Assembly (NCBI GenBank): GCA_019973575.1
Contig: BPUI01000001.1
Coordinates: 2,554,342 to 2,618,341 of the forward strand
From: Gemmatimonadetes bacterium T265
Lineage (GTDB): Bacteria > Gemmatimonadota > Gemmatimonadetes > Gemmatimonadales > Gemmatimonadaceae
Length of the DNA stretch: 64,000 nt
Reading direction: 5' to 3'
In this document: positions 1-64,000 of the stretch, piece after piece
How the letters are laid out: each line of letters opens with the position of its first letter
Numbering within the stretch: the first letter of the stretch is position 1
The notes under the pieces: model-generated
Database searches by the model: none
Seen by the model: only the letters and a program-made list of their open reading frames with translations
What the model was told of the DNA's origin: nothing
Made by a program: the position numbers and the translations under genes

Positions 1-64
1 CCCGTGTCGCTGCGGCGCGGCGACCTGCCGCGGGACGATGCTGGCGAACAAGCGTTGAGAGGCG

Positions 65-535
65 TTACGCCTGCTGGTGGATCGTCTGCAGCTCGACGAC
101 CTTCAGCCGCCGCACGCTCGCCGGGAGCTTGAGGATCGCGGTCTCGCCGATCGCCTTGCCGAGCAGCGCCTTGCCGATCGGCGAGCCCATGCTGACGTTG
201 CCGTCCTCCATCTCGACCGAGTCGCCGAGCAGGAGGCTGTAGCTCTCGCGGGCCCCCGAACGTTCGTCCTCGACGACCACGCGTGAGCCGAGGCCGACCT
301 TGTCCGGCGGGATCTGGGTCATGTCGACCGACGACAGCTTGCTGAGCCGCTGGCGCAGCTGGCCGAGCCGCGCCTGCACGAACTGCTGCCGTTCGAGGGC
401 CGCCTTGTATTCGCTGTTCTCGCGCAGGTCGCCGTGCTCGACGGCGGTGCGGATCTCGTTCGGGAGCGTGACGTTCAGCTCGTACTGCAGCTTCTCGACC
501 TCGGCCGAGAGCTTCTGTTGGAGTTCCTGAATCAT
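65..535 (-). CDS. greA: Transcription elongation factor GreA
   Basis: GreA binds in the secondary channel of RNA polymerase and stimulates cleavage of backtracked transcripts. The 156-residue protein has the family's usual length: an N-terminal antiparallel coiled coil (about residues 1-75) and a C-terminal FKBP-like domain. The acidic tip motif GDLRENSEY (residues 35-43, with D36, E39, E42) is intact. A longer reading frame runs upstream to 610, but its extra residues look like translated leader. The ATG at 535 (protein starts MIQELQQKL) gives the standard GreA N-terminus. The 28 bases upstream of this start end at a strong hairpin (564-595) that may attenuate the gene. It is transcribed divergently from the hydrolase at 648. 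Confidence 0.95.
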   Translation of the reverse strand: MIQELQQKLSAEVEKLQYELNVTLPNEIRTAVEHGDLRENSEYKAALERQQFVQARLGQLRQRLSKLSSVDMTQIPPDKVGLGSRVVVEDERSGARESYSLLLGDSVEMEDGNVSMGSPIGKALLGKAIGETAILKLPASVRRLKVVELQTIHQQA

Positions 536-563
536 GGCCGGGCCACGGACGGGTGCGAGAAAC

Positions 564-595
564 GGGAGCGCCCGGCCGGGAGGCCGGGCGCTCCC
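564..595 (-). terminator. Terminator-like hairpin in greA leader
   Basis: Perfect inverted repeat: 14-bp arms at 564-577 and 582-595 around a 4-base loop (GGGA). Read on the minus strand it is followed by GTTTCTCG, a short U-rich tail, then the greA start 28 bases on. It lies upstream of greA, not after a gene, so it would sit in the greA 5' leader if transcription starts beyond 595. On the plus strand it precedes the divergent gene at 648 and has no U tract. Confidence 0.6.
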
Positions 596-647
596 GCGCG
601 CCAGGGGCACGCGCTTCGGAAACTACTGTCGGGTACACTTCCCGGCC

Positions 648-1466
648 ATGCTGGTCTCCGTCCACCGCCACGGCGATGTCACGCGGCTCGTCCTCGCGTC
701 CGCGGCGAGTCGACTGGTCGGCTACACGGCGAGCGTGTACCTCGCCGAAACGTCGGCCGGACGGCTGCTGGTCGACACCGGCCCGCCACGCGCCTGGGCC
801 GCACTGCGGGACTACCTCGGCGCGCTCGGCGGCGGTGACCCCGCGCGGGCGATCCGCGGAGCCTTCGTCACGCACGCGCACGAGGACCACGCCGGCAACG
901 CCGCGCCGCTCGCGCGCTCGGGCGTCCCGCTCGCGACGGCCGCCCCGACGCGCGCGGGGATCGTCGCGGTCGCGCCGATCGCGGCGTACCGCCGCCTGAC
1001 GTGGGGTACGATGCCGCCCGTTCCGTCCGACGCGGCCGCCTTCGACCCCGCGCCGCTCGTGCTCGTCCCGACGCCCGGCCACACCGGCGACCACCACGCC
1101 GTGTGGGACGCCGAGCGCGAGACGCTCTACGGCGGCGACCTCTTTCTCGGCGTGCAGGTGCGCATTGCACACCCGAGCGAAGACCCGCGCGCGCTCGCCC
1201 GGTCGCTACGCGTGGCGGCCGCGCTCCGCCCGCGGCGCCTCTTCGACGGCCACCGCGGGCTGATCGACGACCCCGTCACCGCGCTGCAGTCGAAGGCGGC
1301 GTGGCTCGACGACACCGTCGGCGCGGTCGAGCGCCTGCTCGACGCGGGCTGGCCCGCACGCCGCGTGCGCGACGCCGTGCTCGGCGGTGAGAGTGCGGTC
1401 GGCTACCTGAGCGGCGGCGAGTACTCGCGCGCGGGCTTCGTGCACGCCGTCCGCCGCCCGCGGTAG
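648..1466 (+). CDS. Metallo-beta-lactamase-fold hydrolase
   Basis: Probable zinc hydrolase of the metallo-beta-lactamase superfamily, 272 residues. The metal-binding motif HAHEDH is at residues 76-81. Downstream are PGHTGDHH (a third metal ligand), YGGDLFL (bridging Asp) and DGHRG, giving the complete five-motif set. It resembles RNase-Z/glyoxalase-II-type MBL proteins in general. The sequence does not identify a substrate. I chose the ATG at 648, where the protein starts MLVSVHRHGDV. The same frame is open upstream to 534, but that part overlaps the greA leader hairpin. No signal peptide, so probably cytoplasmic. It converges on glpD with a 20-bp gap. Confidence 0.85.
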   Translation: MLVSVHRHGDVTRLVLASAASRLVGYTASVYLAETSAGRLLVDTGPPRAWAALRDYLGALGGGDPARAIRGAFVTHAHEDHAGNAAPLARSGVPLATAAPTRAGIVAVAPIAAYRRLTWGTMPPVPSDAAAFDPAPLVLVPTPGHTGDHHAVWDAERETLYGGDLFLGVQVRIAHPSEDPRALARSLRVAAALRPRRLFDGHRGLIDDPVTALQSKAAWLDDTVGAVERLLDAGWPARRVRDAVLGGESAVGYLSGGEYSRAGFVHAVRRPR

Positions 1467-1486
1467 CGCGGCGTGGCGGCGCGCCG

Positions 1487-3052
<1,566 letters not shown>

Positions 3053-3116
3053 CCGCCCAAACTAGCCCGGCGGCGCGGTAACTTTCGCGCGTGTCCTTTC
3101 ATTACGGAGCCCGCCC

Positions 3117-3719
3117 GTGACCGACGTGCTACTCACCCCGTTCGAGCAGCAGCGCGCGCAGTTCTTCCAGGACGCGATGTGCGACCTGTACGACGCGCTG
3201 CCGCACGAGTACAAAGCCGAGCTAGTCGATGGCGAGTTACACATCATGAGTCCGAGCGGCGAGGCCCCTGGCCGCGCGGCCCTGAGCGTCGTGATCAGTC
3301 TCCGGACGTACGAGCGTACCGCCCAGGCACTGGCCGCGGGTGGCCGCGCGTACGGCGACAACGTGGGCTTCCGTGTCACCCTTCCGGACCGGCAGTCGTT
3401 CAGCCCCGACGCCGCCTACTACACCGGGCCGTCGCGTGGCATGAGTTGGATTCGCGGCGCCCCCGACTTCGCCGTCGAGGTGCGCAGCGAAGGGGACTAC
3501 GGCCGCCGCATGGAAGCGAAGCTCGTCCGCAAGCGCGACGACTACTTCGCCGCGGGGACGAAGGTCGTGTGGGACGTCGACCTCCTCGCCGACGACGTCG
3601 TCCGCGTCTACCGCGCCGACCGCCCCGACGCGCCCGACGTGTTCCGCCGCGGCGAGGTCGCCGACGCCGAGCCCGCGGTCCCCGGCTGGCGCTTCGCGGT
3701 CGACGAGCTGTTCGACTAA
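3117..3719 (+). CDS. Uma2 family (DUF820) restriction-endonuclease-fold protein
   Basis: 200-residue protein of the Uma2/DUF820 family, a PD-(D/E)XK nuclease fold common in Cyanobacteria, Chloroflexota and Gemmatimonadota. The sequence shows YKAELVDGELHIMSPSG near the start, SPDAAY in the middle, then FAVEVRSE and KRDDYFAAGTKVVWDVD. These correspond to the conserved Asp, Glu and Lys positions of the nuclease core. The biological role of the family is unknown. The start is GTG at 3117, preceded by GGAG about 8 bases upstream. It ends 9 bp before fadI and could be co-transcribed with it, but there is no functional link that I know of. Confidence 0.85.
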   Translation: MTDVLLTPFEQQRAQFFQDAMCDLYDALPHEYKAELVDGELHIMSPSGEAPGRAALSVVISLRTYERTAQALAAGGRAYGDNVGFRVTLPDRQSFSPDAAYYTGPSRGMSWIRGAPDFAVEVRSEGDYGRRMEAKLVRKRDDYFAAGTKVVWDVDLLADDVVRVYRADRPDAPDVFRRGEVADAEPAVPGWRFAVDELFD

Positions 3720-3728
3720 CGTCTCGGC

Positions 3729-5060
3729 ATGTCCGACCCGAACCGCCACGACCGCGTCCAGTACGGCGCACCGGGCCGCCGCGTCGCGGTCGTCGCGGGC
3801 CTGCGCACGCCATTCGCGAAGGCCGGCACCGCGCTCGCGCGCCTCACCTCCACCCAACTCGGACGCTCCGTCGTCGCCGAACTGCTAGCTCGCACCGAGC
3901 TCGACCCGGCCGAGGTCCAGGGCGTGGTCTACGGGACCGTGGTGCAGAGCGTCACGGAGCCGAACATCGCGCGCGAGATTTCGCTCCTGCCGCAGCTACC
4001 CAGGGGCGTGCAGAGCTTCACCGTGGCGCGCGCCTGCGCTTCCGCCAACCAGGCGATCACCGACGCCGCCGACCAGATCGTCCTCGGCCACCTCGACTGC
4101 GTGGTGGCGGGCGGGGCGGAGTCGCTGTCGCAGGTGCCGGTCCTGCACTCGCGCCGCATGAGCGACGCGCTCGTCGCGGCGAGCAAGGCAAAGACGCTCC
4201 CGGCGCGCGCGCGCACGCTCGCCGGCATCCGCCCGCGCGACCTCGTCCCCGTCACCCCCGCGATCTCCGAGCCGAGCACCGGCGAGACGATGGGGCAGAG
4301 CGCGGAAAAGATGGCGAAGCTCAACGGCGTGTCGCGCGAGGAACAGGACGCGTGGGCGCTCCGCTCGCACCGGCTCGCCGCCGCCGGAGCGGCCGACGGC
4401 CGCCTCACGAGCGAGATCGCCCCCGCCTTCCTGCCCGCCGCGGACGGCGGCGAGCCGTTCGCGCTCGACCGCGACAACGGCATCCGGCCCGACACGTCGC
4501 TCCAGCAGCTCGCCAAGCTGCCGCCCGTCTTCGACCGCGCGTACGGGACCGTCACGGCCGGCAACAGCTCGCCGCTGAGCGACGGCGCGAGCGCGGTGCT
4601 GCTCATGCGCGAGGACAAGGCGCGCGCGTTAGGCTACGCCCCGCTCGCCTACGTCCGGAGCTACGCCTACGCGGCGCTCGACCCGGGCGAGCAGCTCCTG
4701 CAGGGCCCGGCGCTCGCGATGCCGGTCGCGCTCGCGCGCGCGGGGCTCGCCGCGCGCGACGTCGCGCTCGTCGAGATCCACGAGGCGTTCGCCGCGCAGG
4801 TGCTCTGCAACCTCAAGGCGTTCGCGTCGCGCGCATGGGCCGAGCGGGCGGGCTTCGCCGACCCCGTGGGCGAGCTGGACCGGGACCGGATCAACGTCGC
4901 CGGCGGGTCGATCGCGTTAGGCCATCCGTTCGGCGCGACCGGCGGGCGCGTGCTCACGACCCTCTGCCGCGAGCTCGCGCGGCGCGATGCGGAGTTCGGG
5001 ATGCTGAGCGTCTGCGCCGCGGGGGGGATGGGGCACGTGATGGTGGTGGAGCGGGCGTGA
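3729..5060 (+). CDS. fadI: Acetyl-CoA C-acyltransferase FadI (3-ketoacyl-CoA thiolase)
   Basis: Catalyses the thiolytic step of fatty-acid beta-oxidation, releasing acetyl-CoA from 3-ketoacyl-CoA. 443 residues. The acyl-accepting cysteine is in VARACASANQ (C103). The C-terminal catalytic motifs are EIHEAFAAQ, GHPFGATGGR and CAAGGMGHVMV. The N-terminus (VAVVAGLRTPFAK), EPNIAREI and STGETMGQSAEKMAK match the FadI type rather than FadA. It precedes fadJ by 103 bp in the same orientation, the classic FadIJ arrangement. Confidence 0.93.
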   Translation: MSDPNRHDRVQYGAPGRRVAVVAGLRTPFAKAGTALARLTSTQLGRSVVAELLARTELDPAEVQGVVYGTVVQSVTEPNIAREISLLPQLPRGVQSFTVARACASANQAITDAADQIVLGHLDCVVAGGAESLSQVPVLHSRRMSDALVAASKAKTLPARARTLAGIRPRDLVPVTPAISEPSTGETMGQSAEKMAKLNGVSREEQDAWALRSHRLAAAGAADGRLTSEIAPAFLPAADGGEPFALDRDNGIRPDTSLQQLAKLPPVFDRAYGTVTAGNSSPLSDGASAVLLMREDKARALGYAPLAYVRSYAYAALDPGEQLLQGPALAMPVALARAGLAARDVALVEIHEAFAAQVLCNLKAFASRAWAERAGFADPVGELDRDRINVAGGSIALGHPFGATGGRVLTTLCRELARRDAEFGMLSVCAAGGMGHVMVVERA

Positions 5061-5163
5061 CGGGCGAGCCGGAGTCGGAGGACAGGGCCGTCCCCGCGTC
5101 CGAGTCACTCACCGCGGAGAGCAGGTCCCTCGCTCCGCTCGGGACGACATCGTTGCGCCAGTC
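5061..5163. repeat. Intergenic REP-like repeat between fadI and fadJ
   Basis: The fadI-fadJ gap contains at 5123-5148 a copy of a repeat built on GGTCCCTCGCTCCGCTCGGG followed by ACGAC. The form 'GGTCCCTCGCTCCGCTCGGGATGACA' is a widespread intergenic repeat type in GC-rich bacteria. Inside it GTCCC (5125-5129) pairs with GGGAC (5141-5145). It would be transcribed in the fadIJ mRNA and could affect its processing. I assign it by similarity of motif only. A related but distinct pair is at 52581-52693. Confidence 0.5.
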
Positions 5164-7398
5164 ATGACGGTACTTGCTTCGACTAACGCGGCCCCGGTCC
5201 AACCCGACCGCCTCCACGACGCCCTCGCGCTCGACCTGCGCGACGACGGCGTCGCCGTGGCGACGTTCGACCTGCCCGGCGCTCCGGTCAACGTCCTCGG
5301 CCCGGCCGCCGCGGTTGCCTTTGGTCTTCTCCTCGACCGCCTCGACCGCGACGCGAACATTCGCGCCTGCGTCCTCCGCTCGGGCAAGCCGGACGCGTGG
5401 ATCGCAGGCGCCGACATCGAGCAGTTCGCGACGCTGCGCGACGCGACCGACGCCGAGGCGCTCTCCTGGCAGGGGCAGGCGATGGCCGACCGCGTCGAGC
5501 GCTGCCGCGTCCCGGTCGTCGCCGCCGTCCACGGCGCGTGCCTCGGCGGCGGCCTGGAGGTCGCGCTCGCGTGCGCGTGGCGCGTCGCCACCGACGACGC
5601 GAAGACGACGTTCGGCCTCCCCGAGGTCCAGCTCGGGCTCATCCCCGGAATGGGCGGCACGCAGCGCCTGCCGCGCCGCGTCGGGCTGCAAGCCGCGCTC
5701 GACCTGATCCTGACGGGAACGACCCTGCGCGCGCGACAAGCGCGCAAGTTGGGCATCGTCGACGACCTCGTGCATTCGGCGATCCTGATGGATGTCGCGC
5801 TGCAGCGCGCCCGCGAGCTCGCGGGCGGCCAGAAGAAGCGGGGCGGGGTCGCGCGCCCGCGCTCGGCGGCGGCGCTCCTGCTCGACGGCAACCCGGTCGG
5901 TCGCACGATCGTCTTCAGCCGCGCGCGCGAGCAGGTCCTGAAAAAAACCGGCGGCCACTACCCCGCGCCGCTCGCCGCGCTCGACGCGGTGCACGACGGC
6001 TACATCCGGGGCCGCGAGGCCGGCCTCAAGCAGGAGGCCCGGCGCTTCGGCGAACTCGCCGTCACGGGCGTGTCGCGCGAGCTCGTCTACCTCTTCCACG
6101 CGACCACCGCGCTCAAGAAGGACGACGCCGCGACGCCCGGGGTCGCGCCGCGCCGGGTGCGCCAGCTCGGCGTCGTCGGCGCGGGGTTCATGGGGGCGGG
6201 GATCGCCGCGCTCGCCGCGCGCCGCGGCACGCCGGTGCGGCTGAAGGACGGCGACCTCGCGCGCGTGGCCCGCGGCGTCGACGCGGTCCGCGCACTCCTG
6301 CGCGACGCGCTCGTCCGCCGGCGCGCGACCGCACTCGAAGTCGGCGCGCAGCAGGCGCTCGTGACCGGCACCGCCGACTACACCGGCTTCCGCCGCGCGG
6401 ACCTCGTCGTCGAAGCCGTGTTCGAGGACCTCGCGCTCAAGCGCCGCGTGGTCGACGACGTCGAGGACGCCGCCCCCGACGCCGTCGTCGCAACGAACAC
6501 GAGCACCATCCCGGTGCGCGAGATCGCCGACGGCGCGACGCGCCCGGAGCGCGTCGTCGGCATGCACTTCTTCTCGCCGGTCGCGAAGATGCCGCTGCTC
6601 GAAATCGTCCGCACGGCCGAGAGCGCGCCGGAGGCCGTCGCGACGGCGGTGGCCTACGGGCGCCAGCTCGGGAAGACGGTGATCGTCGTCGGCGACGGGC
6701 CGGGCTTCTACGTCAACCGCATTCTCGCCCCGTACCTCAACGAGGCCGGCTGGCTGCTCGACGTTGGCGTCCCGGTCGAGCGCATCGACGCCGCGCTGGT
6801 CGGGTGGGGATTTCCGGTCGGCCCGTTCCAGCTCATGGACGAGGTGGGGTTCGAGGTCGCGGCGCGGGCGGGGCAGGTCGTCGCGGACGCGTTCGGGGCG
6901 CGGCTCACGCCCGCACCGGCACTGCAGCGCGTGCTCGAGAGCGGGCGCGCGGGGCGCAAGGGTCGGCAGGGCTTCTACCGCTACGACGCGAACGGCCGCC
7001 GCGCGGGTGTCGACGCGTCGGTCTACGCGATCGCTGGCGTGCGCCCGCTGAGCGGCGTCGCGCTCGGCACCGAACGCGTCGCGGACGGCGCGCCGCCGTC
7101 GCCGTACGGCGCCGCGCCGATCGTCGAGCGCACCGTGTATCCCATGCTCGACGAGGCCGTCCGCTGCCTCGACGACGGCGTGATCGGCTCGCCGCGAGAC
7201 GGCGACGTGGGCGCGGTGTTCGGAATCGGCTACCCCGCGTTCCGCGGCGGACCATTCCGCACGCTCGACGCGCTCGGCCCGGCGGCGGTGGTGCAGGCGC
7301 TCGACGCCCTCGCGCGCCTCCATTCTGGTCGCTTCGCGCCCGGGGCGGGGCTGACGGCGATGGCGAGCGAGGGCGGGCGCGCGCACCGGCGCGAGTAA
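5164..7398 (+). CDS. fadJ: Beta-oxidation multifunctional enzyme FadJ
   Basis: Fusion of enoyl-CoA hydratase/isomerase and L-3-hydroxyacyl-CoA dehydrogenase, 744 residues, the normal length for FadJ/FadB. The hydratase half has the oxyanion-hole segments WIAGADI and GACLGGGLEVALAC, and the catalytic Glu in FGLPEVQLGLIPGMGG. The dehydrogenase half begins near residue 330 with the NAD-binding motif LGVVGAGFMGAGIA. It carries NTSTIPV and the catalytic His in GMHFFSPV. With the thiolase FadI upstream it forms the trifunctional complex that runs hydration, oxidation and thiolysis. Start ATG 5164. The gene has none of the GTTAGGC heptamers that are common elsewhere in the window. Confidence 0.94.
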   Translation: MTVLASTNAAPVQPDRLHDALALDLRDDGVAVATFDLPGAPVNVLGPAAAVAFGLLLDRLDRDANIRACVLRSGKPDAWIAGADIEQFATLRDATDAEALSWQGQAMADRVERCRVPVVAAVHGACLGGGLEVALACAWRVATDDAKTTFGLPEVQLGLIPGMGGTQRLPRRVGLQAALDLILTGTTLRARQARKLGIVDDLVHSAILMDVALQRARELAGGQKKRGGVARPRSAAALLLDGNPVGRTIVFSRAREQVLKKTGGHYPAPLAALDAVHDGYIRGREAGLKQEARRFGELAVTGVSRELVYLFHATTALKKDDAATPGVAPRRVRQLGVVGAGFMGAGIAALAARRGTPVRLKDGDLARVARGVDAVRALLRDALVRRRATALEVGAQQALVTGTADYTGFRRADLVVEAVFEDLALKRRVVDDVEDAAPDAVVATNTSTIPVREIADGATRPERVVGMHFFSPVAKMPLLEIVRTAESAPEAVATAVAYGRQLGKTVIVVGDGPGFYVNRILAPYLNEAGWLLDVGVPVERIDAALVGWGFPVGPFQLMDEVGFEVAARAGQVVADAFGARLTPAPALQRVLESGRAGRKGRQGFYRYDANGRRAGVDASVYAIAGVRPLSGVALGTERVADGAPPSPYGAAPIVERTVYPMLDEAVRCLDDGVIGSPRDGDVGAVFGIGYPAFRGGPFRTLDALGPAAVVQALDALARLHSGRFAPGAGLTAMASEGGRAHRRE

Positions 7399-7459
7399 CC
7401 GATCATCGCCGGGTCCGCGCAGCGGGCGTGCGACGGCGACCCGTTCCCCGGATCCGGGG

Positions 7460-7500
7460 TATATCCGCCGGCCTACCAGGTCGCGGCCGCCCCGAAACTT
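7460..7500 (+). promoter_or_regulatory. Candidate promoter elements upstream of ECF sigma gene
   Basis: Two AT-rich islands stand out in this GC-rich gap. TATATCC (7460-7466, within GGGGTATATCCG) could be a -10 element of a housekeeping promoter. GAAACTT (7494-7500) resembles the -35 element of many ECF-sigma promoters, with GTTCGA about 17 bp further on where a -10 would lie. If so, the sigma factor may transcribe its own operon. A similar GGGTATATTCCG occurs at 15852 before the proline dehydrogenase gene. This is pattern matching only. Confidence 0.35.
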
Positions 7501-7523
7501 GTAAGCGGACGAACTCGTTCGAG

Positions 7524-7545
7524 CGTGTTCGATTCACCGAACACG
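7524..7545. promoter_or_regulatory. Inverted repeat before ECF sigma gene (possible operator)
   Basis: Perfect 8-bp inverted repeat CGTGTTCG / CGAACACG with a 6-base spacer (ATTCAC). It lies just downstream of the GAAACTT promoter-like element and upstream of the TTG and ATG starts of the sigma gene. The size and symmetry fit a dimeric regulator site or a small leader hairpin. It overlaps the GTG at 7525, which argues that translation starts further downstream. Confidence 0.4.
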
Positions 7546-7578
7546 GGCAGTGACCGCGACGTACCCTCGAGGGTCTAC

Positions 7579-8127
7579 TTGGCTGTGGAGATGAACGATG
7601 CGGCGATCGTCGCCCAGGTTTTGGGCGGGGACGTCGAAGCGTACGCGCTCCTCGTGACGCGCTACCGCCCGCGGCTGTCGCGGTACGCGTTGCGCATGTT
7701 GGGCGACCGGGAGGACGCGCAGGAGGCGTTGCAGGACGCCTTCGTGCGGGCCTATCGGGCGCTGGGGCGATGCGGCGATCCCGAGCGGTTTGGGTCGTGG
7801 TTGTTCAGCATCCTCGTGAACCGGTGCCGGACGACCGGGGCGCGGGCGACCCGGCGGGCGCGGACGTTCGTTTCGGACGAGGCGGCCACGCACGTGGCAG
7901 TCGACACGCATCCGGCGGAACAGGCCGCGATGCGCGAAGAAATCGAACGGGCGCTCGCCCGGCTCGATGCGGACCAGCGGGAAGCTTTCCTGCTCAAGCA
8001 CGTCGAAGGGCTGAGCTACGAAGAGATGGCGGAACTCACGGGCGCGGGCGTCTCCGCGCTCAAAATGCGGGTGAAGCGGGCCTGTGACCGGCTGCGCGGA
8101 CTCCTGCAGGAGGCATACAGTGCGTAA
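7579..8127 (+). CDS. ECF-family RNA polymerase sigma factor
   Basis: RpoE-type extracytoplasmic-function sigma factor. Region 2 (YRPRLSRYALRMLGDREDAQ and following) binds the polymerase and -10 DNA. Region 4 (LDADQREAFLLKHVEGLSYE, then a helix-turn-helix ending SALKMRVKRACDRLR) contacts the -35. Region 3 is absent, as expected. The start is uncertain: GTG 7525, TTG 7579 (GAGGG 5 bases upstream, used here) or ATG 7591 (gives the textbook N-terminus MNDAAIVAQVLGGD). The next gene starts inside this one with an 8-bp overlap, in the place where an anti-sigma factor usually sits. Confidence 0.9.
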   Translation: MAVEMNDAAIVAQVLGGDVEAYALLVTRYRPRLSRYALRMLGDREDAQEALQDAFVRAYRALGRCGDPERFGSWLFSILVNRCRTTGARATRRARTFVSDEAATHVAVDTHPAEQAAMREEIERALARLDADQREAFLLKHVEGLSYEEMAELTGAGVSALKMRVKRACDRLRGLLQEAYSA

Positions 8128-8950
8128 CGGAAGCGACGACGATCACCTGCGGAGCACGACGTTCGGGTCCGGCCCGTTCGGCGCGGTTCCGTCGATCGGC
8201 GTACCTGATTCCACCGACGACGCGTTCGCCCTCGGCGATCTCGTGGCGGCGCTCCGACGCCCCGCGGACTTGGGACCGAGCGTCGACACGGCGGTGATGG
8301 ACGCGATCCGCCTCGCGCCCGCCCCGCTCGTCGTCGTCCCGGGCACGGCGCGCCGCCCGACGACCCGCACGCGCGCGTCCAACGTCCCGGCGACGGTCAC
8401 ATCGCCCGAGCTCGGCGCGCCGCTCCCGCGCGCGTGGCGCTGGTTCACGCGTCCGCGCGCGGTGCGCGTCACCCCGCTCGGCGCCCTCGCGGCGGCAGGG
8501 ATCGCGGTCGCGGCCACGTTCGGCCTCCGCCGCGAGGCCAGCCGCCGTGCCGGCGAACTCGATGCGACCCTGTCCGAGCGGTCGTCCGCAACCGGCGAGT
8601 TCGCCGCCGTGCGGGCCGACGGCGCGACACCCGCGCCGGTCGCCGCGCGCACGCGTGACACGGTCGTCGTCACGCGCTTCCTGTTCGCCGCGCCCGGCGC
8701 CAAACAGGTGACGGTCGTCGGCGATTTCAACGATTGGGATCACGGCGCGACGCCGCTCGTCCCCGTCGCGTCGCACGGCAGCGGGAACGGGCTCTGGACG
8801 GTGACCGTGCCGCTCACGGCGGGGCGCCATACGTACGTGTTCCTCGTCGACGGCCAGCGCTGGGTCGCAGACCCCACCCAGCCGCGCGCCATCGACGACG
8901 ACTTCGGACGCCCGAACTCGGCCATCACGGTCGGGGGAGGGGAGACCTGA
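8120..8950 (+). CDS. Single-pass membrane protein with C-terminal glycogen-binding (CBM48) domain
   Basis: 276 residues. A charged cytoplasmic-type N-terminus (about 1-110) is followed by one membrane segment, VTPLGALAAAGIAVAATFGL (about 116-136), a linker, and a C-terminal AMPK/isoamylase-type carbohydrate-binding domain (about 180-276). That domain has VTVVGDFNDWDHG, LWTVTVPL, HTYVFLVDGQRWVADP and a terminal DDFG. Start is GTG 8120, with AGGAGG 6 bases upstream. It overlaps the sigma stop by 8 bp, so translation is probably coupled. I infer an anti-sigma-like membrane sensor from position and topology. No known anti-sigma domain is recognisable, so the role is open. Confidence 0.75.
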   Translation: MRNGSDDDHLRSTTFGSGPFGAVPSIGVPDSTDDAFALGDLVAALRRPADLGPSVDTAVMDAIRLAPAPLVVVPGTARRPTTRTRASNVPATVTSPELGAPLPRAWRWFTRPRAVRVTPLGALAAAGIAVAATFGLRREASRRAGELDATLSERSSATGEFAAVRADGATPAPVAARTRDTVVVTRFLFAAPGAKQVTVVGDFNDWDHGATPLVPVASHGSGNGLWTVTVPLTAGRHTYVFLVDGQRWVADPTQPRAIDDDFGRPNSAITVGGGET

Positions 8951-9648
8951 TGCGCGGCCGCGTCGCCGCCCTGGCGCTCACCGGCGTCGTCCTCGCTGCG
9001 CCCGCGCGCCGAGCCGTGGCGCAGGCGCAGCCCGCCGCCCCACCGTCGAGCGAGACGCCGTTCTGGCTCCGCGCCCGCCTCGACTCGCGGCTCGACGCCC
9101 GCACGCGCGTGCTCGTCGAGCGGGTCATCGATTCGGCCCGCGCGTCCGGCGTCCCGGCGGAGCCGCTCGTCGACAAGGCGCTCGAAGGCGCAAGTAAGCG
9201 CGCGCCGTCGGAGGCGATCGTGCGCGCGGTTCGAGGCCTCGCCGTCGACCTCACGACCGCGCGTCAGTTCCTCGGCGCGCAATCGCTCGGCGAGGAATTG
9301 AGCGCCGGCGCCGCGGCACTTCGCGCTGGCGTCGACACGGACGCGCTCCGCCGCCTGCGGCACGACCGGCCCGGACAGCCGCTCGTCATCCCGCTCTCGG
9401 TGTTGGCCGATCTCATCGCGAGCGGCGTTCCCGCCGACAACGCGACGCGCTCGGTCATCGCGCTCACGAGTAAGGGCGCGGCGGACGAACAGCTCGTCGC
9501 ATTCCGCCGCGACGTCGAGCGCGACATCGGCATCGGCGCACCGCCGGGTGTCGCGGTCGCGCTCCGACTCGACGGGCCGCTTGCGTCCCGCAACGTCCTG
9601 GACGGGGCAACCCGGCCGTCTGGCGCACCACCCAAGCCGAAGCCGTAA
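8950..9648 (+). CDS. Exported protein of unknown function in ECF sigma operon
   Basis: 232 residues. The N-terminus (MRGRVAALALTGVVLAAPAR ending AVAQA) is a Sec signal peptide, so the mature protein is periplasmic or outer-membrane associated. The rest is helical, rich in Ala, Arg and Asp, with no motif I recognise and a Pro-rich tail (SGAPPKPKP). Start ATG 8950 shares one base with the stop of the gene before it (TGATG), so it belongs to the sigma operon. It sits between two genes with glycogen-binding domains, which suggests a shared envelope job that I cannot name. Confidence 0.7.
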   Translation: MRGRVAALALTGVVLAAPARRAVAQAQPAAPPSSETPFWLRARLDSRLDARTRVLVERVIDSARASGVPAEPLVDKALEGASKRAPSEAIVRAVRGLAVDLTTARQFLGAQSLGEELSAGAAALRAGVDTDALRRLRHDRPGQPLVIPLSVLADLIASGVPADNATRSVIALTSKGAADEQLVAFRRDVERDIGIGAPPGVAVALRLDGPLASRNVLDGATRPSGAPPKPKP

Positions 9649-9713
9649 CGGTCCGATCCCGCCGCCCGGGGTAGCATGCTGCTTCGGTCGACGGCTAACG
9701 GTGTGCGGGCTCA

Positions 9714-9758
9714 CGGGGCGCCGCACGCGGCTTGCTACCAGCCGCGTGCGGCGCCCCG
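9714..9758. terminator. Perfect 19-bp inverted repeat (strong hairpin)
   Basis: Arms 9714-9732 and 9740-9758 are perfectly complementary over 19 bp, around a 7-base loop (TGCTACC). It is one of the strongest stems in the window. It has no U tract on either strand, so it is not a classic intrinsic terminator. It stops 13 bp before the ATG at 9772. If transcription reads through from the sigma operon, the hairpin would sit right against the ribosome-binding region of the next gene. Confidence 0.55.
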
Positions 9759-9771
9759 CTAGCTTGGGACG

Positions 9772-11028
9772 ATGCGCGTCGCGCACCCGTCTGCCAGGGC
9801 GACCTGTCGGACCCCTCGCCACCCGCCGGACGCCGCGCGGTCGGTCGCACTCCTACTCGCCTGGAGCATTCTGCATCCGGCAGCCGGGGTTGCCCAGGCG
9901 CGTGCGGTGAGCGCGATCGGCCAGCAGATCGGGCAGACCGTGAGCCTCGGGGTCGACGCGGGCGCGGCCGCGGTCACGTACGACGACTACGGGTCGTCGC
10001 GCGTGGCGACGATCACGCCGACTGTGCGGTGGGAGACGGCGCGCACGATGGTGGTCGCGGACGCGTCGCTGTCGCAGTTCGAGAGTGGTCACACGAGCTT
10101 TCAAACCGGCGTCGCCGGGTCGGTGCTCACGCCCGAGTTTCTCAACGTGCGCGGCGAAGTGTACGGCACGTTCTCGAGCACGCGTTACCTGCAGTCGCTC
10201 GCGGCGACGAACGTGTACGGCGCCGGACGCCTGCACGCGGCCGGTCCCGGGGGCGGAGTGTGGGCGGGTGCGGGCGGCGGGTTCGTCGCGCAGAATTCGG
10301 GACTCCCGAAAGCGATCGCGCAGGTCGACGCCGGCGTTTGGGCCCGCGACGAGAACCTGCTCTACACGATCACCGTCCTGCCCACCCGCGTCGGGCCGGG
10401 TCGCTACGCCGACGTCACGGGCGCGGTACGGTGGGAAGGCGCCCGCGGCGAGTTGGCCGTGTCGACCGGCTACCGGGCACGCGCGAACGATTCGGTCCCG
10501 GGGGTGCAGGCGTGGGGCGAAGCGTGGCTCACCGTCTGGCTCGGCCGGCGGCTGGCCGTCGTCACCGGCGCGGGCGTCTTTCCCTACGACGCCGTCCAGG
10601 GTTTACCCGGCGGGCGCTACGCGTCGGCCGGGCTGCGACTCGTCACGCGCCGCGCGCCCGTCGGCGACCCGGCGCTCCGCGCCGAACTCACCGAGCCCTA
10701 CGACTTGCGTCGTCTGTCGCGCGCCGGCAAGGCCCGGCTCGCGGCCGAGCGGTTCCAGGTGAGCGACAGTCCGGACGGGATGCGGGTCGTCCGGATACGC
10801 GTCTCGGGTGCGGCGCGGGTCGAGCTCATGGCAGACTTCACCGACTGGACGCCGGTCCCGCTCGCGCGAGGTGCGGATGGCACGGAATGGAGGGTCGCGC
10901 TCGTCATCGGGCCGGGCGTCCACCGGGTGAACGTGCGGGTGAACGACGGCGGCTGGGAAGTGCCCGAGGGGCTCACCCCGGTGCGCGACGACTTCGGCGG
11001 GACGGTCGGGATCTTCGTCGTCCGCTGA
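9772..11028 (+). CDS. Secreted/outer-membrane protein with C-terminal glycogen-binding domain
   Basis: 418 residues. The N-terminal signal sequence has its hydrophobic part SVALLLAWSILHPAAGVAQA. It is followed by about 280 residues of alternating, glycine- and aromatic-rich strands (such as VWAGAGGGFVAQNSG and GELAVSTGYRARAND) that read like a beta-barrel or beta-propeller. The last 80 or so residues are an AMPK-type glycogen-binding domain: VELMADFTDWTPV, WRVALVIGPGVHRVNVRVND, ending DDFGGTVGIFVVR. The same domain ends the membrane protein at 8120. I infer an outer-envelope partner of the sigma-operon proteins. The barrel assignment is by appearance only. Confidence 0.7.
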   Translation: MRVAHPSARATCRTPRHPPDAARSVALLLAWSILHPAAGVAQARAVSAIGQQIGQTVSLGVDAGAAAVTYDDYGSSRVATITPTVRWETARTMVVADASLSQFESGHTSFQTGVAGSVLTPEFLNVRGEVYGTFSSTRYLQSLAATNVYGAGRLHAAGPGGGVWAGAGGGFVAQNSGLPKAIAQVDAGVWARDENLLYTITVLPTRVGPGRYADVTGAVRWEGARGELAVSTGYRARANDSVPGVQAWGEAWLTVWLGRRLAVVTGAGVFPYDAVQGLPGGRYASAGLRLVTRRAPVGDPALRAELTEPYDLRRLSRAGKARLAAERFQVSDSPDGMRVVRIRVSGAARVELMADFTDWTPVPLARGADGTEWRVALVIGPGVHRVNVRVNDGGWEVPEGLTPVRDDFGGTVGIFVVR

Positions 11029-11108
11029 CCCGGGGGGCGCACCGGCTTAGGTTGGCAACACCCGCGGGTGACGTCGGCCGCGCGGCGCCACTCCCCGTCT
11101 CCTCGGTC

Positions 11109-13625
11109 ATGCGCTCCCTCGCCGTAAGGCGTTCAGTCGCCCGCTCGTATTGTTCGCTGCCGCCGTGTGCGGCGGTCGCGCTGTTCTTTCTCGCCGGCAC
11201 GGCGCGCGCGCAGACGACCGCGGCTCCCGCGGCTCCGGCGCCCACCGCCGACGATCCCACCCGCCTCAGCGTCGAGCGCATCTTCGGCCGCGGCGAGTTC
11301 GCCGTGGGGGGCGCGCCGGAGCTGCAGTGGCTCCGCGACGGCCGGTCGTATGTCGAGGTGCGCCCGGCGCCGGGCGGCGGCGGGACCGACATCGTCCGCG
11401 TCGACGCGGCGACCGGCACCGCGACGATCCTCGTCCCCGCGACCGCGCTGCGCGACGAGGCCGGGCGCCCGATCGCGATCGAAGAACTGCAGCTGTCGCC
11501 CGACGAGCGCAAGGCGCTGCTCTTCCACAACCGGGTGCGCGTGTGGCGCACGTACACGCGCGGCACGTTCGACGTCGTCGACCTGGCGACCCGGCGCGTC
11601 ACGCCGGTCGCGACGATCACCACGCCGGGCAAGCCGTCGGCCGCGGCGGCCAACGCGCCGACCACGACGTCGGGCGCGGGGAGTTCGGGCGTGCGGGTGC
11701 GGATCACCGTCGCGGGGCGCCCGGACACCGTCGGCGGGCAGGCGTTAGGCCAGCGGACCGCGGGCGTGCCCGGCGGCGTACCGAGCTTCATCGGGCGCGG
11801 GCTGGCGAGCGGGGCGGTCGACGCGGACCTGCAGATGTTCGCGAAGTTCTCGCCGGATTCGCGGAGCGTCGCGTACGTGCGCGGCAACAACCTGTGGGTG
11901 ACGGACCTCGCCACGGGCCGCGCGACGCGTCTCACGTACGACGGGTCGGACGACGTCATCAACGGCACGACCGACTGGGTGTACGAGGAGGAACTCGGGC
12001 TGCGCGACGCGTTCCGCTGGAGCCCGGACTCGAAGCGCCTCGCGTACTGGCGCTTCGACCAGAGCGCGGTGCCCGCCTACCCGATCGTCGACGCGACCGA
12101 CGGCCAGTACCCGACGGTGAGCGTGCTGCGCTACCCCAAGGCTGGCGCGCCGAACTCGCGCGTCAGGGTCGGCGTCGTCGCGGCGGCCGGCGGCGGCCCA
12201 ACGCGCTGGATCGCGACGGGCGCGGACACCGGGCAGTACGTGGCGCAGATGGAATGGTTAGGCGCGGACTCGATCGCCGTGCTCCGCATGCCGCGCCGCC
12301 AGAACCGGCTGGACGTGCTGCTCGCGAGCGCGTCGACCGGCGGCGTGCGCGCGGTCGCGAGCGACGTCGATTCGGCGCACGTCGACGTCGAGGGCGCCCC
12401 CGTGACGTGGCTCGACGGCGGCCGTCGGTTCCTCCTCCGGAGCGACCGCACGGGCTGGCGCGCGTTCCACCTCTACGACCGGAGCGGCCGGTACCTCCGC
12501 CAGGTCACGCCCGACGGCGCGGACTACCTCGAGCTCGCGGGCGTCGACTCCGCGCGGGGTGTCGCGTACGTCAGCGCCGCGGCGCCGACGCCCGTGCAGC
12601 GCAACCTGTACCGGTGCGCGCTCGCGCCGACCGCGGGCGCGCCCGCGTGCGTCCGCGTCACGACCGCGGACGGCACGCACGCGGTCGAGGTCGCGCCGGG
12701 CGCGGCCTACGCGGTCGACACCTACAGCACCGCGGCCACGCCGCCGGTCGCCACGCTCGACGCGCTCTCGGCGGCGGCCGAGCCCGCGGCGGCCCTCAAG
12801 CCCGTCCGCGCGCTCGACGACAACGCCGCGGTCGCCGCGCGGCTCGGCGCGTTAGGCATCGCCGCGCCGCAGTTCTTCCGCGTCCCGATGCCGGACGGCA
12901 CCCAGCTCGACGCGTACCGCATCACGCCCGCGCGCTTCGACAGCGCGGCGCGGCACCCCGTCCTCATGCACGTCTACGGCGGCCCGGCCGCGCCGGAGGT
13001 GAGCGACGCGTGGGGCGGCCCGCGCGCGATGTGGCACCGGCTGCTCGCGCAGCAGGGCTACGTCGTCGTCGTCGTCGACAACCGCGGGGCGGCGTGGCGC
13101 GGGCGCGCCTTCCGCAAGGGCACGCAGGGCCGGCTCGGGGTGCAGGAGTCGCAGGACCAGATCGACGCCGCGCGCTGGGTCGGGCGGCAGCCCTGGGCCG
13201 AAGCGTCGCGCATCGGGATCTGGGGATGGAGCTACGGCGGCTACATGACCGCGCTCACCCTCGCGCGTGGCGGGAGCGTCTTCAAGGCCGGCATCTCGGT
13301 CGCGCCCGTCGTCGACTGGCGCTTCTACGACTCGATCTACACCGAGCGCTACATGCTGACGCCGCAGCTGAACCCCAACGGCTACCAGCTCAGCGCGGTG
13401 GGCTCGTACGTCGGCAACATGGCCGCGCGGCTGCTCCTCGTGTACGGCACGGGGGACGACAACGTGCACCCGCAGAACGGGCTCGTGCTCGCGCAGGCGC
13501 TCGAGAACGCGAACAAGCCGTTCACGATGCTCCTCTACCCCAACAAGACGCACAGCATCAGCGGGGGGCGCACCCAGGTGCACCTGTTCGGGTCGCTGAC
13601 GCGGTTCGTGCTCGAGAACCTGTGA
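11109..13625 (+). CDS. S9 family (dipeptidyl-peptidase IV type) secreted peptidase
   Basis: Serine peptidase that removes N-terminal dipeptides, probably in the periplasm or medium. 838 residues with a signal peptide ending GTARA-Q. An eight-bladed DPP-IV propeller is followed by the alpha/beta-hydrolase domain. The nucleophile is S708 in GWSYGGYM. The acid is in YGTGDDNVHPQNG (about 785) and the His in NKTHSIS (about 815). The double-Glu motif in DWVYEEELGLRDAF, which anchors the substrate N-terminus, places it in S9B. Unusual: a roughly 60-residue Ala/Thr/Gly-rich insert (about residues 175-235) in the propeller. Its TGA overlaps the GTG of the carboxypeptidase gene, so the two peptidases are co-translated. 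Confidence 0.9.
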   Translation: MRSLAVRRSVARSYCSLPPCAAVALFFLAGTARAQTTAAPAAPAPTADDPTRLSVERIFGRGEFAVGGAPELQWLRDGRSYVEVRPAPGGGGTDIVRVDAATGTATILVPATALRDEAGRPIAIEELQLSPDERKALLFHNRVRVWRTYTRGTFDVVDLATRRVTPVATITTPGKPSAAAANAPTTTSGAGSSGVRVRITVAGRPDTVGGQALGQRTAGVPGGVPSFIGRGLASGAVDADLQMFAKFSPDSRSVAYVRGNNLWVTDLATGRATRLTYDGSDDVINGTTDWVYEEELGLRDAFRWSPDSKRLAYWRFDQSAVPAYPIVDATDGQYPTVSVLRYPKAGAPNSRVRVGVVAAAGGGPTRWIATGADTGQYVAQMEWLGADSIAVLRMPRRQNRLDVLLASASTGGVRAVASDVDSAHVDVEGAPVTWLDGGRRFLLRSDRTGWRAFHLYDRSGRYLRQVTPDGADYLELAGVDSARGVAYVSAAAPTPVQRNLYRCALAPTAGAPACVRVTTADGTHAVEVAPGAAYAVDTYSTAATPPVATLDALSAAAEPAAALKPVRALDDNAAVAARLGALGIAAPQFFRVPMPDGTQLDAYRITPARFDSAARHPVLMHVYGGPAAPEVSDAWGGPRAMWHRLLAQQGYVVVVVDNRGAAWRGRAFRKGTQGRLGVQESQDQIDAARWVGRQPWAEASRIGIWGWSYGGYMTALTLARGGSVFKAGISVAPVVDWRFYDSIYTERYMLTPQLNPNGYQLSAVGSYVGNMAARLLLVYGTGDDNVHPQNGLVLAQALENANKPFTMLLYPNKTHSISGGRTQVHLFGSLTRFVLENL

Positions 13626-15340
13626 GCCGGCGCCGCGCGGCCGCGCTCGCCGGCTTGATGTTAGGCGCGTACGCGGCGGGAGCCGGGGCGCAGACCAACG
13701 CCCCGGCACCCGCGGTTCCCGCCGACGTGGAGGCGCTGCGACCCGTCGAGCAGGCGGCCGCGGCGCGCGTGCTCGCCGCGCGGGCGCGCTACGCGCCGCG
13801 CCCGCTCACGCGCGCCGAGCGGACGGGGTATGCCGAAACGTCCCACTACGCCGACGTCGTCGCGTTCGTCGACTCGCTCGCGCGGCTCGCGCCGTCCATC
13901 CTGCGGGTGAGCAGCATGGGCACGACGACCGAGGGGCGCGCGCTGCCCGTCGTCGTCGCATCGCGCCCCGCGGTCTCGACGCCGGACGAGGCGCGCCGGC
14001 TCGGCCGGGCGGTGGTGTACGTGCAGGCCAACATCCACGCGGGCGAGGTCGAGGGGAAGGAGGCGCTGCAGATGCTGCTCCGCGACCTCGCCCTCGCGCC
14101 CGCGCCTAACGTGTTCGACTCGCTCGTCGTCGTCGCGGTCCCGATCTACAACGCGGACGGCAACGAGCGCTTCGCCGACCAGCGCGTGAACCGCGGCGAG
14201 CAGAACGGCCCCGCGCTCGTCGGCCAGCGCCCGAACGCCGCGGGGCTGGACCTCAACCGCGACTACGTCAAGGCGGACGCGCCCGAGACGCGCGCCGCGC
14301 TCGCGCTCTTTGCGCGGTGGGACCCGGACGTGTTCGTCGACCTGCACACGACGGACGGCTCGTTCCACGGCTACGCCCTCACGTGGAGCCCCTCCCTGCA
14401 CCCGTCGGCCCCGCTCGCGGCGTTCAACCAGGACACGCTGCTGCCGCTCGTGGCCGAGCGCGTGCGGACGCGCTGGGGGCTGCCGACGTTCCCGTACGGC
14501 AACTTCGCCGAGGAGTACGGGGCGGACGTGAACACGGACACGACGAAGCAGGGGTGGTACACGTACGACAGCCGCGCGCGCTTCGGGACGAACTACTACG
14601 GCCTGCGCGGGCGGCTGTCGGTGTTGAGCGAGGCGTTCTCGCACGACTCGTTCGAGCGGCGCGTGCGCGCGACGTACGCGTTCGTGGGCGAACTGCTCTC
14701 GGCACTCGCCGAGTCGCGCGTGGTGGCGCACACGCGATCCACGGTCGTCGCCCGCGACACGGCGTTCGCGGTACGCACGCGGCTCACGCGGACACCGCGC
14801 GTGGGGGCCGTGCTGGCGGAAGATCTCGCGCGGGCGCCGGATTCCGCTCAAACCGAGGCCGGCGTACCGCGCGGACTGCGACGCACGGGCCGGATTCGCG
14901 AGCTGCGGATTCCCGTCTTCGACCGGTTCGTCGCGACGAGCACCGTCTCGCTGCCCGCAGGCGGCTGGGCGTTCGCCGCGGACGCGCCGGGCGCCGCGGC
15001 GGCCGTGTCCCTGCTGCAGCGTCACGGCGTGCAGGTGCAGCGGCTCGACGCGGCGCGCGAGGCGGCCGTGGCCGTATTCCGGACGGATTCGGTCATCACG
15101 GCTCCTCGCCCGTTTCAGGGTCATCACGAAGTGCGGCTCGAAGGCGTCTGGCAGCCCGGCCGCCGAACCCTCGGTGTGGGCAGCTACCTCGTGCCGGTGC
15201 GGCAACCGCGCGCTCTGGTCGCCGCCGAACTGCTCGAGCCCGAAAGCGACGACGGCATCACGACGTGGAACGGATGGGACGCGGCGCTCCGCCCCGGAGG
15301 CGACTTCCCGGTCGTGCGCGTCGTGGGCGTCGTGCGCTGA
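13622..15340 (+). CDS. M14 family zinc carboxypeptidase
   Basis: Exported metallocarboxypeptidase, 572 residues, with signal peptide (hydrophobic AALAGLMLGAYAAGAGAQ). Zinc ligands are His and Glu in NIHAGEVEGKE (about residues 137-147) and His in VDLHTTDGSFH (about 240). The substrate-binding LDLNRDYVK lies between them. A catalytic Glu candidate is in VLSEAFSHDSF. About 200 C-terminal residues follow the M14 domain and are of unclear fold. GTG 13622 overlaps the S9 peptidase stop by 4 bp. Together the enzymes would degrade peptides from both ends, fitting a peptide-scavenging bacterium. Confidence 0.9.
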   Translation: MSRRRAAALAGLMLGAYAAGAGAQTNAPAPAVPADVEALRPVEQAAAARVLAARARYAPRPLTRAERTGYAETSHYADVVAFVDSLARLAPSILRVSSMGTTTEGRALPVVVASRPAVSTPDEARRLGRAVVYVQANIHAGEVEGKEALQMLLRDLALAPAPNVFDSLVVVAVPIYNADGNERFADQRVNRGEQNGPALVGQRPNAAGLDLNRDYVKADAPETRAALALFARWDPDVFVDLHTTDGSFHGYALTWSPSLHPSAPLAAFNQDTLLPLVAERVRTRWGLPTFPYGNFAEEYGADVNTDTTKQGWYTYDSRARFGTNYYGLRGRLSVLSEAFSHDSFERRVRATYAFVGELLSALAESRVVAHTRSTVVARDTAFAVRTRLTRTPRVGAVLAEDLARAPDSAQTEAGVPRGLRRTGRIRELRIPVFDRFVATSTVSLPAGGWAFAADAPGAAAAVSLLQRHGVQVQRLDAAREAAVAVFRTDSVITAPRPFQGHHEVRLEGVWQPGRRTLGVGSYLVPVRQPRALVAAELLEPESDDGITTWNGWDAALRPGGDFPVVRVVGVVR

Positions 15341-15408
15341 CACCGCGCGCCCGACCGGCGCGTACGGTCCCGCGCGCGATCCTCGTCTCCCTCACACCCG
15401 GCACTGCC

Positions 15409-15789
15409 ATGGCTTCCGAGACCCCCGCCGTCCTCTACGTCGGCCTTCAGCGCTACGTCGTCGCCCTCGACGCGGCCACCGGTACGAAGCGGTGGAGCAC
15501 CGAGCTCCCGGGCACCTCGCTGTTCACCGGCTTCGTCACGATCCACGTCGACGGGGCGCACGTGTACGCCGCGGCCGGCGGCGAGATCACCTGCCTCGAC
15601 GCGGCGACGGGCGCGGTACGCTGGAACAACCCGCTCGAAGGTTACGGGTTCGGCTTCGCGACGCTCGCCACCGGCTCGGCATCGGACGCCGGGAACACGA
15701 CGGCGAACGACGCGAGCGCCGCGGCGGCGACCTACGTTACCGACGCGACCGCGGCTGCGGCGGCCGGAGGGATCGCGGCCTCGCTCTGA
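15409..15789 (+). CDS. Small PQQ-like beta-propeller repeat protein
   Basis: 126 residues with two outer-blade repeats of the PQQ type: LYVGLQRYVVALDAATGTKR and VYAAAGGEITCLDAATGAVR. A complete propeller needs 6-8 such blades, so this is either a fragment-like small protein or part of an oligomer. The last 40 residues are almost only Ala, Thr, Ser, Asp and Gly. No signal peptide. The two repeats in a row keep the reading frame convincing despite the short length. Function unknown. Confidence 0.65.
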   Translation: MASETPAVLYVGLQRYVVALDAATGTKRWSTELPGTSLFTGFVTIHVDGAHVYAAAGGEITCLDAATGAVRWNNPLEGYGFGFATLATGSASDAGNTTANDASAAAATYVTDATAAAAAGGIAASL

Positions 15790-15928
15790 GTGTCTTCGCT
15801 CTGAGCGCGGGCCAAAGCGGGCTGGCGCGGGGCGGCCGCGCGGGGCCGGCGGGTATATTCCGTCACCGCGCGCCGCCCCGTCTGCCCGACCGGGTGGCGC
15901 GTACCGTCCGCGACGCCCACGCTCCCGC

Positions 15929-17020
15929 ATGCTCCGCAGCGCGCTCCTTTACCTGTCGAGTCAGCAGCAGGTCTTCGACTTCGTCCGCCACAACGGACTC
16001 GCGAAAACGATGGCGTCGCGGTTCGTCGCGGGCGAAGAGGTCGAGCCCGCGCTCGACGCGGTCGCGGCGCTGAACGCGAAGGGCATCACCGCCTCGCTCG
16101 ACCTCCTCGGAGAGAGCGTGACGAACGAGGCCGAGGCGCGCGAGGCGGGGCGGCAGTACGTGCATCTGCTCGACCGCATCCGCGAGCGCGGCCTCGACGC
16201 GAACGTGAGCGTGAAGCTCACCGCGATGGGGCTCGACATCTCGGAGGAGCTCTGCGTCGAGGTGCTCCACGCGGTGCTCGGCCGCGCGCGCGACTACGGC
16301 ACCTTCGTGCGGCTCGACATGGAGTCGAGCGCGTACACCGAACGCACGCTGCGCCTCTTCTACGACCGGCTGTACCCGGTGTACCCGGAGAACGTCGGCA
16401 TCGTGCTGCAGAGTTACCTATACCGCACGGGGCAGGACGCGGCCGACGCGGCCCGGGCGCGCGCTCGGGTGCGCATCTGCAAGGGCGCGTACAAGGAGCC
16501 GCCGTCGGTCGCGTTCCCCGAGAAGCGCGACGTCGACGCGAGCTACGTCCGGTCGATGCACACGCTGATGCGCGACGGGCACTACCCGGGGCTCGCGACG
16601 CACGACGAGGCGATCATCGCCGAGGCGAAGCGGTTCGCGCGGGCCGAGGGGATCGGGCCCGAGCGCTACGAATTCCAGATGCTCTACGGCGTGCGGCGCG
16701 ACCTGCAGGAGCAACTCGTGCGCGAGGGCTACCGGCTCCGGGTCTACGTCCCGTTCGGGACGTCGTGGTACCCGTACCTCATGCGCCGGCTCGCCGAGCG
16801 GCCGGCGAACCTCATGTTCATGACCGCGAACGTGGTCCGGGAAGCGTTGGGCGGCTCCGGCCGCGGCGGCGCGCCGGCGACGAACGACGCCCGCTCCGCC
16901 GCCGCGCCGGGCGGCGACGCGTTCCGCACGAACGGCGCCCACGGCGCCGGCGCGACGGCGGCGGGCGAGCGCCGCGACGCCCGCGCCGACGTGGCGGGCG
17001 CGGGCGCGGACCGCCGTTAG
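15929..17020 (+). CDS. Proline dehydrogenase (monofunctional, FAD)
   Basis: Oxidises L-proline to 1-pyrroline-5-carboxylate with electrons going to quinone. 363 residues. The TIM-barrel core (about 1-305) has ITASLDLLGESVTNEAEA, SVKLTAMGLD, FVRLDMESSAYTERTL, RICKGAYKEPPSVAFPEK, LATHD, EFQMLYGVRRDLQ and YVPFG-SWYPYLMRRLAERP. These are the PRODH substrate and FAD motifs. The final 50 or so residues are a Gly/Ala/Arg-rich tail that the family lacks. No P5C dehydrogenase (pruA) is in the window. GGGTATATTCCG at 15852-15863 may be part of its promoter. It ends with TAG inside a GTTAGGC heptamer. Confidence 0.9.
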   Translation: MLRSALLYLSSQQQVFDFVRHNGLAKTMASRFVAGEEVEPALDAVAALNAKGITASLDLLGESVTNEAEAREAGRQYVHLLDRIRERGLDANVSVKLTAMGLDISEELCVEVLHAVLGRARDYGTFVRLDMESSAYTERTLRLFYDRLYPVYPENVGIVLQSYLYRTGQDAADAARARARVRICKGAYKEPPSVAFPEKRDVDASYVRSMHTLMRDGHYPGLATHDEAIIAEAKRFARAEGIGPERYEFQMLYGVRRDLQEQLVREGYRLRVYVPFGTSWYPYLMRRLAERPANLMFMTANVVREALGGSGRGGAPATNDARSAAAPGGDAFRTNGAHGAGATAAGERRDARADVAGAGADRR

Positions 17021-17029
17021 GCCGGTCAT

Positions 17030-17443
17030 GTGAGCGGGCTGCACCTCCCGCCCGACCCGGCCGCGGGGGACGAGTCCACCGTGGGTGGCTACGCGGCGGT
17101 GCACGGGCGCCCCGCCGCGTTCGAGGGGCCGGACGGCTTCGCCTACAGCGTCGAACCCGCCGCGGACGAGACCGGGGAGCCGGGCGCGCCCTGGGGCGGG
17201 TACTTCCTCTTTCTCCGGTGGAAGCGCGTTGGCGCGTCGGGCATCGACGGGCACCTGGAGAGCGACTTCGTCGTGCGCGGCGCGAGCGAGGCCGACACGC
17301 TGGCCGCGCTCGCGCGCGTACCGCTGCTCACGGCCAAGGCGACGCTCGACACCCTCGTGCGCAAGCGCGCGGGCGGCACGCCGGCGCGGCGGTGGTGGGA
17401 CGTGATGCGCGCCGAAGACGTCCGCGACGAGCCCGGCCCGTGA
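17030..17443 (+). CDS. Hypothetical protein coupled to rsgA
   Basis: 137 residues from GTG 17030, 9 bp after the proline dehydrogenase stop. Mixed alpha/beta composition with a clear aromatic stretch (PWGGYFLFLRWKRV) and IDGHLESDFVVRGASEADTL. No signal peptide, membrane segment or motif I recognise. Its TGA overlaps the GTG of rsgA by 4 bp, so the two are translationally coupled, and a link to ribosome assembly is possible but unproven. Normal codon use and the coupling support a real gene. Confidence 0.65.
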   Translation: MSGLHLPPDPAAGDESTVGGYAAVHGRPAAFEGPDGFAYSVEPAADETGEPGAPWGGYFLFLRWKRVGASGIDGHLESDFVVRGASEADTLAALARVPLLTAKATLDTLVRKRAGGTPARRWWDVMRAEDVRDEPGP

Positions 17444-18498
17444 CGGGACGACCCGTGACGGGCACGGTCCTCTCCGGCACCGGCGGCGTGTGGCGCGTGC
17501 TCGGCGACGACGGCACGGTGCGCGATGTGTCGCTCCGCGGACGCTTGAAGATGAGCGGTGAAGGGCGGCGCGCCGACGGCTCGCTGCGCCGCGACACGGT
17601 GGCCGCCGCGGAGCGCGTGCTCAAGCTCGCCGTCGGCGACCGCGTCGTGGTCGAAGCGGACGCGCGCGCCGGCGGCGGCCCGCAAGGCGCGTGGGCGATC
17701 GACAAGATCCTGCCGCGCCGCGGCAAGCTCGCGCGGCGGGTGCCCGGCGGCGGTTACGGCGAGCGGATCGTCGCGGCCAACGTCGACCAGGTCGTCGTCG
17801 TCTTCGCGGCCGCCAAGCCCGAGCCGCACCCGCGCATGCTCGACCGCTTTCTGCTCGTCGCCGAGGCGAACGAGTTGGCCGCGCGCGTGGTGATCAACAA
17901 GTGCGAGCTCGCGGGCGGCGGCGACGCGGAGCGCGGGGCCGCCGCCGTGCGCGAGCGCTTCGCGGCGTACGAGGCGGCGGGGTACCCGCTACACGCGACG
18001 AGCGTCGCGGCCGCGTTCGGACTGGGCGCGCTGCGGGACGCGCTCGTCGGGCGCACCTCGGCACTCACCGGGCCGAGCGGGGTGGGGAAGTCGTCGCTGA
18101 TGAACGCGCTGTTCCCCGGGCTCGACCTGCGGGTGGCGGCGATCAGCGAGAGCGTCAACAAGGGGCGCCACACGACCGTCGGCGCGTTGCTGCACCCCCT
18201 GCCGAGCGCGGAGGGGCGTGCGGCTGGTGACGGTCCGCCGGCGGGGTTCGTCGTCGACACGCCGGGGCTGCGTGAGGTCGGACTCTGGGGCCTGCCGGTG
18301 GAACACCTCGACGCCTGCTTCCCGGAGTTCCGCCCGTACCTCGGCGACTGTCGGTTCGCCGACTGCGCGCACGGCTCGGAGCCGGATTGCGCAGTGTGCG
18401 CGGCGGTCGAGGCCGGGCGCGTGAGCAGCGAACGGTACGAGAGCTACCGCAAACTCCGGCAGGAGGCCGTCGAGGGAACTCCGCCCGAGTGGGCGTGA
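17440..18498 (+). CDS. rsgA: Ribosome small-subunit-dependent GTPase A
   Basis: Circularly permuted GTPase that checks late maturation of the 30S subunit. 352 residues. An N-terminal OB fold (about 1-95) is followed by the permuted G domain: NKCE (G4-like), then the P-loop GPSGVGKSSLMN, the switch segment KGRHTT and DTPGLRE. The C-terminal zinc module has CRFADCAHGSEPDC. All diagnostic elements are present. The likely start is GTG 17440, overlapping the upstream stop. A second GTG at 17455 follows because GTGACGGG is directly repeated there. Confidence 0.92.
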   Translation: MTGRPVTGTVLSGTGGVWRVLGDDGTVRDVSLRGRLKMSGEGRRADGSLRRDTVAAAERVLKLAVGDRVVVEADARAGGGPQGAWAIDKILPRRGKLARRVPGGGYGERIVAANVDQVVVVFAAAKPEPHPRMLDRFLLVAEANELAARVVINKCELAGGGDAERGAAAVRERFAAYEAAGYPLHATSVAAAFGLGALRDALVGRTSALTGPSGVGKSSLMNALFPGLDLRVAAISESVNKGRHTTVGALLHPLPSAEGRAAGDGPPAGFVVDTPGLREVGLWGLPVEHLDACFPEFRPYLGDCRFADCAHGSEPDCAVCAAVEAGRVSSERYESYRKLRQEAVEGTPPEWA

Positions 18499-18538
18499 TA
18501 CCAGAACACTCGTTTACGACTCCTCCGTCCCGCTCGCG

Positions 18539-19552
18539 ATGCCATTCGTCCGTACCCGCCCGGAACCACATCCCTGGTCGCTGGGCGCGTTCGCCGTCGC
18601 GGCCGTCGCTGGCGCGTTGTTCGGCAACCCCCTCGGCGCGCAGTCGACGGCGACGGCGGCGAGCCTGCTGTGCGAGCGCACCATGGACGGGACGCGCTTC
18701 CCCGACGCGAAGGCGCGCATGCAGGCGATGGCGGCGGGCGTCGCACCGGACGCGGCGTTCGCGCGCGGGTGCCTGTTCATGGGGGACGGGCAGTTCGAGA
18801 AGGCGTCCAACGAGTTCGAACGCGCGGTCGCGGCCGATCAGGCGAGTGCCGCTTACCACTTTCAACTCGGCCAGGCGTACGGCGCGCGCGCACAACACGC
18901 GAACATCTTCAAGCAGGCCGTCCTTGCCCGAAAGACGAAGGCGGAGTTCGACCGCGCCGTCCAACTCGACCCGGACCTCATCGACGCGCGGGTGGGGCTT
19001 GTGACGTTCTACCTCCTTGCGCCCGGCATCCTCGGCGGGAGCGCGGACAAGGCGCGCCGAGAGGCGCAGGAGATCCGCGTGCGGAACCCGTACCGCGGCG
19101 GGATCGCCTTCGCCCAGATTGCCGGGCACGAGAACGACCTGCCGGCTGCAACGCGCGAGCTGGATGCCCTCACGCGCCAGTTCCCGGACAGCACGGCGCC
19201 GTATGTGGCGCTCGCCACGGGGTACGCGGAACGCAAGCTCTGGACGGACGCGTGGGACGTGGCGGACCGCTTCGCGCGCGCGCTCCCCGACGCGCCGGTC
19301 GGGCTGTACCTCGTGGGGCGACTCGCGGCCGAGTCGGGCGAACAGCTCGACCGCGGAGCGGCCGCGCTCTCGCAGTACCTACAGACCACGCCTCGCGCCG
19401 GCGACCCGCCGCTCGCCGTCGCGCAGTGGCGGCTCGGCGCGATCGAGGAGCGGCGCGGCAAGCCGGACGCGGCACGCGCCGAGTACGAGGCGGCACTGCG
19501 GCTCGACCCGAAGCTGGCGGGCGCGCGCGAGGCCCTCGGCCGACTGCACTGA
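18539..19552 (+). CDS. Exported TPR-repeat protein
   Basis: 337 residues with an N-terminal signal or anchor segment (SLGAFAVAAVAGALFG) and a series of tetratricopeptide repeats, for example FMGDGQFEKASNEFERAVAA, AEFDRAVQLDPDLIDARVGL and RRGKPDAARAEYEAALRLDP. TPR arrays are protein-binding scaffolds, so this is probably a periplasmic adaptor. No partner is evident. Short gaps to rsgA (40 bp) and to endonuclease V (30 bp) could make it part of one transcript. Confidence 0.8.
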   Translation: MPFVRTRPEPHPWSLGAFAVAAVAGALFGNPLGAQSTATAASLLCERTMDGTRFPDAKARMQAMAAGVAPDAAFARGCLFMGDGQFEKASNEFERAVAADQASAAYHFQLGQAYGARAQHANIFKQAVLARKTKAEFDRAVQLDPDLIDARVGLVTFYLLAPGILGGSADKARREAQEIRVRNPYRGGIAFAQIAGHENDLPAATRELDALTRQFPDSTAPYVALATGYAERKLWTDAWDVADRFARALPDAPVGLYLVGRLAAESGEQLDRGAAALSQYLQTTPRAGDPPLAVAQWRLGAIEERRGKPDAARAEYEAALRLDPKLAGAREALGRLH

Positions 19553-19582
19553 CGCGGCGCGCGCCCTGCACCGCGGGCGCGC

Positions 19583-20302
19583 ATGAGCGAGGACGCGGCG
19601 GGCAGGGCGGACGACTATCAGTTCCCGACGACGATCGAGGCGGCGACCGCGGAGCAGCAGCGGTTGCGTGCACGCGTCGTCCTCGTGCCGCCGGCGGGGT
19701 TCGCGCCGCACCTCGTCGCGGGGCTCGACGTGAGCATGGAGCGCGACGGCGATATCGCGTATGCCGGGATCGTCGTGCTCGCGCTGCCCCGGCTCGAGAC
19801 GGTCGCGGAAGCGACGGCCGTGTCGCCCGTGCGCATGCCGTACGTGCCCGGCTTCCTCTCGTTCCGCGAACTCCCGGCGCTCGCGGCGGCGTACGCGGTG
19901 TTGCGCGCCCGCGGCGTGCGACCCGACGTGCTCGTCTTCGACGGGCAGGGCTACGCGCACCCGCGCCGGTTCGGCATCGCGTGCCACGGAGGGCTCGTCT
20001 TCGACACGCCGTCGGTCGGCTGCGCGAAGTCGATCCTCGTCGGCCGGCACGGGCCGTTGGGCGAGGAGCAGTGGGCACGCGCGCCGCTCGTACACCGCCG
20101 CGAGGTCGTCGGAGACGCGGTGCGGCTGCGCGCGAAGGTGCTGCCCGTGTACATCTCGCCCGGGCACCTGATGGACCGCGACACGGCCGTGCAGGTTGTC
20201 GAGCGCGTGAGCGCGGGATTCCGCGAGCCCGAGACGACCCGGCGCGCGCACCGGCTCGTGAATGCGGTGAGACGGGGCGAGCGAGCCCCCGACGCGGGGT
20301 AG
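19583..20302 (+). CDS. nfi: Endonuclease V (deoxyinosine 3'-endonuclease)
   Basis: Repairs deaminated adenine by cutting one phosphate 3' of deoxyinosine. 239 residues. Family motifs are in order: LVAGLDVSM (first metal Asp), MPYVPGFLSFRELPAL (wedge Tyr and Glu), VLVFDGQGYAHPRRFGIA (second Asp and His) and VFDTPSVGCAKSIL. The C-terminus ISPGHLMDRDTAVQVV is also typical. Complete and of normal length. Start ATG 19583. Confidence 0.93.
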   Translation: MSEDAAGRADDYQFPTTIEAATAEQQRLRARVVLVPPAGFAPHLVAGLDVSMERDGDIAYAGIVVLALPRLETVAEATAVSPVRMPYVPGFLSFRELPALAAAYAVLRARGVRPDVLVFDGQGYAHPRRFGIACHGGLVFDTPSVGCAKSILVGRHGPLGEEQWARAPLVHRREVVGDAVRLRAKVLPVYISPGHLMDRDTAVQVVERVSAGFREPETTRRAHRLVNAVRRGERAPDAG

Positions 20303-20389
20303 GGCGGTTCGCGCCAGGTCGGGGACGTCCGATCGCCGACGTATCTGCGTATGCTACGGCGCATCAGTGACGTCTGCCTCCCCGTGCTC

Positions 20390-22078
20390 ATGTCTCGACC
20401 CGTCCTCGCCCGGCTGATCACCCTCGCCTTCGCCACCGCACTCGGCGTCGCGTCGCCCGTCCGGGCGCAGCGGTCCCCGGCGGTGCCCGTCGCGCCGCGC
20501 CCGGGCGTCGGCCCGTTGCAGGCCGCGGCCCGCCCGTACGCGATCGCGTACACCGTCGCCATGCCCGATCCGGCGTCGCATCTCTACGAGATCGGGATGG
20601 AGGTACGGGGTGCGCTGCCCGACACGCTCCGCCTCGTCCTCCCCGTGTGGTCTCCCGGTCGCTACGCGCGGGTCGACTTCGCGCGCAACGTGCAGGAATT
20701 CGGGGCCGAGGACGGGGCGGGGCGCGCCCTCCGGTGGACGAAGCTCGGCGGTTCGACATGGGGCGTGCTCGTCGGCGGCGCATCGGCGCACGTCGCGCCG
20801 GAGCGCGTGGCGCGGGTACGCTACCGCGTATTCGCGGACGACCTATCGGGCACGTACAGCGTGCTCGACACCGCGCACGCGAACTGGAACGGTGCGGGGC
20901 TGTTCGTCTACGCGGACGGGCACAAGCCGGACCCCGTGACGCTCGCGATCCGGCCGCCCGCGGGGTGGGCCGTCGTCAACGGCCCGCAGGGCAACCCCGG
21001 CCGCGAGCTGCCGACGTCGGACGGCACGACGGCGTTCCGCTTCCCGAACTACGACGAGCTGGTCGACGCGCCGACCGAGGTTGTGCCGGCGGTCCACATG
21101 ACGATCGACACGTTCTCCGTCGACGGACGCCGGTATCGGGTCATGCTGCACCACAACGGCCCGCTCGACGCGGGCGTGCGGCGGCACTTCGTCGACGGCG
21201 CGCGGGCCATCGTCGCGCGGGAGAACCGGGTGATCGCGCCGCCGCCGCTCGCGCAGTACACCTTTCTCGCGCACGCCGGCTACGGCGGCGGCGACGGGAT
21301 GGAGCACCTCACCTCGACCGAGATCATCACCGCCCGCCCGCTCGCCGACTCGGCCGCGGCGGACCGCTTCCTCGGCACCGTCGCGCACGAGTACTTCCAC
21401 ACCTGGAACGTGAAGCGGGTGCGCCCGGTCGCGTTAGGCCCGTTCGACTACACCGAGGCGCAGCACGAGCCGTCGCTCTGGGCGGCCGAGGGGTGGACGC
21501 AGTACTACGGGGAGATGACGCCGGTGCGGGTGGGGATCGTCTCGCGCGCGGCGTTCTACGACCGGCTCGCGCGCACGCTCCGGGCGGTCGCGACCTCGCC
21601 CGCACGGCTCGAGCGCTCGCCGCGCGCGGCCTCGTTCGATGCGCCGTTCTTCGACGGCGCGCGCGCGGCGATGCAGGTCAACTCGGCCGCGACGTTCGTC
21701 AGCTACTACACGGCGGGCGAGGCGCGGGCGCTCGCGCTCGACCTGATGATCCGCGGCCGGTCGGACGGCGGGCGGTCGCTCGACGACGTCCTCCGCGCGC
21801 TCAAGCGGCGGACGTGGGACGCGCCGCGCGCGACGTACTACCTCGACGGGCGCGGCTACACCGAGGACGACGTCGAACGTGCGGCGAGCGAGGTCGCCGG
21901 CACGGAGCTGCACGGGTGGTTCGACCGCTACGTCGGTGGCACCGACGACCTGCCGTGGGCGGAGCTCCTGCGAGCCGTGGGTTTGACGCTGACCACAGGC
22001 GGGAGCGCGTGGACGATCGCGGAGGACCCCGCGGCGACCGCGCGGGCGGTGGCGTTGCGGGACGCGTGGCTGCGGTGA
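20390..22078 (+). CDS. M61 family (glycyl aminopeptidase-like) secreted metallopeptidase
   Basis: Exported zinc peptidase of the M61 family. From the ATG at 20390 the protein starts with a good signal peptide (MSRPVLARLITLAFATALGV, cut near PVRAQ). A start at 20351 is also possible. The N-terminal M61 domain is followed by the zinc motif VAHEYFHTWNVKRVRP (HEYFH) and the third ligand in SLWAAEGWTQYY. Most M61 proteins carry a C-terminal PDZ domain. Here the chain ends soon after LHGWFDRYVGGTDDLPWAEL, where the PDZ would begin, so PDZ is missing or strongly reduced. Confidence 0.88.
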   Translation: MSRPVLARLITLAFATALGVASPVRAQRSPAVPVAPRPGVGPLQAAARPYAIAYTVAMPDPASHLYEIGMEVRGALPDTLRLVLPVWSPGRYARVDFARNVQEFGAEDGAGRALRWTKLGGSTWGVLVGGASAHVAPERVARVRYRVFADDLSGTYSVLDTAHANWNGAGLFVYADGHKPDPVTLAIRPPAGWAVVNGPQGNPGRELPTSDGTTAFRFPNYDELVDAPTEVVPAVHMTIDTFSVDGRRYRVMLHHNGPLDAGVRRHFVDGARAIVARENRVIAPPPLAQYTFLAHAGYGGGDGMEHLTSTEIITARPLADSAAADRFLGTVAHEYFHTWNVKRVRPVALGPFDYTEAQHEPSLWAAEGWTQYYGEMTPVRVGIVSRAAFYDRLARTLRAVATSPARLERSPRAASFDAPFFDGARAAMQVNSAATFVSYYTAGEARALALDLMIRGRSDGGRSLDDVLRALKRRTWDAPRATYYLDGRGYTEDDVERAASEVAGTELHGWFDRYVGGTDDLPWAELLRAVGLTLTTGGSAWTIAEDPAATARAVALRDAWLR

Positions 22079-22457
22079 GCACGGCGTAAGAGCCGTCAAG
22101 CGGACCGGCCGGCGTTCGGAACCCGGCGGCGCGGGTGCTCGTTGGTGCTCATCACGCACCGTCGTGACACGCCGGCCTTGTAGCGGGCGCGGTCGGCGGG
22201 GGATCGAACTCACGGCGTAGCCGGGCATAGCACACGATCGGGATGAACGCGGGCGAGCCTACAACCGTGCCGGCGCCGCGGGCACACGTGATCCGCATTC
22301 GCGCGTCGTCGACCGCCGTGCCTGTCGTGCCGAACGGCCGCGCTCCGCGTCGTGCGGCGCGGGTCGGGGCGGCCAGAGTGCGCGTCTGAGCGCGGCACCC
22401 GCGGCGCGGACAGCTGCGCCACGGCTGCCGCCCCCTCACCCGCGTTGCGAGGTCGTC
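22079..22457. other. 379-bp region without a convincing gene
   Basis: Starts just after the M61 stop. It is less GC-rich than its neighbours in places. The last 70 or so bases are in frame with the glycosyltransferase and encode PRCEVVV just before its annotated GTG, the expected beginning of a GT2 domain. The true 5' end of that gene therefore probably lies here, with a CTG (22386 or 22425) or a lost start. I see no tRNA, terminator or other gene. A minus-strand frame reaching into this region looks like a shadow. Confidence 0.4.
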
Positions 22458-23570
22458 GTGGCGCTCCCCGCGCGCGACGAGGCGGCGACGGTCGACGCTG
22501 CGGTCGCGGCCCTCGCGGACCAGCGCGACTTCGCGGGCCGGGCGTTCGACCCCGAGCGGTACGAGGTCGTCGTGCTGGCCAACAACTGCGGGGACGACAC
22601 CGCCGCCGCGGCGCGCGCCGCCGGTGCCGCCGCCCGCCGCCGCGCGCCCGGCTTCCGCCTGCACGTCGTCGAGGCGTGGCTTGCGCCCGGCGAGGCGCAC
22701 AGCGGCGGCGCGCGGCGGCGGGCGATGGAGCTGGCGCACGCCCGCGTACGCGCCGCGCGCGACGCGTTAGGCGCGACGCCGGCGGCCGGCGTGCTCGCGA
22801 CGACCGACGCCGACACGGTCGTCGCCCCGGACTGGCTGGCGGCCACGCTCGCCGAATTCGCGGCCGGCGCCGACGCGGTCGGCGGGCGCGTCGTGGCCGC
22901 GCGACTCGACGCGCTCCCAGCGGCGGCCCGAGGCCTGTATTTGTACGACGTCGGCTACCGCCACCTTGTCGCCGCCGTCGACGCGCTATTCGACCCCGAA
23001 CCGCACGACCCCTGGCCGCGGCACCACCAGCACTTCGGCGCCAGCCTCGCGGTCACGGCCGACGCGTACGCGCGCGTCGGCGGCATGCCGGGCGTCGGCG
23101 CGCTCGAGGACGTGCGCCTGTACGAGGCGCTCGTGCGGGCGGGGCTCCGCGTGCGCCACAGCCCGCGCGTGCGGGCGGCGACGAGCGCCCGCGCGTCGGG
23201 CCGTGCGCGGGTGGGGCTCGCGACCCAGATCGCCGAGTGGGCGGGCGCGGGCGGGCGGTGGCCGGTCGAGTCGGCGGCGTTCGTCGAGCGGTGGGCGCGC
23301 ACGCGCGCCACGCTGCGCGAGCTGTGGGCCGGTCGACTCCCGGGCGAGCTCGACGCATTGGCCGCGGCGCTATGCCTCACGCCCGACACGCTCGCGGGGG
23401 CGGCGCACGTCCGGCGCCCCTTCGGGGCCTTCCTGCTCGACGCCGACCTGCGCGGGCGCTTCGCGCGCGCGTGGGACGCGCGGCGCTTCGGACCCGCGCA
23501 CGAGGACGTGCGCGCGGCCGTCCGCGGGCTCCGGAGCCGCGTCGCCGCGCTGCGCGGCGCGGCGCGTTAG
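22458..23570 (+). CDS. Family 2 glycosyltransferase
   Basis: Probable GT-A-fold glycosyltransferase, 370 residues from GTG 22458. ALPARDEAATVDAAVAAL and VVVLANNCGDDT form the nucleotide-sugar site. TTDADTVVAPDWL has the metal-binding DxD-like motif. HHQHFGASLAVTADAYARVGGMP and ALEDVRLYEALV match the acceptor region of GT2 proteins. The in-frame residues PRCEVVV directly upstream belong to the same domain, so the real start is upstream. No membrane segment. Its TAG stop overlaps the TAA of the convergent methyltransferase within one GTTAGGC heptamer. Confidence 0.8.
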   Translation: MALPARDEAATVDAAVAALADQRDFAGRAFDPERYEVVVLANNCGDDTAAAARAAGAAARRRAPGFRLHVVEAWLAPGEAHSGGARRRAMELAHARVRAARDALGATPAAGVLATTDADTVVAPDWLAATLAEFAAGADAVGGRVVAARLDALPAAARGLYLYDVGYRHLVAAVDALFDPEPHDPWPRHHQHFGASLAVTADAYARVGGMPGVGALEDVRLYEALVRAGLRVRHSPRVRAATSARASGRARVGLATQIAEWAGAGGRWPVESAAFVERWARTRATLRELWAGRLPGELDALAAALCLTPDTLAGAAHVRRPFGAFLLDADLRGRFARAWDARRFGPAHEDVRAAVRGLRSRVAALRGAAR

Positions 23571-24220
23571 GCCGGAGAAGGCTCCGCGCCGGCGTCCCGG
23601 CCGGGCGCCCGCTCGAGCACGTCGAGGCGGTATTTCTCCTCGCGCCTGCCGGCGACGCGTCGGAACCCGGAGTGCGCGAGTAGCCGGTCGTGCACGGCGT
23701 CGCCGGTCATGGGGTAGTCCGGGACGAACGGCGTCCAGTGCACGAGCACGAGGTGCCCGCCCGGTTCCAGGCGGCGCGCGATCAGGTCGGCCGCGCGGTC
23801 GAGGTCGGGCGGCGCCCAGTAGTAGCCCACCTCGGAGAGCACGACGAGGTCGTACGCGCCGCCGGGGTCCTCGTCGGGCACGCGCACGCGGGCGAGGGTG
23901 ACGTTGGGCAGGTCGGCGGTGCGCGCGCGCGCGCGGGCGAGCGCCGCGGCGGCGACGTCCACGGCGAGGAGGTGGTCGCACCGCCCGGCCAGCCGGCGCG
24001 TGAGGACGCCGATCGAGCACCCAATCTCGAGCCCCGACCGGTAGCGCGATCGGGGCAGGGCGACGAGCGTGGCCGTGTACTTCGCGGCCTCGTACGGACT
24101 CGTCGCGAACGCCCACGGGTCGGCGTTCGCGGCGTACACGTCGTCGAAATACGCCGGCGGCAGCGACGCCCCGCCCGCCGCGCCGGCGTTGTGCGACGCG
24201 TCGCCGGGTTCGTCGCTCAC
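23567..24220 (-). CDS. NodS-like SAM-dependent methyltransferase
   Basis: 217 residues. The start YFDDVYAANADPWAFATSPY and EAAKYTATLVAL are the signature of NodS-type methyltransferases. The SAM-binding motif I is LEIGCSIGVLTRRLAG. It is followed by LLAVDVAAAAL, YDLVVLSEVGYYW and LEPGGHLVLVHW. NodS N-methylates chitooligosaccharide backbones. The substrate here is unknown. GTG 24220 overlaps the stop of the acyl-CoA dehydrogenase by 4 bp, so the two are coupled. The glycosyltransferase lies next door on the other strand, and together they suggest a small glycolipid or modified-sugar pathway. Confidence 0.85.
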   Translation of the reverse strand: MSDEPGDASHNAGAAGGASLPPAYFDDVYAANADPWAFATSPYEAAKYTATLVALPRSRYRSGLEIGCSIGVLTRRLAGRCDHLLAVDVAAAALARARARTADLPNVTLARVRVPDEDPGGAYDLVVLSEVGYYWAPPDLDRAADLIARRLEPGGHLVLVHWTPFVPDYPMTGDAVHDRLLAHSGFRRVAGRREEKYRLDVLERAPGRDAGAEPSPA

Positions 24221-25437
24221 CGGGGTTCCCACAGCGCTCCGACCCGCGTTCGCCGCGCGAGTACGTGGCGTCCGACGTCGGCGAGCGCGGCGTCGGGGGC
24301 GGGTTGGCGGAGGTACATGAGCAGGTCCCGCACGACCCTCGCGAACGGGTGGGGCGCCAGCAGCCCGCGCGCGCCCACGCTCCGCTCGACCAATTCGCAG
24401 ACACGTACGCACAGCTCGTGCACGGCCGTTCGCGTCATGTTGGCGTGCGCAACGACGGTCGCGGCGTCGGTCGTCGCCGGGTCGGCGGCGTGTGCTTCGG
24501 CGACGTCGGCCGCAGCGCGAAGCCACGCCCGGCCGCCCGCGACGAGCGTCGCGGCCTCGCCGACGCGCGCAAGTTGGTAGGGGTCGTCGCCGCGCCCGGC
24601 GTCTCGTATGAAGCCCCGCGCCGCGTCGAGCAGCCGCTCGGCGCCGCCCAGCTGCACGGCGGCGAAGCGCGCGGCACCCCCCGTGAAGCGGGGCTGGGCG
24701 TAGTAGTCGCCGGGCGCGCCTAACAACGCCCGCGCGGGGAGCCGCGCGCCCCGGAAGTCGACCGCGTAGCTGGCGGAGCCCAGCATGCCGAGCGGGCGCC
24801 AGCCGGCGCGGTCGATCCCCATGTCGCCGGTCCGGCGTAGCGCGCCAACGGGGACGAGGCACATCTGCCACCCGCCGTCGGGAAGCATGCCGGTCACGAC
24901 CGCGCCAGCCAGGTGCGCGGCGCCCGAGGCGAACGTCTTCCGCCCGTCCAGGCGCACACCGCCCGGCACCGGCGTGATGCGGACGCCGTCGTCCGCCGGC
25001 CCGGTGTTCCAGACGCCGAACATTCCGCCGCGATCGACGCGGCGGGCGGCGCGCGCCAGCTGCGTGGCGGTCCCGAACCGGGCGACGAGCAGCAGCGCGT
25101 CGACGTGCCCTTCGTACAGCCGCCCGGCGCTGAGGTCCGCGCGCCCCACGTCGGCCAGGGTCCGCAGGAGCGGGTGGAACGTGCCCGGGTCGAGGCCGAT
25201 GCCCGTGCCGCCTAACGCAGGGGGCAGCGGCGCCGCGAGGAGGCCCGTGCGGTGCAGGTCGGCCAGGACCGCCCGCGGCAGGGCGGCGTCGCCGTCGGCG
25301 GGCTCGGGGCCGCCCGCGGCCGCGTCCTGCCGGGCGATCGCGCGTTCGGCCACCCCGGCGGCGGCCGCGACCGGGTCCCATGCCGCGCGCGTGTACGCGC
25401 CGCGTCCCGCGTCAATGTCGGCTCTCGTCGCGCGCAC
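24217..25437 (-). CDS. Acyl-CoA dehydrogenase family protein
   Basis: 406 residues with the acyl-CoA dehydrogenase fold: N-terminal helices (PLPPALGGTGIGLDP), middle beta domain (LDGRKTFASGAAHLAGAVVT, LGMLGSASYAVDF) and C-terminal helical domain (QLGGAERLLDAARGFI, RTAVHELCVRVCELV). The SVGARGLL segment takes the place of the catalytic-base region. No ordinary base Glu is obvious there, so it may not be a standard fatty-acid enzyme. Start GTG 25437. Operon order is SDR, this gene, NodS-like methyltransferase. Homologues are often found beside NodS-type methyltransferases and GT2 enzymes (recalled, not searched). Confidence 0.8.
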   Translation of the reverse strand: MRATRADIDAGRGAYTRAAWDPVAAAAGVAERAIARQDAAAGGPEPADGDAALPRAVLADLHRTGLLAAPLPPALGGTGIGLDPGTFHPLLRTLADVGRADLSAGRLYEGHVDALLLVARFGTATQLARAARRVDRGGMFGVWNTGPADDGVRITPVPGGVRLDGRKTFASGAAHLAGAVVTGMLPDGGWQMCLVPVGALRRTGDMGIDRAGWRPLGMLGSASYAVDFRGARLPARALLGAPGDYYAQPRFTGGAARFAAVQLGGAERLLDAARGFIRDAGRGDDPYQLARVGEAATLVAGGRAWLRAAADVAEAHAADPATTDAATVVAHANMTRTAVHELCVRVCELVERSVGARGLLAPHPFARVVRDLLMYLRQPAPDAALADVGRHVLARRTRVGALWEPR

Positions 25438-25446
25438 CGCGCCGGC

Positions 25447-26205
25447 CTACCGCGCGCGCACGGTGCCGAGCCCGCCGTCGACGCCGACGGTCTGCCCTGT
25501 GATCCACGCGGCCGCCGGTGAGACGAGGTACGCGATCATCTCGGCGACGTCGGCCGGCTCGCCGAGGCGGCCGAGTGCGTGCATGCCGAGCGACGCCTGC
25601 TCGCCGGCGGGGGTGCTCGTGATGCGGGCGGTGAGCGGCGTGCGCACGAGGCCCGGCGCGACGCAGTTGACCCGCAGTCCGCGGCCCGCGTAGCTCGCGG
25701 CCGCCGAGCGCGTGAGGCCGATCACGCCGGCCTTCGCCGCGGCGATCGCTTCGTGATTCGCGAGGCCGGTGCGCGCGGCGGCGCTCGCGACGAGGACGAC
25801 GGCCCCGCCGTCCGCTTGCGCGGCGAGGGTGCGGCCGGCGGCGCGCACCGTGGCGAACGCCGTCGTGAGCGAGGCCGCGATGGTCTGCTCGTACTCGGCC
25901 TGCGACGTGAGGTGCGCGGGCTTGAGGAGGAGCGAGCCGGCGCAGTTGACGAGCCCCGCGATCGGGCCGTGCGCGCGCGCGGCGTCGGCGACGAGCGCGT
26001 CGACGGCCTCGAAGCGCGTCGCGTCGAGCGCGACGACGCCGACGGCGGCACCGCCTAACGCCACGGCGAGCGCGTCGAGCCGGCCGGCGTCGCGGCCGGC
26101 GAGGACGACGCGCCCGCCCCCGGCGGCGAGCCGGCGCGCGAGCGCGGAACCGATGCCGCCCGCCGCGCCGATGATGAGGTGGAGCGAGTCGGTGGCGATC
26201 GTCAT
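25447..26205 (-). CDS. SDR-family oxidoreductase, atypical active site
   Basis: 252 residues, Rossmann-fold short-chain dehydrogenase. Coenzyme motif is GAAGGIGSALA near residue 13, then LVNCAGSLLL (NNAG-like). Catalytic Ser is in LVASAAARTG, and the C-terminal signature VDGGLGTV is present. The YxxxK motif reads IAAAK (in NHEAIAAAKAGV), so the active Tyr is replaced by Ile while Lys is kept. This hints at altered chemistry or a binding role. It is 9 bp upstream of the acyl-CoA dehydrogenase and starts that operon. Confidence 0.85.
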   Translation of the reverse strand: MTIATDSLHLIIGAAGGIGSALARRLAAGGGRVVLAGRDAGRLDALAVALGGAAVGVVALDATRFEAVDALVADAARAHGPIAGLVNCAGSLLLKPAHLTSQAEYEQTIAASLTTAFATVRAAGRTLAAQADGGAVVLVASAAARTGLANHEAIAAAKAGVIGLTRSAAASYAGRGLRVNCVAPGLVRTPLTARITSTPAGEQASLGMHALGRLGEPADVAEMIAYLVSPAAAWITGQTVGVDGGLGTVRAR

Positions 26206-26255
26206 GCGGGGGAAACGCGCGGCGGCGGCGCGGGTTCCCGCGTCGACCGCCGGCG

Positions 26256-27899
26256 TCAGCGGACCGCCGGCTTCTTCGTGTTGAGAACGATCACGCCCGC
26301 CCGTCCCGCGTCGCCGTACCGCTCGGTCGCGAGCGCACCCTTGAACACGTCGACGGTCGCGATCGTGTCGGGTGAGAAGGTGTCCAGGACGGCGTGGCCA
26401 CGACCCGCAATGCGCCCGTCAACAACGACGAGCACCGAATCACCCGGCACGCGCGTTCCGACCACACGCCCACGTACGGTCGCAAGGGTCGCCGTGGCGC
26501 GCGGCGTTCCGCCGCCGGACTTCGTCGTGTCGCCCGCCGCGCGGCGGCGGACCCACACGACGTGCACGCTGTCCTGGGCGACCCGCCCGGGCGCGATCCG
26601 CAGCACCTCGACCGACGCAAGCTGTTGAGGGTCGACCGCGGCGAGCGGATCGCGGTCGACGCCGAAGGGCGCGCCCGGATCGCGGAGCGCGCTCCGCTGC
26701 GGGCCGGCCGCGTCGGCGTGTGTGACGCGCTCGATGGTGCCGTCCGCGCGCTGCACCACCCACACGATCTGCGTCCGGTTGGTCCGCGCGGCGAGCAGCT
26801 CGGGCATGCGCGCCGCGATAACGCTCCGAACGGCATCGATCGACGCGTTCGGCCCCGCGGCCGGCGCGGCCGACGGGTCCGCGGCGGTGATGCTCGTGAG
26901 CGGGACGCGGTTCGCCGGCGCCGGTCCCGTGGGCTTCGGGATCTCACACGCGGCAGCGACGGCGGCGACGGCCGCCAGCGCGGGGACGAGCGCGCGGCGG
27001 GGCGCGCGGGAACGCTCGGACGACATGGCCTCGATTCTCCGGCGAAGCAGGGTGGGGGTACCGCCTAACGTGAGGGCCGGCGCGCGGACGTGCGGGCGCG
27101 CGGCCACGTCCAACAACAGCGCGCCGTAGCGGCGCGTCACTGCGTCGCCGGCGCCGCACGCGCCGCAGCGGGCGAGTACTCGTCGGTCGCAGTCGACCTC
27201 GACCGCGGCCCGCAGGCGGCGCACGAGCCACCACACCGCGGGGTTCCAGGGAACGAGTGCGGCCACGACCGCGCCCGCAGCCAGCAATCGTGCGTCGTGC
27301 GCCCGCACGTGCTCGCACTCGTGCGCGAGCATGAGCGGCAGTCGCGGGTCGTCGAGCGCCCAGCGCGGAAGCACGATCTCGGCGCGCCACGCCCCGACGA
27401 CCGCCGGGCCGAACTCGTCCGACACCCGCACGCGCTCGCCCGACACGGCACGCGCCGGCCACGTGTACGAGGTGCGGCGCGTTGCGGCGGTGGCGGCGGC
27501 GATCCGCGCGAGCGCTCCCGCCGTGAGCACAAGCCAGACGGCCAGCAGGCCGCCGTCGAGCGACCCCCACTCGGCCGGCGCCGCGACGTGGCGCGGGAGG
27601 GCTCGTAGGACGCACCACCACCGCGGCGGCTCCGCCACGCGCATCCGCGTCCGCCCGCCCGACAGCGACGCCGGGTTGATGCGCTCGGCTGCGACGCCGC
27701 CGTCGCCCCCGCGCGCGGTCGCGTCGTGCGTCGCCTGCCAGAGCGCCGCGGCGGGTAAGGCGAGGGCGATCGCGAGGGCGCTCGCCCAGCCCCACCGTGC
27801 CGCGCGCCCCGCCGCGTGCGCAGCACGCTCGGCGAGCCACGCTCCCGCGGCGCACAACACGCCGACGAGCGCGGCGTAGATCATCGCGAGCGCGATCAT
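26256..27899 (-). CDS. BlaR1-like M56 metallopeptidase with TonB-plug-like C-terminus
   Basis: 547 residues. The N-terminal half is a BlaR1/MecR1-type membrane peptidase with several hydrophobic segments and the zinc motif HECEH (about residue 207) in LMLAHECEHVRAHDARL. In BlaR1 this domain destroys the repressor BlaI after a signal. The usual penicillin-binding sensor domain is absent. In its place is a region ending DTIATVDVFKGALATERYGD and AGVIVLNTK, which resembles the plug of TonB-dependent receptors. ATG 27899 overlaps the blaI stop (ATGA), forming the standard repressor-protease pair. The inducing signal is unknown and no beta-lactamase is nearby. Confidence 0.85.
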   Translation of the reverse strand: MIALAMIYAALVGVLCAAGAWLAERAAHAAGRAARWGWASALAIALALPAAALWQATHDATARGGDGGVAAERINPASLSGGRTRMRVAEPPRWWCVLRALPRHVAAPAEWGSLDGGLLAVWLVLTAGALARIAAATAATRRTSYTWPARAVSGERVRVSDEFGPAVVGAWRAEIVLPRWALDDPRLPLMLAHECEHVRAHDARLLAAGAVVAALVPWNPAVWWLVRRLRAAVEVDCDRRVLARCGACGAGDAVTRRYGALLLDVAARPHVRAPALTLGGTPTLLRRRIEAMSSERSRAPRRALVPALAAVAAVAAACEIPKPTGPAPANRVPLTSITAADPSAAPAAGPNASIDAVRSVIAARMPELLAARTNRTQIVWVVQRADGTIERVTHADAAGPQRSALRDPGAPFGVDRDPLAAVDPQQLASVEVLRIAPGRVAQDSVHVVWVRRRAAGDTTKSGGGTPRATATLATVRGRVVGTRVPGDSVLVVVDGRIAGRGHAVLDTFSPDTIATVDVFKGALATERYGDAGRAGVIVLNTKKPAVR

Positions 27900-28351
27900 G
27901 GCGTCCGTCGCGGTGGACGGCGGGCCCGGTCGGGCTCGGGTTCGGCGTCCGCTGTGGGCTCGGACGACGCGGGTACGCCGCCGAGGCGCTCGTCGAGCAA
28001 CGCGCGCATCCGGCGTAGCTCGTCATCACTCACGCCGCGCTCGCGAACGAGGTGCGTGAGCAGCAGCTCCGGCGAGCCGCCGAAGATCGTGCCCAACAGC
28101 CGCCGCAGCGCGCTCCGCCCCGCGGTCTCGCGCGCGACGAGCGCCCGGTAGCGGTGCGCGCGCCCCTCCTCCTCGTGCGCGACGTGCCCCTTCGCTTCGA
28201 GCGTGCGGAGCACCGTGAGCACGGTCGTGTACGCGAGCTCGTGCCCGGCGTCGGCGAGCGCGTCGCGGACGTCGGCGACGGTGCTCGGGCCTGCCGCCCA
28301 GAGCACGGTCATGACGTCGAGCTCGCGGTCGGTAAACGTGACAGTGGACAT
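27896..28351 (-). CDS. BlaI/MecI-family transcriptional repressor
   Basis: 151 residues. A winged-helix domain (FTDRELDVMTVLWAAGPSTV, VRDALADAGHELAYTTVLTV, LRTLEAKGHVAHEEEGRAHR) is followed by a dimerisation helix region (LRRLLGTIFGGSPELLLTHL) and an acidic/Arg tail. The family binds palindromes as a dimer and is inactivated by proteolysis by the M56 partner, here encoded immediately downstream. The promoter and a 28-bp inverted repeat abut the ATG, so it almost certainly represses itself and the M56 gene. There is no Shine-Dalgarno in the 28-base leader. Confidence 0.92.
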   Translation of the reverse strand: MSTVTFTDRELDVMTVLWAAGPSTVADVRDALADAGHELAYTTVLTVLRTLEAKGHVAHEEEGRAHRYRALVARETAGRSALRRLLGTIFGGSPELLLTHLVRERGVSDDELRRMRALLDERLGGVPASSEPTADAEPEPDRARRPPRRTP

Positions 28352-28409
28352 GCGGGCCGGGTGCGTGGTATCTACTAGTCCACTAGTAGATACCACGCAC
28401 CCGGCCCGC
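28352..28409. promoter_or_regulatory. Perfect 28-bp inverted repeat: BlaI operator
   Basis: Arms 28352-28379 and 28382-28409 are exact reverse complements, with only CC between them, making a 58-bp near-perfect palindrome. The core is ATCTACTAGT/ACTAGTAGAT, close to the TACTA-type half-sites of BlaI/MecI operators. The outer parts are GC-rich. One end touches the blaI ATG and the other the -35 box, so it covers the whole promoter and leader. It could extrude as a cruciform or, in read-through RNA from pdxH, fold into a 28-bp hairpin. Confidence 0.85.
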
Positions 28410-28415
28410 TGTCAA
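28387..28415 (-). promoter_or_regulatory. Sigma-70-type promoter of blaI-M56 operon
   Basis: On the minus strand a consensus -35 TTGACA (28410-28415), a 17-bp spacer and a -10 TATCTA (28387-28392). Transcription would start near 28380, the centre of the operator palindrome, giving a leader of about 28 bases. It is the best match to a housekeeping promoter in the window. Confidence 0.8.
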
Positions 28416-28432
28416 CTAGCGATTTAGTAGAT
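28414..28432. promoter_or_regulatory. Second, imperfect BlaI-like site
   Basis: AACTAG-CGATTT-AGTAGAT overlaps the -35 box and repeats the ACTAG / AGTAGAT half-sites of the main operator in weaker form. It would give cooperative binding over the promoter. It begins 9 bp beyond the pdxH stop codon. Confidence 0.5.
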
Positions 28433-28440
28433 AGCCCGGA

Positions 28441-29184
28441 TCAGGGTGAAAGCCGCTCCCGGCGCCAGGCCGTCCCGGCTCGCGCTTCGTCTCGGACGTA
28501 CCGGATCCGGTCGTGCAGTCGGCTCGCCCTCCCCTGCCAGAACTCGTACGCGACCGGCACGACGCGATAGCCGCCCCAGTGGTCCGGGAGGGGCACCGCC
28601 CCGCCGCCGGCGAAGCGCGCCTCGGTCGCCGCGAAGTCCCGCTCCAGCGCCCCACGATCCGGCAGCACGCTCGATTGCCGGGAGGTCCACGCTCCCATCT
28701 GGCTCCCGCGCGGCCGCGTGGCGAAGTACGCCGCGCTCTCGTCGCGCGACGTGCGCTCGACGACGCCCGCGACGCGCACCTGCCGCTCGAGTTCGGCCCA
28801 CCAGAAGACGAGCGCGGCGCGCGGGTTCGCCGCCAGCTCCTGCGCTTTCCGCCCGCGGTAGTCCGTGTAGAAAACGAACCCGCGCGCGTCGGCGCCCTTG
28901 AGCAGCACGACGCGCGCGTCTGGCGTCCCGTCGGGCCCCACGGTCGCGAGCGTCATCGCGTTCGGCTCGACCGCCTTCGCGTCGAGCGCCTCGCGGAACC
29001 AGCGGCGGAACTGGGCGACCGGGTCCGGGTCGACGTCGCCCTCGTCGAGCGCCGCGCGCGTGTAGGACCGGCGCAGGTCGGCGATCTCCGGGTCGACCGG
29101 CGCGACCGGCGGGCGCCCGCCTAACGTGGGATCGAGAGTCGCGGGGTTCGGCGCGTCGGCCCCGGACGCGGTCGGGTCGCTCAC
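28441..29184 (-). CDS. pdxH: Pyridoxamine 5'-phosphate oxidase
   Basis: FMN enzyme that makes pyridoxal 5'-phosphate from pyridoxine or pyridoxamine phosphate. 247 residues, slightly longer than the family because of a 35-residue Pro/Ala-rich N-terminus. Motifs: [20 protein letters not shown] (FMN), [30 protein letters not shown], and the C-terminal [18 protein letters not shown]. It lies 4 bp downstream of bioB in the same orientation. PLP is the cofactor of BioF and BioA, encoded a few genes away, so cofactor and pathway are linked here. Confidence 0.93.
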
Positions 29185-29188
29185 CGCG

Positions 29189-30253
29189 TCACCCGAGCGT
29201 CGCCATCGGCAGCGGCGCCCGCGGGTAGGCCGCGGGGAGCCCGGCGAACGGGTCGCCCGCGAGCGGCTCGCCGTCCGGCGTCTCGACCACGAAGCCCGCG
29301 TCGCGCAGCATGTCGAGGTCCGCGCGCGCCGCCGCGCCCTGCGTGGTCAGGTAGTCGCCGATGAAGATCGAGTTTGCCGCGTACAGTCCCATCACCTGCA
29401 TCGAGCGCAGGTGCACCTCGCGCCCGCCGGCGATGCGGAGCTCCTGCGACGGCAGCAGGAAGCGGTAGAGCGCGAGGATGCGCAGGCAGCGCCGCGGGTC
29501 GAGTGCGCGCACGTCCGCGAACGGCGTCCCCGGCACCGGGATGAGGAAGTTCACCGGGACCGAGCGCACCTCGAGCGCGCGCAAGGAGAGCGCGAGGTCG
29601 ATGACGTCGTCGTCCGTCTCGCCCATCCCGACGATCCCGCCCGAGCACGTCTTGAGCCCCGCGGCGCGCACCTGCTCGACGGTCGCGACCCGGTCCTCGA
29701 ACGTGTGCGTGCTCACCACCTCGGGCGTGAAGCGCGCGCTCGTGTTCAGGTTGTGGTTCACCTGCGTCACGCCCGCCGCCTTCAGCGCGACCGCCTGCTC
29801 CTGCGTGAGGAGCCCGAGGCACGCGCACACCTTGAGGTCGTGCCGCGCCTTCACCTCGCGCACGGCGTCGAGCACCTTCTCGAACACGCGGCCCCCGGGC
29901 GAGCGCCCGGAGATCACCATGCAGAACGTGCCCGCCTTGAGCGCGGCGGCGCGGTCCGCCGCCTCGAGGATGCGCTCGCGCGCGAGCATCGGGTACTTCT
30001 CGATCTCGGCCCCGCTCACCTTCGACTGCGAGCAGTAGCCGCAGTCCTCGGGGCAGAGGCCGCTCTGCGCGTTCAGCAGGAAGTGCAGCCGCACCTTGTT
30101 GCCCCAGTAGCGGCGGCGCACGCGGTAGGCGGCGGCGAGTTGGTCGAGGAGGGCGTCGTCCGGCGCGCGGAGCACCGCGAGCGCGTCGTCGCGCGTGATC
30201 AACTCGCCGGCGAGGGCCTGCTCGGCGAGGGCGTCCCAGGAAGGCAGGAGCAT
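29189..30253 (-). CDS. bioB: Biotin synthase
   Basis: Radical SAM enzyme that inserts sulfur into dethiobiotin. 354 residues. The [4Fe-4S] cysteine motif is [15 protein letters not shown], the [2Fe-2S] region CACLGLL and [10 protein letters not shown] are all present. The substrate-binding [14 protein letters not shown] is near the C-terminus. Start ATG 30253. pdxH follows after 4 bp. It is separated from bioD-bioA-bioF by a lipoprotein and a VOC gene, all on the same strand. Confidence 0.95.
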
Positions 30254-30262
30254 GCGCGCAAA

Positions 30263-30811
30263 CTACGGGGTCCGCTGCGGGTCGAGGAACTGTACGTCGG
30301 CGAGTCCGAACACCGCCTGCCGGAAACTCGCCGCGGCGCCCGACGCACCATCCCCGTTTGCACACGTGCCGTCGCGAGAAGGAAATGCGGCGTAGTAGTG
30401 ACCCGTCCGGCGCGTTCCGTCCCACGCGAGCACGAAATCGAGGGTGCCCCCGTCGGTCGCGCCGTGGTCGTAGCACTCGCCCGGCCAACGCGACACCCCG
30501 GCGTCGCGCACGGTGCGCCAGAACGTGCGCCACTCCTCGGCGCGCGGCACCCGGCGCGTGACGAGGACGATCGGTTCGGGGCCGGATCTGGAGGTGGTTG
30601 ACGTGAACACCACCGTGTCGCCCGCGAGACGGACGTTGTAGAGCGTGATGGCGAAGCCGCCCGTCGAGTAGGTCAACTCGCGTGGAGGGCCTTCCGTCGG
30701 GAGCGGCGCCGTCGCGTCCCCGCATGCCGCGCCGGCGAGGCACGCGAGCGCCAGCGCGCTAACCCGGCCGGTGAGATCGTAGATGGATCGGCCATCGCGC
30801 GAGAGGCGCAT
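30263..30811 (-). CDS. Putative lipoprotein of unknown function
   Basis: 182 residues. An N-terminal hydrophobic stretch (VSALALACLAGAAC) ends in a Cys that may be lipidated, although the lipobox (GAAC) is not ideal. The mature part has mixed beta sequence (FAITLYNVRLAGDTVVFTST) and EEWRTFWRTVRDAGVSRWPG. It resembles small exported proteins common in Gemmatimonadota that I cannot name. It stops 9 bp before bioB but shows no link to biotin. Confidence 0.65.
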   Translation of the reverse strand: MRLSRDGRSIYDLTGRVSALALACLAGAACGDATAPLPTEGPPRELTYSTGGFAITLYNVRLAGDTVVFTSTTSRSGPEPIVLVTRRVPRAEEWRTFWRTVRDAGVSRWPGECYDHGATDGGTLDFVLAWDGTRRTGHYYAAFPSRDGTCANGDGASGAAASFRQAVFGLADVQFLDPQRTP

Positions 30812-30886
30812 GAGGTTTAGGTATGCGAGTGCGGGGCCGGCCGATGGCGCGCGACACCCGCCACTACCCGCGCCGCCGTCGGCGCG

Positions 30887-31306
30887 TCACGCCGCCGCGC
30901 GCGCGAACTGCGCGAACCCGACCGTGTTCCCGCCGGGCTCGCGCACGTAGAACTCGGTCGATCCGTAGAACGTCGTGTGGCGCGGCTTCACGACCGGCGC
31001 GCCCGCCATCGCCCGTTCGACCGCGTCGAGGTCGTCGACGGTGAGAAAGAGCGTGATCGCGTGGCCGTCGAGCGTGCCCGACGCCTCGGGCGTGTCCTCC
31101 ACGACACTCGCGCGCGTCTGGTACATCACTTCGACCGCGCCCTGCCGCGCGCTCGCGAAGACGAGCGCACCCTCGGGGCCGGGCACCTGATTCTCGACCG
31201 CGAAGCCGAGTCGGTCGGTCCAGAACGCGAGGCAGGGCTCGACCTGGTCGACGATGATGACCGGCGTGAGGTGCGTGACGGTGGGACGTGCGGCGGCGGA
31301 GGGCAT
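30887..31306 (-). CDS. VOC family (glyoxalase/bleomycin-resistance fold) protein
   Basis: 139 residues forming two beta-alpha-beta-beta-beta units: VTHLTPVIIVDQVEPCLAFW with DRLGFAVENQ, and GHAITLFLTVDDLDAVERAM with STEFYVREPGGNTVGFAQFA. A Glu near the end (REPGGN) and a His near the start of repeat 1 (THLTPV) are placed like metal ligands. Substrate unknown. The family covers lyases, dioxygenases and antibiotic-binding proteins. It lies between bioD and the lipoprotein gene. Confidence 0.8.
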   Translation of the reverse strand: MPSAAARPTVTHLTPVIIVDQVEPCLAFWTDRLGFAVENQVPGPEGALVFASARQGAVEVMYQTRASVVEDTPEASGTLDGHAITLFLTVDDLDAVERAMAGAPVVKPRHTTFYGSTEFYVREPGGNTVGFAQFARAAA

Positions 31307-31378
31307 CGGCTCTGGGGTGGGGAGGCGCCGTGGTGGAGATCGCGGGACCCGAACATAACGCGAACCCGGGCGCGGCGC

Positions 31379-32104
31379 TCAGCCCGCGACCGCCCGCAGG
31401 AGCGCCATGCCGCGCTCGGCGAGCCACGCGTCGTCGTCGCGCCGCTCGTCGGGGACGAAGGGGAAGGGGACGACGGGCACGTGCGGCAGCAGCGCCCGGA
31501 GCGCGGCCAGGTTGGTCCGCTCGGCGACGTCGGCGGGCGCGGGGCGGCACGCGTTCAGCACGACCGCGCGCACCGCGAGCCCGCGCCGCTCGGCCTCGCG
31601 CACCGTGAGCAGCGTGTGGTTCAGCGCGCCGAGCCGGTCGGCGGCGACGACGACGACGCCTAACGCCCAGCGGGCGGCGAGCGTGGCGAGGTCGACGACC
31701 CGCCCGTCCGCCTCGCGCGCGAGCGGCACGAGCAGTCCGCCCGCGCCCTCGACGAGGAACGCGCCCGCGTCGAGCCGCGCGCGGGCGGCCTCGACGCGGG
31801 CGAGGTCGACGGGGCGCCCCGCGCGCTCCGCGGCGACGAGAGGCGCGAGCGGTTCGGTGTAGGTGACGGGTCCCACGTCGTCGAGCGCGTGGCCCGTGCC
31901 GGCGGCGCGCCACAGCCGCTCGGCGTCGGCCCCGGCGCCCGCGCCCGGCACGCCCGGCACGCCCGTCTCGATCGGCTTGAACGGCGCGACCGCGACCCCG
32001 CGGGCGCGGAGCGCGGCGACGAGTGCGCAGCTCACGAGCGTCTTGCCGACGCCGGTGTCGGTTCCCGTCACGGCAAGCCGGAGCCTGGCGGCGTCACGCG
32101 TCAT
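31379..32104 (-). CDS. bioD: Dethiobiotin synthetase
   Basis: ATP-dependent carboxylation and ring closure of 7,8-diaminopelargonate. 241 residues. The P-loop is TGTDTGVGKTLVSCAL (about residues 12-27), followed by FKPIETG. FLVEGAGGLLVPL is the diagnostic central motif, and VVVAADRLGALNHTLLTV follows. The gene overlaps the end of bioA by 11 bp, so they are translated together in the order bioA-bioD. Confidence 0.94.
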   Translation of the reverse strand: MTRDAARLRLAVTGTDTGVGKTLVSCALVAALRARGVAVAPFKPIETGVPGVPGAGAGADAERLWRAAGTGHALDDVGPVTYTEPLAPLVAAERAGRPVDLARVEAARARLDAGAFLVEGAGGLLVPLAREADGRVVDLATLAARWALGVVVVAADRLGALNHTLLTVREAERRGLAVRAVVLNACRPAPADVAERTNLAALRALLPHVPVVPFPFVPDERRDDDAWLAERGMALLRAVAG

Positions 32105-33461
32105 CGAGCACCCCGCCCGCGGGCCCGGCGCCGGCGCGCCGTTGCGCCGGCGCGCCGTCGAGGAACCGCTCGACCACGCCGTAGGCGAGCGCCAGCTCGG
32201 CGTCGGTCGTGCGGTACGGCGGCAACACGTAGCACGCGTCGCCTAACGGCCGCAGCAGGACGCCCTCGGAGAGCGCGTACTCCGCGAGCCGCCGCCCGAC
32301 CGGGGCGAGGTATCCCGCGCCCCCGCCGTCGTCCGCGAGGTCGAAGGCCGCGACCGTGCCGAGCACGCGCGCGGCGCGCACGCGCCGGTCGGCGCCCAAC
32401 GCGGCGAGGTGGCGCCGGTGCGCCGCCTCGATGCGCGCGCGCGCCGCGGCGCACGCCGGGTCGCGGAGGAGTGCGAGGCTCGCGCGCGCCGCCGCGCAGG
32501 CGATCGGGTTGGCGGTGAACGAGTGGCCGTGGAAAAACGTCAGGCGACGGTCGTCGCTCAGGAACGCGTCGAACAGTTCGGCCCGCACCGCGGTCGCGCC
32601 CATCGGGAGGAAGCCGCCGGTGAGCCCCTTCGACAGGCAGACGACGTCGGGCGCGACGCCGGCGCGCTCGCACGCGAAGAGCGGCCCGGTGCGCCCGAAG
32701 CCCGTCATCACCTCGTCGGCGACGAGGTAGACGCCCGCGTCGGCGCACCGCGCGGCGAGCGCGCGGAGGACGGCCGCGTCGTACGCGCGCATGCCGGCCG
32801 CGCCGAGGACCAGAGGCTCGACGACGAGCGCGGCCAGTTCGCCGCCGCGTACGCCTAACAGCGCGTCGAACTCGGCCAGCGTGCCCTCCGGGTCGCGCGA
32901 CGGGTCGGGGAGGCGCGCGACCTCGAACAGGTGTCCCTCGTACGCGGCGGAGAACACCCCGCGCCCGCCGACGCTCATCGCGCCGAACGTGTCGCCGTGG
33001 TACGCCCCGTCGAGCGCCGCCACGAGCCGGCGCGGCGCGCCCCGGTTGTGCCACGCCTGCAGGGCGATCTTCACCCCGACCTCGACCGCGGTCGACCCGT
33101 TGTCGGAGTAAAAGATGCGTTCGAGGCCGGGCGGGAGCACCGCGGCCAGCTCCGCGGCGAGGTGCGCGGCCGGCGCGTGCGTGAACCCGGCGAAGATCAC
33201 CTGCTCGAGCGCCGCGGCCTGCGCCGCCACCGCGGCCGCGATCGAGGGCTCGGCGTGCCCGTGCAGGGTCACCCACCAGCTCGAGATCGCGTCGAGGATC
33301 CGGCGCCCGTCGGCCGCGTGCAGCCACGCGCCGCGCGCGCCGACGATTTCGACCGGCGCGGGCGCGTTCCAGTGCTGCGTGTACGGGTGCCAGACGTGCC
33401 GCGCGTCGAGCGCTACGGCGTCGAGCGCGACAACGTCGGCGCTGGTTAGACCGTCCGGCAC
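32094..33461 (-). CDS. bioA: Adenosylmethionine-8-amino-7-oxononanoate aminotransferase
   Basis: PLP-dependent class III aminotransferase that makes 7,8-diaminopelargonate. 455 residues. HVWHPYTQHW at the N-terminus is the BioA hallmark. DNGSTAVEVGVKIA, DGAYHGDTFGAMS and VADEVMTGFGRTG are the PLP-site segments, and the Schiff-base Lys is in CLSKGLTGGFLPM. The C-terminal 20 residues are Ala/Gly-rich. A 132-bp gap holding a pair of REP-like repeats separates it from bioF upstream. Confidence 0.94.
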   Translation of the reverse strand: MPDGLTSADVVALDAVALDARHVWHPYTQHWNAPAPVEIVGARGAWLHAADGRRILDAISSWWVTLHGHAEPSIAAAVAAQAAALEQVIFAGFTHAPAAHLAAELAAVLPPGLERIFYSDNGSTAVEVGVKIALQAWHNRGAPRRLVAALDGAYHGDTFGAMSVGGRGVFSAAYEGHLFEVARLPDPSRDPEGTLAEFDALLGVRGGELAALVVEPLVLGAAGMRAYDAAVLRALAARCADAGVYLVADEVMTGFGRTGPLFACERAGVAPDVVCLSKGLTGGFLPMGATAVRAELFDAFLSDDRRLTFFHGHSFTANPIACAAARASLALLRDPACAAARARIEAAHRRHLAALGADRRVRAARVLGTVAAFDLADDGGGAGYLAPVGRRLAEYALSEGVLLRPLGDACYVLPPYRTTDAELALAYGVVERFLDGAPAQRRAGAGPAGGVLDDA

Positions 33462-33496
33462 CGGCTAAGCGGGTCGCCAGAGAACGGTGGCCCGCC

Positions 33497-33571
33497 GCCT
33501 TCGCGGGGGTGACAACGAGGGGACCGGGCGATGCGCAGCCCTGTCGCCGTCACCCCCGCGCACGCGGGGGT
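33497..33571. repeat. Inverted pair of REP-like elements between bioF and bioA
   Basis: CGCGGGGGTGAC (33502-33513, within GCCTTCGCGGGGGTGAC) is the exact reverse complement of GTCACCCCCGCG (33549-33560), 35 bases away. The second copy continues as its own hairpin: ACCCCCGCG / CGCGGGGGT (33552-33560 and 33563-33571, loop CA), followed by CCAGGA. This 'GTCACCCCCGCG...GCGGGGGTCCAGGA' form is a known REP-type repeat class of GC-rich bacteria. Within the biotin gene run it may stabilise or end the bioF message. Confidence 0.7.
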
Positions 33572-33593
33572 CCAGGATCTTGCGGCGACTCAC

Positions 33594-34796
33594 TTAAGTA
33601 CCGAGCACCGCGGCGACGGCGGCCGCCGCCGCGTCGACGTCCGCATCGGTGTGCGCCGCGCTCGTGCTGAGGCGGAGCCGCGCCGCCCCGGCGGGCACCG
33701 TCGGGGGCCGGATCGCGCCGACGAGGATCCCGCGCGCGCGGAGGGCGTCGCCCGCGCGGGCCGCGCGCCGCGCGTCGCCGACGAGCACCGGGACGATGTG
33801 CCCGTCGTCCGCGCCCGGCACGCGCAGCCCCGCCGCGGCGAGCGCGGCGCGCAGCCGCCGCGCCGCCGCGCGGGTCCGCGCGCGCCGCCACGGCTCCGCG
33901 GCGGCCGCGGCCAGCGCCGCGCGCGCGCCGGCCGCGAGCGCGGGCGGCGAGGCGGTGGTGAACACGAAGCTCCGCGCGCGGTTCAGCAGCCACGCGCGGA
34001 GCGCGGCGCTCCCGGCTACGAACGCGCCCGAGGCGCCGAACGCCTTGCCTAACGTCCCGACCGTCACGTCGGCCTCGGCCCCCCAGTGCGCGGCGCACCC
34101 GCGCCCGTCCGGCCCGACGACGCCCGTCGCGTGCGCGTCGTCGACGTAGACGAACGCGCCGTGCCGGCGGGCGACGGCGACCGCCTCGGCGAGCGGGTGC
34201 AGGTCGCCGTCCATCGAGTACACGCCCTCGACCACGACCCAGCGGCGGCGGAAGCGGCCGGCGTCCGCGCCAAACGCATCGTCGAGCGCGCCGGCGTCGG
34301 CGTGCGGCACCACGCGCACCGCGGCGCCGTTCGCGCGCGCGAGCCGGCAGCCGTCGACGAGCGACGCGTGGTTGAGCGCGTCGGAGTAGATCACGTCGCC
34401 CGCCCCGGCGAGCGCGGGGAGCGCGCCGGTGTTCGCCGCGTAGCCGCTCGGGAAGAGGAGCGCGGCCTCGGTGCCCTTGAGCGCCGCGAGCTCCGCCTCG
34501 AGCGCGTGGTGCTCGGGGTGGTCGCCGCCGATGAGCCGGGCAGACCCCGCGCCGAGCCCCTCGCGCGCGAGCAACGCGGCGGCCGCGGCGGCGGGGCGGG
34601 GGTCCGTGGCGAGTCCGAGATAATCGTTCGACGCGAAGTCGAGCAGGCGCGCGCCGTCCGGGGTCGCGCGGTGTGCGGCGCCAGCGCGGACGAGCGGCCG
34701 CAGCGTGCGGCGTATCCCGGCGGCGTCGAGCGCGGACAGCTCGGCGTCGAGCTGCGCGTCGAGCGACGCGGTTGCCGGTAGGAGAAGTTCGGTCAC
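33594..34796 (-). CDS. bioF: 8-amino-7-oxononanoate synthase
   Basis: PLP enzyme that condenses pimeloyl-CoA/ACP with alanine, the first ring-building step of biotin. 400 residues from GTG 34796. LLDFASNDYLGLATDP, GLGAGSARLIGGDHPEHHAL, VVVEGVYSMDGDLHPL and VDDAHATGVVGPDGRG are family motifs. The PLP lysine is in TVGTLGKAFGASGAFV. The open frame continues far upstream to 35990 as antisense of another gene, so the GTG is the sensible start. No bioC or bioH is present in the window. Confidence 0.93.
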   Translation of the reverse strand: MTELLLPATASLDAQLDAELSALDAAGIRRTLRPLVRAGAAHRATPDGARLLDFASNDYLGLATDPRPAAAAAALLAREGLGAGSARLIGGDHPEHHALEAELAALKGTEAALLFPSGYAANTGALPALAGAGDVIYSDALNHASLVDGCRLARANGAAVRVVPHADAGALDDAFGADAGRFRRRWVVVEGVYSMDGDLHPLAEAVAVARRHGAFVYVDDAHATGVVGPDGRGCAAHWGAEADVTVGTLGKAFGASGAFVAGSAALRAWLLNRARSFVFTTASPPALAAGARAALAAAAAEPWRRARTRAAARRLRAALAAAGLRVPGADDGHIVPVLVGDARRAARAGDALRARGILVGAIRPPTVPAGAARLRLSTSAAHTDADVDAAAAAVAAVLGT

Positions 34797-34889
34797 GCGC
34801 GGAAGGTAATCCTGTCGAATCCGCCGCCGACGGCCCAACGTACGGCCGACGTCGTTCGTTTCGCGTCCCACGTCTACCCCGAGCCCGCC

Positions 34890-35960
34890 ATGCGCGTCGT
34901 CGCCCTCGCAGCCGCCGCCCTCGCAGCCGCGTCCCTCCCCGCCGCGCTCGGCGCGCAAGCCGCGGAGCGCTACACCCTCCGGGGCGACGACGTCGCGGTG
35001 TACGATCCCGCCGGCCGCGTCCAACTCGTCGCGGGGTCGGGCGGGGACGTCGTGGTCGAGGTGACGCGCCGCGGGCGCGACGCGGGGCGTTTGCGCGTCC
35101 TCACGGGCGAGGTGCGCGGACACGACGCGCTCCGTGTGGTCGCGCCCGCGGGCGACCTCGTGTACCCGGACCTCGGCCGCGGCTCGAACGTGACCTTCCG
35201 CGTCCGCTCGGACGGGACGTTCGGTGGCAACGACGGCGGGTTTTTCGCCTCCCTTCGTTCGGACCGGTTGACGATCCGTGGCGACGGCGGCGGGGTCGAA
35301 GCCTGGGCCGAGGTCACGGTGTATGTCCCGACCGGCCGCCGCGTGGCGGTCCACGTCGGCGCGGGGGCGGCCGAGGCGCGCAACGTGGACGGCGACCTCA
35401 CGCTCGACGTCCACGCGGCGCAGGTGTCGACGGAGGGCACGCGCGGGCGGCTTGTGGTCGACGCGGGCAGCGGCCAGGTCCGCGTCCGCGACGCGCAGGG
35501 CCGGGAGGTGAACCTGGACACGGGCTCGGGCGGCGTCGAGGCGCGCGGCATCCGCGCTGACCGCCTCCGCGTCGACGCGGGCTCGGGGAGCGTCCAGGGC
35601 GGCGATGTCGAGGCCAGCGACGTGAACCTCGACACCGGCTCCGGCGGGATGCGTCTCGACAAGGTGCGCGCGCGGACGATCAAGCTCGACGCCGGCAGCG
35701 GCAGCGTGGACCTCGAGCTCGTCGGCGACGTGGAGCGCGCGAACATCGACACCGGCTCGGGCGGCATCACCCTCCGCCTCCCGCCCACGCTCGGCGCCAC
35801 CCTCGACATCGACGCGGGCAGCGGCGGAATTCACACCGACGTCCCGGTCCAGGTGACCCGCAGCGAGAGCGGGCACCTGACCGGTCGCGTCGGGGACGGG
35901 CGGGGGCGGATCGTGATCGACGCGGGGTCCGGCGGCGTACGGATCGTCCCCGCGCGGTGA
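34890..35960 (+). CDS. Exported DUF4097-like beta-repeat protein
   Basis: 356 residues with a signal peptide (MRVVALAAAALAAASLPAAL, cut near LGAQA). From about residue 185 there are eight short repeats centred on DAGSG or DTGSG, about 20 residues apart: DAGSGQVRV, DTGSGGVEA, DAGSGSVQG, DTGSGGMRL, DAGSGSVDL, DTGSGGITL, DAGSGGIHT, DAGSGGVRI. This pattern is typical of the DUF4097 'putative adhesin' family, which is expected to form a right-handed beta-solenoid. A and T alternate almost strictly. It is divergent from bioF and converges on rpmE. Probable surface or periplasmic protein; function unknown. Confidence 0.85.
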   Translation: MRVVALAAAALAAASLPAALGAQAAERYTLRGDDVAVYDPAGRVQLVAGSGGDVVVEVTRRGRDAGRLRVLTGEVRGHDALRVVAPAGDLVYPDLGRGSNVTFRVRSDGTFGGNDGGFFASLRSDRLTIRGDGGGVEAWAEVTVYVPTGRRVAVHVGAGAAEARNVDGDLTLDVHAAQVSTEGTRGRLVVDAGSGQVRVRDAQGREVNLDTGSGGVEARGIRADRLRVDAGSGSVQGGDVEASDVNLDTGSGGMRLDKVRARTIKLDAGSGSVDLELVGDVERANIDTGSGGITLRLPPTLGATLDIDAGSGGIHTDVPVQVTRSESGHLTGRVGDGRGRIVIDAGSGGVRIVPAR

Positions 35961-35995
35961 GGTGCGTCGCGGAGTCCGGCCCCGCGACAAGCGAA

Positions 35996-36028
35996 ACGGC
36001 CCGCTGCGACACTGTCGCAGCAGGCCGT
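35996..36028 (-). terminator. Terminator hairpin between DUF4097-like gene and rpmE
   Basis: Stem GCTGCGACA / TGTCGCAGC (36003-36011, 36013-36021), extended by ACGGCC / GGCCGT after one mismatch, giving about 15 paired bases. On the minus strand it is followed by TTTCGCTTG, so it suits termination of rpmE, whose stop is at 36045. Its position between convergent genes means it may serve both strands. Confidence 0.75.
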
Positions 36029-36044
36029 CCCTCGATCCTCGGTC

Positions 36045-36287
36045 TTACCGCCCGTACCGCTTCTTGAACTTGTCCACGCGCCCCTGCGTGTCCACGAGCC
36101 GCTGCTCGCCCGTGTAGAACGGGTGCGACATGTTCGTGATTTCGAGCGGGATGACCGGGTACTCGTTCCCGTCGGAAAGGCGGATCTTCTGCTCGCTCGT
36201 TATCGTCGAGCGCGTAACGATGAGCTGCCCGTTGGAGAGATCCTTGAAGACCACCGGGTGGTAGAGCGGGTGCGTGTCGTTCTTCAT
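36045..36287 (-). CDS. rpmE2: 50S ribosomal protein L31 type B (cysteine-free)
   Basis: 80 residues. MKNDTHPLYHPVVFKDLSNG, the charged DGNEYPVIPLEITNMSHPFY and TGEQRLVDTQGRVDKFKKRY match type B L31. The zinc-binding CxxC pairs of the ordinary L31 are absent. In many bacteria the cysteine-free form replaces the zinc form under zinc limitation. No Zur-like site is evident upstream, so it may be the only L31 of this organism. A terminator follows at 35996-36028. Confidence 0.93.
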   Translation of the reverse strand: MKNDTHPLYHPVVFKDLSNGQLIVTRSTITSEQKIRLSDGNEYPVIPLEITNMSHPFYTGEQRLVDTQGRVDKFKKRYGR

Positions 36288-36400
36288 ATGCGTGCCCTGC
36301 GGTCGCCCGCGGCAGATGTCGGAGGTGGGGTCGAGCGGCGGTAATCCGGCCGCGCGCAGCCACTCAAGTTAGCCGGCCGGACGCGCGCGCACCACCGGCG

Positions 36401-36901
36401 TCATCCTCGGCCCGCCGCGTCACCTTCGCCGTCCAGCTCCACGCGCCACTCGATCGGGAGCGCCGGGTCGAGTGAATCGCGCACCGAGCAGTACTTGGTG
36501 ACCGCCAGCTCGACCGCGCGCTCGGCGTGCGCGCGCTCGATTCCAGCACCGCGCATCCGGTACACCAGGCGCACGTGCGTCAATCGACCGGGGGTGCCCT
36601 CGAATCGCTCGCCCTCGACGTCGATCGCGAGCGCCTCGAGCGGGGTGCGGCGCTTCGCGAGGATGTCGACGACGTCGACCGCCGTGCACGCCGCGAGCGA
36701 CGCGAGCAACGCGTCGACCGGGCTCGGCCCCGTCCGCGCGCCCGCGTCGAGGCGGATCGTCGGACCGCCCGGCCGGCCGGCGTCGAACGCGTGATGCCCG
36801 GCCCACGTCACCGCGACGCGCGCGGGCGGACGCGCCGTCGACGCCGCCGCTGCAGGGAGTGCGCCGCCCGGCGTGGCCGGACTGGTCGGGTCGATCGCCA
36901 T
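36401..36901 (-). CDS. OsmC family protein
   Basis: 166 residues with an Ala/Pro-rich 25-residue lead. GPSPVDALLASLAACTAVDV carries the first redox Cys. The second is in AVTKYCSVRDSLDPAL, as in OsmC/Ohr-type peroxidases that reduce organic hydroperoxides. The arrangement is nearer the YhfA/OsmC-like branch than Ohr. Its ATG overlaps the TGA of the sulfurtransferase (ATGA), so the two are co-translated. The pairing fits thiol or persulfide and oxidative stress handling. Confidence 0.85.
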   Translation of the reverse strand: MAIDPTSPATPGGALPAAAASTARPPARVAVTWAGHHAFDAGRPGGPTIRLDAGARTGPSPVDALLASLAACTAVDVVDILAKRRTPLEALAIDVEGERFEGTPGRLTHVRLVYRMRGAGIERAHAERAVELAVTKYCSVRDSLDPALPIEWRVELDGEGDAAGRG

Positions 36902-37812
36902 CAGCGCCCCCCGCCCGCGGCCGGCCCCGGCCCGAGTTCGATCGGCGCGCGTACCGCGTTCCCCCACTCGGTCCACGAGCCGTCGTAGTTGCGCACGCGG
37001 TCGTAGCCGAGCAGGTAGGTGAGGACGAACCAGGTATGACTCGACCGCTCGCCGATGCGGCAGTACGTCACGACATCCGTGTCGGGCGTCAGGCCCGCCT
37101 CGCCCTCGTAGATCGCGCGCAGCGCGTCGGCGGACTTGAACGACCCGTCCGCGTCCGCGGCGCGCGCCCACGGCACGTTGCGGGCGCCCGGGATGTGGCC
37201 GCCGCGTAGGGTACCCTCCTGCGGGTAGTCGGGCATGTGGGTGCGCTCGCCGGTGAACTCGGGCGCGGAGCGCACGTCGATCATCGGGCGGCCGGCGCGC
37301 ATGTGCGCGAGCACGTCGTCGCGGAACGCGCGCGCCGCGGCGTCGTCGCGCGCCGGCGCCGTGTAGGTGCTCGGCGCGACGGTCGGCCGGTCCTCGGTCA
37401 TCGGGCGCTCCTCGACTTCCCACTTCGCGCGGCCCCCGTCCATCACGCGCGCGTTCTCGAAGCCGAACAGGCGGAACACCCAGAACGCGTACGTCGCCCA
37501 CCAGTTGTTCTTGTCGCCGTAGAACACGACCGTGTGCGAGGCGTCGATGCCTAACCGCCGGACGAGGGCCTCGAACTGCGCGCGGTCGACGTAGTCGCGC
37601 ACGACCGCGTCGTTGAGGTCCGCGTGCCAATCGAGCTTCTGCGCGCCCGGGAGGTGGCCGAGGTCGTAGAGGAGCACGTCCTCGTCGCTCTCGAGGAAGC
37701 GGAGCGCGGGGTCGTCGAGGTGCTCGGCCACCCACTGTGTTGAGACGAGCGCCTCCGGGTGCGCGTACCCCTTGGCGGCGATGGCCGGGTCGATGACGGC
37801 AGTCGAAGACAT
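36901..37812 (-). CDS. Thiosulfate sulfurtransferase (two-domain rhodanese)
   Basis: 303 residues, two rhodanese domains. The inactive N-terminal domain has [20 protein letters not shown] and [17 protein letters not shown], with Asp where Cys would be. The active C-terminal domain has [27 protein letters not shown] and the catalytic loop CRIGERS, with Cys in [14 protein letters not shown]. The CRxGxR loop, as opposed to CG(S/T)GVT, points to thiosulfate and not 3-mercaptopyruvate as donor. Coupled to the OsmC gene downstream. Confidence 0.9.
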
Positions 37813-37907
37813 GCCCGCAAGCTAGCGATCCGGGACGCGCGCGCGGTGTACCCGCGGTACCTTCCCGCCCGCGGCCGCTGCGGCGACCGCGACCGAGCCC
37901 GCCTTCC

Positions 37908-39116
37908 GTGACCACTTCCGACCGTTCGCCCATGCTTCGTGCTTTCTTCCGCACCGCCGCCGGCACCGTGACCGCCGCCGGCGTGACGTTCGCGAGCGCC
38001 GCGTCCGCGCAGCCGGCCGCGCAACCCGCCGCGCGCGGGCCGAGCGTGACCCGCGCCCCCTTCGGCCAGCTCGCCGACGGCCGCGCGGTCGAGGCGTTCA
38101 CGCTCACCAACGCGCACGGCATGACGCTGCGGGCGATCACGTACGGCGGCATCATCACCAACCTCCGCACGCCCGACCGGAACGGCCGGTTCGACGACAT
38201 CGTACTCGGCCACGACAGCCTCGGCGGGTACGTCGACCGGGCGACCTCGCCGTACTTCGGCGCCATCGTCGGCCGTTACGCCAACCGCATCGCCAAGGGC
38301 CGGTTCACGCTGGACGGCCAGACGCACCAGCTCGCGATCAACAACCCGCCCAACTCGCTGCACGGCGGGGCCAAGGGCTTCGACCAGCAGATCTGGACCG
38401 GGACGCCGTTCCGCCACGGCGACAGCGTCGGCGTGACGTTCCGCTACGTGAGCCCCGACGGCCAGGAGGACTACCCCGGCGCGCTCGCGACGCGCGTCAC
38501 GTACACCCTCACGCCGAACGATCAACTCGTCATCGACTACGACGCGCGCACGACGAAGAACACGCCGGTCAACCTGTCGCAGCACACGTACTGGAACCTC
38601 GCCGGCGCGGGTAGCCCGACGGTCAACAACCACGTGCTCCTGCTGAACGCGTCGCGCTTCACGCCGGTCGACACGACGCTGATCCCCACCGGCGAGCTCG
38701 CGCCGGTCGCGGGGACGCCGTTCGACTTCCGCACGCCGACGGCGATCGGCGCCCGCCTCGACCAGCAGCAGACGAACCAGCAGCTCCGCTTCGGTGGCGG
38801 CTACGACCACAACTGGGTGTTGGACCGCAACGGGCGCGCCGGGCTGGTCCACGCGGCGCGCGTCGTCGACTCGTCGAGCGGCCGCACCATGGACGTTGCG
38901 ACGACGCAGCCGGGGATCCAGTTCTACGGGGGCAACTTCCTCGACGGTACCATCCACGGCAAGGGCGGCAAAGTCTACGCGCACCGCTCGGCGATGGCGC
39001 TCGAGACGCAGCACTTCCCGGACTCGCCCAACCACCCGCAGTTCCCGAGCACGATCCTGCGGCCGGGGCAGACGTTCCGGTCGCGGACGGTGTTCACGTT
39101 CGGGGTGCTGAAGTAG
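37908..39116 (+). CDS. galM: Secreted aldose 1-epimerase (mutarotase)
   Basis: Interconverts alpha and beta anomers of hexoses and pentoses, outside the cytoplasm here. 402 residues with a signal peptide (hydrophobic FRTAAGTVTAAGVTFASAAS; an ATG at 37932 is an alternative start). GRYANRIAKGRF and NSLHGGAKGFD hold the sugar-binding Asn/Arg and His. The catalytic His is in LSQHTYWNL and the catalytic Glu in ALETQHFPDSPN. It is the first gene of the carbohydrate region on this strand and suits sugars released by the neighbouring glycosidases. Confidence 0.93.
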   Translation: MTTSDRSPMLRAFFRTAAGTVTAAGVTFASAASAQPAAQPAARGPSVTRAPFGQLADGRAVEAFTLTNAHGMTLRAITYGGIITNLRTPDRNGRFDDIVLGHDSLGGYVDRATSPYFGAIVGRYANRIAKGRFTLDGQTHQLAINNPPNSLHGGAKGFDQQIWTGTPFRHGDSVGVTFRYVSPDGQEDYPGALATRVTYTLTPNDQLVIDYDARTTKNTPVNLSQHTYWNLAGAGSPTVNNHVLLLNASRFTPVDTTLIPTGELAPVAGTPFDFRTPTAIGARLDQQQTNQQLRFGGGYDHNWVLDRNGRAGLVHAARVVDSSSGRTMDVATTQPGIQFYGGNFLDGTIHGKGGKVYAHRSAMALETQHFPDSPNHPQFPSTILRPGQTFRSRTVFTFGVLK

Positions 39117-39166
39117 GCGGACGCGGAATAGGTGGACGTGAATTCGCCGGCCGTTAGGCACGGCGC

Positions 39167-41164
39167 CTACCCCGCTACCACCGGGAACTCCGAGATTCGC
39201 AGCACGGTGCACCCATACGGCACGAGCGTCATCGCCTCCTCCGGCTCGCGCGTCGCCACCGGGCTCGCCGGCAGCGTCCCGTCGACCGCGTCGTAGCGGA
39301 CCCACCCCGGGACCCGCCGCGCCCGCGCGGTGAGGCGGATCGGGGCGGTCGCCGCGGTCCACGGCCGGTCCGACATCGGCGCCCGTTCCGGCCGCATCGG
39401 GGCGTCCGCGGCGAGCGCGTAGTTCCACGGCGTCGTCGGGTGCACCTCCTGCGTCGGCACGCCGTTCACCGCGCCCGTCTCCTGCCACCGCTCGCCCACG
39501 GGGAGGGCGTACACGAGCGGCCCACGCTCGACCCCCGCGAGCCCCTTGTGCCACGTCGAGACCTGCACGCGCGCGGGGAGTCGCAGCTCGACGACGTCCC
39601 CCGCCCGCCACGTGCGCGCGAGCCGCACGACGCGCCCGGGACGCGCGTCGACGTCGGCCGCGCGTCCGTTGACGAGGAACGTCGCGCCCTCCGCCCACCC
39701 CGGCACCCGCAGGTGCAGCGGGAAGGCGACCGGGCGTTCCGGCCGCACGCGCACGCGGACCGCGTCGTCGAACGGGTACGCCGTGTCCTGCTCGACCTCG
39801 ACCGGCACCCCGCCTAACGTCACCCGCGCCGCGCTCGGCCCGTAGGCCAGCGCGGCCAGCCCGCCGTCCGCGCTCGCCAGCCAGAGCGCGTGGACGAACT
39901 TCGGCCACCCCTGGTGCATGTTCACCGTGCAGCACGGGTAGCCGGTGAGCAGCCCCATGAGCTGCGACGTCCCGCCGTGCTGCTGCGTGTACCGCTCCTC
40001 GTCGCGCGCGACGACCACCTGGTTGGGCTGCTGGTAATACTGCCGCGCCGTCCAGTCGCGCGTCGTCTGGGCGGGCAGGGCGTTGTACGCGATGCGCTCC
40101 AGATGGTCGGCGTGGGCCGCGTCGCCGGTGACGCGCAGGAGCTGCTCGAGCGAGAACATCGCCTCGACGACGGTGCACAGCTCGGTCCCCTGCTGCGGGT
40201 CGGTACCGTGCAGGAGTTCGTCGCACGAGAACATCCCGGTCACCTGCCCGTGGTCGCGGCGGAGGAACTCGAGCCCCCGTGCGACAGCGTCGAGCCGGCG
40301 CGGGTCGCGGTCCAGGACGTAGGCGACCGCCGGCTGTTTGAGCCCCATCGCGACGTTTACGCCGTGCGTCGACGGGGGCTGCTCGCGCGCAAAGCCCCCC
40401 GTCCAGTCCGACGTCTGCGCCCCGACGAGGCGCGCGAGGTCGAGCAGCGCGGGGTCGCCCGTGCGGTCGTAGAGCCAGAGCACACTTGCCTGGTTCTCGC
40501 CGCCGCGGTGCTGGGCCCACTGCGTCCAGTGGTTGAGTGGCTTCGACGGCAGCTGCGCGCGTTGGTAGGCGAAGTACCGCGCCATGAACGGCGGCACGCG
40601 CGGGTCGCCGGTCGCGTCGTGGTGCTGCTGCAGCACCTTCAACATCACCATGCGCGGCCACCAGTCGGCCGAGTTGGCCCGCTGTACGCCGCCCTCATCG
40701 CGGCCCCGGCCTTCGTCGTCGGGCGGGCCGAAGTACCCGTCGGCGCGCTGCGAGGCGAGCGCGTGCTCGATCCACGGGCGCGCCTTGTCGGCAAGGCGCG
40801 CGTCGCCGCGCACGTGGGCGAGCGGGACGAGGCCGTCGAGCCAGTAGGGGCCGCGCTCCCACGTGTCGCCCGGACCGCCGAGCCACGCGTTCTCCGGGCC
40901 GACCAGCGGGTACCGTTCGTCGAGGTGCCCGGCCAGCCCGTCGGCCATCAACCGCAGCTGCTCGGCGAGCCAGCCGCGGGCGCGCACGCTGCCTAACGGA
41001 AGCGGGGCGTAGGGGACGGGAGCGAGCGGCGCGCGGCTGAAGACGGCGCCGGCGACGCCCGACGCGGCGCCGCCCGAGGCCGCACGCGCCGCGGCCGGGA
41101 AGGTGCCGAGCGAGGCGCTCGCGAGTCCGGCGGCGGTGCCGGCGACGAAGGTGCGGCGGTCCAT
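39167..41164 (-). CDS. GH127/GH146-type beta-L-arabinofuranosidase
   Basis: 665 residues with a twin-arginine-type leader (MDRRTFVAGTAAGLASASLG). The (alpha/alpha)6 domain has the family catalytic set: Glu and Cys in GTELCTVVEAMFSLEQLL, and the CC pair in TGYPCCTVNMHQGWPKF, which hold zinc and the Cys nucleophile in HypBA1. C-terminal beta domains follow. GH127/146 enzymes release L-arabinofuranose from hydroxyproline-linked or pectic arabinan chains. That fits the GH43, GH51 and ara genes in this locus. Confidence 0.88.
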   Translation of the reverse strand: MDRRTFVAGTAAGLASASLGTFPAAARAASGGAASGVAGAVFSRAPLAPVPYAPLPLGSVRARGWLAEQLRLMADGLAGHLDERYPLVGPENAWLGGPGDTWERGPYWLDGLVPLAHVRGDARLADKARPWIEHALASQRADGYFGPPDDEGRGRDEGGVQRANSADWWPRMVMLKVLQQHHDATGDPRVPPFMARYFAYQRAQLPSKPLNHWTQWAQHRGGENQASVLWLYDRTGDPALLDLARLVGAQTSDWTGGFAREQPPSTHGVNVAMGLKQPAVAYVLDRDPRRLDAVARGLEFLRRDHGQVTGMFSCDELLHGTDPQQGTELCTVVEAMFSLEQLLRVTGDAAHADHLERIAYNALPAQTTRDWTARQYYQQPNQVVVARDEERYTQQHGGTSQLMGLLTGYPCCTVNMHQGWPKFVHALWLASADGGLAALAYGPSAARVTLGGVPVEVEQDTAYPFDDAVRVRVRPERPVAFPLHLRVPGWAEGATFLVNGRAADVDARPGRVVRLARTWRAGDVVELRLPARVQVSTWHKGLAGVERGPLVYALPVGERWQETGAVNGVPTQEVHPTTPWNYALAADAPMRPERAPMSDRPWTAATAPIRLTARARRVPGWVRYDAVDGTLPASPVATREPEEAMTLVPYGCTVLRISEFPVVAG

Positions 41165-41422
41165 GGGCGGCGAGCAAAGGCGAGTAACCGGACGAGACGC
41201 CGCAACCTACGCGCCGCGCACCGCGGCCGGCGACGTGTGCGCGAGGCCGCGTGGACCGGATCGGCGTACACGCGCGCGCACAAAGGGCACACAAGGAACG
41301 TCACGCGCGCGCCATTCGTGACCGGTCAGTCGCCGGCGTGTGACACGGACGCGCCACCGTGGCCGCGGTCCGGCGGGTGTACGCCCGTCCGGACCACTCT
41401 GACCATCCGACGAGGTCCTCGC

Positions 41423-43009
41423 ATGCCGCTGTCCCGCCTTCGTGCCCCGGCATCCCTCACCGCGGCGCTCGCCGCCGGCGCACTCGGCGCCGCCACGCTC
41501 GACGGCTGCGCCGACGCAACTCGCGCCGTCGCGCCCGCCGCTGGGGCGCCGATCGCCGCCTCCGCCGCAACCGGCGGCTCGATCACCCACGTCCTCCTCC
41601 TCAGCATCGACGGCATGCACGAGGCCGACCTCGAGCGCTACGTCCGCCTCTACCCGAGCTCCGCGCTCGCACAGCTGGCCGGGTCGGGGATCCGCTACAC
41701 GAGCGCGTCGACGAGTCGCCCGTCGGATTCGTTCCCGGGACTGCTGTCGATGGTCACCGGCGGAACGCCCCGCTCGACCGGCGTCTACTACGACGATTCG
41801 TACGACCGCCGGCTCGCCGCGCCGGGCTCGGACTGCTCGGTGCGCGGGACGGAGGTCGTCTACGACGAGTCGGTCGACTACGACCCGAACGCGTTGAACG
41901 GCGGCGGCGGGATCAACCCGGCCAACCTGCCGCGCGACCCCGACCACGGGTGCAGCCCCGTCTACCCGCACCAGTTCCTCCGCGTCAACACCATCTTCGA
42001 GGTCGTGAAGGCGGCGGGGCTGCGCACCGCGTGGTCGGACAAGCACCCGGCCTACGACCTCGTGAACGGCCCGTCGGGCCATGGCGTCGACGACCTGTAC
42101 ACGCCCGAGATCGCGGCCGACGGCGGGATCTTCACGGCCGACGCCGCCGACGCGATCCACTACGACACGCGCAAGGTCAAGGCGATCCTCAACGAGATCG
42201 ACGGCCTCGACCACGCCGGCGCCACCCACGTCGGCGTGCCCGCCGTGTTCGGGATGAACTTCCAGGCCGTGAGCGTCGGCCAGAAGACGGCCGGCTACAC
42301 CGACGCGAACGCGACGCCGACCGCGGCGCTCGCCACCGCGCTCGCGCGCACCGACGCGTCGATCGGGCAGATGCTGGCGGAACTCACCGCCCAGGGCATC
42401 CGATCCCAGACGCTAGTGATCGTCACGGCCAAACACGGCCAGGCGCCGGTGAACCCCGCACTCCGCCGCATCGTCAGCAGCAAACTGATCCCCGCCATCG
42501 TCGACAGTGTGTCGCCCGGCCTCGTCGCGCAGGCCACGCAGGACGACATCGCCCTCCTCTGGCTCACCGACCAGACGAAGACGCAGGCGGCGGTCAACGC
42601 GCTGAACGCCGCGCCAGCGAGCGTGGGGATCCAGTCGGTGCTGTCCGGCGCCCCGCTCGTCGTCCGCTTCGGCAACCCGCTCACCGACAGCCGCACCCCG
42701 GACGCGGTCGTGATCACGCAACCGGGCGTGATCTACAGCAAGGTGACCGCGACCAAGCGGGCGGAGCACGGCGGCTTCTCGGACGACGACGCGCACGTCC
42801 CGATCCTCGTGTCGGCCGCCGGCGTCGCGGCCGCAACGATCAACACCGCGGTGACGACGACGCAGATCGCGCCGAGCATCCTCCAGGCGCTCGGCCTCAA
42901 CGCGCAGGCGCTGCAGGCGGTGCAGATCGAGGGCACGCAGCCGCTCCCCTCGTTGAACACGGCGCTCGCGCAGCGCGCGGCGACGGTCGCCGCCGTACGC
43001 ACACGCTGA
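41423..43009 (+). CDS. Alkaline-phosphatase-superfamily phosphodiesterase lipoprotein
   Basis: 528 residues. The leader MPLSRLRAPASLTAALAAGA ends in the lipobox LDGC, so it is a lipoprotein. Type I phosphodiesterase/nucleotide pyrophosphatase fold: metal Asp in VLLLSIDGMHEADL, nucleophile region STSRPSDSFPGLLSMVTGG, then SDKHPAYD, AKHGQAP and AEHGGFSDDDAHVPILVS (metal His). GAGG lies 8 bases upstream of the ATG. The substrate cannot be deduced; relatives hydrolyse nucleotides or phosphodiesters. Its place in a polysaccharide locus may be incidental. Confidence 0.82.
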   Translation: MPLSRLRAPASLTAALAAGALGAATLDGCADATRAVAPAAGAPIAASAATGGSITHVLLLSIDGMHEADLERYVRLYPSSALAQLAGSGIRYTSASTSRPSDSFPGLLSMVTGGTPRSTGVYYDDSYDRRLAAPGSDCSVRGTEVVYDESVDYDPNALNGGGGINPANLPRDPDHGCSPVYPHQFLRVNTIFEVVKAAGLRTAWSDKHPAYDLVNGPSGHGVDDLYTPEIAADGGIFTADAADAIHYDTRKVKAILNEIDGLDHAGATHVGVPAVFGMNFQAVSVGQKTAGYTDANATPTAALATALARTDASIGQMLAELTAQGIRSQTLVIVTAKHGQAPVNPALRRIVSSKLIPAIVDSVSPGLVAQATQDDIALLWLTDQTKTQAAVNALNAAPASVGIQSVLSGAPLVVRFGNPLTDSRTPDAVVITQPGVIYSKVTATKRAEHGGFSDDDAHVPILVSAAGVAAATINTAVTTTQIAPSILQALGLNAQALQAVQIEGTQPLPSLNTALAQRAATVAAVRTR

Positions 43010-43058
43010 CGCGGACGCGTTAGGCGAACGTTCCCATTCCCTCAATCGAGAACTCCAC

Positions 43059-43673
43059 ATGCGCCACCAACTCGCCCGCCCGCTCTCCGCGCTGTTCGTC
43101 GCCGCCGCGGTACTCGGCGCCCGCCGCCCCGCCGCCGCGCAGACGCCGAGCCAGTGCGACGCCATCGCGGGCAACCTCGTCGCGAACTGCGGCTTCGAGA
43201 CCGGATCGCTCGGCGGCTGGACGGTCAGCGGCGACACGTCCAACACCGGCGTCGACGCGTATTCGACGCACAGCGGCAACTACGGCGCGTACTTCGCCAA
43301 TCGCGGCCCGCAGACGCTGACCCAGACGCTCGCGACGGTCGCCGGCACGCGCTACACGGTCAGCTTCTTCCTGCTGAGCGAGGACAACCCGATCGCGGCC
43401 CCGGCCTTCTTCCGCGCCTGGATGGGTGGCACGCAGCTGTTCGACCTCGAAGGCCAGGCGCCGCTCGCGTACACGGAGTACAGCTTCACCGCCGTCGCGA
43501 CGGGCGCGTCGACCCGGATGCAGCTCCTGGTCGAGAACGCCCCGTCTTTCTACCAACTCGACGACCTGAGCGTCACGGCGGCCGCGACCACCACGCCCGA
43601 GCCGGCGTCCGTCCTGCTCGTCGGCGCCGGGCTGCTCGCGCTCGGCGCGGCGGCGCGGCGGCGGCCCGCCTAA
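43059..43673 (+). CDS. PEP-CTERM-anchored exported protein
   Basis: 204 residues: signal peptide (LSALFVAAAVLGARRPAAAQ), a beta-sandwich domain starting NLVANCGFETGSLGGWTVSG that resembles carbohydrate-binding or DUF642-like domains, and a C-terminal PEP-CTERM sorting signal (TTPEPASVLLVGAGLLALGA followed by ARRRPA). PEP-CTERM tails are cut by exosortase and sort proteins to the surface or to exopolysaccharide. No exosortase is in the window, so it must be elsewhere. The stop TAA lies in a GCCTAAC heptamer. Confidence 0.85.
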   Translation: MRHQLARPLSALFVAAAVLGARRPAAAQTPSQCDAIAGNLVANCGFETGSLGGWTVSGDTSNTGVDAYSTHSGNYGAYFANRGPQTLTQTLATVAGTRYTVSFFLLSEDNPIAAPAFFRAWMGGTQLFDLEGQAPLAYTEYSFTAVATGASTRMQLLVENAPSFYQLDDLSVTAAATTTPEPASVLLVGAGLLALGAAARRRPA

Positions 43674-43710
43674 CGCACGCGCCGGCCGGGGTGGCGCGGC
43701 GCCGCCCGCG

Positions 43711-46653
43711 TCACCGCCCGGCCGGTGCGCCCCGCGCGGCCGCCCGCTCGCCGTCGCGGAGCACGAACAGCACCGTCGGGTCGACCGGGTAGCGCCCGAA
43801 CTCGCGCCCGTAGACCGCGAGGCCGCCCGGCAGCGCCGGGTCGACCTCCAGCCGCACCGTGACCGCTCCCTCGCGCGCCGCGCGGGCGAGCGCGGCCGGC
43901 GGCACGGCCACGCGGACGAGCTGCCCGTACGACCCCGCCTCGTACAGGCGCCGGTGCGCCGGGTCGCCCTTGGGCTGCGCGTGCCAGCTCAGGATGCCGC
44001 GGCTGTCGGCCGGGTCGTCGGCGAGCTCGACGCGCCCGGCGAGTTCGCCGCCGACGCGCACGGTCACCGCACTCGGGTACTTGACGTCGCCGGTCATCGG
44101 GTAGGCGTTCGGGTTCTTTCCGGGGTCCTGCAGCCCGCCGCCGCGCATGTAGTCGCCGTCGCCGCGTGCCGTGCTGTCGCGGTCCTTGCCTAACAGGCGC
44201 TTCGCGGAGGCCTCGACGAGGAACGTCGCGCCCGCGACGTCGTCCGCCCGGAGCCCGGCGGGCCAGGGGATGCGGTACTCCACGTAGCCGCTCCCCGCGC
44301 CGTTCACCTTGCGCCCGCCGAGCACCTGCCAGCTCTTCTCCGACCAGCGGGCGTCGGTGTAGGCGTTGGCGGCGACGTGTGCTAGGCGCGCGCGGCGGCC
44401 GTCGACCAGCGTGACCGCGTCCGGCGCCGCGCCGCCGACGACGAACGTCGTGAAGTTGTGGTGCAGTACCGTCCCCGACGCGTCCTCAAGCCGCACCGCG
44501 AGCACCGCCACCGCGGGCTCGTTGGGCATCGTCGCGGGCAGTGAGGGAAGCGAATCGGACATCCACGGCCGGTACGCGACGCGGCGCGTCATGGTCGCGT
44601 ACGACCGCCGCTCGCCCACCGCGTTCCAGCCGTAGAGTTCCGCACGCAGCACGAGCGAGTCGCCGACGGGCCGCACCGCGCCCGTGTGGAACGACGCGTA
44701 GAGCGGCACGTTCACCAGCTCGCCGGGGCGGGCGTCGCGGCTCGGCGCGCCCGGCTCTCCCACCGCGATGTAGTACGGCGCGTGGAAGTCGCGGACCGTC
44801 ATTCCCGGGACGAGGTCCTCGACGCCGAGGTCCTTGCCGGAGCGGTCGAAGCGCCAGTAGCCGTTCCACTCGTTGACGACGTCGTGGTGCTCGGTGTAGA
44901 GCCACCCGGCCATCTTCGGCGTGCGGCGGAAGACGTCGACGGCCTGGTGGTAGTCCCAGCTCCAGTCGACGTCGCCGGTGCTGCCGTCGTAGCCCCACAC
45001 GTTGCCGAACTCCGAGTTCAGCATCGGCTGGTTCGCCTGCCGGTAGCCGGGCTGGAAGTTGCGCGTCGAGCCGGGGAACGTGCTGTCGCTCAGCCGGCGA
45101 ACGTACGCGGGCCACTGCCAGCCGGCGAGGTACTCGTGCCAGCTGTTGAGGTCCGTCGAGGTGTGCCCCACGCCGCAGCACACCGAGTTATCCTCGACGA
45201 GCCGGGTCGGGTCGAGGCGTTTCGCGAGCTGCTGCACGCTCGCCACCTTGGCCTGCGTCGCGGGCAGGTACGTCTCGTTCCCGTCGGCGCTCTTCGTGCG
45301 CAGCCCCCACGTTTCGTTGAACGTGATCCAGGAGAACACGCTCGGGTGGTTGTAGTCGCGCGCGATCATGCCGCGGAGCGCGACCTCGTGCTCGTGGAAG
45401 GCGGCCGAGTCGGGCGGACCCCACCAGTTCGGCACGTCGGCCATGATGAGGACGCCCAGCCGGTCGGCCCAGTACAGCTTGCGCGGCGCCTCGACCTTGA
45501 TGTGCTCGCGGAGTCCTGTGAGGCCGATCTGCCGCGCGCGCAGGATCTCGTCGCGGAGCACGCTGTCGGTCGGGAAGGTGTAGAACCCGGTCGGGTGGTA
45601 CGCCTGGTCGAGGGCGAGCTGCAGGTAGACGGGCTTCCCGTTCAGCGCGACGTACGGGATGGTCGTTCCCGGGAGCACGGCGACGCCGACGCTCCGCATC
45701 CCGAAGTACGTCTCGACGCGGTCCTCCGCGAGCCCGGGCGCGCCTAAGGTGGCCGTCGCTTCGTAGAGGTACGGGTCCTCGGGCGACCAGAGTCGCGCGT
45801 GCGGGACCGGCACCTCGATGCGCACCGTCGTCGCGCCGCGCGGGACCGGGCGCGAGACCGCGCGCAGGCTCGTGTCGCGGAAGGCGAGCGAGAACGTCAA
45901 CGCCCGTGGCGCCGGCTCGAGCAGCTTGGCCTCGACCGTCATCCGGCCGTTGGGCACATCGGGGGTGAAGTGGACCCACTCGAGCGGCGCCGCGCCGCGC
46001 GCCTCGAGGTACACCGTCTGCCACGGCCCGCGCACGTTGCCGTAGCCCTGCTTCCCTTCGAGCTTGAACGCGTGCGGCGTGTCGTCGACGCGCAGCACGA
46101 GCCGCTGCGCCGTCCCGGGGCGCGCGGCGCGCGTCAGCTCCCACGCGAACGGCGTGTAGCCGCCCTCGTACTCGCCCAACGGCTGCCCGTCGAGCCAGCC
46201 GCGCGTCTTCCAGTCCGACGCGCCGACGACGACGAAGACGCGCCGCCCGGCCCACGCCGCGGGCACGGTCACGCGGCGCGCGTACCAGCCGATGTCGGCG
46301 CTGTCCCCGACCACGCCGGACGCGGGCGCCGCCCACGAGAACGGCACGAGGATGTGGTGCGCCGCGGGCATGGCGCGGTCCGCACGGAACCACCCGGCGC
46401 GCTCGCCCTCGTCGGCCTTGTCGAACGCGAACTGCCAGCGCCCGTTCAGGTTGAGCCAGTCGGCGCGCCGAAAGTCGGGGCGCGGGTGCTCGGGGAGGGG
46501 AATCGTGTCGGACGGCGGCGCCGGACGGGCGGCGGGCGCCTGGGCCGCGAGCGGCGCGGGACGTGCGCCCGCCACGGCGGCGACCGTCGCGGCGAGCGCG
46601 AGGCGCGCGGCACGTGTGCCGAATGCGTTAGGCCCCTTGTTCAGCATCGTCAT
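43711..46653 (-). CDS. GH2 family glycosidase (beta-galactosidase-like), secreted
   Basis: 980 residues. The signal peptide is AARLALAATVAAVAGARPAP and following. The sugar-binding domain (LNLNGRWQFAFDKADEGERA, GWLDGQPLGEYEGGYTPFAW), the immunoglobulin-like domain and the TIM barrel are in GH2 order. The acid/base Glu is in SWITFNETWG and the nucleophile Glu in MLNSEFGNVWGYD. About 350 residues of extra beta domain follow. Substrate cannot be fixed among beta-galactosides, glucuronides and alpha-L-arabinopyranosides. I chose the ATG at 46653, just before the signal peptide. The open frame extends 490 bp upstream without meaning. Confidence 0.88.
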   Translation of the reverse strand: MTMLNKGPNAFGTRAARLALAATVAAVAGARPAPLAAQAPAARPAPPSDTIPLPEHPRPDFRRADWLNLNGRWQFAFDKADEGERAGWFRADRAMPAAHHILVPFSWAAPASGVVGDSADIGWYARRVTVPAAWAGRRVFVVVGASDWKTRGWLDGQPLGEYEGGYTPFAWELTRAARPGTAQRLVLRVDDTPHAFKLEGKQGYGNVRGPWQTVYLEARGAAPLEWVHFTPDVPNGRMTVEAKLLEPAPRALTFSLAFRDTSLRAVSRPVPRGATTVRIEVPVPHARLWSPEDPYLYEATATLGAPGLAEDRVETYFGMRSVGVAVLPGTTIPYVALNGKPVYLQLALDQAYHPTGFYTFPTDSVLRDEILRARQIGLTGLREHIKVEAPRKLYWADRLGVLIMADVPNWWGPPDSAAFHEHEVALRGMIARDYNHPSVFSWITFNETWGLRTKSADGNETYLPATQAKVASVQQLAKRLDPTRLVEDNSVCCGVGHTSTDLNSWHEYLAGWQWPAYVRRLSDSTFPGSTRNFQPGYRQANQPMLNSEFGNVWGYDGSTGDVDWSWDYHQAVDVFRRTPKMAGWLYTEHHDVVNEWNGYWRFDRSGKDLGVEDLVPGMTVRDFHAPYYIAVGEPGAPSRDARPGELVNVPLYASFHTGAVRPVGDSLVLRAELYGWNAVGERRSYATMTRRVAYRPWMSDSLPSLPATMPNEPAVAVLAVRLEDASGTVLHHNFTTFVVGGAAPDAVTLVDGRRARLAHVAANAYTDARWSEKSWQVLGGRKVNGAGSGYVEYRIPWPAGLRADDVAGATFLVEASAKRLLGKDRDSTARGDGDYMRGGGLQDPGKNPNAYPMTGDVKYPSAVTVRVGGELAGRVELADDPADSRGILSWHAQPKGDPAHRRLYEAGSYGQLVRVAVPPAALARAAREGAVTVRLEVDPALPGGLAVYGREFGRYPVDPTVLFVLRDGERAAARGAPAGR

Positions 46654-46841
46654 GGTGTCCCCGCGAAGGCGGCGCGGAACGCCGCCGCATGGTCGGTTGG
46701 AAGGTGCGCCGGCACGCGGACGACCGGCGCGTCCGCGTCCTGCGACCGGTCGAGGCGCTCCGGGGTCGCGAGCAGGCGCACGCTCGACACCGGCGGCACC
46801 GCGCAGCGGCGGGCGGGCACAATGTACGGGCGGGACGCGCG

Positions 46842-48876
46842 TCAGAACACTTTCAGCTCGACCAGCCGGAGCGGGGCGCGCGCGCTCGGCGTCACGACGA
46901 CCCGCAGCTTCGTCGCGACGACCGGCGTCCACGCGTCGCGACTCGTCCCGTTCGCGACGGCCGGCCCGCGGCGCGCCACGTCCGCCCACGCGCCGTCGCG
47001 CCACACCTGCACGCGGTAGGCGGCGGGCGCCGCGACCGTCCGCCCGTCGTCGGCGAAGCTCAGTTCCGCGGCGCCGACCCGCACCGGCCGGCCGAAGTCG
47101 ACCGCGAACCAGTCCTCGGCGTGCGCGGAGCCCGCGGTCGACCATCCGTTAGGCACCTCCGGGAAGAACCAGACCCGGCCGTCGACCGCGCCGTGTAGCG
47201 ACGCGGCGTCGGCGTTGCCCGACGCGGAGGCGAGGGGGAAGTCGGTCGGGACGAGGTTCGCCGCGAGGTCGATCGCGCGGCGCACGGGCGGGAGCGGCGC
47301 CTGCCGGATCGGCGCGGTGAGCCGTCGGAGTGACGGCGACGCCGCGACGCGCCGCCCGTCGACGTACACCGACAACCCCGCGCCGCGCCCGTAGCGCCGC
47401 CCGTCGTCGTCGAACACCACCGTGACGAGGTGCCCGTGGTACGGCGCGTCCTGGAGGGCGAAGTAGCGGAGGTGGTACGGGTCGCGCGGGTCGGCGGGGA
47501 CGAGCGGACTCACCTCCAGCACGTCGTCCGCGCGCGGGCGCAGGCCCACGAGCCCGGTGATGATCAGGTCGTCGTACCCGGAGTGGTTGTAGTGGTGGCT
47601 GCGGGGGAGCCCGACGATCGGCCGGCCGGTGTCCGGGTCGTAGTCCTCCTGCAGGTCGGGGCGGCCGTCGAACAGGTGCAGGCGCGTGTACTGCTTCAGC
47701 ACGCGCACGTAGTCGGCGGGGGTGACGACGCGCTGCGTAGAGCCGTTCAGCAGGCTCGCCATGCCGACGAGCGCCTGCGTCGTCTGGAACGGCCACGCCG
47801 GGCCGTTCCACTGGCACTCGCGCCCGCCGGTCGCCCGGTCGTACCGGTACTGCCGCATGTAGTACTCGTACGACGGCTCGTTCGTCCGCAGCCCGTAGCG
47901 CCCGCCCAGCTCGTTCGGCGCGAGCAGGTGCCGCCAGGCGTCGGCGTAGCCCGGCCGGTCCTCGGGGAGGTTCGCGTACCACGGCACGTAGCCGATGAGT
48001 TCGCGCCCGCGGACCGGCGCCCAGTAGTGGACGTACGCGTTGTCGACCTCGTAGCGGTCGACGAAGTGCCGGAGCGAGTCGCTCCACAGGCCCTCTTCCA
48101 CCGCGCGCCGCAGCGTGTCGGCCCGCGCCGCGTACGCCGCCGCGGTCGCCCGGCCGCCCGGTCGCCCTCGAGCGCGGACAGGCGGGCGATCGCCCGCGCG
48201 TGGGCGTACATGAAGCTGTCGATCGACGGGCGGAACGCCTGCCCGCCGGTGAACCCGTCCTTGCCCCCGCTCGCGTCGTCGAGGCGATCGTGTACTCCGT
48301 CGCGTCGAGCAGCGGCTCGATCCAGTAGAGCCGCTTCGCGAAGTCGTAGTGGTCGTCCCAGAGCGCGTAGACGTGCCGCATGACGTCGAGGTGCCGGAGC
48401 GCGGACGCCGTGTCGCCGTCGACGAGGAAGCGCGCGTACGTGGCGTCCGCGATCGACTCGCTGAAGTGCCGGTCGTTCCCGCCGCCGGCGTACATGAAGT
48501 CGAGGTAGTCGCCCACGTACCGCCGGTCGCGCAGCCAGCGTCCTTCGTAGACGTGGAACGCGGTGGCGTCGTTCAGGCTCGCGTACGGCTGCCGCTGCCA
48601 GGGCACGTCGTCGAGGAACTCGGTGACGATGTACCCCCGCGCGCCGAGGTCGCGCAGCTGCGAGCGGAAGACCTGCCAGCGGTAGTAGTAGATGCGGTCG
48701 ATCTCCGGGTCCGCCGACTCGAAGGACGGGACGTTCCCCTCGTACCACGGCGCGTCCGCGCCGAAGCGCTCGTGCGCGATCCGGCGCGCGTCGAGGACCG
48801 GCGCGGCCGGGGGCTGCGCGGCGGCGCTCGCGGCCGCGAGCGCGCCTAACACCCGGCCCCCCGCGCGCGCGCTCAC
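46842..48876 (-). pseudogene. (alpha/alpha)6 glycoside hydrolase gene with two frameshifts
   Basis: Three consecutive frames together encode one protein. Frame 1 runs from GTG 48876 (signal peptide, APWYEGNVPSFESADPEIDR, to LLDATEYTIAS). Frame 2 starts near 48290 (DDASGGKDGFTGGQAFRPSI, SFMYAHARAIARLSALEGDR). Frame 3 starts near 48155 (AYAARADTLRRAVEEGLWSD) and runs to the stop at 46842. Frame 3 holds WNGPAWPFQTTQALVGMASL, GLPRSHHYNHSGYDDLIITG and a C-terminal F5/8-type (discoidin-like) domain. The fold resembles MGH1/GH63-like glycosidases. The two shifts lie in GC-rich runs, so sequencing error and true decay are both possible. The GTG overlaps the lacI-type gene stop (GTGA). Confidence 0.75.
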
Positions 48877-49877
48877 GACCCGCGGGGCGGGGCAGTCGAC
48901 TCGCGCACGACGAGCGGCGTCTCGACCACCAGCTCCGCGCCGACCGGCCCCGCGTCGTGCGGGGCGAGCAGCGCGTCGCAGATGAGCCGTCCCACGGCCT
49001 CGCGCGGCACGTCGGCCGTCGTCAGCGGCGGCCGCGCGAACTCGGCGAGCGCAATGTTGTCGAAGCCGGTGACCGAGACGTCCTCCGGCACCGCGAGCCC
49101 CCGCGCGTGCAGCGCGTGCATCGCGCCCACGGCCATCACGTCGTTCACGCACGCGACCGCGGTCGGCCGGAAGCCGGCGTCGAGGAGCGTGGCGATCCCG
49201 TCGCGCCCGCCGGCCAGCCCGTCGGTGCCCTCGACCGTCTTCACCAGCATCCGGGGCGCATACTCGGCGGCGGCCGCGAGGAACGCCTGCCGCCGGTCGT
49301 GCAGGGGCCCGAGCCGGGCGTGGTGCCCCACGAAGGCCATGCGCCGGTGGCCGAGCCCGTGCAGGTGTTCGACGATGCGCGCCATCCCGCCGCGGTAGTC
49401 CGCGCGGATGTTGGGCACGCCGCGTAGCCGGTGCGACCCGCCGTCGTAGAGCACCACGGGCCGCCCTCGCTCGCCGAGCGCGCGGACGGCCGCCGCGGGC
49501 ACCGTCTCCGAGACGACGAGGGCCAGCCCGGCGACGCGCCGCCCGAGCATCGCGCCGACGTGCGACGCCAGGCGGTCCGGGGCGTAGTCGGAGTTCGCGA
49601 CGACCACGTCGTACCCGCGCGCGCGCGCGCCCGCCTCGACGCTCCGGAAGATGTCGAGGAAGAACGGGTTGGCGATGTTCGACACGACCATGCCGAGCGT
49701 GCGCGACTCCGCCCCGGCGAGGGCGCGGGCGTTGAGGTTGGGCGTGTAGTTGAGCGCCTCGACGGCGCGGAGCACGCGCAGCCGCGTCGCGGGCCGCACG
49801 CCGTCCGCGCCGTTGAGCACGCGCGAGACGGTCGCGGTCGAGACGCGCGCGCGCTTCGCGACGGCGTCGAGCGTCAC
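48873..49877 (-). CDS. LacI/GalR family transcriptional regulator
   Basis: 334 residues. The N-terminal helix-turn-helix is MTLDAVAKRARVSTATVSRV with LNGADGVRPATR, and the hinge helix is in NLNARALAG. The periplasmic-binding-protein-like sensor domain follows (TLGMVVSNIANPFFLDIFRS, NDVMAVGAMHALHARGLAVP, VTGFDNIALAEFARPPLTT). Embedded in the arabinan locus, it probably senses L-arabinose, xylose or an oligomer. A perfect LacI-type palindrome at 59084-59103 upstream of the sugar importer is its likely target. No such site lies directly before this gene. Confidence 0.93.
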   Translation of the reverse strand: MTLDAVAKRARVSTATVSRVLNGADGVRPATRLRVLRAVEALNYTPNLNARALAGAESRTLGMVVSNIANPFFLDIFRSVEAGARARGYDVVVANSDYAPDRLASHVGAMLGRRVAGLALVVSETVPAAAVRALGERGRPVVLYDGGSHRLRGVPNIRADYRGGMARIVEHLHGLGHRRMAFVGHHARLGPLHDRRQAFLAAAAEYAPRMLVKTVEGTDGLAGGRDGIATLLDAGFRPTAVACVNDVMAVGAMHALHARGLAVPEDVSVTGFDNIALAEFARPPLTTADVPREAVGRLICDALLAPHDAGPVGAELVVETPLVVRESTAPPRGS

Positions 49878-49908
49878 GGCGGCGGCGGGCGCTGCCTAAC
49901 TGCTCCGC

Positions 49909-50997
49909 CTAGCGCGTGCCCGCCGGGGGGCCCGGGGGCGCCGGCGGCGTGAGCGGCTCCCCCGCGACCGGCCACCCGCCCCACACGCAGTACATCGGCC
50001 GGACCTCGAGGCTGCGCGGGATCGCGAGCGGCGCGTCCGGCGACGCCGGCCCCGCGTCGGCGTTGATGTAGTGGTGGACGATGTAGTACCGGTCGCCGTC
50101 GGTGAGCACCGAGTTGTGCCCGGGGCCGCGCACCACGCCGTAGCTCGCGAGCACGAGCGTGCCGCCGCCCCGGGTCATCGGGATGCTGTCGCGGTCGAAG
50201 TACGGGCCGGTGATCGCGCGCGAGCGCCCGACGCGGACGTTGTAGTCGCTCTTCGCGCCCGTGCAGCAGTTGTCGAACGAGACGAACAGGTAGTAGTACC
50301 CGCCGTGCCTGACGAGGTACGGCCCCTCGATCGCCTGCGGCTCATGCGGCCCGTCCGTCGCGTCGGTGCCCGCGCGCGCCGCGAGCGAGTACGTCGTCGT
50401 GTCGCCCGTCGATATCTTGCCCGTGGCGGGGTCGAGCCGGCGCAGCTTGATGCCGCCCCAGAACGAGCCCCAGTCGAGCCACGGCCGCCCCTGCTCGTCG
50501 AAGGCGACGTTGGGGTCGATCGCGTTGTAAGTCGTCACGCCGATCTCGGACGCGACCACGCGCCTTTCGTCGTTCCACCGGTAGTGCGGGTCCGCGGGGT
50601 CGAGCGTCGCGTTGGTCGCGAGACCGCCGACCGAGTGCTGGCTCGCGAAGCTCGAGAGCGAGTAGTAGAGGTGCCACCGGCCGCCAGAGAACGAGACGTC
50701 GCGGGCCCACGGGAACTCGACCTTGGGCACGGCCCCGCGCGCCCACGGCGGGAGGCCGTCGGCGAACACGCGCCCCGCGGTGTCCCAGTGCACGAGGTCG
50801 GTCGAGCGGCGGATCGGGACGCCGCGCCCGGTGGCGTACAGCCAGTACACGCCCGCGGCCTTCGCGACCGCGGGGTCGTGCACCCCGCGCACCGCGCCCG
50901 TCTGCGCCGCGGCGGCGCCCGGCAGCGAGCCGAGCGCCGCCGCCGTCAGCTGCAGAACGAGCGGCGCGTGGGCCACCCCGCAGGCGCGTTCGGTCAC
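49909..50997 (-). CDS. GH43 family arabinan endo-1,5-alpha-L-arabinosidase-like
   Basis: 362 residues with a signal peptide (LVLQLTAAALGSLPGAAAAQ). Five-bladed propeller of GH43: base Asp in RGVHDPAVAKAAGVYWLYAT, pKa-modulating Asp in NAIDPNVAFDEQGRPWLDWG, acid Glu in QAIEGPYLVRHGGYYYLFVS, and GPGHNSVL with the metal-binding His. The set and the WLDWGSFWGGI segment match endo-arabinanases. GTG 50997 overlaps the GH51 stop (GTGA), so the two arabinan enzymes are made together. Confidence 0.9.
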   Translation of the reverse strand: MTERACGVAHAPLVLQLTAAALGSLPGAAAAQTGAVRGVHDPAVAKAAGVYWLYATGRGVPIRRSTDLVHWDTAGRVFADGLPPWARGAVPKVEFPWARDVSFSGGRWHLYYSLSSFASQHSVGGLATNATLDPADPHYRWNDERRVVASEIGVTTYNAIDPNVAFDEQGRPWLDWGSFWGGIKLRRLDPATGKISTGDTTTYSLAARAGTDATDGPHEPQAIEGPYLVRHGGYYYLFVSFDNCCTGAKSDYNVRVGRSRAITGPYFDRDSIPMTRGGGTLVLASYGVVRGPGHNSVLTDGDRYYIVHHYINADAGPASPDAPLAIPRSLEVRPMYCVWGGWPVAGEPLTPPAPPGPPAGTR

Positions 50998-52553
50998 CGC
51001 AACTCCAGCACGACGACCGACCGCGGCGGCAGCGCGACGGTGAGCCGCCCGTCGGCCACGCGCGCGCCGTCGAACGCCGCCGGCCGCACGACGTCCGGCT
51101 GCTCGAAGCTGTTGTAGCTGTTGATCGCCGGCGCCGTCAGTACGCGCCCGGCCGCCCCGGTCGCCGTGACCCCGCGCAGCTCCGCGACCGCGGTGCGCGC
51201 GCGGTTCGGGTCGAGGTTGCTCATCGTCACGTGCACCACGCCGCGCCGGTCGCGCGAGGCCGACGCGCTCACCGCCGGCACCGACTCGCCACCGAACTCG
51301 TAGCGCCCCGCGTCCCGCACGGCCAGCGGCAGCGCGACGGCGTCGTGGTGGACGGTGTACATCTCGAACACGTGGTACGTCGGCGTGAGCAGCATCCGCG
51401 GCCCGCGCGTCAGCACCATCGCCTGCAGCACGTTCACCATCTGCGCGATGTTCGCCCCGCGCACCCGGTCGGCGTGCCGGTTGAAGATGTCGAGCGTGGC
51501 CGCCGCTACGAGCGCGTCGCGCAGCGTGTTCTGCTGGTACAGGAACCCGGGGTTCGTTCCCGGCTCGGCGTCGTGCCACATGCCCCACTCGCCGACGACG
51601 AGCGCGACCCGCTTCGCCGGGTCGTACTTGTCCATGATCGCCGCGTGCCGCGTGACCAGCTCGTCGACGTGCAGCGCGCGCTGCATCGCGACGAACCACT
51701 CGCGCTCGCCGAAGCGCGTCGCCGAGCCCTTGTGGTCCCACGGGCCGACGACCGTGTAGTAGTGCATGTCGAGCCCGTCGATCATCCGCCCCGCGTCGCG
51801 CATCACGACGTCGGTCCAGTTGTAGTCGTCGACGTTCGGCCCCGTCGCGATCCGGAACGGCCGCGTCGAGTCGTTGAAGGGGCGCAGGAACTCGGCGAAG
51901 CGCTTGTACTGGTCGGCGTAGTACTCCGGGCGCATCGAGCCGCCGCACCCCCAGCTCTCGTTCCCCACGCCCCAGCGGCGCACGTTGTACGGGCCGGGGT
52001 GGCCGTTCGCCGCGCGCTGGTCCGTGATCGTGCTCCCGCCCGGGTGGTTGACGTACTCCCACCACTCGGCCATCTCGCGCGGCGCGCCGGTGCCGACGTT
52101 CCCGACGATCCACGGCTCGGTGCCGAGCCGGCGCACGAGCTCCATGTACTCGTGCGTCCCGAAGCTGTTGTCCTCGACGACGTCCCCCCAGATGGTGTTG
52201 ACCATCTTCGGGCGGCGCGCCGCCGGGCCCACGCCGTCGCGCCAGTGGTAGTAGTCGGCGAAGCAGCCGCCCGGCCAGCGGACGTTGGGCACCTCGATCT
52301 TCCGCAGCGCCTGGATCACGTCGTCGCGCAGGTGCCAGGGCGTGCCGTTCGCCTTCGTCCACACGCCGTCGTAGACGTCGCGGCCGAGGTGTTCGGCGAA
52401 CTGGCCGTACACGTGGCGGCTGATCGTGTCGCGGCCGAGGTCGGCGTCGAGGACGAAGCGCGCGTCCGCGGCCGCGGCTGGCTGGGCCGCGGCCGGGCGC
52501 GCAGCCGCGGCGCCGAAGGAGAGCAGCACGGCGGCGAGGAGGCGTTTGATCAC
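50994..52553 (-). CDS. GH51 alpha-L-arabinofuranosidase, secreted
   Basis: 519 residues from GTG 52553 (signal peptide LLAAVLLSFGAAAARPAAAQ). An ATG at 52586 would put the start inside a REP-like repeat and is less likely. Motifs: SRHVYGQFAEHLGRDVYDGV, VRWPGGCFADYYHWRDGVGP, acid/base Glu in RRWGVGNESWGCGG, nucleophile Glu in LVVGEWGMWHD, and YTVHHDAVALP in the C-terminal sandwich. It removes terminal L-arabinofuranose from arabinan and arabinoxylan. Most GH51 enzymes are cytoplasmic; the leader makes this one exported. Confidence 0.9.
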   Translation of the reverse strand: MIKRLLAAVLLSFGAAAARPAAAQPAAAADARFVLDADLGRDTISRHVYGQFAEHLGRDVYDGVWTKANGTPWHLRDDVIQALRKIEVPNVRWPGGCFADYYHWRDGVGPAARRPKMVNTIWGDVVEDNSFGTHEYMELVRRLGTEPWIVGNVGTGAPREMAEWWEYVNHPGGSTITDQRAANGHPGPYNVRRWGVGNESWGCGGSMRPEYYADQYKRFAEFLRPFNDSTRPFRIATGPNVDDYNWTDVVMRDAGRMIDGLDMHYYTVVGPWDHKGSATRFGEREWFVAMQRALHVDELVTRHAAIMDKYDPAKRVALVVGEWGMWHDAEPGTNPGFLYQQNTLRDALVAAATLDIFNRHADRVRGANIAQMVNVLQAMVLTRGPRMLLTPTYHVFEMYTVHHDAVALPLAVRDAGRYEFGGESVPAVSASASRDRRGVVHVTMSNLDPNRARTAVAELRGVTATGAAGRVLTAPAINSYNSFEQPDVVRPAAFDGARVADGRLTVALPPRSVVVLELR

Positions 52554-52580
52554 GAGGAGAATCGGGGGTGAGGGTGGAGC

Positions 52581-52693
52581 TGTCATCCTGAGCGCAGCGA
52601 AGGTTCGCTGTCCCCGCGAAGGTCCTTCACGAACCCGAACGCTGCGAGGGTCGTCACCTGCGATAGCGATCCTTCGCTGTGTTCAGGATGACA
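52581..52693. repeat. Inverted pair of REP-like repeats between GH51 and araD
   Basis: The 23-base element starting TGTCATCCTGAGCGCAGCGA (52581-52603) returns in inverted orientation at 52671-52693 with only two changes. TGTCATCCTGAGCGAAGCGAAGG-type repeats are widespread in intergenic DNA of Acidobacteriota, Gemmatimonadota and relatives (general knowledge). The pair flanks 67 bases containing a further CGCGAAGGTCCTTC stem. It lies between the araD stop and the GH51 start, so it may end or process the importer-araBD message. The rest of the gap (52554-52748) shows no gene. Confidence 0.7.
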
Positions 52694-52748
52694 CACGGCT
52701 GGGTCGGGCCGCCCCCGCGCTCCACAACGCACAGCGCGGCAACGCACG

Positions 52749-53450
52749 TTAGGCCTGTCCGTAGTACGCCGCCGCCCCGTGCTTGCGGAGGTAGTGCTTG
52801 TCGAGCAACACCCGGTCGATCCCCGGGGCGTCGGGGTTGAGCCGCAGCGTGTTCGTCGCCATGTGCGCGGTCGACTCGAGCGCGATCGCGTTCTCGACCG
52901 CCTTGCGCGCCGACGGGCCCCACGCGAACGGCCCGTGCCCCGCGACGAGCACCCCCGGGACCGCCGCGGGGTCGAGTCCGCGCCCCCGGAAGCACTCCAC
53001 GATCACCACGCCGGTCTCGTGCTCGTACGCGCCCCGGACCTCGTCGTCCGTGAGGCGCCGCGTCACGGGCACCGGCCCGTAGAAGTGGTCCGCGTGCGTG
53101 GTCCCGAGGCACGGCACGTCGCGCTCGGCCTGCGCCCAGCTCACCGCGTGCAGACTGTGCGTGTGCGTCACCCCGCCCGCGGACGGGAACTCGCGGTACA
53201 GGTGCAGGTGCGTCGGCGTGTCGGACGACGGCCGGAGCGCGCCCTCGACGACCTCGCCCGAGGCGAGCGAGACGACGACCATGTCCTCCGGCCGCATCGC
53301 GTCGTACGCCACGCCGCTCGGCTTGATCGCCATCACGCCCGCGTCGCGGTCGGCGCCGCTCACGTTCCCCCACGTCAGCACGACGAGCCCCGACGCGACG
53401 AGGTCGAGGTTCGCGCGGCAGACCGCTTCCTTCAACGCCTCGTGCGCCAC
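52749..53450 (-). CDS. araD: L-ribulose-5-phosphate 4-epimerase
   Basis: Converts L-ribulose 5-phosphate to D-xylulose 5-phosphate, the last step of arabinose entry into the pentose phosphate pathway. 233 residues, class II aldolase fold. VLTWGNVSGADRD and IKPSGVAYD bind phosphate. Zinc ligands are the two His in VTHTHS plus the His in LVAGHGPFAWG. GTTHADHFYGPVPVTR is the AraD signature. GTG start 53450, one base after the araB stop. The stop codon lies in a GTTAGGC heptamer. Confidence 0.95.
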   Translation of the reverse strand: MAHEALKEAVCRANLDLVASGLVVLTWGNVSGADRDAGVMAIKPSGVAYDAMRPEDMVVVSLASGEVVEGALRPSSDTPTHLHLYREFPSAGGVTHTHSLHAVSWAQAERDVPCLGTTHADHFYGPVPVTRRLTDDEVRGAYEHETGVVIVECFRGRGLDPAAVPGVLVAGHGPFAWGPSARKAVENAIALESTAHMATNTLRLNPDAPGIDRVLLDKHYLRKHGAAAYYGQA

Positions 53451-53451
53451 G

Positions 53452-55293
53452 TCAGCCCTCCGTCCCCGCGTGCACCCGAGGCAACTCAGCCGCCGGCGCC
53501 TCGGCGTCGTCCGTCGGCGACCGCTCGGCGTCGGCGAGCCGCGCGTCGGCGCGCGCGTCCGCCCCGGCGCCGCGGAGCGCCGCGTCGCGCACGTCCAGCA
53601 GCTCCTTCATCACCGAGTAGAGGCCGCCGCCGGACCCGCCTTCGTTAGTCACCCCGAACGCGTCGTGCAGCCGGCGGTAGAGGGCGTAGAGCCGGTCGTA
53701 CACGGCCCGGTGCGCCGGGACCGGCGTGAGCACCCGCTCGCGCACCCCGGTCATCGCCGCCGTCGCGGCGCCGAAGTCGGCGTGCCCGCCCGCCCCCGCG
53801 CCCGCGACCACCGCGCCCGCGACTGCCGCGCCCAACGCGCACGTCTGTGCCGACCGCGACGTCTGCACGGGCCGCCCCATCACGTCGGCGTAGATCTGCA
53901 TCACGAACGGGTTCTTGTCCGAAATCCCGCCGCAGTTGACGATCCGCTCGACCGGGACGCCGTACTCCTCGTAGCGCTCCATGATCACGCGCGCGCCGAA
54001 CGCGGTCGCCTCGACGAGCGCGCGGTAGATCTCCGCGGGCGTCGTGTAGAGCGTGAGGCCGAGCATGAGCCCCGTGAGCCGCTGGTCGACCAGCACCGTG
54101 CGGTTGCCATTCCACCAGTCGAGCGCGAGCACGCCGCTCTCCCCGGGCCGCAGCCGTTCGGCGGCGCGCGTCAGCTCCGCATGCCCGAGGTCCGCGGGTT
54201 TGACGGTGTCGACGAGCCAGCTGAAGATGTCGCCCACCGCGCTCTGCCCGGCCTCGAGCCCGAACGCGCCGGGGAGCACCGACTCGGGCACGATCCCGCA
54301 CAGCCCGGGGATGTCGGCCACGCCGCGCGCCATCGGCGCGATCATCAGGTCGCACGTGGACGTGCCGATGATCTTGACGAGCGTCCCCTCGCGGATCCCC
54401 GAGCCGACGGCGCCGAGGTGCGCGTCGAACGCGCCGACCGCGACGGGGATCCCCGCGGGGAGGCCGAGCCGCGCGGCCCACTCGTCCGTGAGGCGACCCG
54501 CCGGCTCGGCGACGCTGTACGCGCGCGTGCCTAACGTACGCCCGACGCGCACGAGGCGCTCGTCCAGCGCCCGCAGGAACTCCTCGTCCGGGTAGCCCCA
54601 GTCGGGGTGGTAGAACGCCTTGTGCCCCGCCGCGCAGACGCCGCGGCGGATCCGCTCCGGGTGCTCGGTGCCGGTCAGCACGGCGGGGATCCAGTCGGCG
54701 TGCTCGACCCAGGTGTGCGCCGCGTCGAACACCTCGGGGTCCGCATGCGCGCAGCGGAGGATCTTCGCCCAGAACCACTCCGAGCTGTACCGGCCGCCGC
54801 ACTTCGCGAGGTAGTGCGGCCGCACCGCCGCCGCGACGTCGGTGACGCGCCGCGCCTCGGCGTGCGACGTGTGGTCCTTCCAGAGCCACACCTGCGCGGC
54901 GGGGCGGTCGCGGAAGCGCGCCTGCAGGCCTAACGGGCGGCCGTCCGCGTCGACCGGGATGGGCGTCGACCCCGTCGTGTCGACGCCGACGCCGATCACG
55001 CGCGCCGCGTCGAAGCCGGGGCGGTCCGCGGCCCGCGCCAGCGCCGCGCGCACGCTCGCCGCCAGCCCGTCGAGGTAGTCCTGCGGGTTCTGCCGCGCCA
55101 GCTCGGGGTCGTCGGCGTCGAGCAGGATGCCGCGCGCGCCCGACGGGTAGTCGAACACCCCCGCGCCCAACTCCTCGCCGGTCCGCACGTCGACGACGAG
55201 CGCGCGCACCGAGTTGGTGCCGTAGTCGATCCCGACCGCGTAGTGCGCGCCCGTCTGGCCCTCCGCGGCGCCTGACTGCCCGTCGTGCGTCAT
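53452..55293 (-). CDS. araB: Ribulokinase
   Basis: FGGY kinase that phosphorylates L-ribulose. 613 residues, about 50 longer than usual because of an Ala/Asp-rich C-terminal tail (LLDVRDAALRGAGADARADA and onward). Motifs: YAVGIDYGTNSVRALVVD, WLWKDHTSHAEA, KCGGRYSSEWFWAKIL, catalytic Asp in VGAFDAHLGAVGSGI, GTSTCDLMI, and IVNCGGISDKNPFVMQIYAD. ATG 55293 overlaps the stop of the transporter ATPase, giving the unusual operon order permease, binding protein, ATPase, araB, araD. Confidence 0.95.
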   Translation of the reverse strand: MTHDGQSGAAEGQTGAHYAVGIDYGTNSVRALVVDVRTGEELGAGVFDYPSGARGILLDADDPELARQNPQDYLDGLAASVRAALARAADRPGFDAARVIGVGVDTTGSTPIPVDADGRPLGLQARFRDRPAAQVWLWKDHTSHAEARRVTDVAAAVRPHYLAKCGGRYSSEWFWAKILRCAHADPEVFDAAHTWVEHADWIPAVLTGTEHPERIRRGVCAAGHKAFYHPDWGYPDEEFLRALDERLVRVGRTLGTRAYSVAEPAGRLTDEWAARLGLPAGIPVAVGAFDAHLGAVGSGIREGTLVKIIGTSTCDLMIAPMARGVADIPGLCGIVPESVLPGAFGLEAGQSAVGDIFSWLVDTVKPADLGHAELTRAAERLRPGESGVLALDWWNGNRTVLVDQRLTGLMLGLTLYTTPAEIYRALVEATAFGARVIMERYEEYGVPVERIVNCGGISDKNPFVMQIYADVMGRPVQTSRSAQTCALGAAVAGAVVAGAGAGGHADFGAATAAMTGVRERVLTPVPAHRAVYDRLYALYRRLHDAFGVTNEGGSGGGLYSVMKELLDVRDAALRGAGADARADARLADAERSPTDDAEAPAAELPRVHAGTEG

Positions 55294-56855
55294 TCCCCCG
55301 TTCCGGTCGCGTGCAACATCACCGTGCGCTCGTCCGCCGCTGCGCGGTCGAGCGTCGCCGCCACGCGCCCGCCGCGCATCACGACGACGCGGTCGCTCAG
55401 GTCGAGCACCTCGGGGAGCTCCGACGAGATGAGCAGAATCGCGAGCCCGTCGCGCGCGAGCGCGCGCACGAGCTCGTAGATCTCCGCCTTCGCCCCGACG
55501 TCGACGCCGTGCGTCGGCTCGTCGAGGATGAGCAGCTTCGGGTTGGTCGCGAGCCAGCGCGCGAGCACCGTCTTCTGCTGGTTGCCGCCCGAGAGCGCGC
55601 CGACCGGGGCCTCGACGCCGGGCGTCCGCACGCGCAGCCGCTCGACGTAGTCCGCGGCCAGGGCGCGCTCGCGCCCGCGCGGGATGATCCCGCCGCGGCG
55701 CAGGCGCGGCAGCGCGGCCATCGAGACGTTCCAGCGCACCGGCTTCGCGAGAAAGAGCGCGAGTCCCTTGCGGTCCTCCGGCACCATCCCGACGCCGCCG
55801 GCGATCGCGGCCGACGGCGAGCCGAAGCGGACCGGCTTGCCCGCGAGGCGGATCTCGCCCGCGTCGAACGGGTCGGCGCCGAAGATCGCGCGCGCCGCCT
55901 CCGAGCGCCCCGCGCCGACGAGGCCCGCCATGCCGACGATCTCGCCGCGCCGCACGGTGAAGCTGACGTCGTCGAGCGGCACGCTCCCGCCCTCGCCGCC
56001 GCCCCGCCGCGTGAGGCCGCGCACCTCGAGCACCGTCTCGCCGACCGGGCGCGCCACCGCACTCGACGAATCCCGCTGATGCGCCGCCGCGAGCTCGCGC
56101 CCGACCATCAGGCCGACCACCGCGGCCGGGGTGACGTCCGCCGTGTCGACCGTGCGCACGTACCCGCCGTCCCGGAACACCGTGATCCGGTCCGACACCG
56201 CGAACACCTCGTGCATCCGATGCGAGATGTACAGGATCGCCACCCCCTGCGCGCGCAGCCGCCGCACGAGGCCGAGCAGGTTCTGCGTCTCGTGCTCGGT
56301 GAGCGAGGCCGACGGCTCGTCCATGATCAGCAGCCGCGCGCCCGCGGAGAGCGCCTTCGCGATCTCGACGAGCTGCTGGTTCGACAGGCTCAGCTCGCGC
56401 ACGAGCACCCGCGGGTCGACCGCGAGCCCGACCTCCGCCAGCAGCTCGCGCGCGCGCGCGGCCATCGCGCGCCGGTCGAGCACGCCGAGGCGGCCGCCGC
56501 GCGTGGGCATGCGGCCCATGAACAGGTTCTCCGCCACGCTCAGCGCCGGGATCGTCGCCAGCTCCTGGTGAATTACCGCGATCCCCGCCGCCTGCGACTC
56601 GGCGGGCGAGCGGAAGTCGACCTCGCGCCCGCCGAACGTCACGCGCCCCTCGTCGCGGCGGACCGCGCCGGCGAGCACGTTGATGATCGTGCTCTTGCCC
56701 GCGCCGTTCTCCCCGACGAGTGCGTGCACCTCGCCCGCGCGCACGTCGAGGCGCACGCCGCGCAGCGCGTGCACGCCGCCGTAGCGCTTGTGCACGCCGG
56801 CGGCGTCCAGGAGAGGCGCGCCGGGGAGGGTCGCGCCGGCCGGAACGTTAGGCAT
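55290..56855 (-). CDS. Sugar ABC transporter ATP-binding protein (two-domain)
   Basis: 521 residues, tandem ATPase domains as in AraG, XylG and RbsA. Domain 1: Walker A GENGAGKST, signature LSLSNQQLVEIAKAL, Walker B LLIMDEPSASL. Domain 2: degenerate Walker A GLVGAGRSEAAR, GMVPEDRKGLALFL, LSGGNQQKTVLARWL, LLILDEPTHGVDVG. Powers import of a monosaccharide, presumably L-arabinose or D-xylose given the araBD genes that follow. ATG 56855 reads through a GTTAGGC heptamer at its second to fourth codons (MPNV). Confidence 0.93.
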   Translation of the reverse strand: MPNVPAGATLPGAPLLDAAGVHKRYGGVHALRGVRLDVRAGEVHALVGENGAGKSTIINVLAGAVRRDEGRVTFGGREVDFRSPAESQAAGIAVIHQELATIPALSVAENLFMGRMPTRGGRLGVLDRRAMAARARELLAEVGLAVDPRVLVRELSLSNQQLVEIAKALSAGARLLIMDEPSASLTEHETQNLLGLVRRLRAQGVAILYISHRMHEVFAVSDRITVFRDGGYVRTVDTADVTPAAVVGLMVGRELAAAHQRDSSSAVARPVGETVLEVRGLTRRGGGEGGSVPLDDVSFTVRRGEIVGMAGLVGAGRSEAARAIFGADPFDAGEIRLAGKPVRFGSPSAAIAGGVGMVPEDRKGLALFLAKPVRWNVSMAALPRLRRGGIIPRGRERALAADYVERLRVRTPGVEAPVGALSGGNQQKTVLARWLATNPKLLILDEPTHGVDVGAKAEIYELVRALARDGLAILLISSELPEVLDLSDRVVVMRGGRVAATLDRAAADERTVMLHATGTGE

Positions 56856-56878
56856 CGTCGTCGCGGGGGCGGCGCCGG

Positions 56879-57958
56879 TCAGGTGCGGGGGATGCGGTAC
56901 TTCGCCGCGTTCGCCTTCGTGATCACGTCGGCGCGCGTCGCGAGGCGCCCCGCCGGCGGCAGCTGTCCCGCGACGATGTAGTTGTAGAGGCGCACCGCCG
57001 GGTCGTGCCCCTGCGCGTCCGGGTCCTGGCCGATCGTCGCGTCGATCACGCCCTTGTCGACGTAGTCCATCGTCTCGTCCACCGCGTCGAACGAGATCAT
57101 GTGCACCTTGCCGCCCTTGCCGGCCTCGTCGATCGCGCGCGCCGCGCCGAACGGCGACCCCGCGATCGCGATGATCCCGCCGAGGTCCGAGTGCGCGGTC
57201 ATGAAGTCCTTCGCCTGCTGGTACGCGACGTCCGCCTTGTCGCGGTTCTCGACGCGGCCGACGACCGTCGCGTTCGGACACCCCGCCTTGAGCGCGTCCT
57301 CGAACCCCTTCACGCGCGCCGCGTGCGCCTCGACCGAGAAGAAGCCCGTGATGAGGCCGACCTTGCCGTTGGGCCCGACGAGCTTGCACATCAGCGTGCC
57401 CGCGGCCTTGCCCTGCGCGTAGCTGTCCGCGCCGACGAAGAAGAGGCGCTGGTTCGGCGTGTCGGTCTCCGAGTTGAACGTCGCGACCGGGATCCCCGAC
57501 TGGACCGCGCGGTTGATGTACGCCGCCGCGCCCGCGTCCCCCGCGATCGTCACGATCGCGTCGTACTGCTTGGCGACCGCCGCGTCGATCGCGCGGCCGA
57601 ACACGTCGGCCGTGTGCACGTCCCCCGGGACGATCCACTCCACCGTCGCGCGCCCCTGCAGTTCCTTGTTCGCGCGCGCGAGGCCGGTCTTGACCGGGAT
57701 CCAGAACTGCGAGCTCTCGAGCCCGAGCACCGCGATGCGGAGCGGCGCCTTGGGCGCCTGCGCGACCGGCTTCACGGTCCCCTCGTCGGGCGCGACGGCG
57801 CTCGAGGCGAACGCGGGCGCGTTGGCCGGGTGCGCGAACGTGGGGCCGCGGTCGGCGCCGCCGGGCGGGCCGTTGCGGCAGCCGGCCGCGGCGGCCGCGA
57901 CGCCGGCGAGGAGGGCGGCGACGAGCGGACGTGCGACGGTCCGTGCGGGAGCGGGCAT
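56879..57958 (-). CDS. Sugar ABC transporter substrate-binding lipoprotein
   Basis: 359 residues. The lipoprotein leader MPAPARTVARPLVAALLAGV continues AAAAAGC. The type I periplasmic-binding fold (ribose/galactose class) has LRIAVLGLESSQFWIPVKTG, YDAIVTIAGDAGAAAYINRA, GIPVATFNSETDTPNQRLFF and VHMISFDAVDETMDYVDKGV. It delivers a pentose or hexose to the permease at 57988. The specific sugar cannot be read from the sequence; the context favours L-arabinose. Confidence 0.92.
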   Translation of the reverse strand: MPAPARTVARPLVAALLAGVAAAAAGCRNGPPGGADRGPTFAHPANAPAFASSAVAPDEGTVKPVAQAPKAPLRIAVLGLESSQFWIPVKTGLARANKELQGRATVEWIVPGDVHTADVFGRAIDAAVAKQYDAIVTIAGDAGAAAYINRAVQSGIPVATFNSETDTPNQRLFFVGADSYAQGKAAGTLMCKLVGPNGKVGLITGFFSVEAHAARVKGFEDALKAGCPNATVVGRVENRDKADVAYQQAKDFMTAHSDLGGIIAIAGSPFGAARAIDEAGKGGKVHMISFDAVDETMDYVDKGVIDATIGQDPDAQGHDPAVRLYNYIVAGQLPPAGRLATRADVITKANAAKYRIPRT

Positions 57959-57987
57959 CGGCGAGCGGGGCGGGAGGACGGGGGGGC

Positions 57988-59034
57988 TCAGCGGCGGCGG
58001 CGGTCGAGGCCGACCGCGAGCAGGATCACCGCGCCGATGATCATCGTCTGGTAGTGCAGCGGGAGGCCTAACAACACGAACGCGTTGCGGACGACGGCCA
58101 TGATCGCGGCGCCGAAGAGCGTGCCGACGACGCTCCCCTCGCCGCCCTGCAGGCTCGTGCCGCCGATGACGGCCGCCGCGATGACGTCGAGCTCGATCCC
58201 CTCGCCCGCGTTGGTCGACGCGGTCGCGAGGAGCCCGGCGCTGACCACGCCCGCGAGCGCGCTCAGCACGCCGGTGACGACGTACGTGAAGAGCTGCACG
58301 CGCCCGACCGCGACGCCCGACAGCCGCGCCGCGCGCGGGTTGCTGCCGACCGCGTAGATCTGGCGGCCGAGCACGGTGTGGCGCAGGAAGAGTGCGGCGA
58401 GCGCGACGAGGACAAGCATGAGGACGACGGGCACCGGCACGGGCCCGATGTAGCCGGCGCCGAGGAAGCCAACGCCCGGGTCGCGCATCGGGACGTTGCT
58501 CGCCACGGTGCCCGCGCCGCCGCTCGCGAGGAGGAAGGTCAGCCCGCGACCGACGCTGAGCGTGCCGAGCGTCGCGATGAACGGGACGATGCCGGCGCGC
58601 GTGACGAGCACGCCGTTGACGAGCCCGAACGCGAGCCCGGCCCCCAGCCCGCCGAGAACGGCGAGCCACGGGTTCACGCCGCCGTAGGTCATCAGCCGCG
58701 CGGTGAGTACCGCGCCGACGGCGAGGATCGAGCCCACGGAGAGGTCGAGCCCGCCCGCGACGAGCACGATCGTCATGCCGATTGCCATGATGCCGATCGT
58801 GCTCATGCCCTGCAACACGTTGAAGATGTTGCGGAGCGTGAAGAAGTACGGGCTGGCGAAGGAGAGCGCGACGCAGAGGACGACGAGCGCGGCGAGCACC
58901 CCCGCCTCGCGCACGGCGAACAGGCGGCGCGCGGCGCCCGCGCCGGGGCGCGGGGCGCGCGGGACGGCCGCCGGGGCGCCGCGGCCGGCGGTCGCGGGGA
59001 CGACGGCGGGCGGGTCGATGTGCGACGTGTTCAC
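57988..59034 (-). CDS. Sugar ABC transporter permease
   Basis: 348 residues, 8-10 hydrophobic segments, RbsC/AraH/XylH family (BPD_transp_2). Conserved GMTIVLVAGGLDLSVGSILA and VIAAAVIGGTSLQGGEGSVV are present. The 35-residue Pro/Ala-rich N-terminus is cytoplasmic. Start GTG 59034. First gene of the importer-araBD operon, 50 bp from the LacI-type operator. Confidence 0.93.
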   Translation of the reverse strand: MNTSHIDPPAVVPATAGRGAPAAVPRAPRPGAGAARRLFAVREAGVLAALVVLCVALSFASPYFFTLRNIFNVLQGMSTIGIMAIGMTIVLVAGGLDLSVGSILAVGAVLTARLMTYGGVNPWLAVLGGLGAGLAFGLVNGVLVTRAGIVPFIATLGTLSVGRGLTFLLASGGAGTVASNVPMRDPGVGFLGAGYIGPVPVPVVLMLVLVALAALFLRHTVLGRQIYAVGSNPRAARLSGVAVGRVQLFTYVVTGVLSALAGVVSAGLLATASTNAGEGIELDVIAAAVIGGTSLQGGEGSVVGTLFGAAIMAVVRNAFVLLGLPLHYQTMIIGAVILLAVGLDRRRR

Positions 59035-59083
59035 GCGGGGCCCACGCGGGAGTGCGGCGGAGGGGCGAGCCGGCCGGTCGCGT

Positions 59084-59103
59084 TCGTGTAAGCGCTTACA
59101 CGA
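59084..59103. promoter_or_regulatory. LacI-family operator before the sugar importer operon
   Basis: Perfect 20-bp palindrome with core TGTAAGCGCTTACA, extended by TCG and CGA at its ends. The central CG and the TAAGCGCTTA form are classic for LacI/GalR regulators. It lies in the 140-bp gap between xylB and the permease start, and is the obvious target of the regulator at 48873-49877. An imperfect symmetrical stretch, TTCGATACGCGTTCGAA, overlaps the gap about 50 bp further on. Confidence 0.85.
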
Positions 59104-59174
59104 TGCGCGCGTGCCACGCTAGCGCGGGGACCGGCGGCCGTAAAGGGGCCGGTTCGATACGCGTTCGAAGCGGT

Positions 59175-60689
59175 TCAACCGCCGACGCCCCCACGCGCCC
59201 GCGTGGCCGACCGGTACCGCGCGTACGGCACCGCGTAGCGCGCGTGCTCGGCCGCGTCCGACGGCGAAAACGGCCCGCGCGTGAGCGTCGCGCGCGCGGC
59301 CGTGGCGAGGTCCGGGAACGCGCCCGCCCCCACCGCGGCCAGCAACGCGGCGCCGTACGCGGGACCGTCCTCCCGGTCGACCGTCATCACCGGGACGCCG
59401 TACACGTCGGCCTGCAGCCGCCGTACGAACGCGCTCCGCGCGCCGCCGCCCGTGAGCAGCAGGCGCGCCGGCCGGAGTCCGAGCTCGCCGAGGATCTCCA
59501 GCGAGTCGCGCATCGCGAACGCGACGCCCTCGAGCACCGCCCGCGTCACGTGCGCCCGCGTGTGCGCCAGACTCAAGCCGACGAGCGCGCCGCGCAGCGA
59601 CGCGTCGCGGTGCGGCGTGCGCTCCCCCTGCAGGTAGGGCAGGAACGTGACGCCGTCGGCCCCCGGCGGCACCCCCGCCGCCTCGGCGTCGAGCCGCGCG
59701 TCGGCGTCCGGCGCGCCCGCCAGCTCGCGCGCGAGCTGCTCGCGGTACCACGCGAACGCGCCGCCAGCCGACAACACCACGCCCATCACGTACCAGACCC
59801 GCGGCGCGACGTGGCAGAAGGTGTGCGCCCGCAGCCGCGGGTCGACCACCGGCTCGGCCGTCGTCGCGAGCACCGTGCCCGACGTCCCCCAACTCGCGAC
59901 CGCCTCGCCCGGCGCGACCACGCCGACGCCGGCCGCCCCGCACGCGTTGTCGGCCCCGCCGCCGACGACCGGCGTCCCCTCGCGCAGCCCCGTGAGGCGC
60001 GCCGCGGCCGGCGTTAGACGGCCGAGGATCTCGGCCGAGCCGCCGACGTCGGGGAGGATCGCGCGCGGGACGTCGACCGCCGCGAGCAGCTCGTCGCTCC
60101 ACGCGAGGCGCGCCGGGTCGAACATCAGCGTCCCCGACGCGTCCGACGGTTCGGTCGCGAGCGCGCCGGTGAGGCGGTAGCGCACGAAGTCCTTCGCGAG
60201 CAGCACCGTCGCGACCCGCGCGTAGGCCTCTGGCTCGTGCGCGCGCAGCCAGAGCACCTTCGGGAGCGTGAACCCCTCGAGCGCGGGGTTGCGCACGAGA
60301 TCGCGGAGGCGGCCCTCACCGCCGACACGCGCGGTGATCTCCGCGCACTCCGCGGTGGTCCGCCCGTCGCACCAGAGCAGGGCGGGGCGGACCACCGCGC
60401 CCGCGCGGTCGAGGAACACCGACGAGTGCATCTGCCCCGACACGCCGACCGCGGCGACGTCTGCGTTCGGCACCTGCGCGAGCGCCGCGCGCGTCGACGC
60501 GAGCGTCGCCTCCCACCACGCCTCCGGGTCCTGCTCCGCCCACCCGGGCCGCGGCGTCGCGAGCGCCAGCGGCGTCGTCGCCGACGCGACCGCGTCGCCG
60601 GACCCCGAGACGAGCACGGCCTTCACGCCGCTCGTCCCGACGTCGAGCCCCAGTAGGGTTGCCGCACGCGGCGGCGCGCCCCGTGCCAC
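59175..60689 (-). CDS. xylB: Xylulokinase
   Basis: FGGY kinase for D-xylulose, 504 residues from GTG 60689. ATP site LLGLDVGTSGVKAVLVSG, PRPGWAEQDPEAWWEATL, substrate motif GVSGQMHSSVFLD, catalytic Asp in VVGGGADNACGAAGVG, and LLTGGGARSAFVRRLQADVY. Two bases separate it from the xylA stop, in the order araA, xylA, xylB. The open frame extends upstream through xylA in another frame, which is a shadow. The LacI operator follows it by about 70 bp and belongs to the next operon. Confidence 0.94.
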   Translation of the reverse strand: MARGAPPRAATLLGLDVGTSGVKAVLVSGSGDAVASATTPLALATPRPGWAEQDPEAWWEATLASTRAALAQVPNADVAAVGVSGQMHSSVFLDRAGAVVRPALLWCDGRTTAECAEITARVGGEGRLRDLVRNPALEGFTLPKVLWLRAHEPEAYARVATVLLAKDFVRYRLTGALATEPSDASGTLMFDPARLAWSDELLAAVDVPRAILPDVGGSAEILGRLTPAAARLTGLREGTPVVGGGADNACGAAGVGVVAPGEAVASWGTSGTVLATTAEPVVDPRLRAHTFCHVAPRVWYVMGVVLSAGGAFAWYREQLARELAGAPDADARLDAEAAGVPPGADGVTFLPYLQGERTPHRDASLRGALVGLSLAHTRAHVTRAVLEGVAFAMRDSLEILGELGLRPARLLLTGGGARSAFVRRLQADVYGVPVMTVDREDGPAYGAALLAAVGAGAFPDLATAARATLTRGPFSPSDAAEHARYAVPYARYRSATRARGGVGG

Positions 60690-60691
60690 GG

Positions 60692-61864
60692 TCAGCGGAC
60701 CCCGAGCAGGATCTCCACCGTCAGCTGGTCGAGCCGCTCGTACGCGTACCCCTGCGTGCGGATCGCCGGCAGGTCGAACGCCTCCCCCTTGAGCGCGTCC
60801 GCCCGCTCGCGGGTGAACGTCGCGCGTTCGTCGCCGCCGCGCGCCCGCAGCTCGCCTAACAGCTGGCGGACCTCGGGGTCGGCGTTCCAGCGCGCCGCCT
60901 TTTCTTTCAAGATCAGGTAGGTGCGCATGCACCCGCGGGCGAAGTCCCACACGCCCGCCTCGTCCTCCGTGCGGTAGGCGTGGGCGTCGAAGTGGCGCAT
61001 CCCGTCCCACCCCGCGTCGTCGAGCAGCTTGACGAGAAAGAACGCCTGCTTCAGGTCTTCCGCGCCGAAGCGGTAGTCCTGGTCGTAGCGCCCCGGCCGC
61101 TGCCCGTTGAGGTCGATGTGGAACAGCTTCCCCGCGTCGAGCGCCTGCGCCACGCCGTGCGCGAAGTCGAGCCCCGCCATCGTGTCGTGCGCGACCTCGG
61201 GATTCACGCCGACCATCTCGGGGCGCGCGAGCGTGTTGATGAACGCGAGGGCGTGCCCGATCGTCGGCAGGTAGATGTCCCCCCGCGGCTCGTTCGGCTT
61301 GGGCTCGATCGCGAACCGGTAGCCGTGCCCCTGCGCGGCGTTGTATTCGCACAGGAAATCGAGCGCGTCGCGGAACCAGCGGAGCGCGTCGCGCGGGTCC
61401 TTCGCGGCGTTCGTCTCCGTCCCCTCGCGCCCGCCCCAGAACACGTACGTCTCCGCGCCGAACTCGCGGCCGAGGTCCATCGCGCGCATCGTCTTTTGGA
61501 GCGCGTAGCGGCGCACGCGCGCGTCGTTACTCGTGAACGCGCCGTCGCGGAATGCCGGGTCGCCGAACAGGTTCGTCGTCGCCATGGGGACCTTCAGCCC
61601 CGTCTGGTCGAGCGCCGCGCGGAACTCGCGCACGATCCGGTCGCGCTCCGCCGCGGTCGCGTCGCGCGGCACGAGGTCGTCGTCGTGGAAGTTGACGCCG
61701 TAGGCGCCTAACTCCGCCAGTTTGCGCACGATCGTCGGCGCGTCCATCGCGGCGCGCACCGGCTCGCCGAACGGGTCGCGCCCGACGTTCCCGACCGTCC
61801 AGAGGCCGAAGGTGAAGTGGTGCTCCGGGCGGGGTACGTACGCGTCTGCGGTCACGGCGCCCAT
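60692..61864 (-). CDS. xylA: Xylose isomerase
   Basis: TIM-barrel enzyme, D-xylose to D-xylulose. 390 residues, the shorter class I (actinobacterial) type. [20 protein letters not shown], catalytic His in [11 protein letters not shown], metal ligands in [27 protein letters not shown] and [16 protein letters not shown]. All active-site residues are in place. Two bases after the araA stop, so araA-xylA-xylB form one operon that handles both plant pentoses. Confidence 0.95.
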
Positions 61865-61866
61865 CG

Positions 61867-63402
61867 TCAGAGCCCCCTGGCAAGTCGGTAGTAGAGGTCG
61901 TTCCAGCGCAGTTCTTTCTTGAAGTTCGCCACCGTCGTGTCCGCGTCGATCAGGACGCACTCCATCCCGGCCATCTCCGCGAAGTCGGCGAGGTGTTCCG
62001 CCGTGACGTCGAGGCTGAAGCCGGTGTGGTGCGCGCCGCCCGCGTAGATCCAGGCCGCGGCGGCGGTCTTCAGCTCCGGCTGCGGGGCCCACAGCGCGCG
62101 CGCGACGGGCAGCTTGGGGAGCGGCACGTCGACCGGCACGGCGTCGACCACGTTCACGATCATCCGGTACCGGTCGCCCATCTCGACCACGGACGCGTTC
62201 ACCGCCGGCCCCGCTTTCGCGTCGAAGACGAGCCGCACGGGGTCGGCCTTCCCGCCGATCCCGAGCGGGTGCACCTCGAGCGACGGCCGCGTCCTCGCGA
62301 TCGTCGGGCAGACCTCGAGCATGTGCGAGCCGAGCACCTTCATGCCGCCCGGCGCGGGGTGGCCCGCCGGCCGAGGGCCGGCAGGAAAGTGGTACGTATA
62401 GTCCTCCATGAACGACGTACCGCCCGTCAGGCCGGCGCCCATCACCTTCATCGCGCGGACTAACGCCGCGGTCTTCCAGTCGCCCTCGGCGGCGAACCCG
62501 TACCCCTCGGCCATCAGCCGCTGCGGCCCGAGGCCGGGGAGCTGCGTGAGGCCGTGCAGGTCCTCGAACGTCGTCGTGAAGCCCTTGAAGTTGCCGTCCT
62601 CGAGGAAGCGCCGGATCCCGATCTCGATGCGCGCGCCGTCGCGGAGGGCCTGGTGGCGCTCGCCGCCGGGACGCAGCGCCGCGGCGACGGCGTACTGTTC
62701 ACCGTAGCCGCGGATCGCCTCGTCGACGTCGGCGTCCGCCACGCCGTCGACGAAGCGCACGAGGTCGCCGACCCCGTGGCCGTTCACGCTGTAGCCCAGG
62801 CGCATCTGCGCGCTCACCTTGTCACCTTCGGTGACCGCCACCTCGCGCATGTTGTCGCCGAAGCGGACGAAGCGCGCGCCCTGTGCGTCGTGCCACGCGC
62901 AGGCGGCGCGCGCCCACGCGCCGAGGCTCGCCTGCACGTCGGCGTCTTCCCAGTGCCCGACGACGACCTTGCGCGCGAGGCGCATCCGGCTGCCGATGAA
63001 CCCGAACTCGCGGTCGCCGTGGGCCGCCTGGTTCAGGTTCATGAAGTCCATGTCGATGTCGGCCCACGGGATCTCGCGGTTGAATTGCGTGTGCAGGTGC
63101 AGGAACGGCTTCTGCAGCGCGCGCAGCCCCGCGATCCACATCTTGGCCGGCGAGAACGTGTGCATCCACGTCACGAGGCCGACGCAGTCGGCCGCGGCGT
63201 GCGCCTCGAGCGCGAGGCGGTGGACCTCGTCGGGCGTGGTGAGCACCGGCTTGAAGACGACGCGCACCGGGACCCGGGCCGCCTCGCCAAGCGCGCGGGC
63301 GATGACGCGCGAGTGCTCGGCGACCTGCTCCAGCGTGTCGGGGCCGTACAGGTGCTGGCTCCCGGTCACGAACCATACTTCGAACTGCTTCAGGTCGATC
63401 AT
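61867..63402 (-). CDS. araA: L-arabinose isomerase
   Basis: Isomerises L-arabinose to L-ribulose, 511 residues. [20 protein letters not shown] at the N-terminus is diagnostic. Metal and catalytic residues fall in [33 protein letters not shown] and [11 protein letters not shown]. Its product goes to AraB and AraD, encoded in the neighbouring operon beyond xylAB. Start ATG 63402. Confidence 0.95.
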
Positions 63403-63482
63403 CTCGTCTGGCCGTGTGTGAAGTCGTGCGCGGTCGCGCGGCGCGCGCGCCGGCGCGGGCGCAAGATCGGGGCGCGGGCGCG

Positions 63483-64000
63483 CTACCCGCCCGAACCCGA
63501 CGGTGCGCGCAGCCGGACGCCGCTCGGCACCGGGTGGCCGAACTGCGGCGTCCCGTCCGCGCCCCAGGTGAAGCGCTGCGCGCGCACCGTGCGCGGGCTA
63601 CCCTCGTTCCCTCCGGACGCGTCGGCGCCGCCGTCCTTGGCGTGGTAGACTACCCAATCCTCCGTGCCGTCCGGGGAAACCGTGAAGCCGTTATGGCCCG
63701 GGGTGTAGACCGCGCCGTCGGGTCCCGCGTAGGGCGCGAACACGGGCTCGCGGCGCTTGGTCCAGGCGGTCGGGTCGAGCGGGTCGCCGCCCGGCGCGAG
63801 CGAGAGGAGGCCGAGGTAATAGTGCGGCGTGGCCGTGTGGCCGGCGGAGTAGGTGAGGAAGACGCGGCCCGCGTGGACGAGCGGCTCGGGCGCTTCGACC
63901 CAGTAGCCCGCGTCCTGCTCCCAGCGGCCGTTCACCTCGCGCCACCCGTGCTCCCACGGCTCGGTGCCGCGGACGATCTGCACGGCCGGCCCGCCGACGC
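63483..64000 (-). CDS. GH43 family glycosidase, C-terminal part (cut by window edge)
   Basis: The last 172 codons of a gene entering from the right edge. [40 protein letters not shown] with [16 protein letters not shown], then [20 protein letters not shown] and YHAKDGG. These match blades 4-5 of GH43 proteins, with the acid Glu in WVEAPEPLV and the His of PGHNGF. Probably another arabinosidase or xylosidase for the same locus, 80 bp upstream of araA. Confidence 0.82.

Follow-up and report, generated by a model that had tools for sequence, protein, structure and literature searches.

IS10/Tn10 is protected from external promoters by read-through RNA in which an inverted repeat pairs with the transposase start region. 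For the I-TevI gene of phage T4, transcripts arriving from upstream fold into a hairpin covering the ribosome site, late transcripts begin within this hairpin and escape, and an autorepressor operator overlaps the late promoter; the same arrangement of late promoter and hairpin is present in I-TevII, I-TevIII, segB, and Aeh1 mobE (PMC2988022). Among repressors of the BlaI/MecI/CopY type, the CopY operator has the consensus RNYKACANNYGTMRNY, and control through two operators has been proposed for S. aureus BlaI and the cop operons (PMC7253601). In quasipalindrome mutation, a template switch converts an imperfect palindrome into a perfect hairpin in a single event (PMC8794818).

The locus compared with these systems lies in a 64-kb stretch of DNA, analyzed as a whole and hereafter called the window. 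It belongs to a genome of 5.63 Mb in six contigs, and the comparison covers one genome of the genus. The features of the locus, numbered by window position, are as follows.

26256-27899, minus strand: M56 (BlaR1-like) metallopeptidase gene, overlapping the end of blaI (PF05569, E 2.1e-16)
27896-28351, minus strand: blaI-type repressor gene, 151 aa, ATG start (PF03965; start backed by the nearest relative, L002)
28352-28409: 58-bp palindrome from the inverted-repeat search, with arms 28352-28379 and 28382-28409 and centre 28380-28381
28352-28371, minus strand: 20-nt leader from operator O2 to the ATG, a mirror of the promoter spacer, without a Shine-Dalgarno sequence
28372-28389, minus strand: O2, BlaI-type operator CTACTAGTGGACTAGTAG, the palindrome core, overlapping the -10 box and the predicted start; same dyad in relatives
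28379-28381, minus strand: transcription start at the dyad centre, predicted from the distance to the -10 box
28387-28392, minus strand: -10 box TATCTA, 17 nt from the -35 box, with a position-specific TA...T signal in 103 promoters
28410-28415, minus strand: -35 box TTGACA, recognized by sequence and conserved in relatives
28413-28430, minus strand: O1, second operator CTACTAAATCGCTAGTTG, overlapping the -35 box, 41 bp from O2
28441-29184, minus strand: pdxH (TIGR00558, above cut-off), on the same strand as blaI and a possible source of read-through

The preliminary description of this DNA was right about the identity of the gene and its promoter. The blaI product matches PF03965 (Penicillinase_R) with an E-value of 8.5e-31 and 107.1 bits, above the gathering score, and the -10 signal is found in 103 promoters. 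The solved structures nearest to it by sequence are 2g9w, a 138-residue 'conserved hypothetical protein', and MecI. A partner gene of the M56/BlaR1 type is present in the operon. Its product scores far below the cut-off of the blaR1_generic equivalog model and, by that test, is probably not a beta-lactam sensor; its C-terminus carries a TonB plug/SusC-like tail (PF07715, residues 464-536), with no penicillin-binding sensor there. The pdxH stop lies 89 nt ahead of the blaI ATG, and a gene with biotin-synthase-type domains is found further upstream. None of about 50 related loci has pdxH near blaI (within the ~1.5 kb examined), which rules out a conserved pdxH-blaI linkage.

Both the perfect repeat with its 2-bp centre and its reach, from the base before the ATG to the base next to TTGACA, were confirmed. 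The arms are 28 nt each, 100% complementary, and separated by 2 nt. On the minus strand, the order is CTACTAAATCGCTAG-TTGACA-GCGGGCCGGGTGCGTGG-TATCTA-CTAGTGGACTAGTAGATACCACGCACCCGGCCCGC-ATG, with the dyad centre at 28381/28380 and the ATG at 28351-28349; one outer base adjoins the 3' end of TTGACA and the other lies at the base before the ATG. The baseline for repeats was a 464-kb sample, consisting of the window and twenty 20-kb samples of the same genome, in which inverted repeats with arms of at least 12 nt number 26 in all. Because the palindrome is the longest inverted repeat with a loop of up to 10 nt in this sample, and the runner-up has 19-bp arms, it is not a product of chance. It is also single copy in the 5.6-Mb genome, which rules out a repeat family or mobile element. 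With one gap allowed, symmetry continues for a few bases beyond both ends, where TTGACA mirrors the TGTCCA of ATGTCCA; a second match reaches 92% over 75 nt. Elsewhere in the window, positions 9714-9758 hold a perfect inverted repeat (19-bp arms, 7-nt loop), one of those that rank second for length in the 464-kb sample; it lies between two plus-strand reading frames and has no T-run after it.

Judged by its sequence, the palindrome has at its core (~18-24 bp) an ordinary operator of the BlaI family, to which binding is predicted. Its dyad, CTACTA-N6-TAGTAG, occupies the same position in relatives. The preliminary description had set the whole repeat beside natural BlaI operators; the operator is confined to this core, and the outer arms do not make it a bigger one. 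The range then described, 28352-28432, covers the palindrome and also takes in the second operator at 28413-28430, which overlaps the -35 box and had been left undescribed. Elsewhere in the genome, only two O1/O2-type sites with at most one mismatch were found, both ahead of a blaI paralogue on a different contig (0 matches for the reversed pattern, used as a control). At that paralogue (G000:C3:69949-70019), O1 and O2 are 53 bp apart and the palindrome is not extended.

The O1/O2 pair precedes blaI genes throughout the family. The strict O1/O2 definition fits 39 loci, in which the starts of the two sites are 38-55 bp and mostly 42-46 bp apart, and the exact pattern occurs in 72/295 genomes of the class, the reversed control being rare. 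Approximately 100 BlaI-type promoters of the class have two operators and a -10 box exactly 17 bp from TTGACA. In the hexamer exactly 17 nt after TTGACA in 103 promoters, T is found in 62, A in 88, and the final T in 81; this TA...T signal is absent at neighbouring spacings of the same promoters. A simple consensus promoter scan did not include the -10 box TATCTA among its listings. Because the O1/O2 pair and the -10 position are conserved, the predicted promoter and its operators rest on good evidence, and transcription can be strongly inferred to begin at the O2 centre or close to it. Two variants of the architecture were also observed. At L062, L022, L060, L011, and L073, O2 has TAGGAG as its right half, which makes the half-site a Shine-Dalgarno sequence as well; in read-through RNA, a mirror CTCCTA (or variant) would pair with it. 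At G367:C44:13-68 and G237:C1:2325728-2325783, back-to-back TAGTTGACA boxes have one common spacer, apparently two divergent BlaI-type promoters in complete overlap.

The unusual part of the locus is its extended outer arms, not the operator core. Over the 20 bp outside O2, symmetry is 20/20 here compared with 2-12/20 in 38 other loci, and the run of perfect symmetry is 20 compared with 0-3. A search of the contig set for close relatives returned 61% identity at best, with no operator pair there. All close relatives keep the operator pair but have lost symmetry in the outer arms. By the refuting outcome named in the preliminary description itself, this contradicts the notion that the palindrome is needed for repression. 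It does not refute insulation from upstream transcription, since none of the relatives has pdxH ahead of blaI.

The palindrome alone folds at -59.4 kcal/mol; local fold energies in 36 relatives average -18.6, the next lowest after this locus being -37.1. In read-through RNA, the 18 nt before the ATG have a predicted mean unpaired probability of 0.00, and the fold places a stable hairpin over the start region, as described for I-TevI. For RNA starting at 28380-28382, the same 18 nt have a predicted value of 0.64-0.70, in agreement with the earlier proposal that the leader would be open in transcripts of the gene's own promoter. Such RNA, if it starts at the palindrome centre, would be unable to form the hairpin. 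The proposal that read-through RNA hides the start holds for the predicted pairing of the leader; the ATG is not within the stem but at its base, and the leader offers no Shine-Dalgarno sequence to hide. An intrinsic terminator (GC-rich hairpin and T-run) is ruled out by the absence of a T-run on either side.

We propose that this is an autoregulated two-operator promoter whose extended O2 palindrome blocks translation of read-through RNA from pdxH, a model to which we give an even chance of being correct. In a BlaI-type promoter with O1 on the -35 box and O2 on the -10 box and +1, BlaI bound at both operators would block the promoter, as expected from the family. The O2 palindrome appears to have been extended outward, one arm over the whole -35/-10 spacer and the other over the whole leader to the ATG. 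RNA reading through from pdxH would contain both arms and fold into a hairpin of ~27 bp, probably preventing ribosomes from loading at blaI, and RNA of the gene's own promoter would start at the dyad centre, lack the left arm, and stay open. With its own RNA open and read-through RNA closed, the switch would therefore answer only to its own promoter. A template switch at the operator palindrome may have produced the extension, which would then have been kept. This origin is plausible; O2 as the inner anchor and the nearly complementary TTGACA/TGTCCA as the outer anchor form the usual setting of a quasipalindrome template switch. Insulation from read-through is the best single account of the geometry and of its recurrence at O2 in other loci.

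This recurrence was assessed by folding O2 with 20 nt on either side and comparing the result with constructs carrying the leaders of other loci. The figures leave out the present locus, and where stated, the 4, 6, or 8 nt next to O2 were kept constant in case the operator is longer; all flank-pairing and orientation tests were devised during the analysis, after the data were seen. Real leaders pair better than permuted ones in 38 loci (P 0.0002). For 102 loci, z is -6.9, and -4.3, -3.1, and -2.7 with the first 4, 6, and 8 nt fixed; for 115 loci with 4 nt fixed, O2 flanks again pair more than permuted leaders (z -4.7). The same test gave no excess at the equally palindromic O1 (z -0.4 and -0.7). 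About ten loci carry the O2 excess, and most loci are without an extension. Extended hairpins with unrelated stem letters are found at L308, L085, the second site of L069, L073, L064, L008, L209, L309, and L175, and in most of them the stem includes the Shine-Dalgarno sequence or the start codon. The clearest case, L308, reads GGAGCGGGTCC-TA-GGTTCTACTA-aataac-TAGTAGAAC-AA-AGGACCCGCTCC-C-ATG, with arms GGAGCGGGTCC/GGACCCGCTCC and an end adjoining the ATG. It lies directly behind a co-directional blaI-M56 operon, as does the second site of L069, located alike but with unrelated letters in its stem; these are places at which insulation would be of consequence. These second BlaI-type promoters drive another gene, an 885-aa open frame in L069 and a fragment only in L308; no orthologues of either promoter with O1/O2 were found, nor any of the L069 promoter with hairpins of their own.

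The comparative flank-pairing test thus lends partial sequence-based support to the insulation idea. Extended hairpins around the same operator do recur in unrelated loci, as insulation would lead one to expect, but folding does not clearly favour the sense over the antisense strand (Wilcoxon P 0.25), and because of this, selection on RNA is not separated from symmetry of the DNA. A hairpin that insulates from read-through should occur behind same-strand genes. With the upstream strand called by a codon model, z is -3 or lower in 7/45 same-strand compared with 1/46 opposite-strand loci (Fisher P 0.027), and in 6/40 compared with 0/41 when only confident calls are used (P 0.012). The one opposite-strand case, L085, is a low-scoring call, and by eye a same-strand frame ends just before its O1. 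An overall shift to stronger hairpins behind same-strand genes, seen in a first sample (P 0.003-0.014), is not significant in a larger one (P 0.07-0.16). The orientation link is borderline, a lead rather than proof. With somewhat less confidence than for the single locus, we suggest that BlaI-type promoters of the class may repeatedly use the operator to seed an RNA hairpin by which translation of read-through messages is prevented, so that the palindrome would be both DNA switch and RNA insulator, formed in single template-switch steps and kept behind same-strand genes.

A serious rival for this extreme, phylogenetically isolated copy is a tolerated accident, in which a template switch during replication replaced the spacer by a copy of the leader (or the leader by a copy of the spacer) and which has no function of its own; we consider this a real possibility, though a doubtful one. 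Template switching is known to yield perfect hairpins (PMC8794818). Here it could have been primed inside by the O2 palindrome and outside by the chance TTGACA/TGTCCA match, both anchors being already present in the nearest relative, L002 (protein 73% identical). The perfect arms stop exactly at two elements unable to change, and the event would be tolerated since the -35 box, -10 box, spacing, and ATG are intact. Like the leader here, that of L002 has 20 nt, ends in CCCGC-ATGTCC, and is without a Shine-Dalgarno sequence; the two leaders match at 13/20 positions (permutation P 0.02; not significant over the outer 17 nt alone, P 0.24) and the two spacers at only 4/17, a hint that a mirror of the leader has overwritten the spacer. 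Perfect repeats of 13-19 bp are not rare in the genome, as represented by the 464-kb sample. Against an accident speak the enrichment of extended pairing at O2 but not at O1, its recurrence at start codons with unrelated letters, and the position of the strongest cases behind same-strand genes.

The hairpin might instead serve pdxH, marking or protecting the 3' end of its mRNA as a U-less terminator, an exonuclease block, or an RNase III cut that parts the two messages. In favour of such a role, the 89 nt that follow pdxH contain no other strong hairpin, and RNase III acts well on stems of 27 bp. We consider it improbable: a T-run is found on neither side, the arms end exactly at the -35 box and the ATG, and relatives with extended hairpins have no pdxH upstream. 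A role of the whole 58 bp at the DNA level, as an enlarged repressor-binding or cruciform site, would suit the operator at its core and the excess of flank pairing on the other DNA strand as well. It is nevertheless very improbable, given that the GC-rich outer arms are unlike the CTACTA half-site, are conserved in no relative keeping O1 and O2, and have no counterpart at O1, which is not extended. As a larger operator in particular, the 58 bp were rejected, the outer arms being neither conserved nor similar to the half-site. Perfect palindromes with short loops can also be artefacts of assembly, produced by a fold-back join; this one lies within a 2.99-Mb contig and its flanks run on correctly into O1/-35 and blaI, and we regard such an origin as barely credible.

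If insulation from pdxH read-through is correct, one operator palindrome would serve twice: as DNA it would bind the repressor, and as RNA it would insulate the gene from upstream transcription. This would explain how autoregulated switches in densely packed genomes remain tight despite having other genes in front of them, and would provide a natural insulator part that is easily testable. It would also be a case for the one-step creation of a regulatory hairpin by template switching.

The locus shares with BlaI, MecI, and CopY the winged-helix family PF03965, dyad operators, and two sites, one near the -35 box and one over the promoter and start. Its sites, CTACTA-N6-TAGTAG, form what is by sequence a class-specific operator, without the TACA-NN-TGTA core of staphylococcal and CopY members (not a protein-family criterion), and are 41 bp apart, compared with usually 42-46 bp in related loci. 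The M56 partner ends in a TonB-plug-like tail, in contrast to the penicillin sensor of the BlaR1-type system. IS10/Tn10, a lead only, involves a transposon end and not a repressor operator, and quasipalindrome mutations would explain the origin of the palindrome but not its function. Likeness to I-TevI extends to the predicted read-through hairpin, an own promoter apparently placed so that its RNA would be without one arm, and an autorepressor operator over the promoter. I-TevI serves phage temporal control of an endonuclease and has a Shine-Dalgarno sequence, whereas here there is a cellular BlaI-type repressor, a perfect palindrome centred on the operator dyad, and no Shine-Dalgarno sequence. 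By this analogy, the logic is already known from T4 I-TevI; what would be new is that an operator dyad seeds the hairpin, at a cellular repressor gene and repeatedly within one class.
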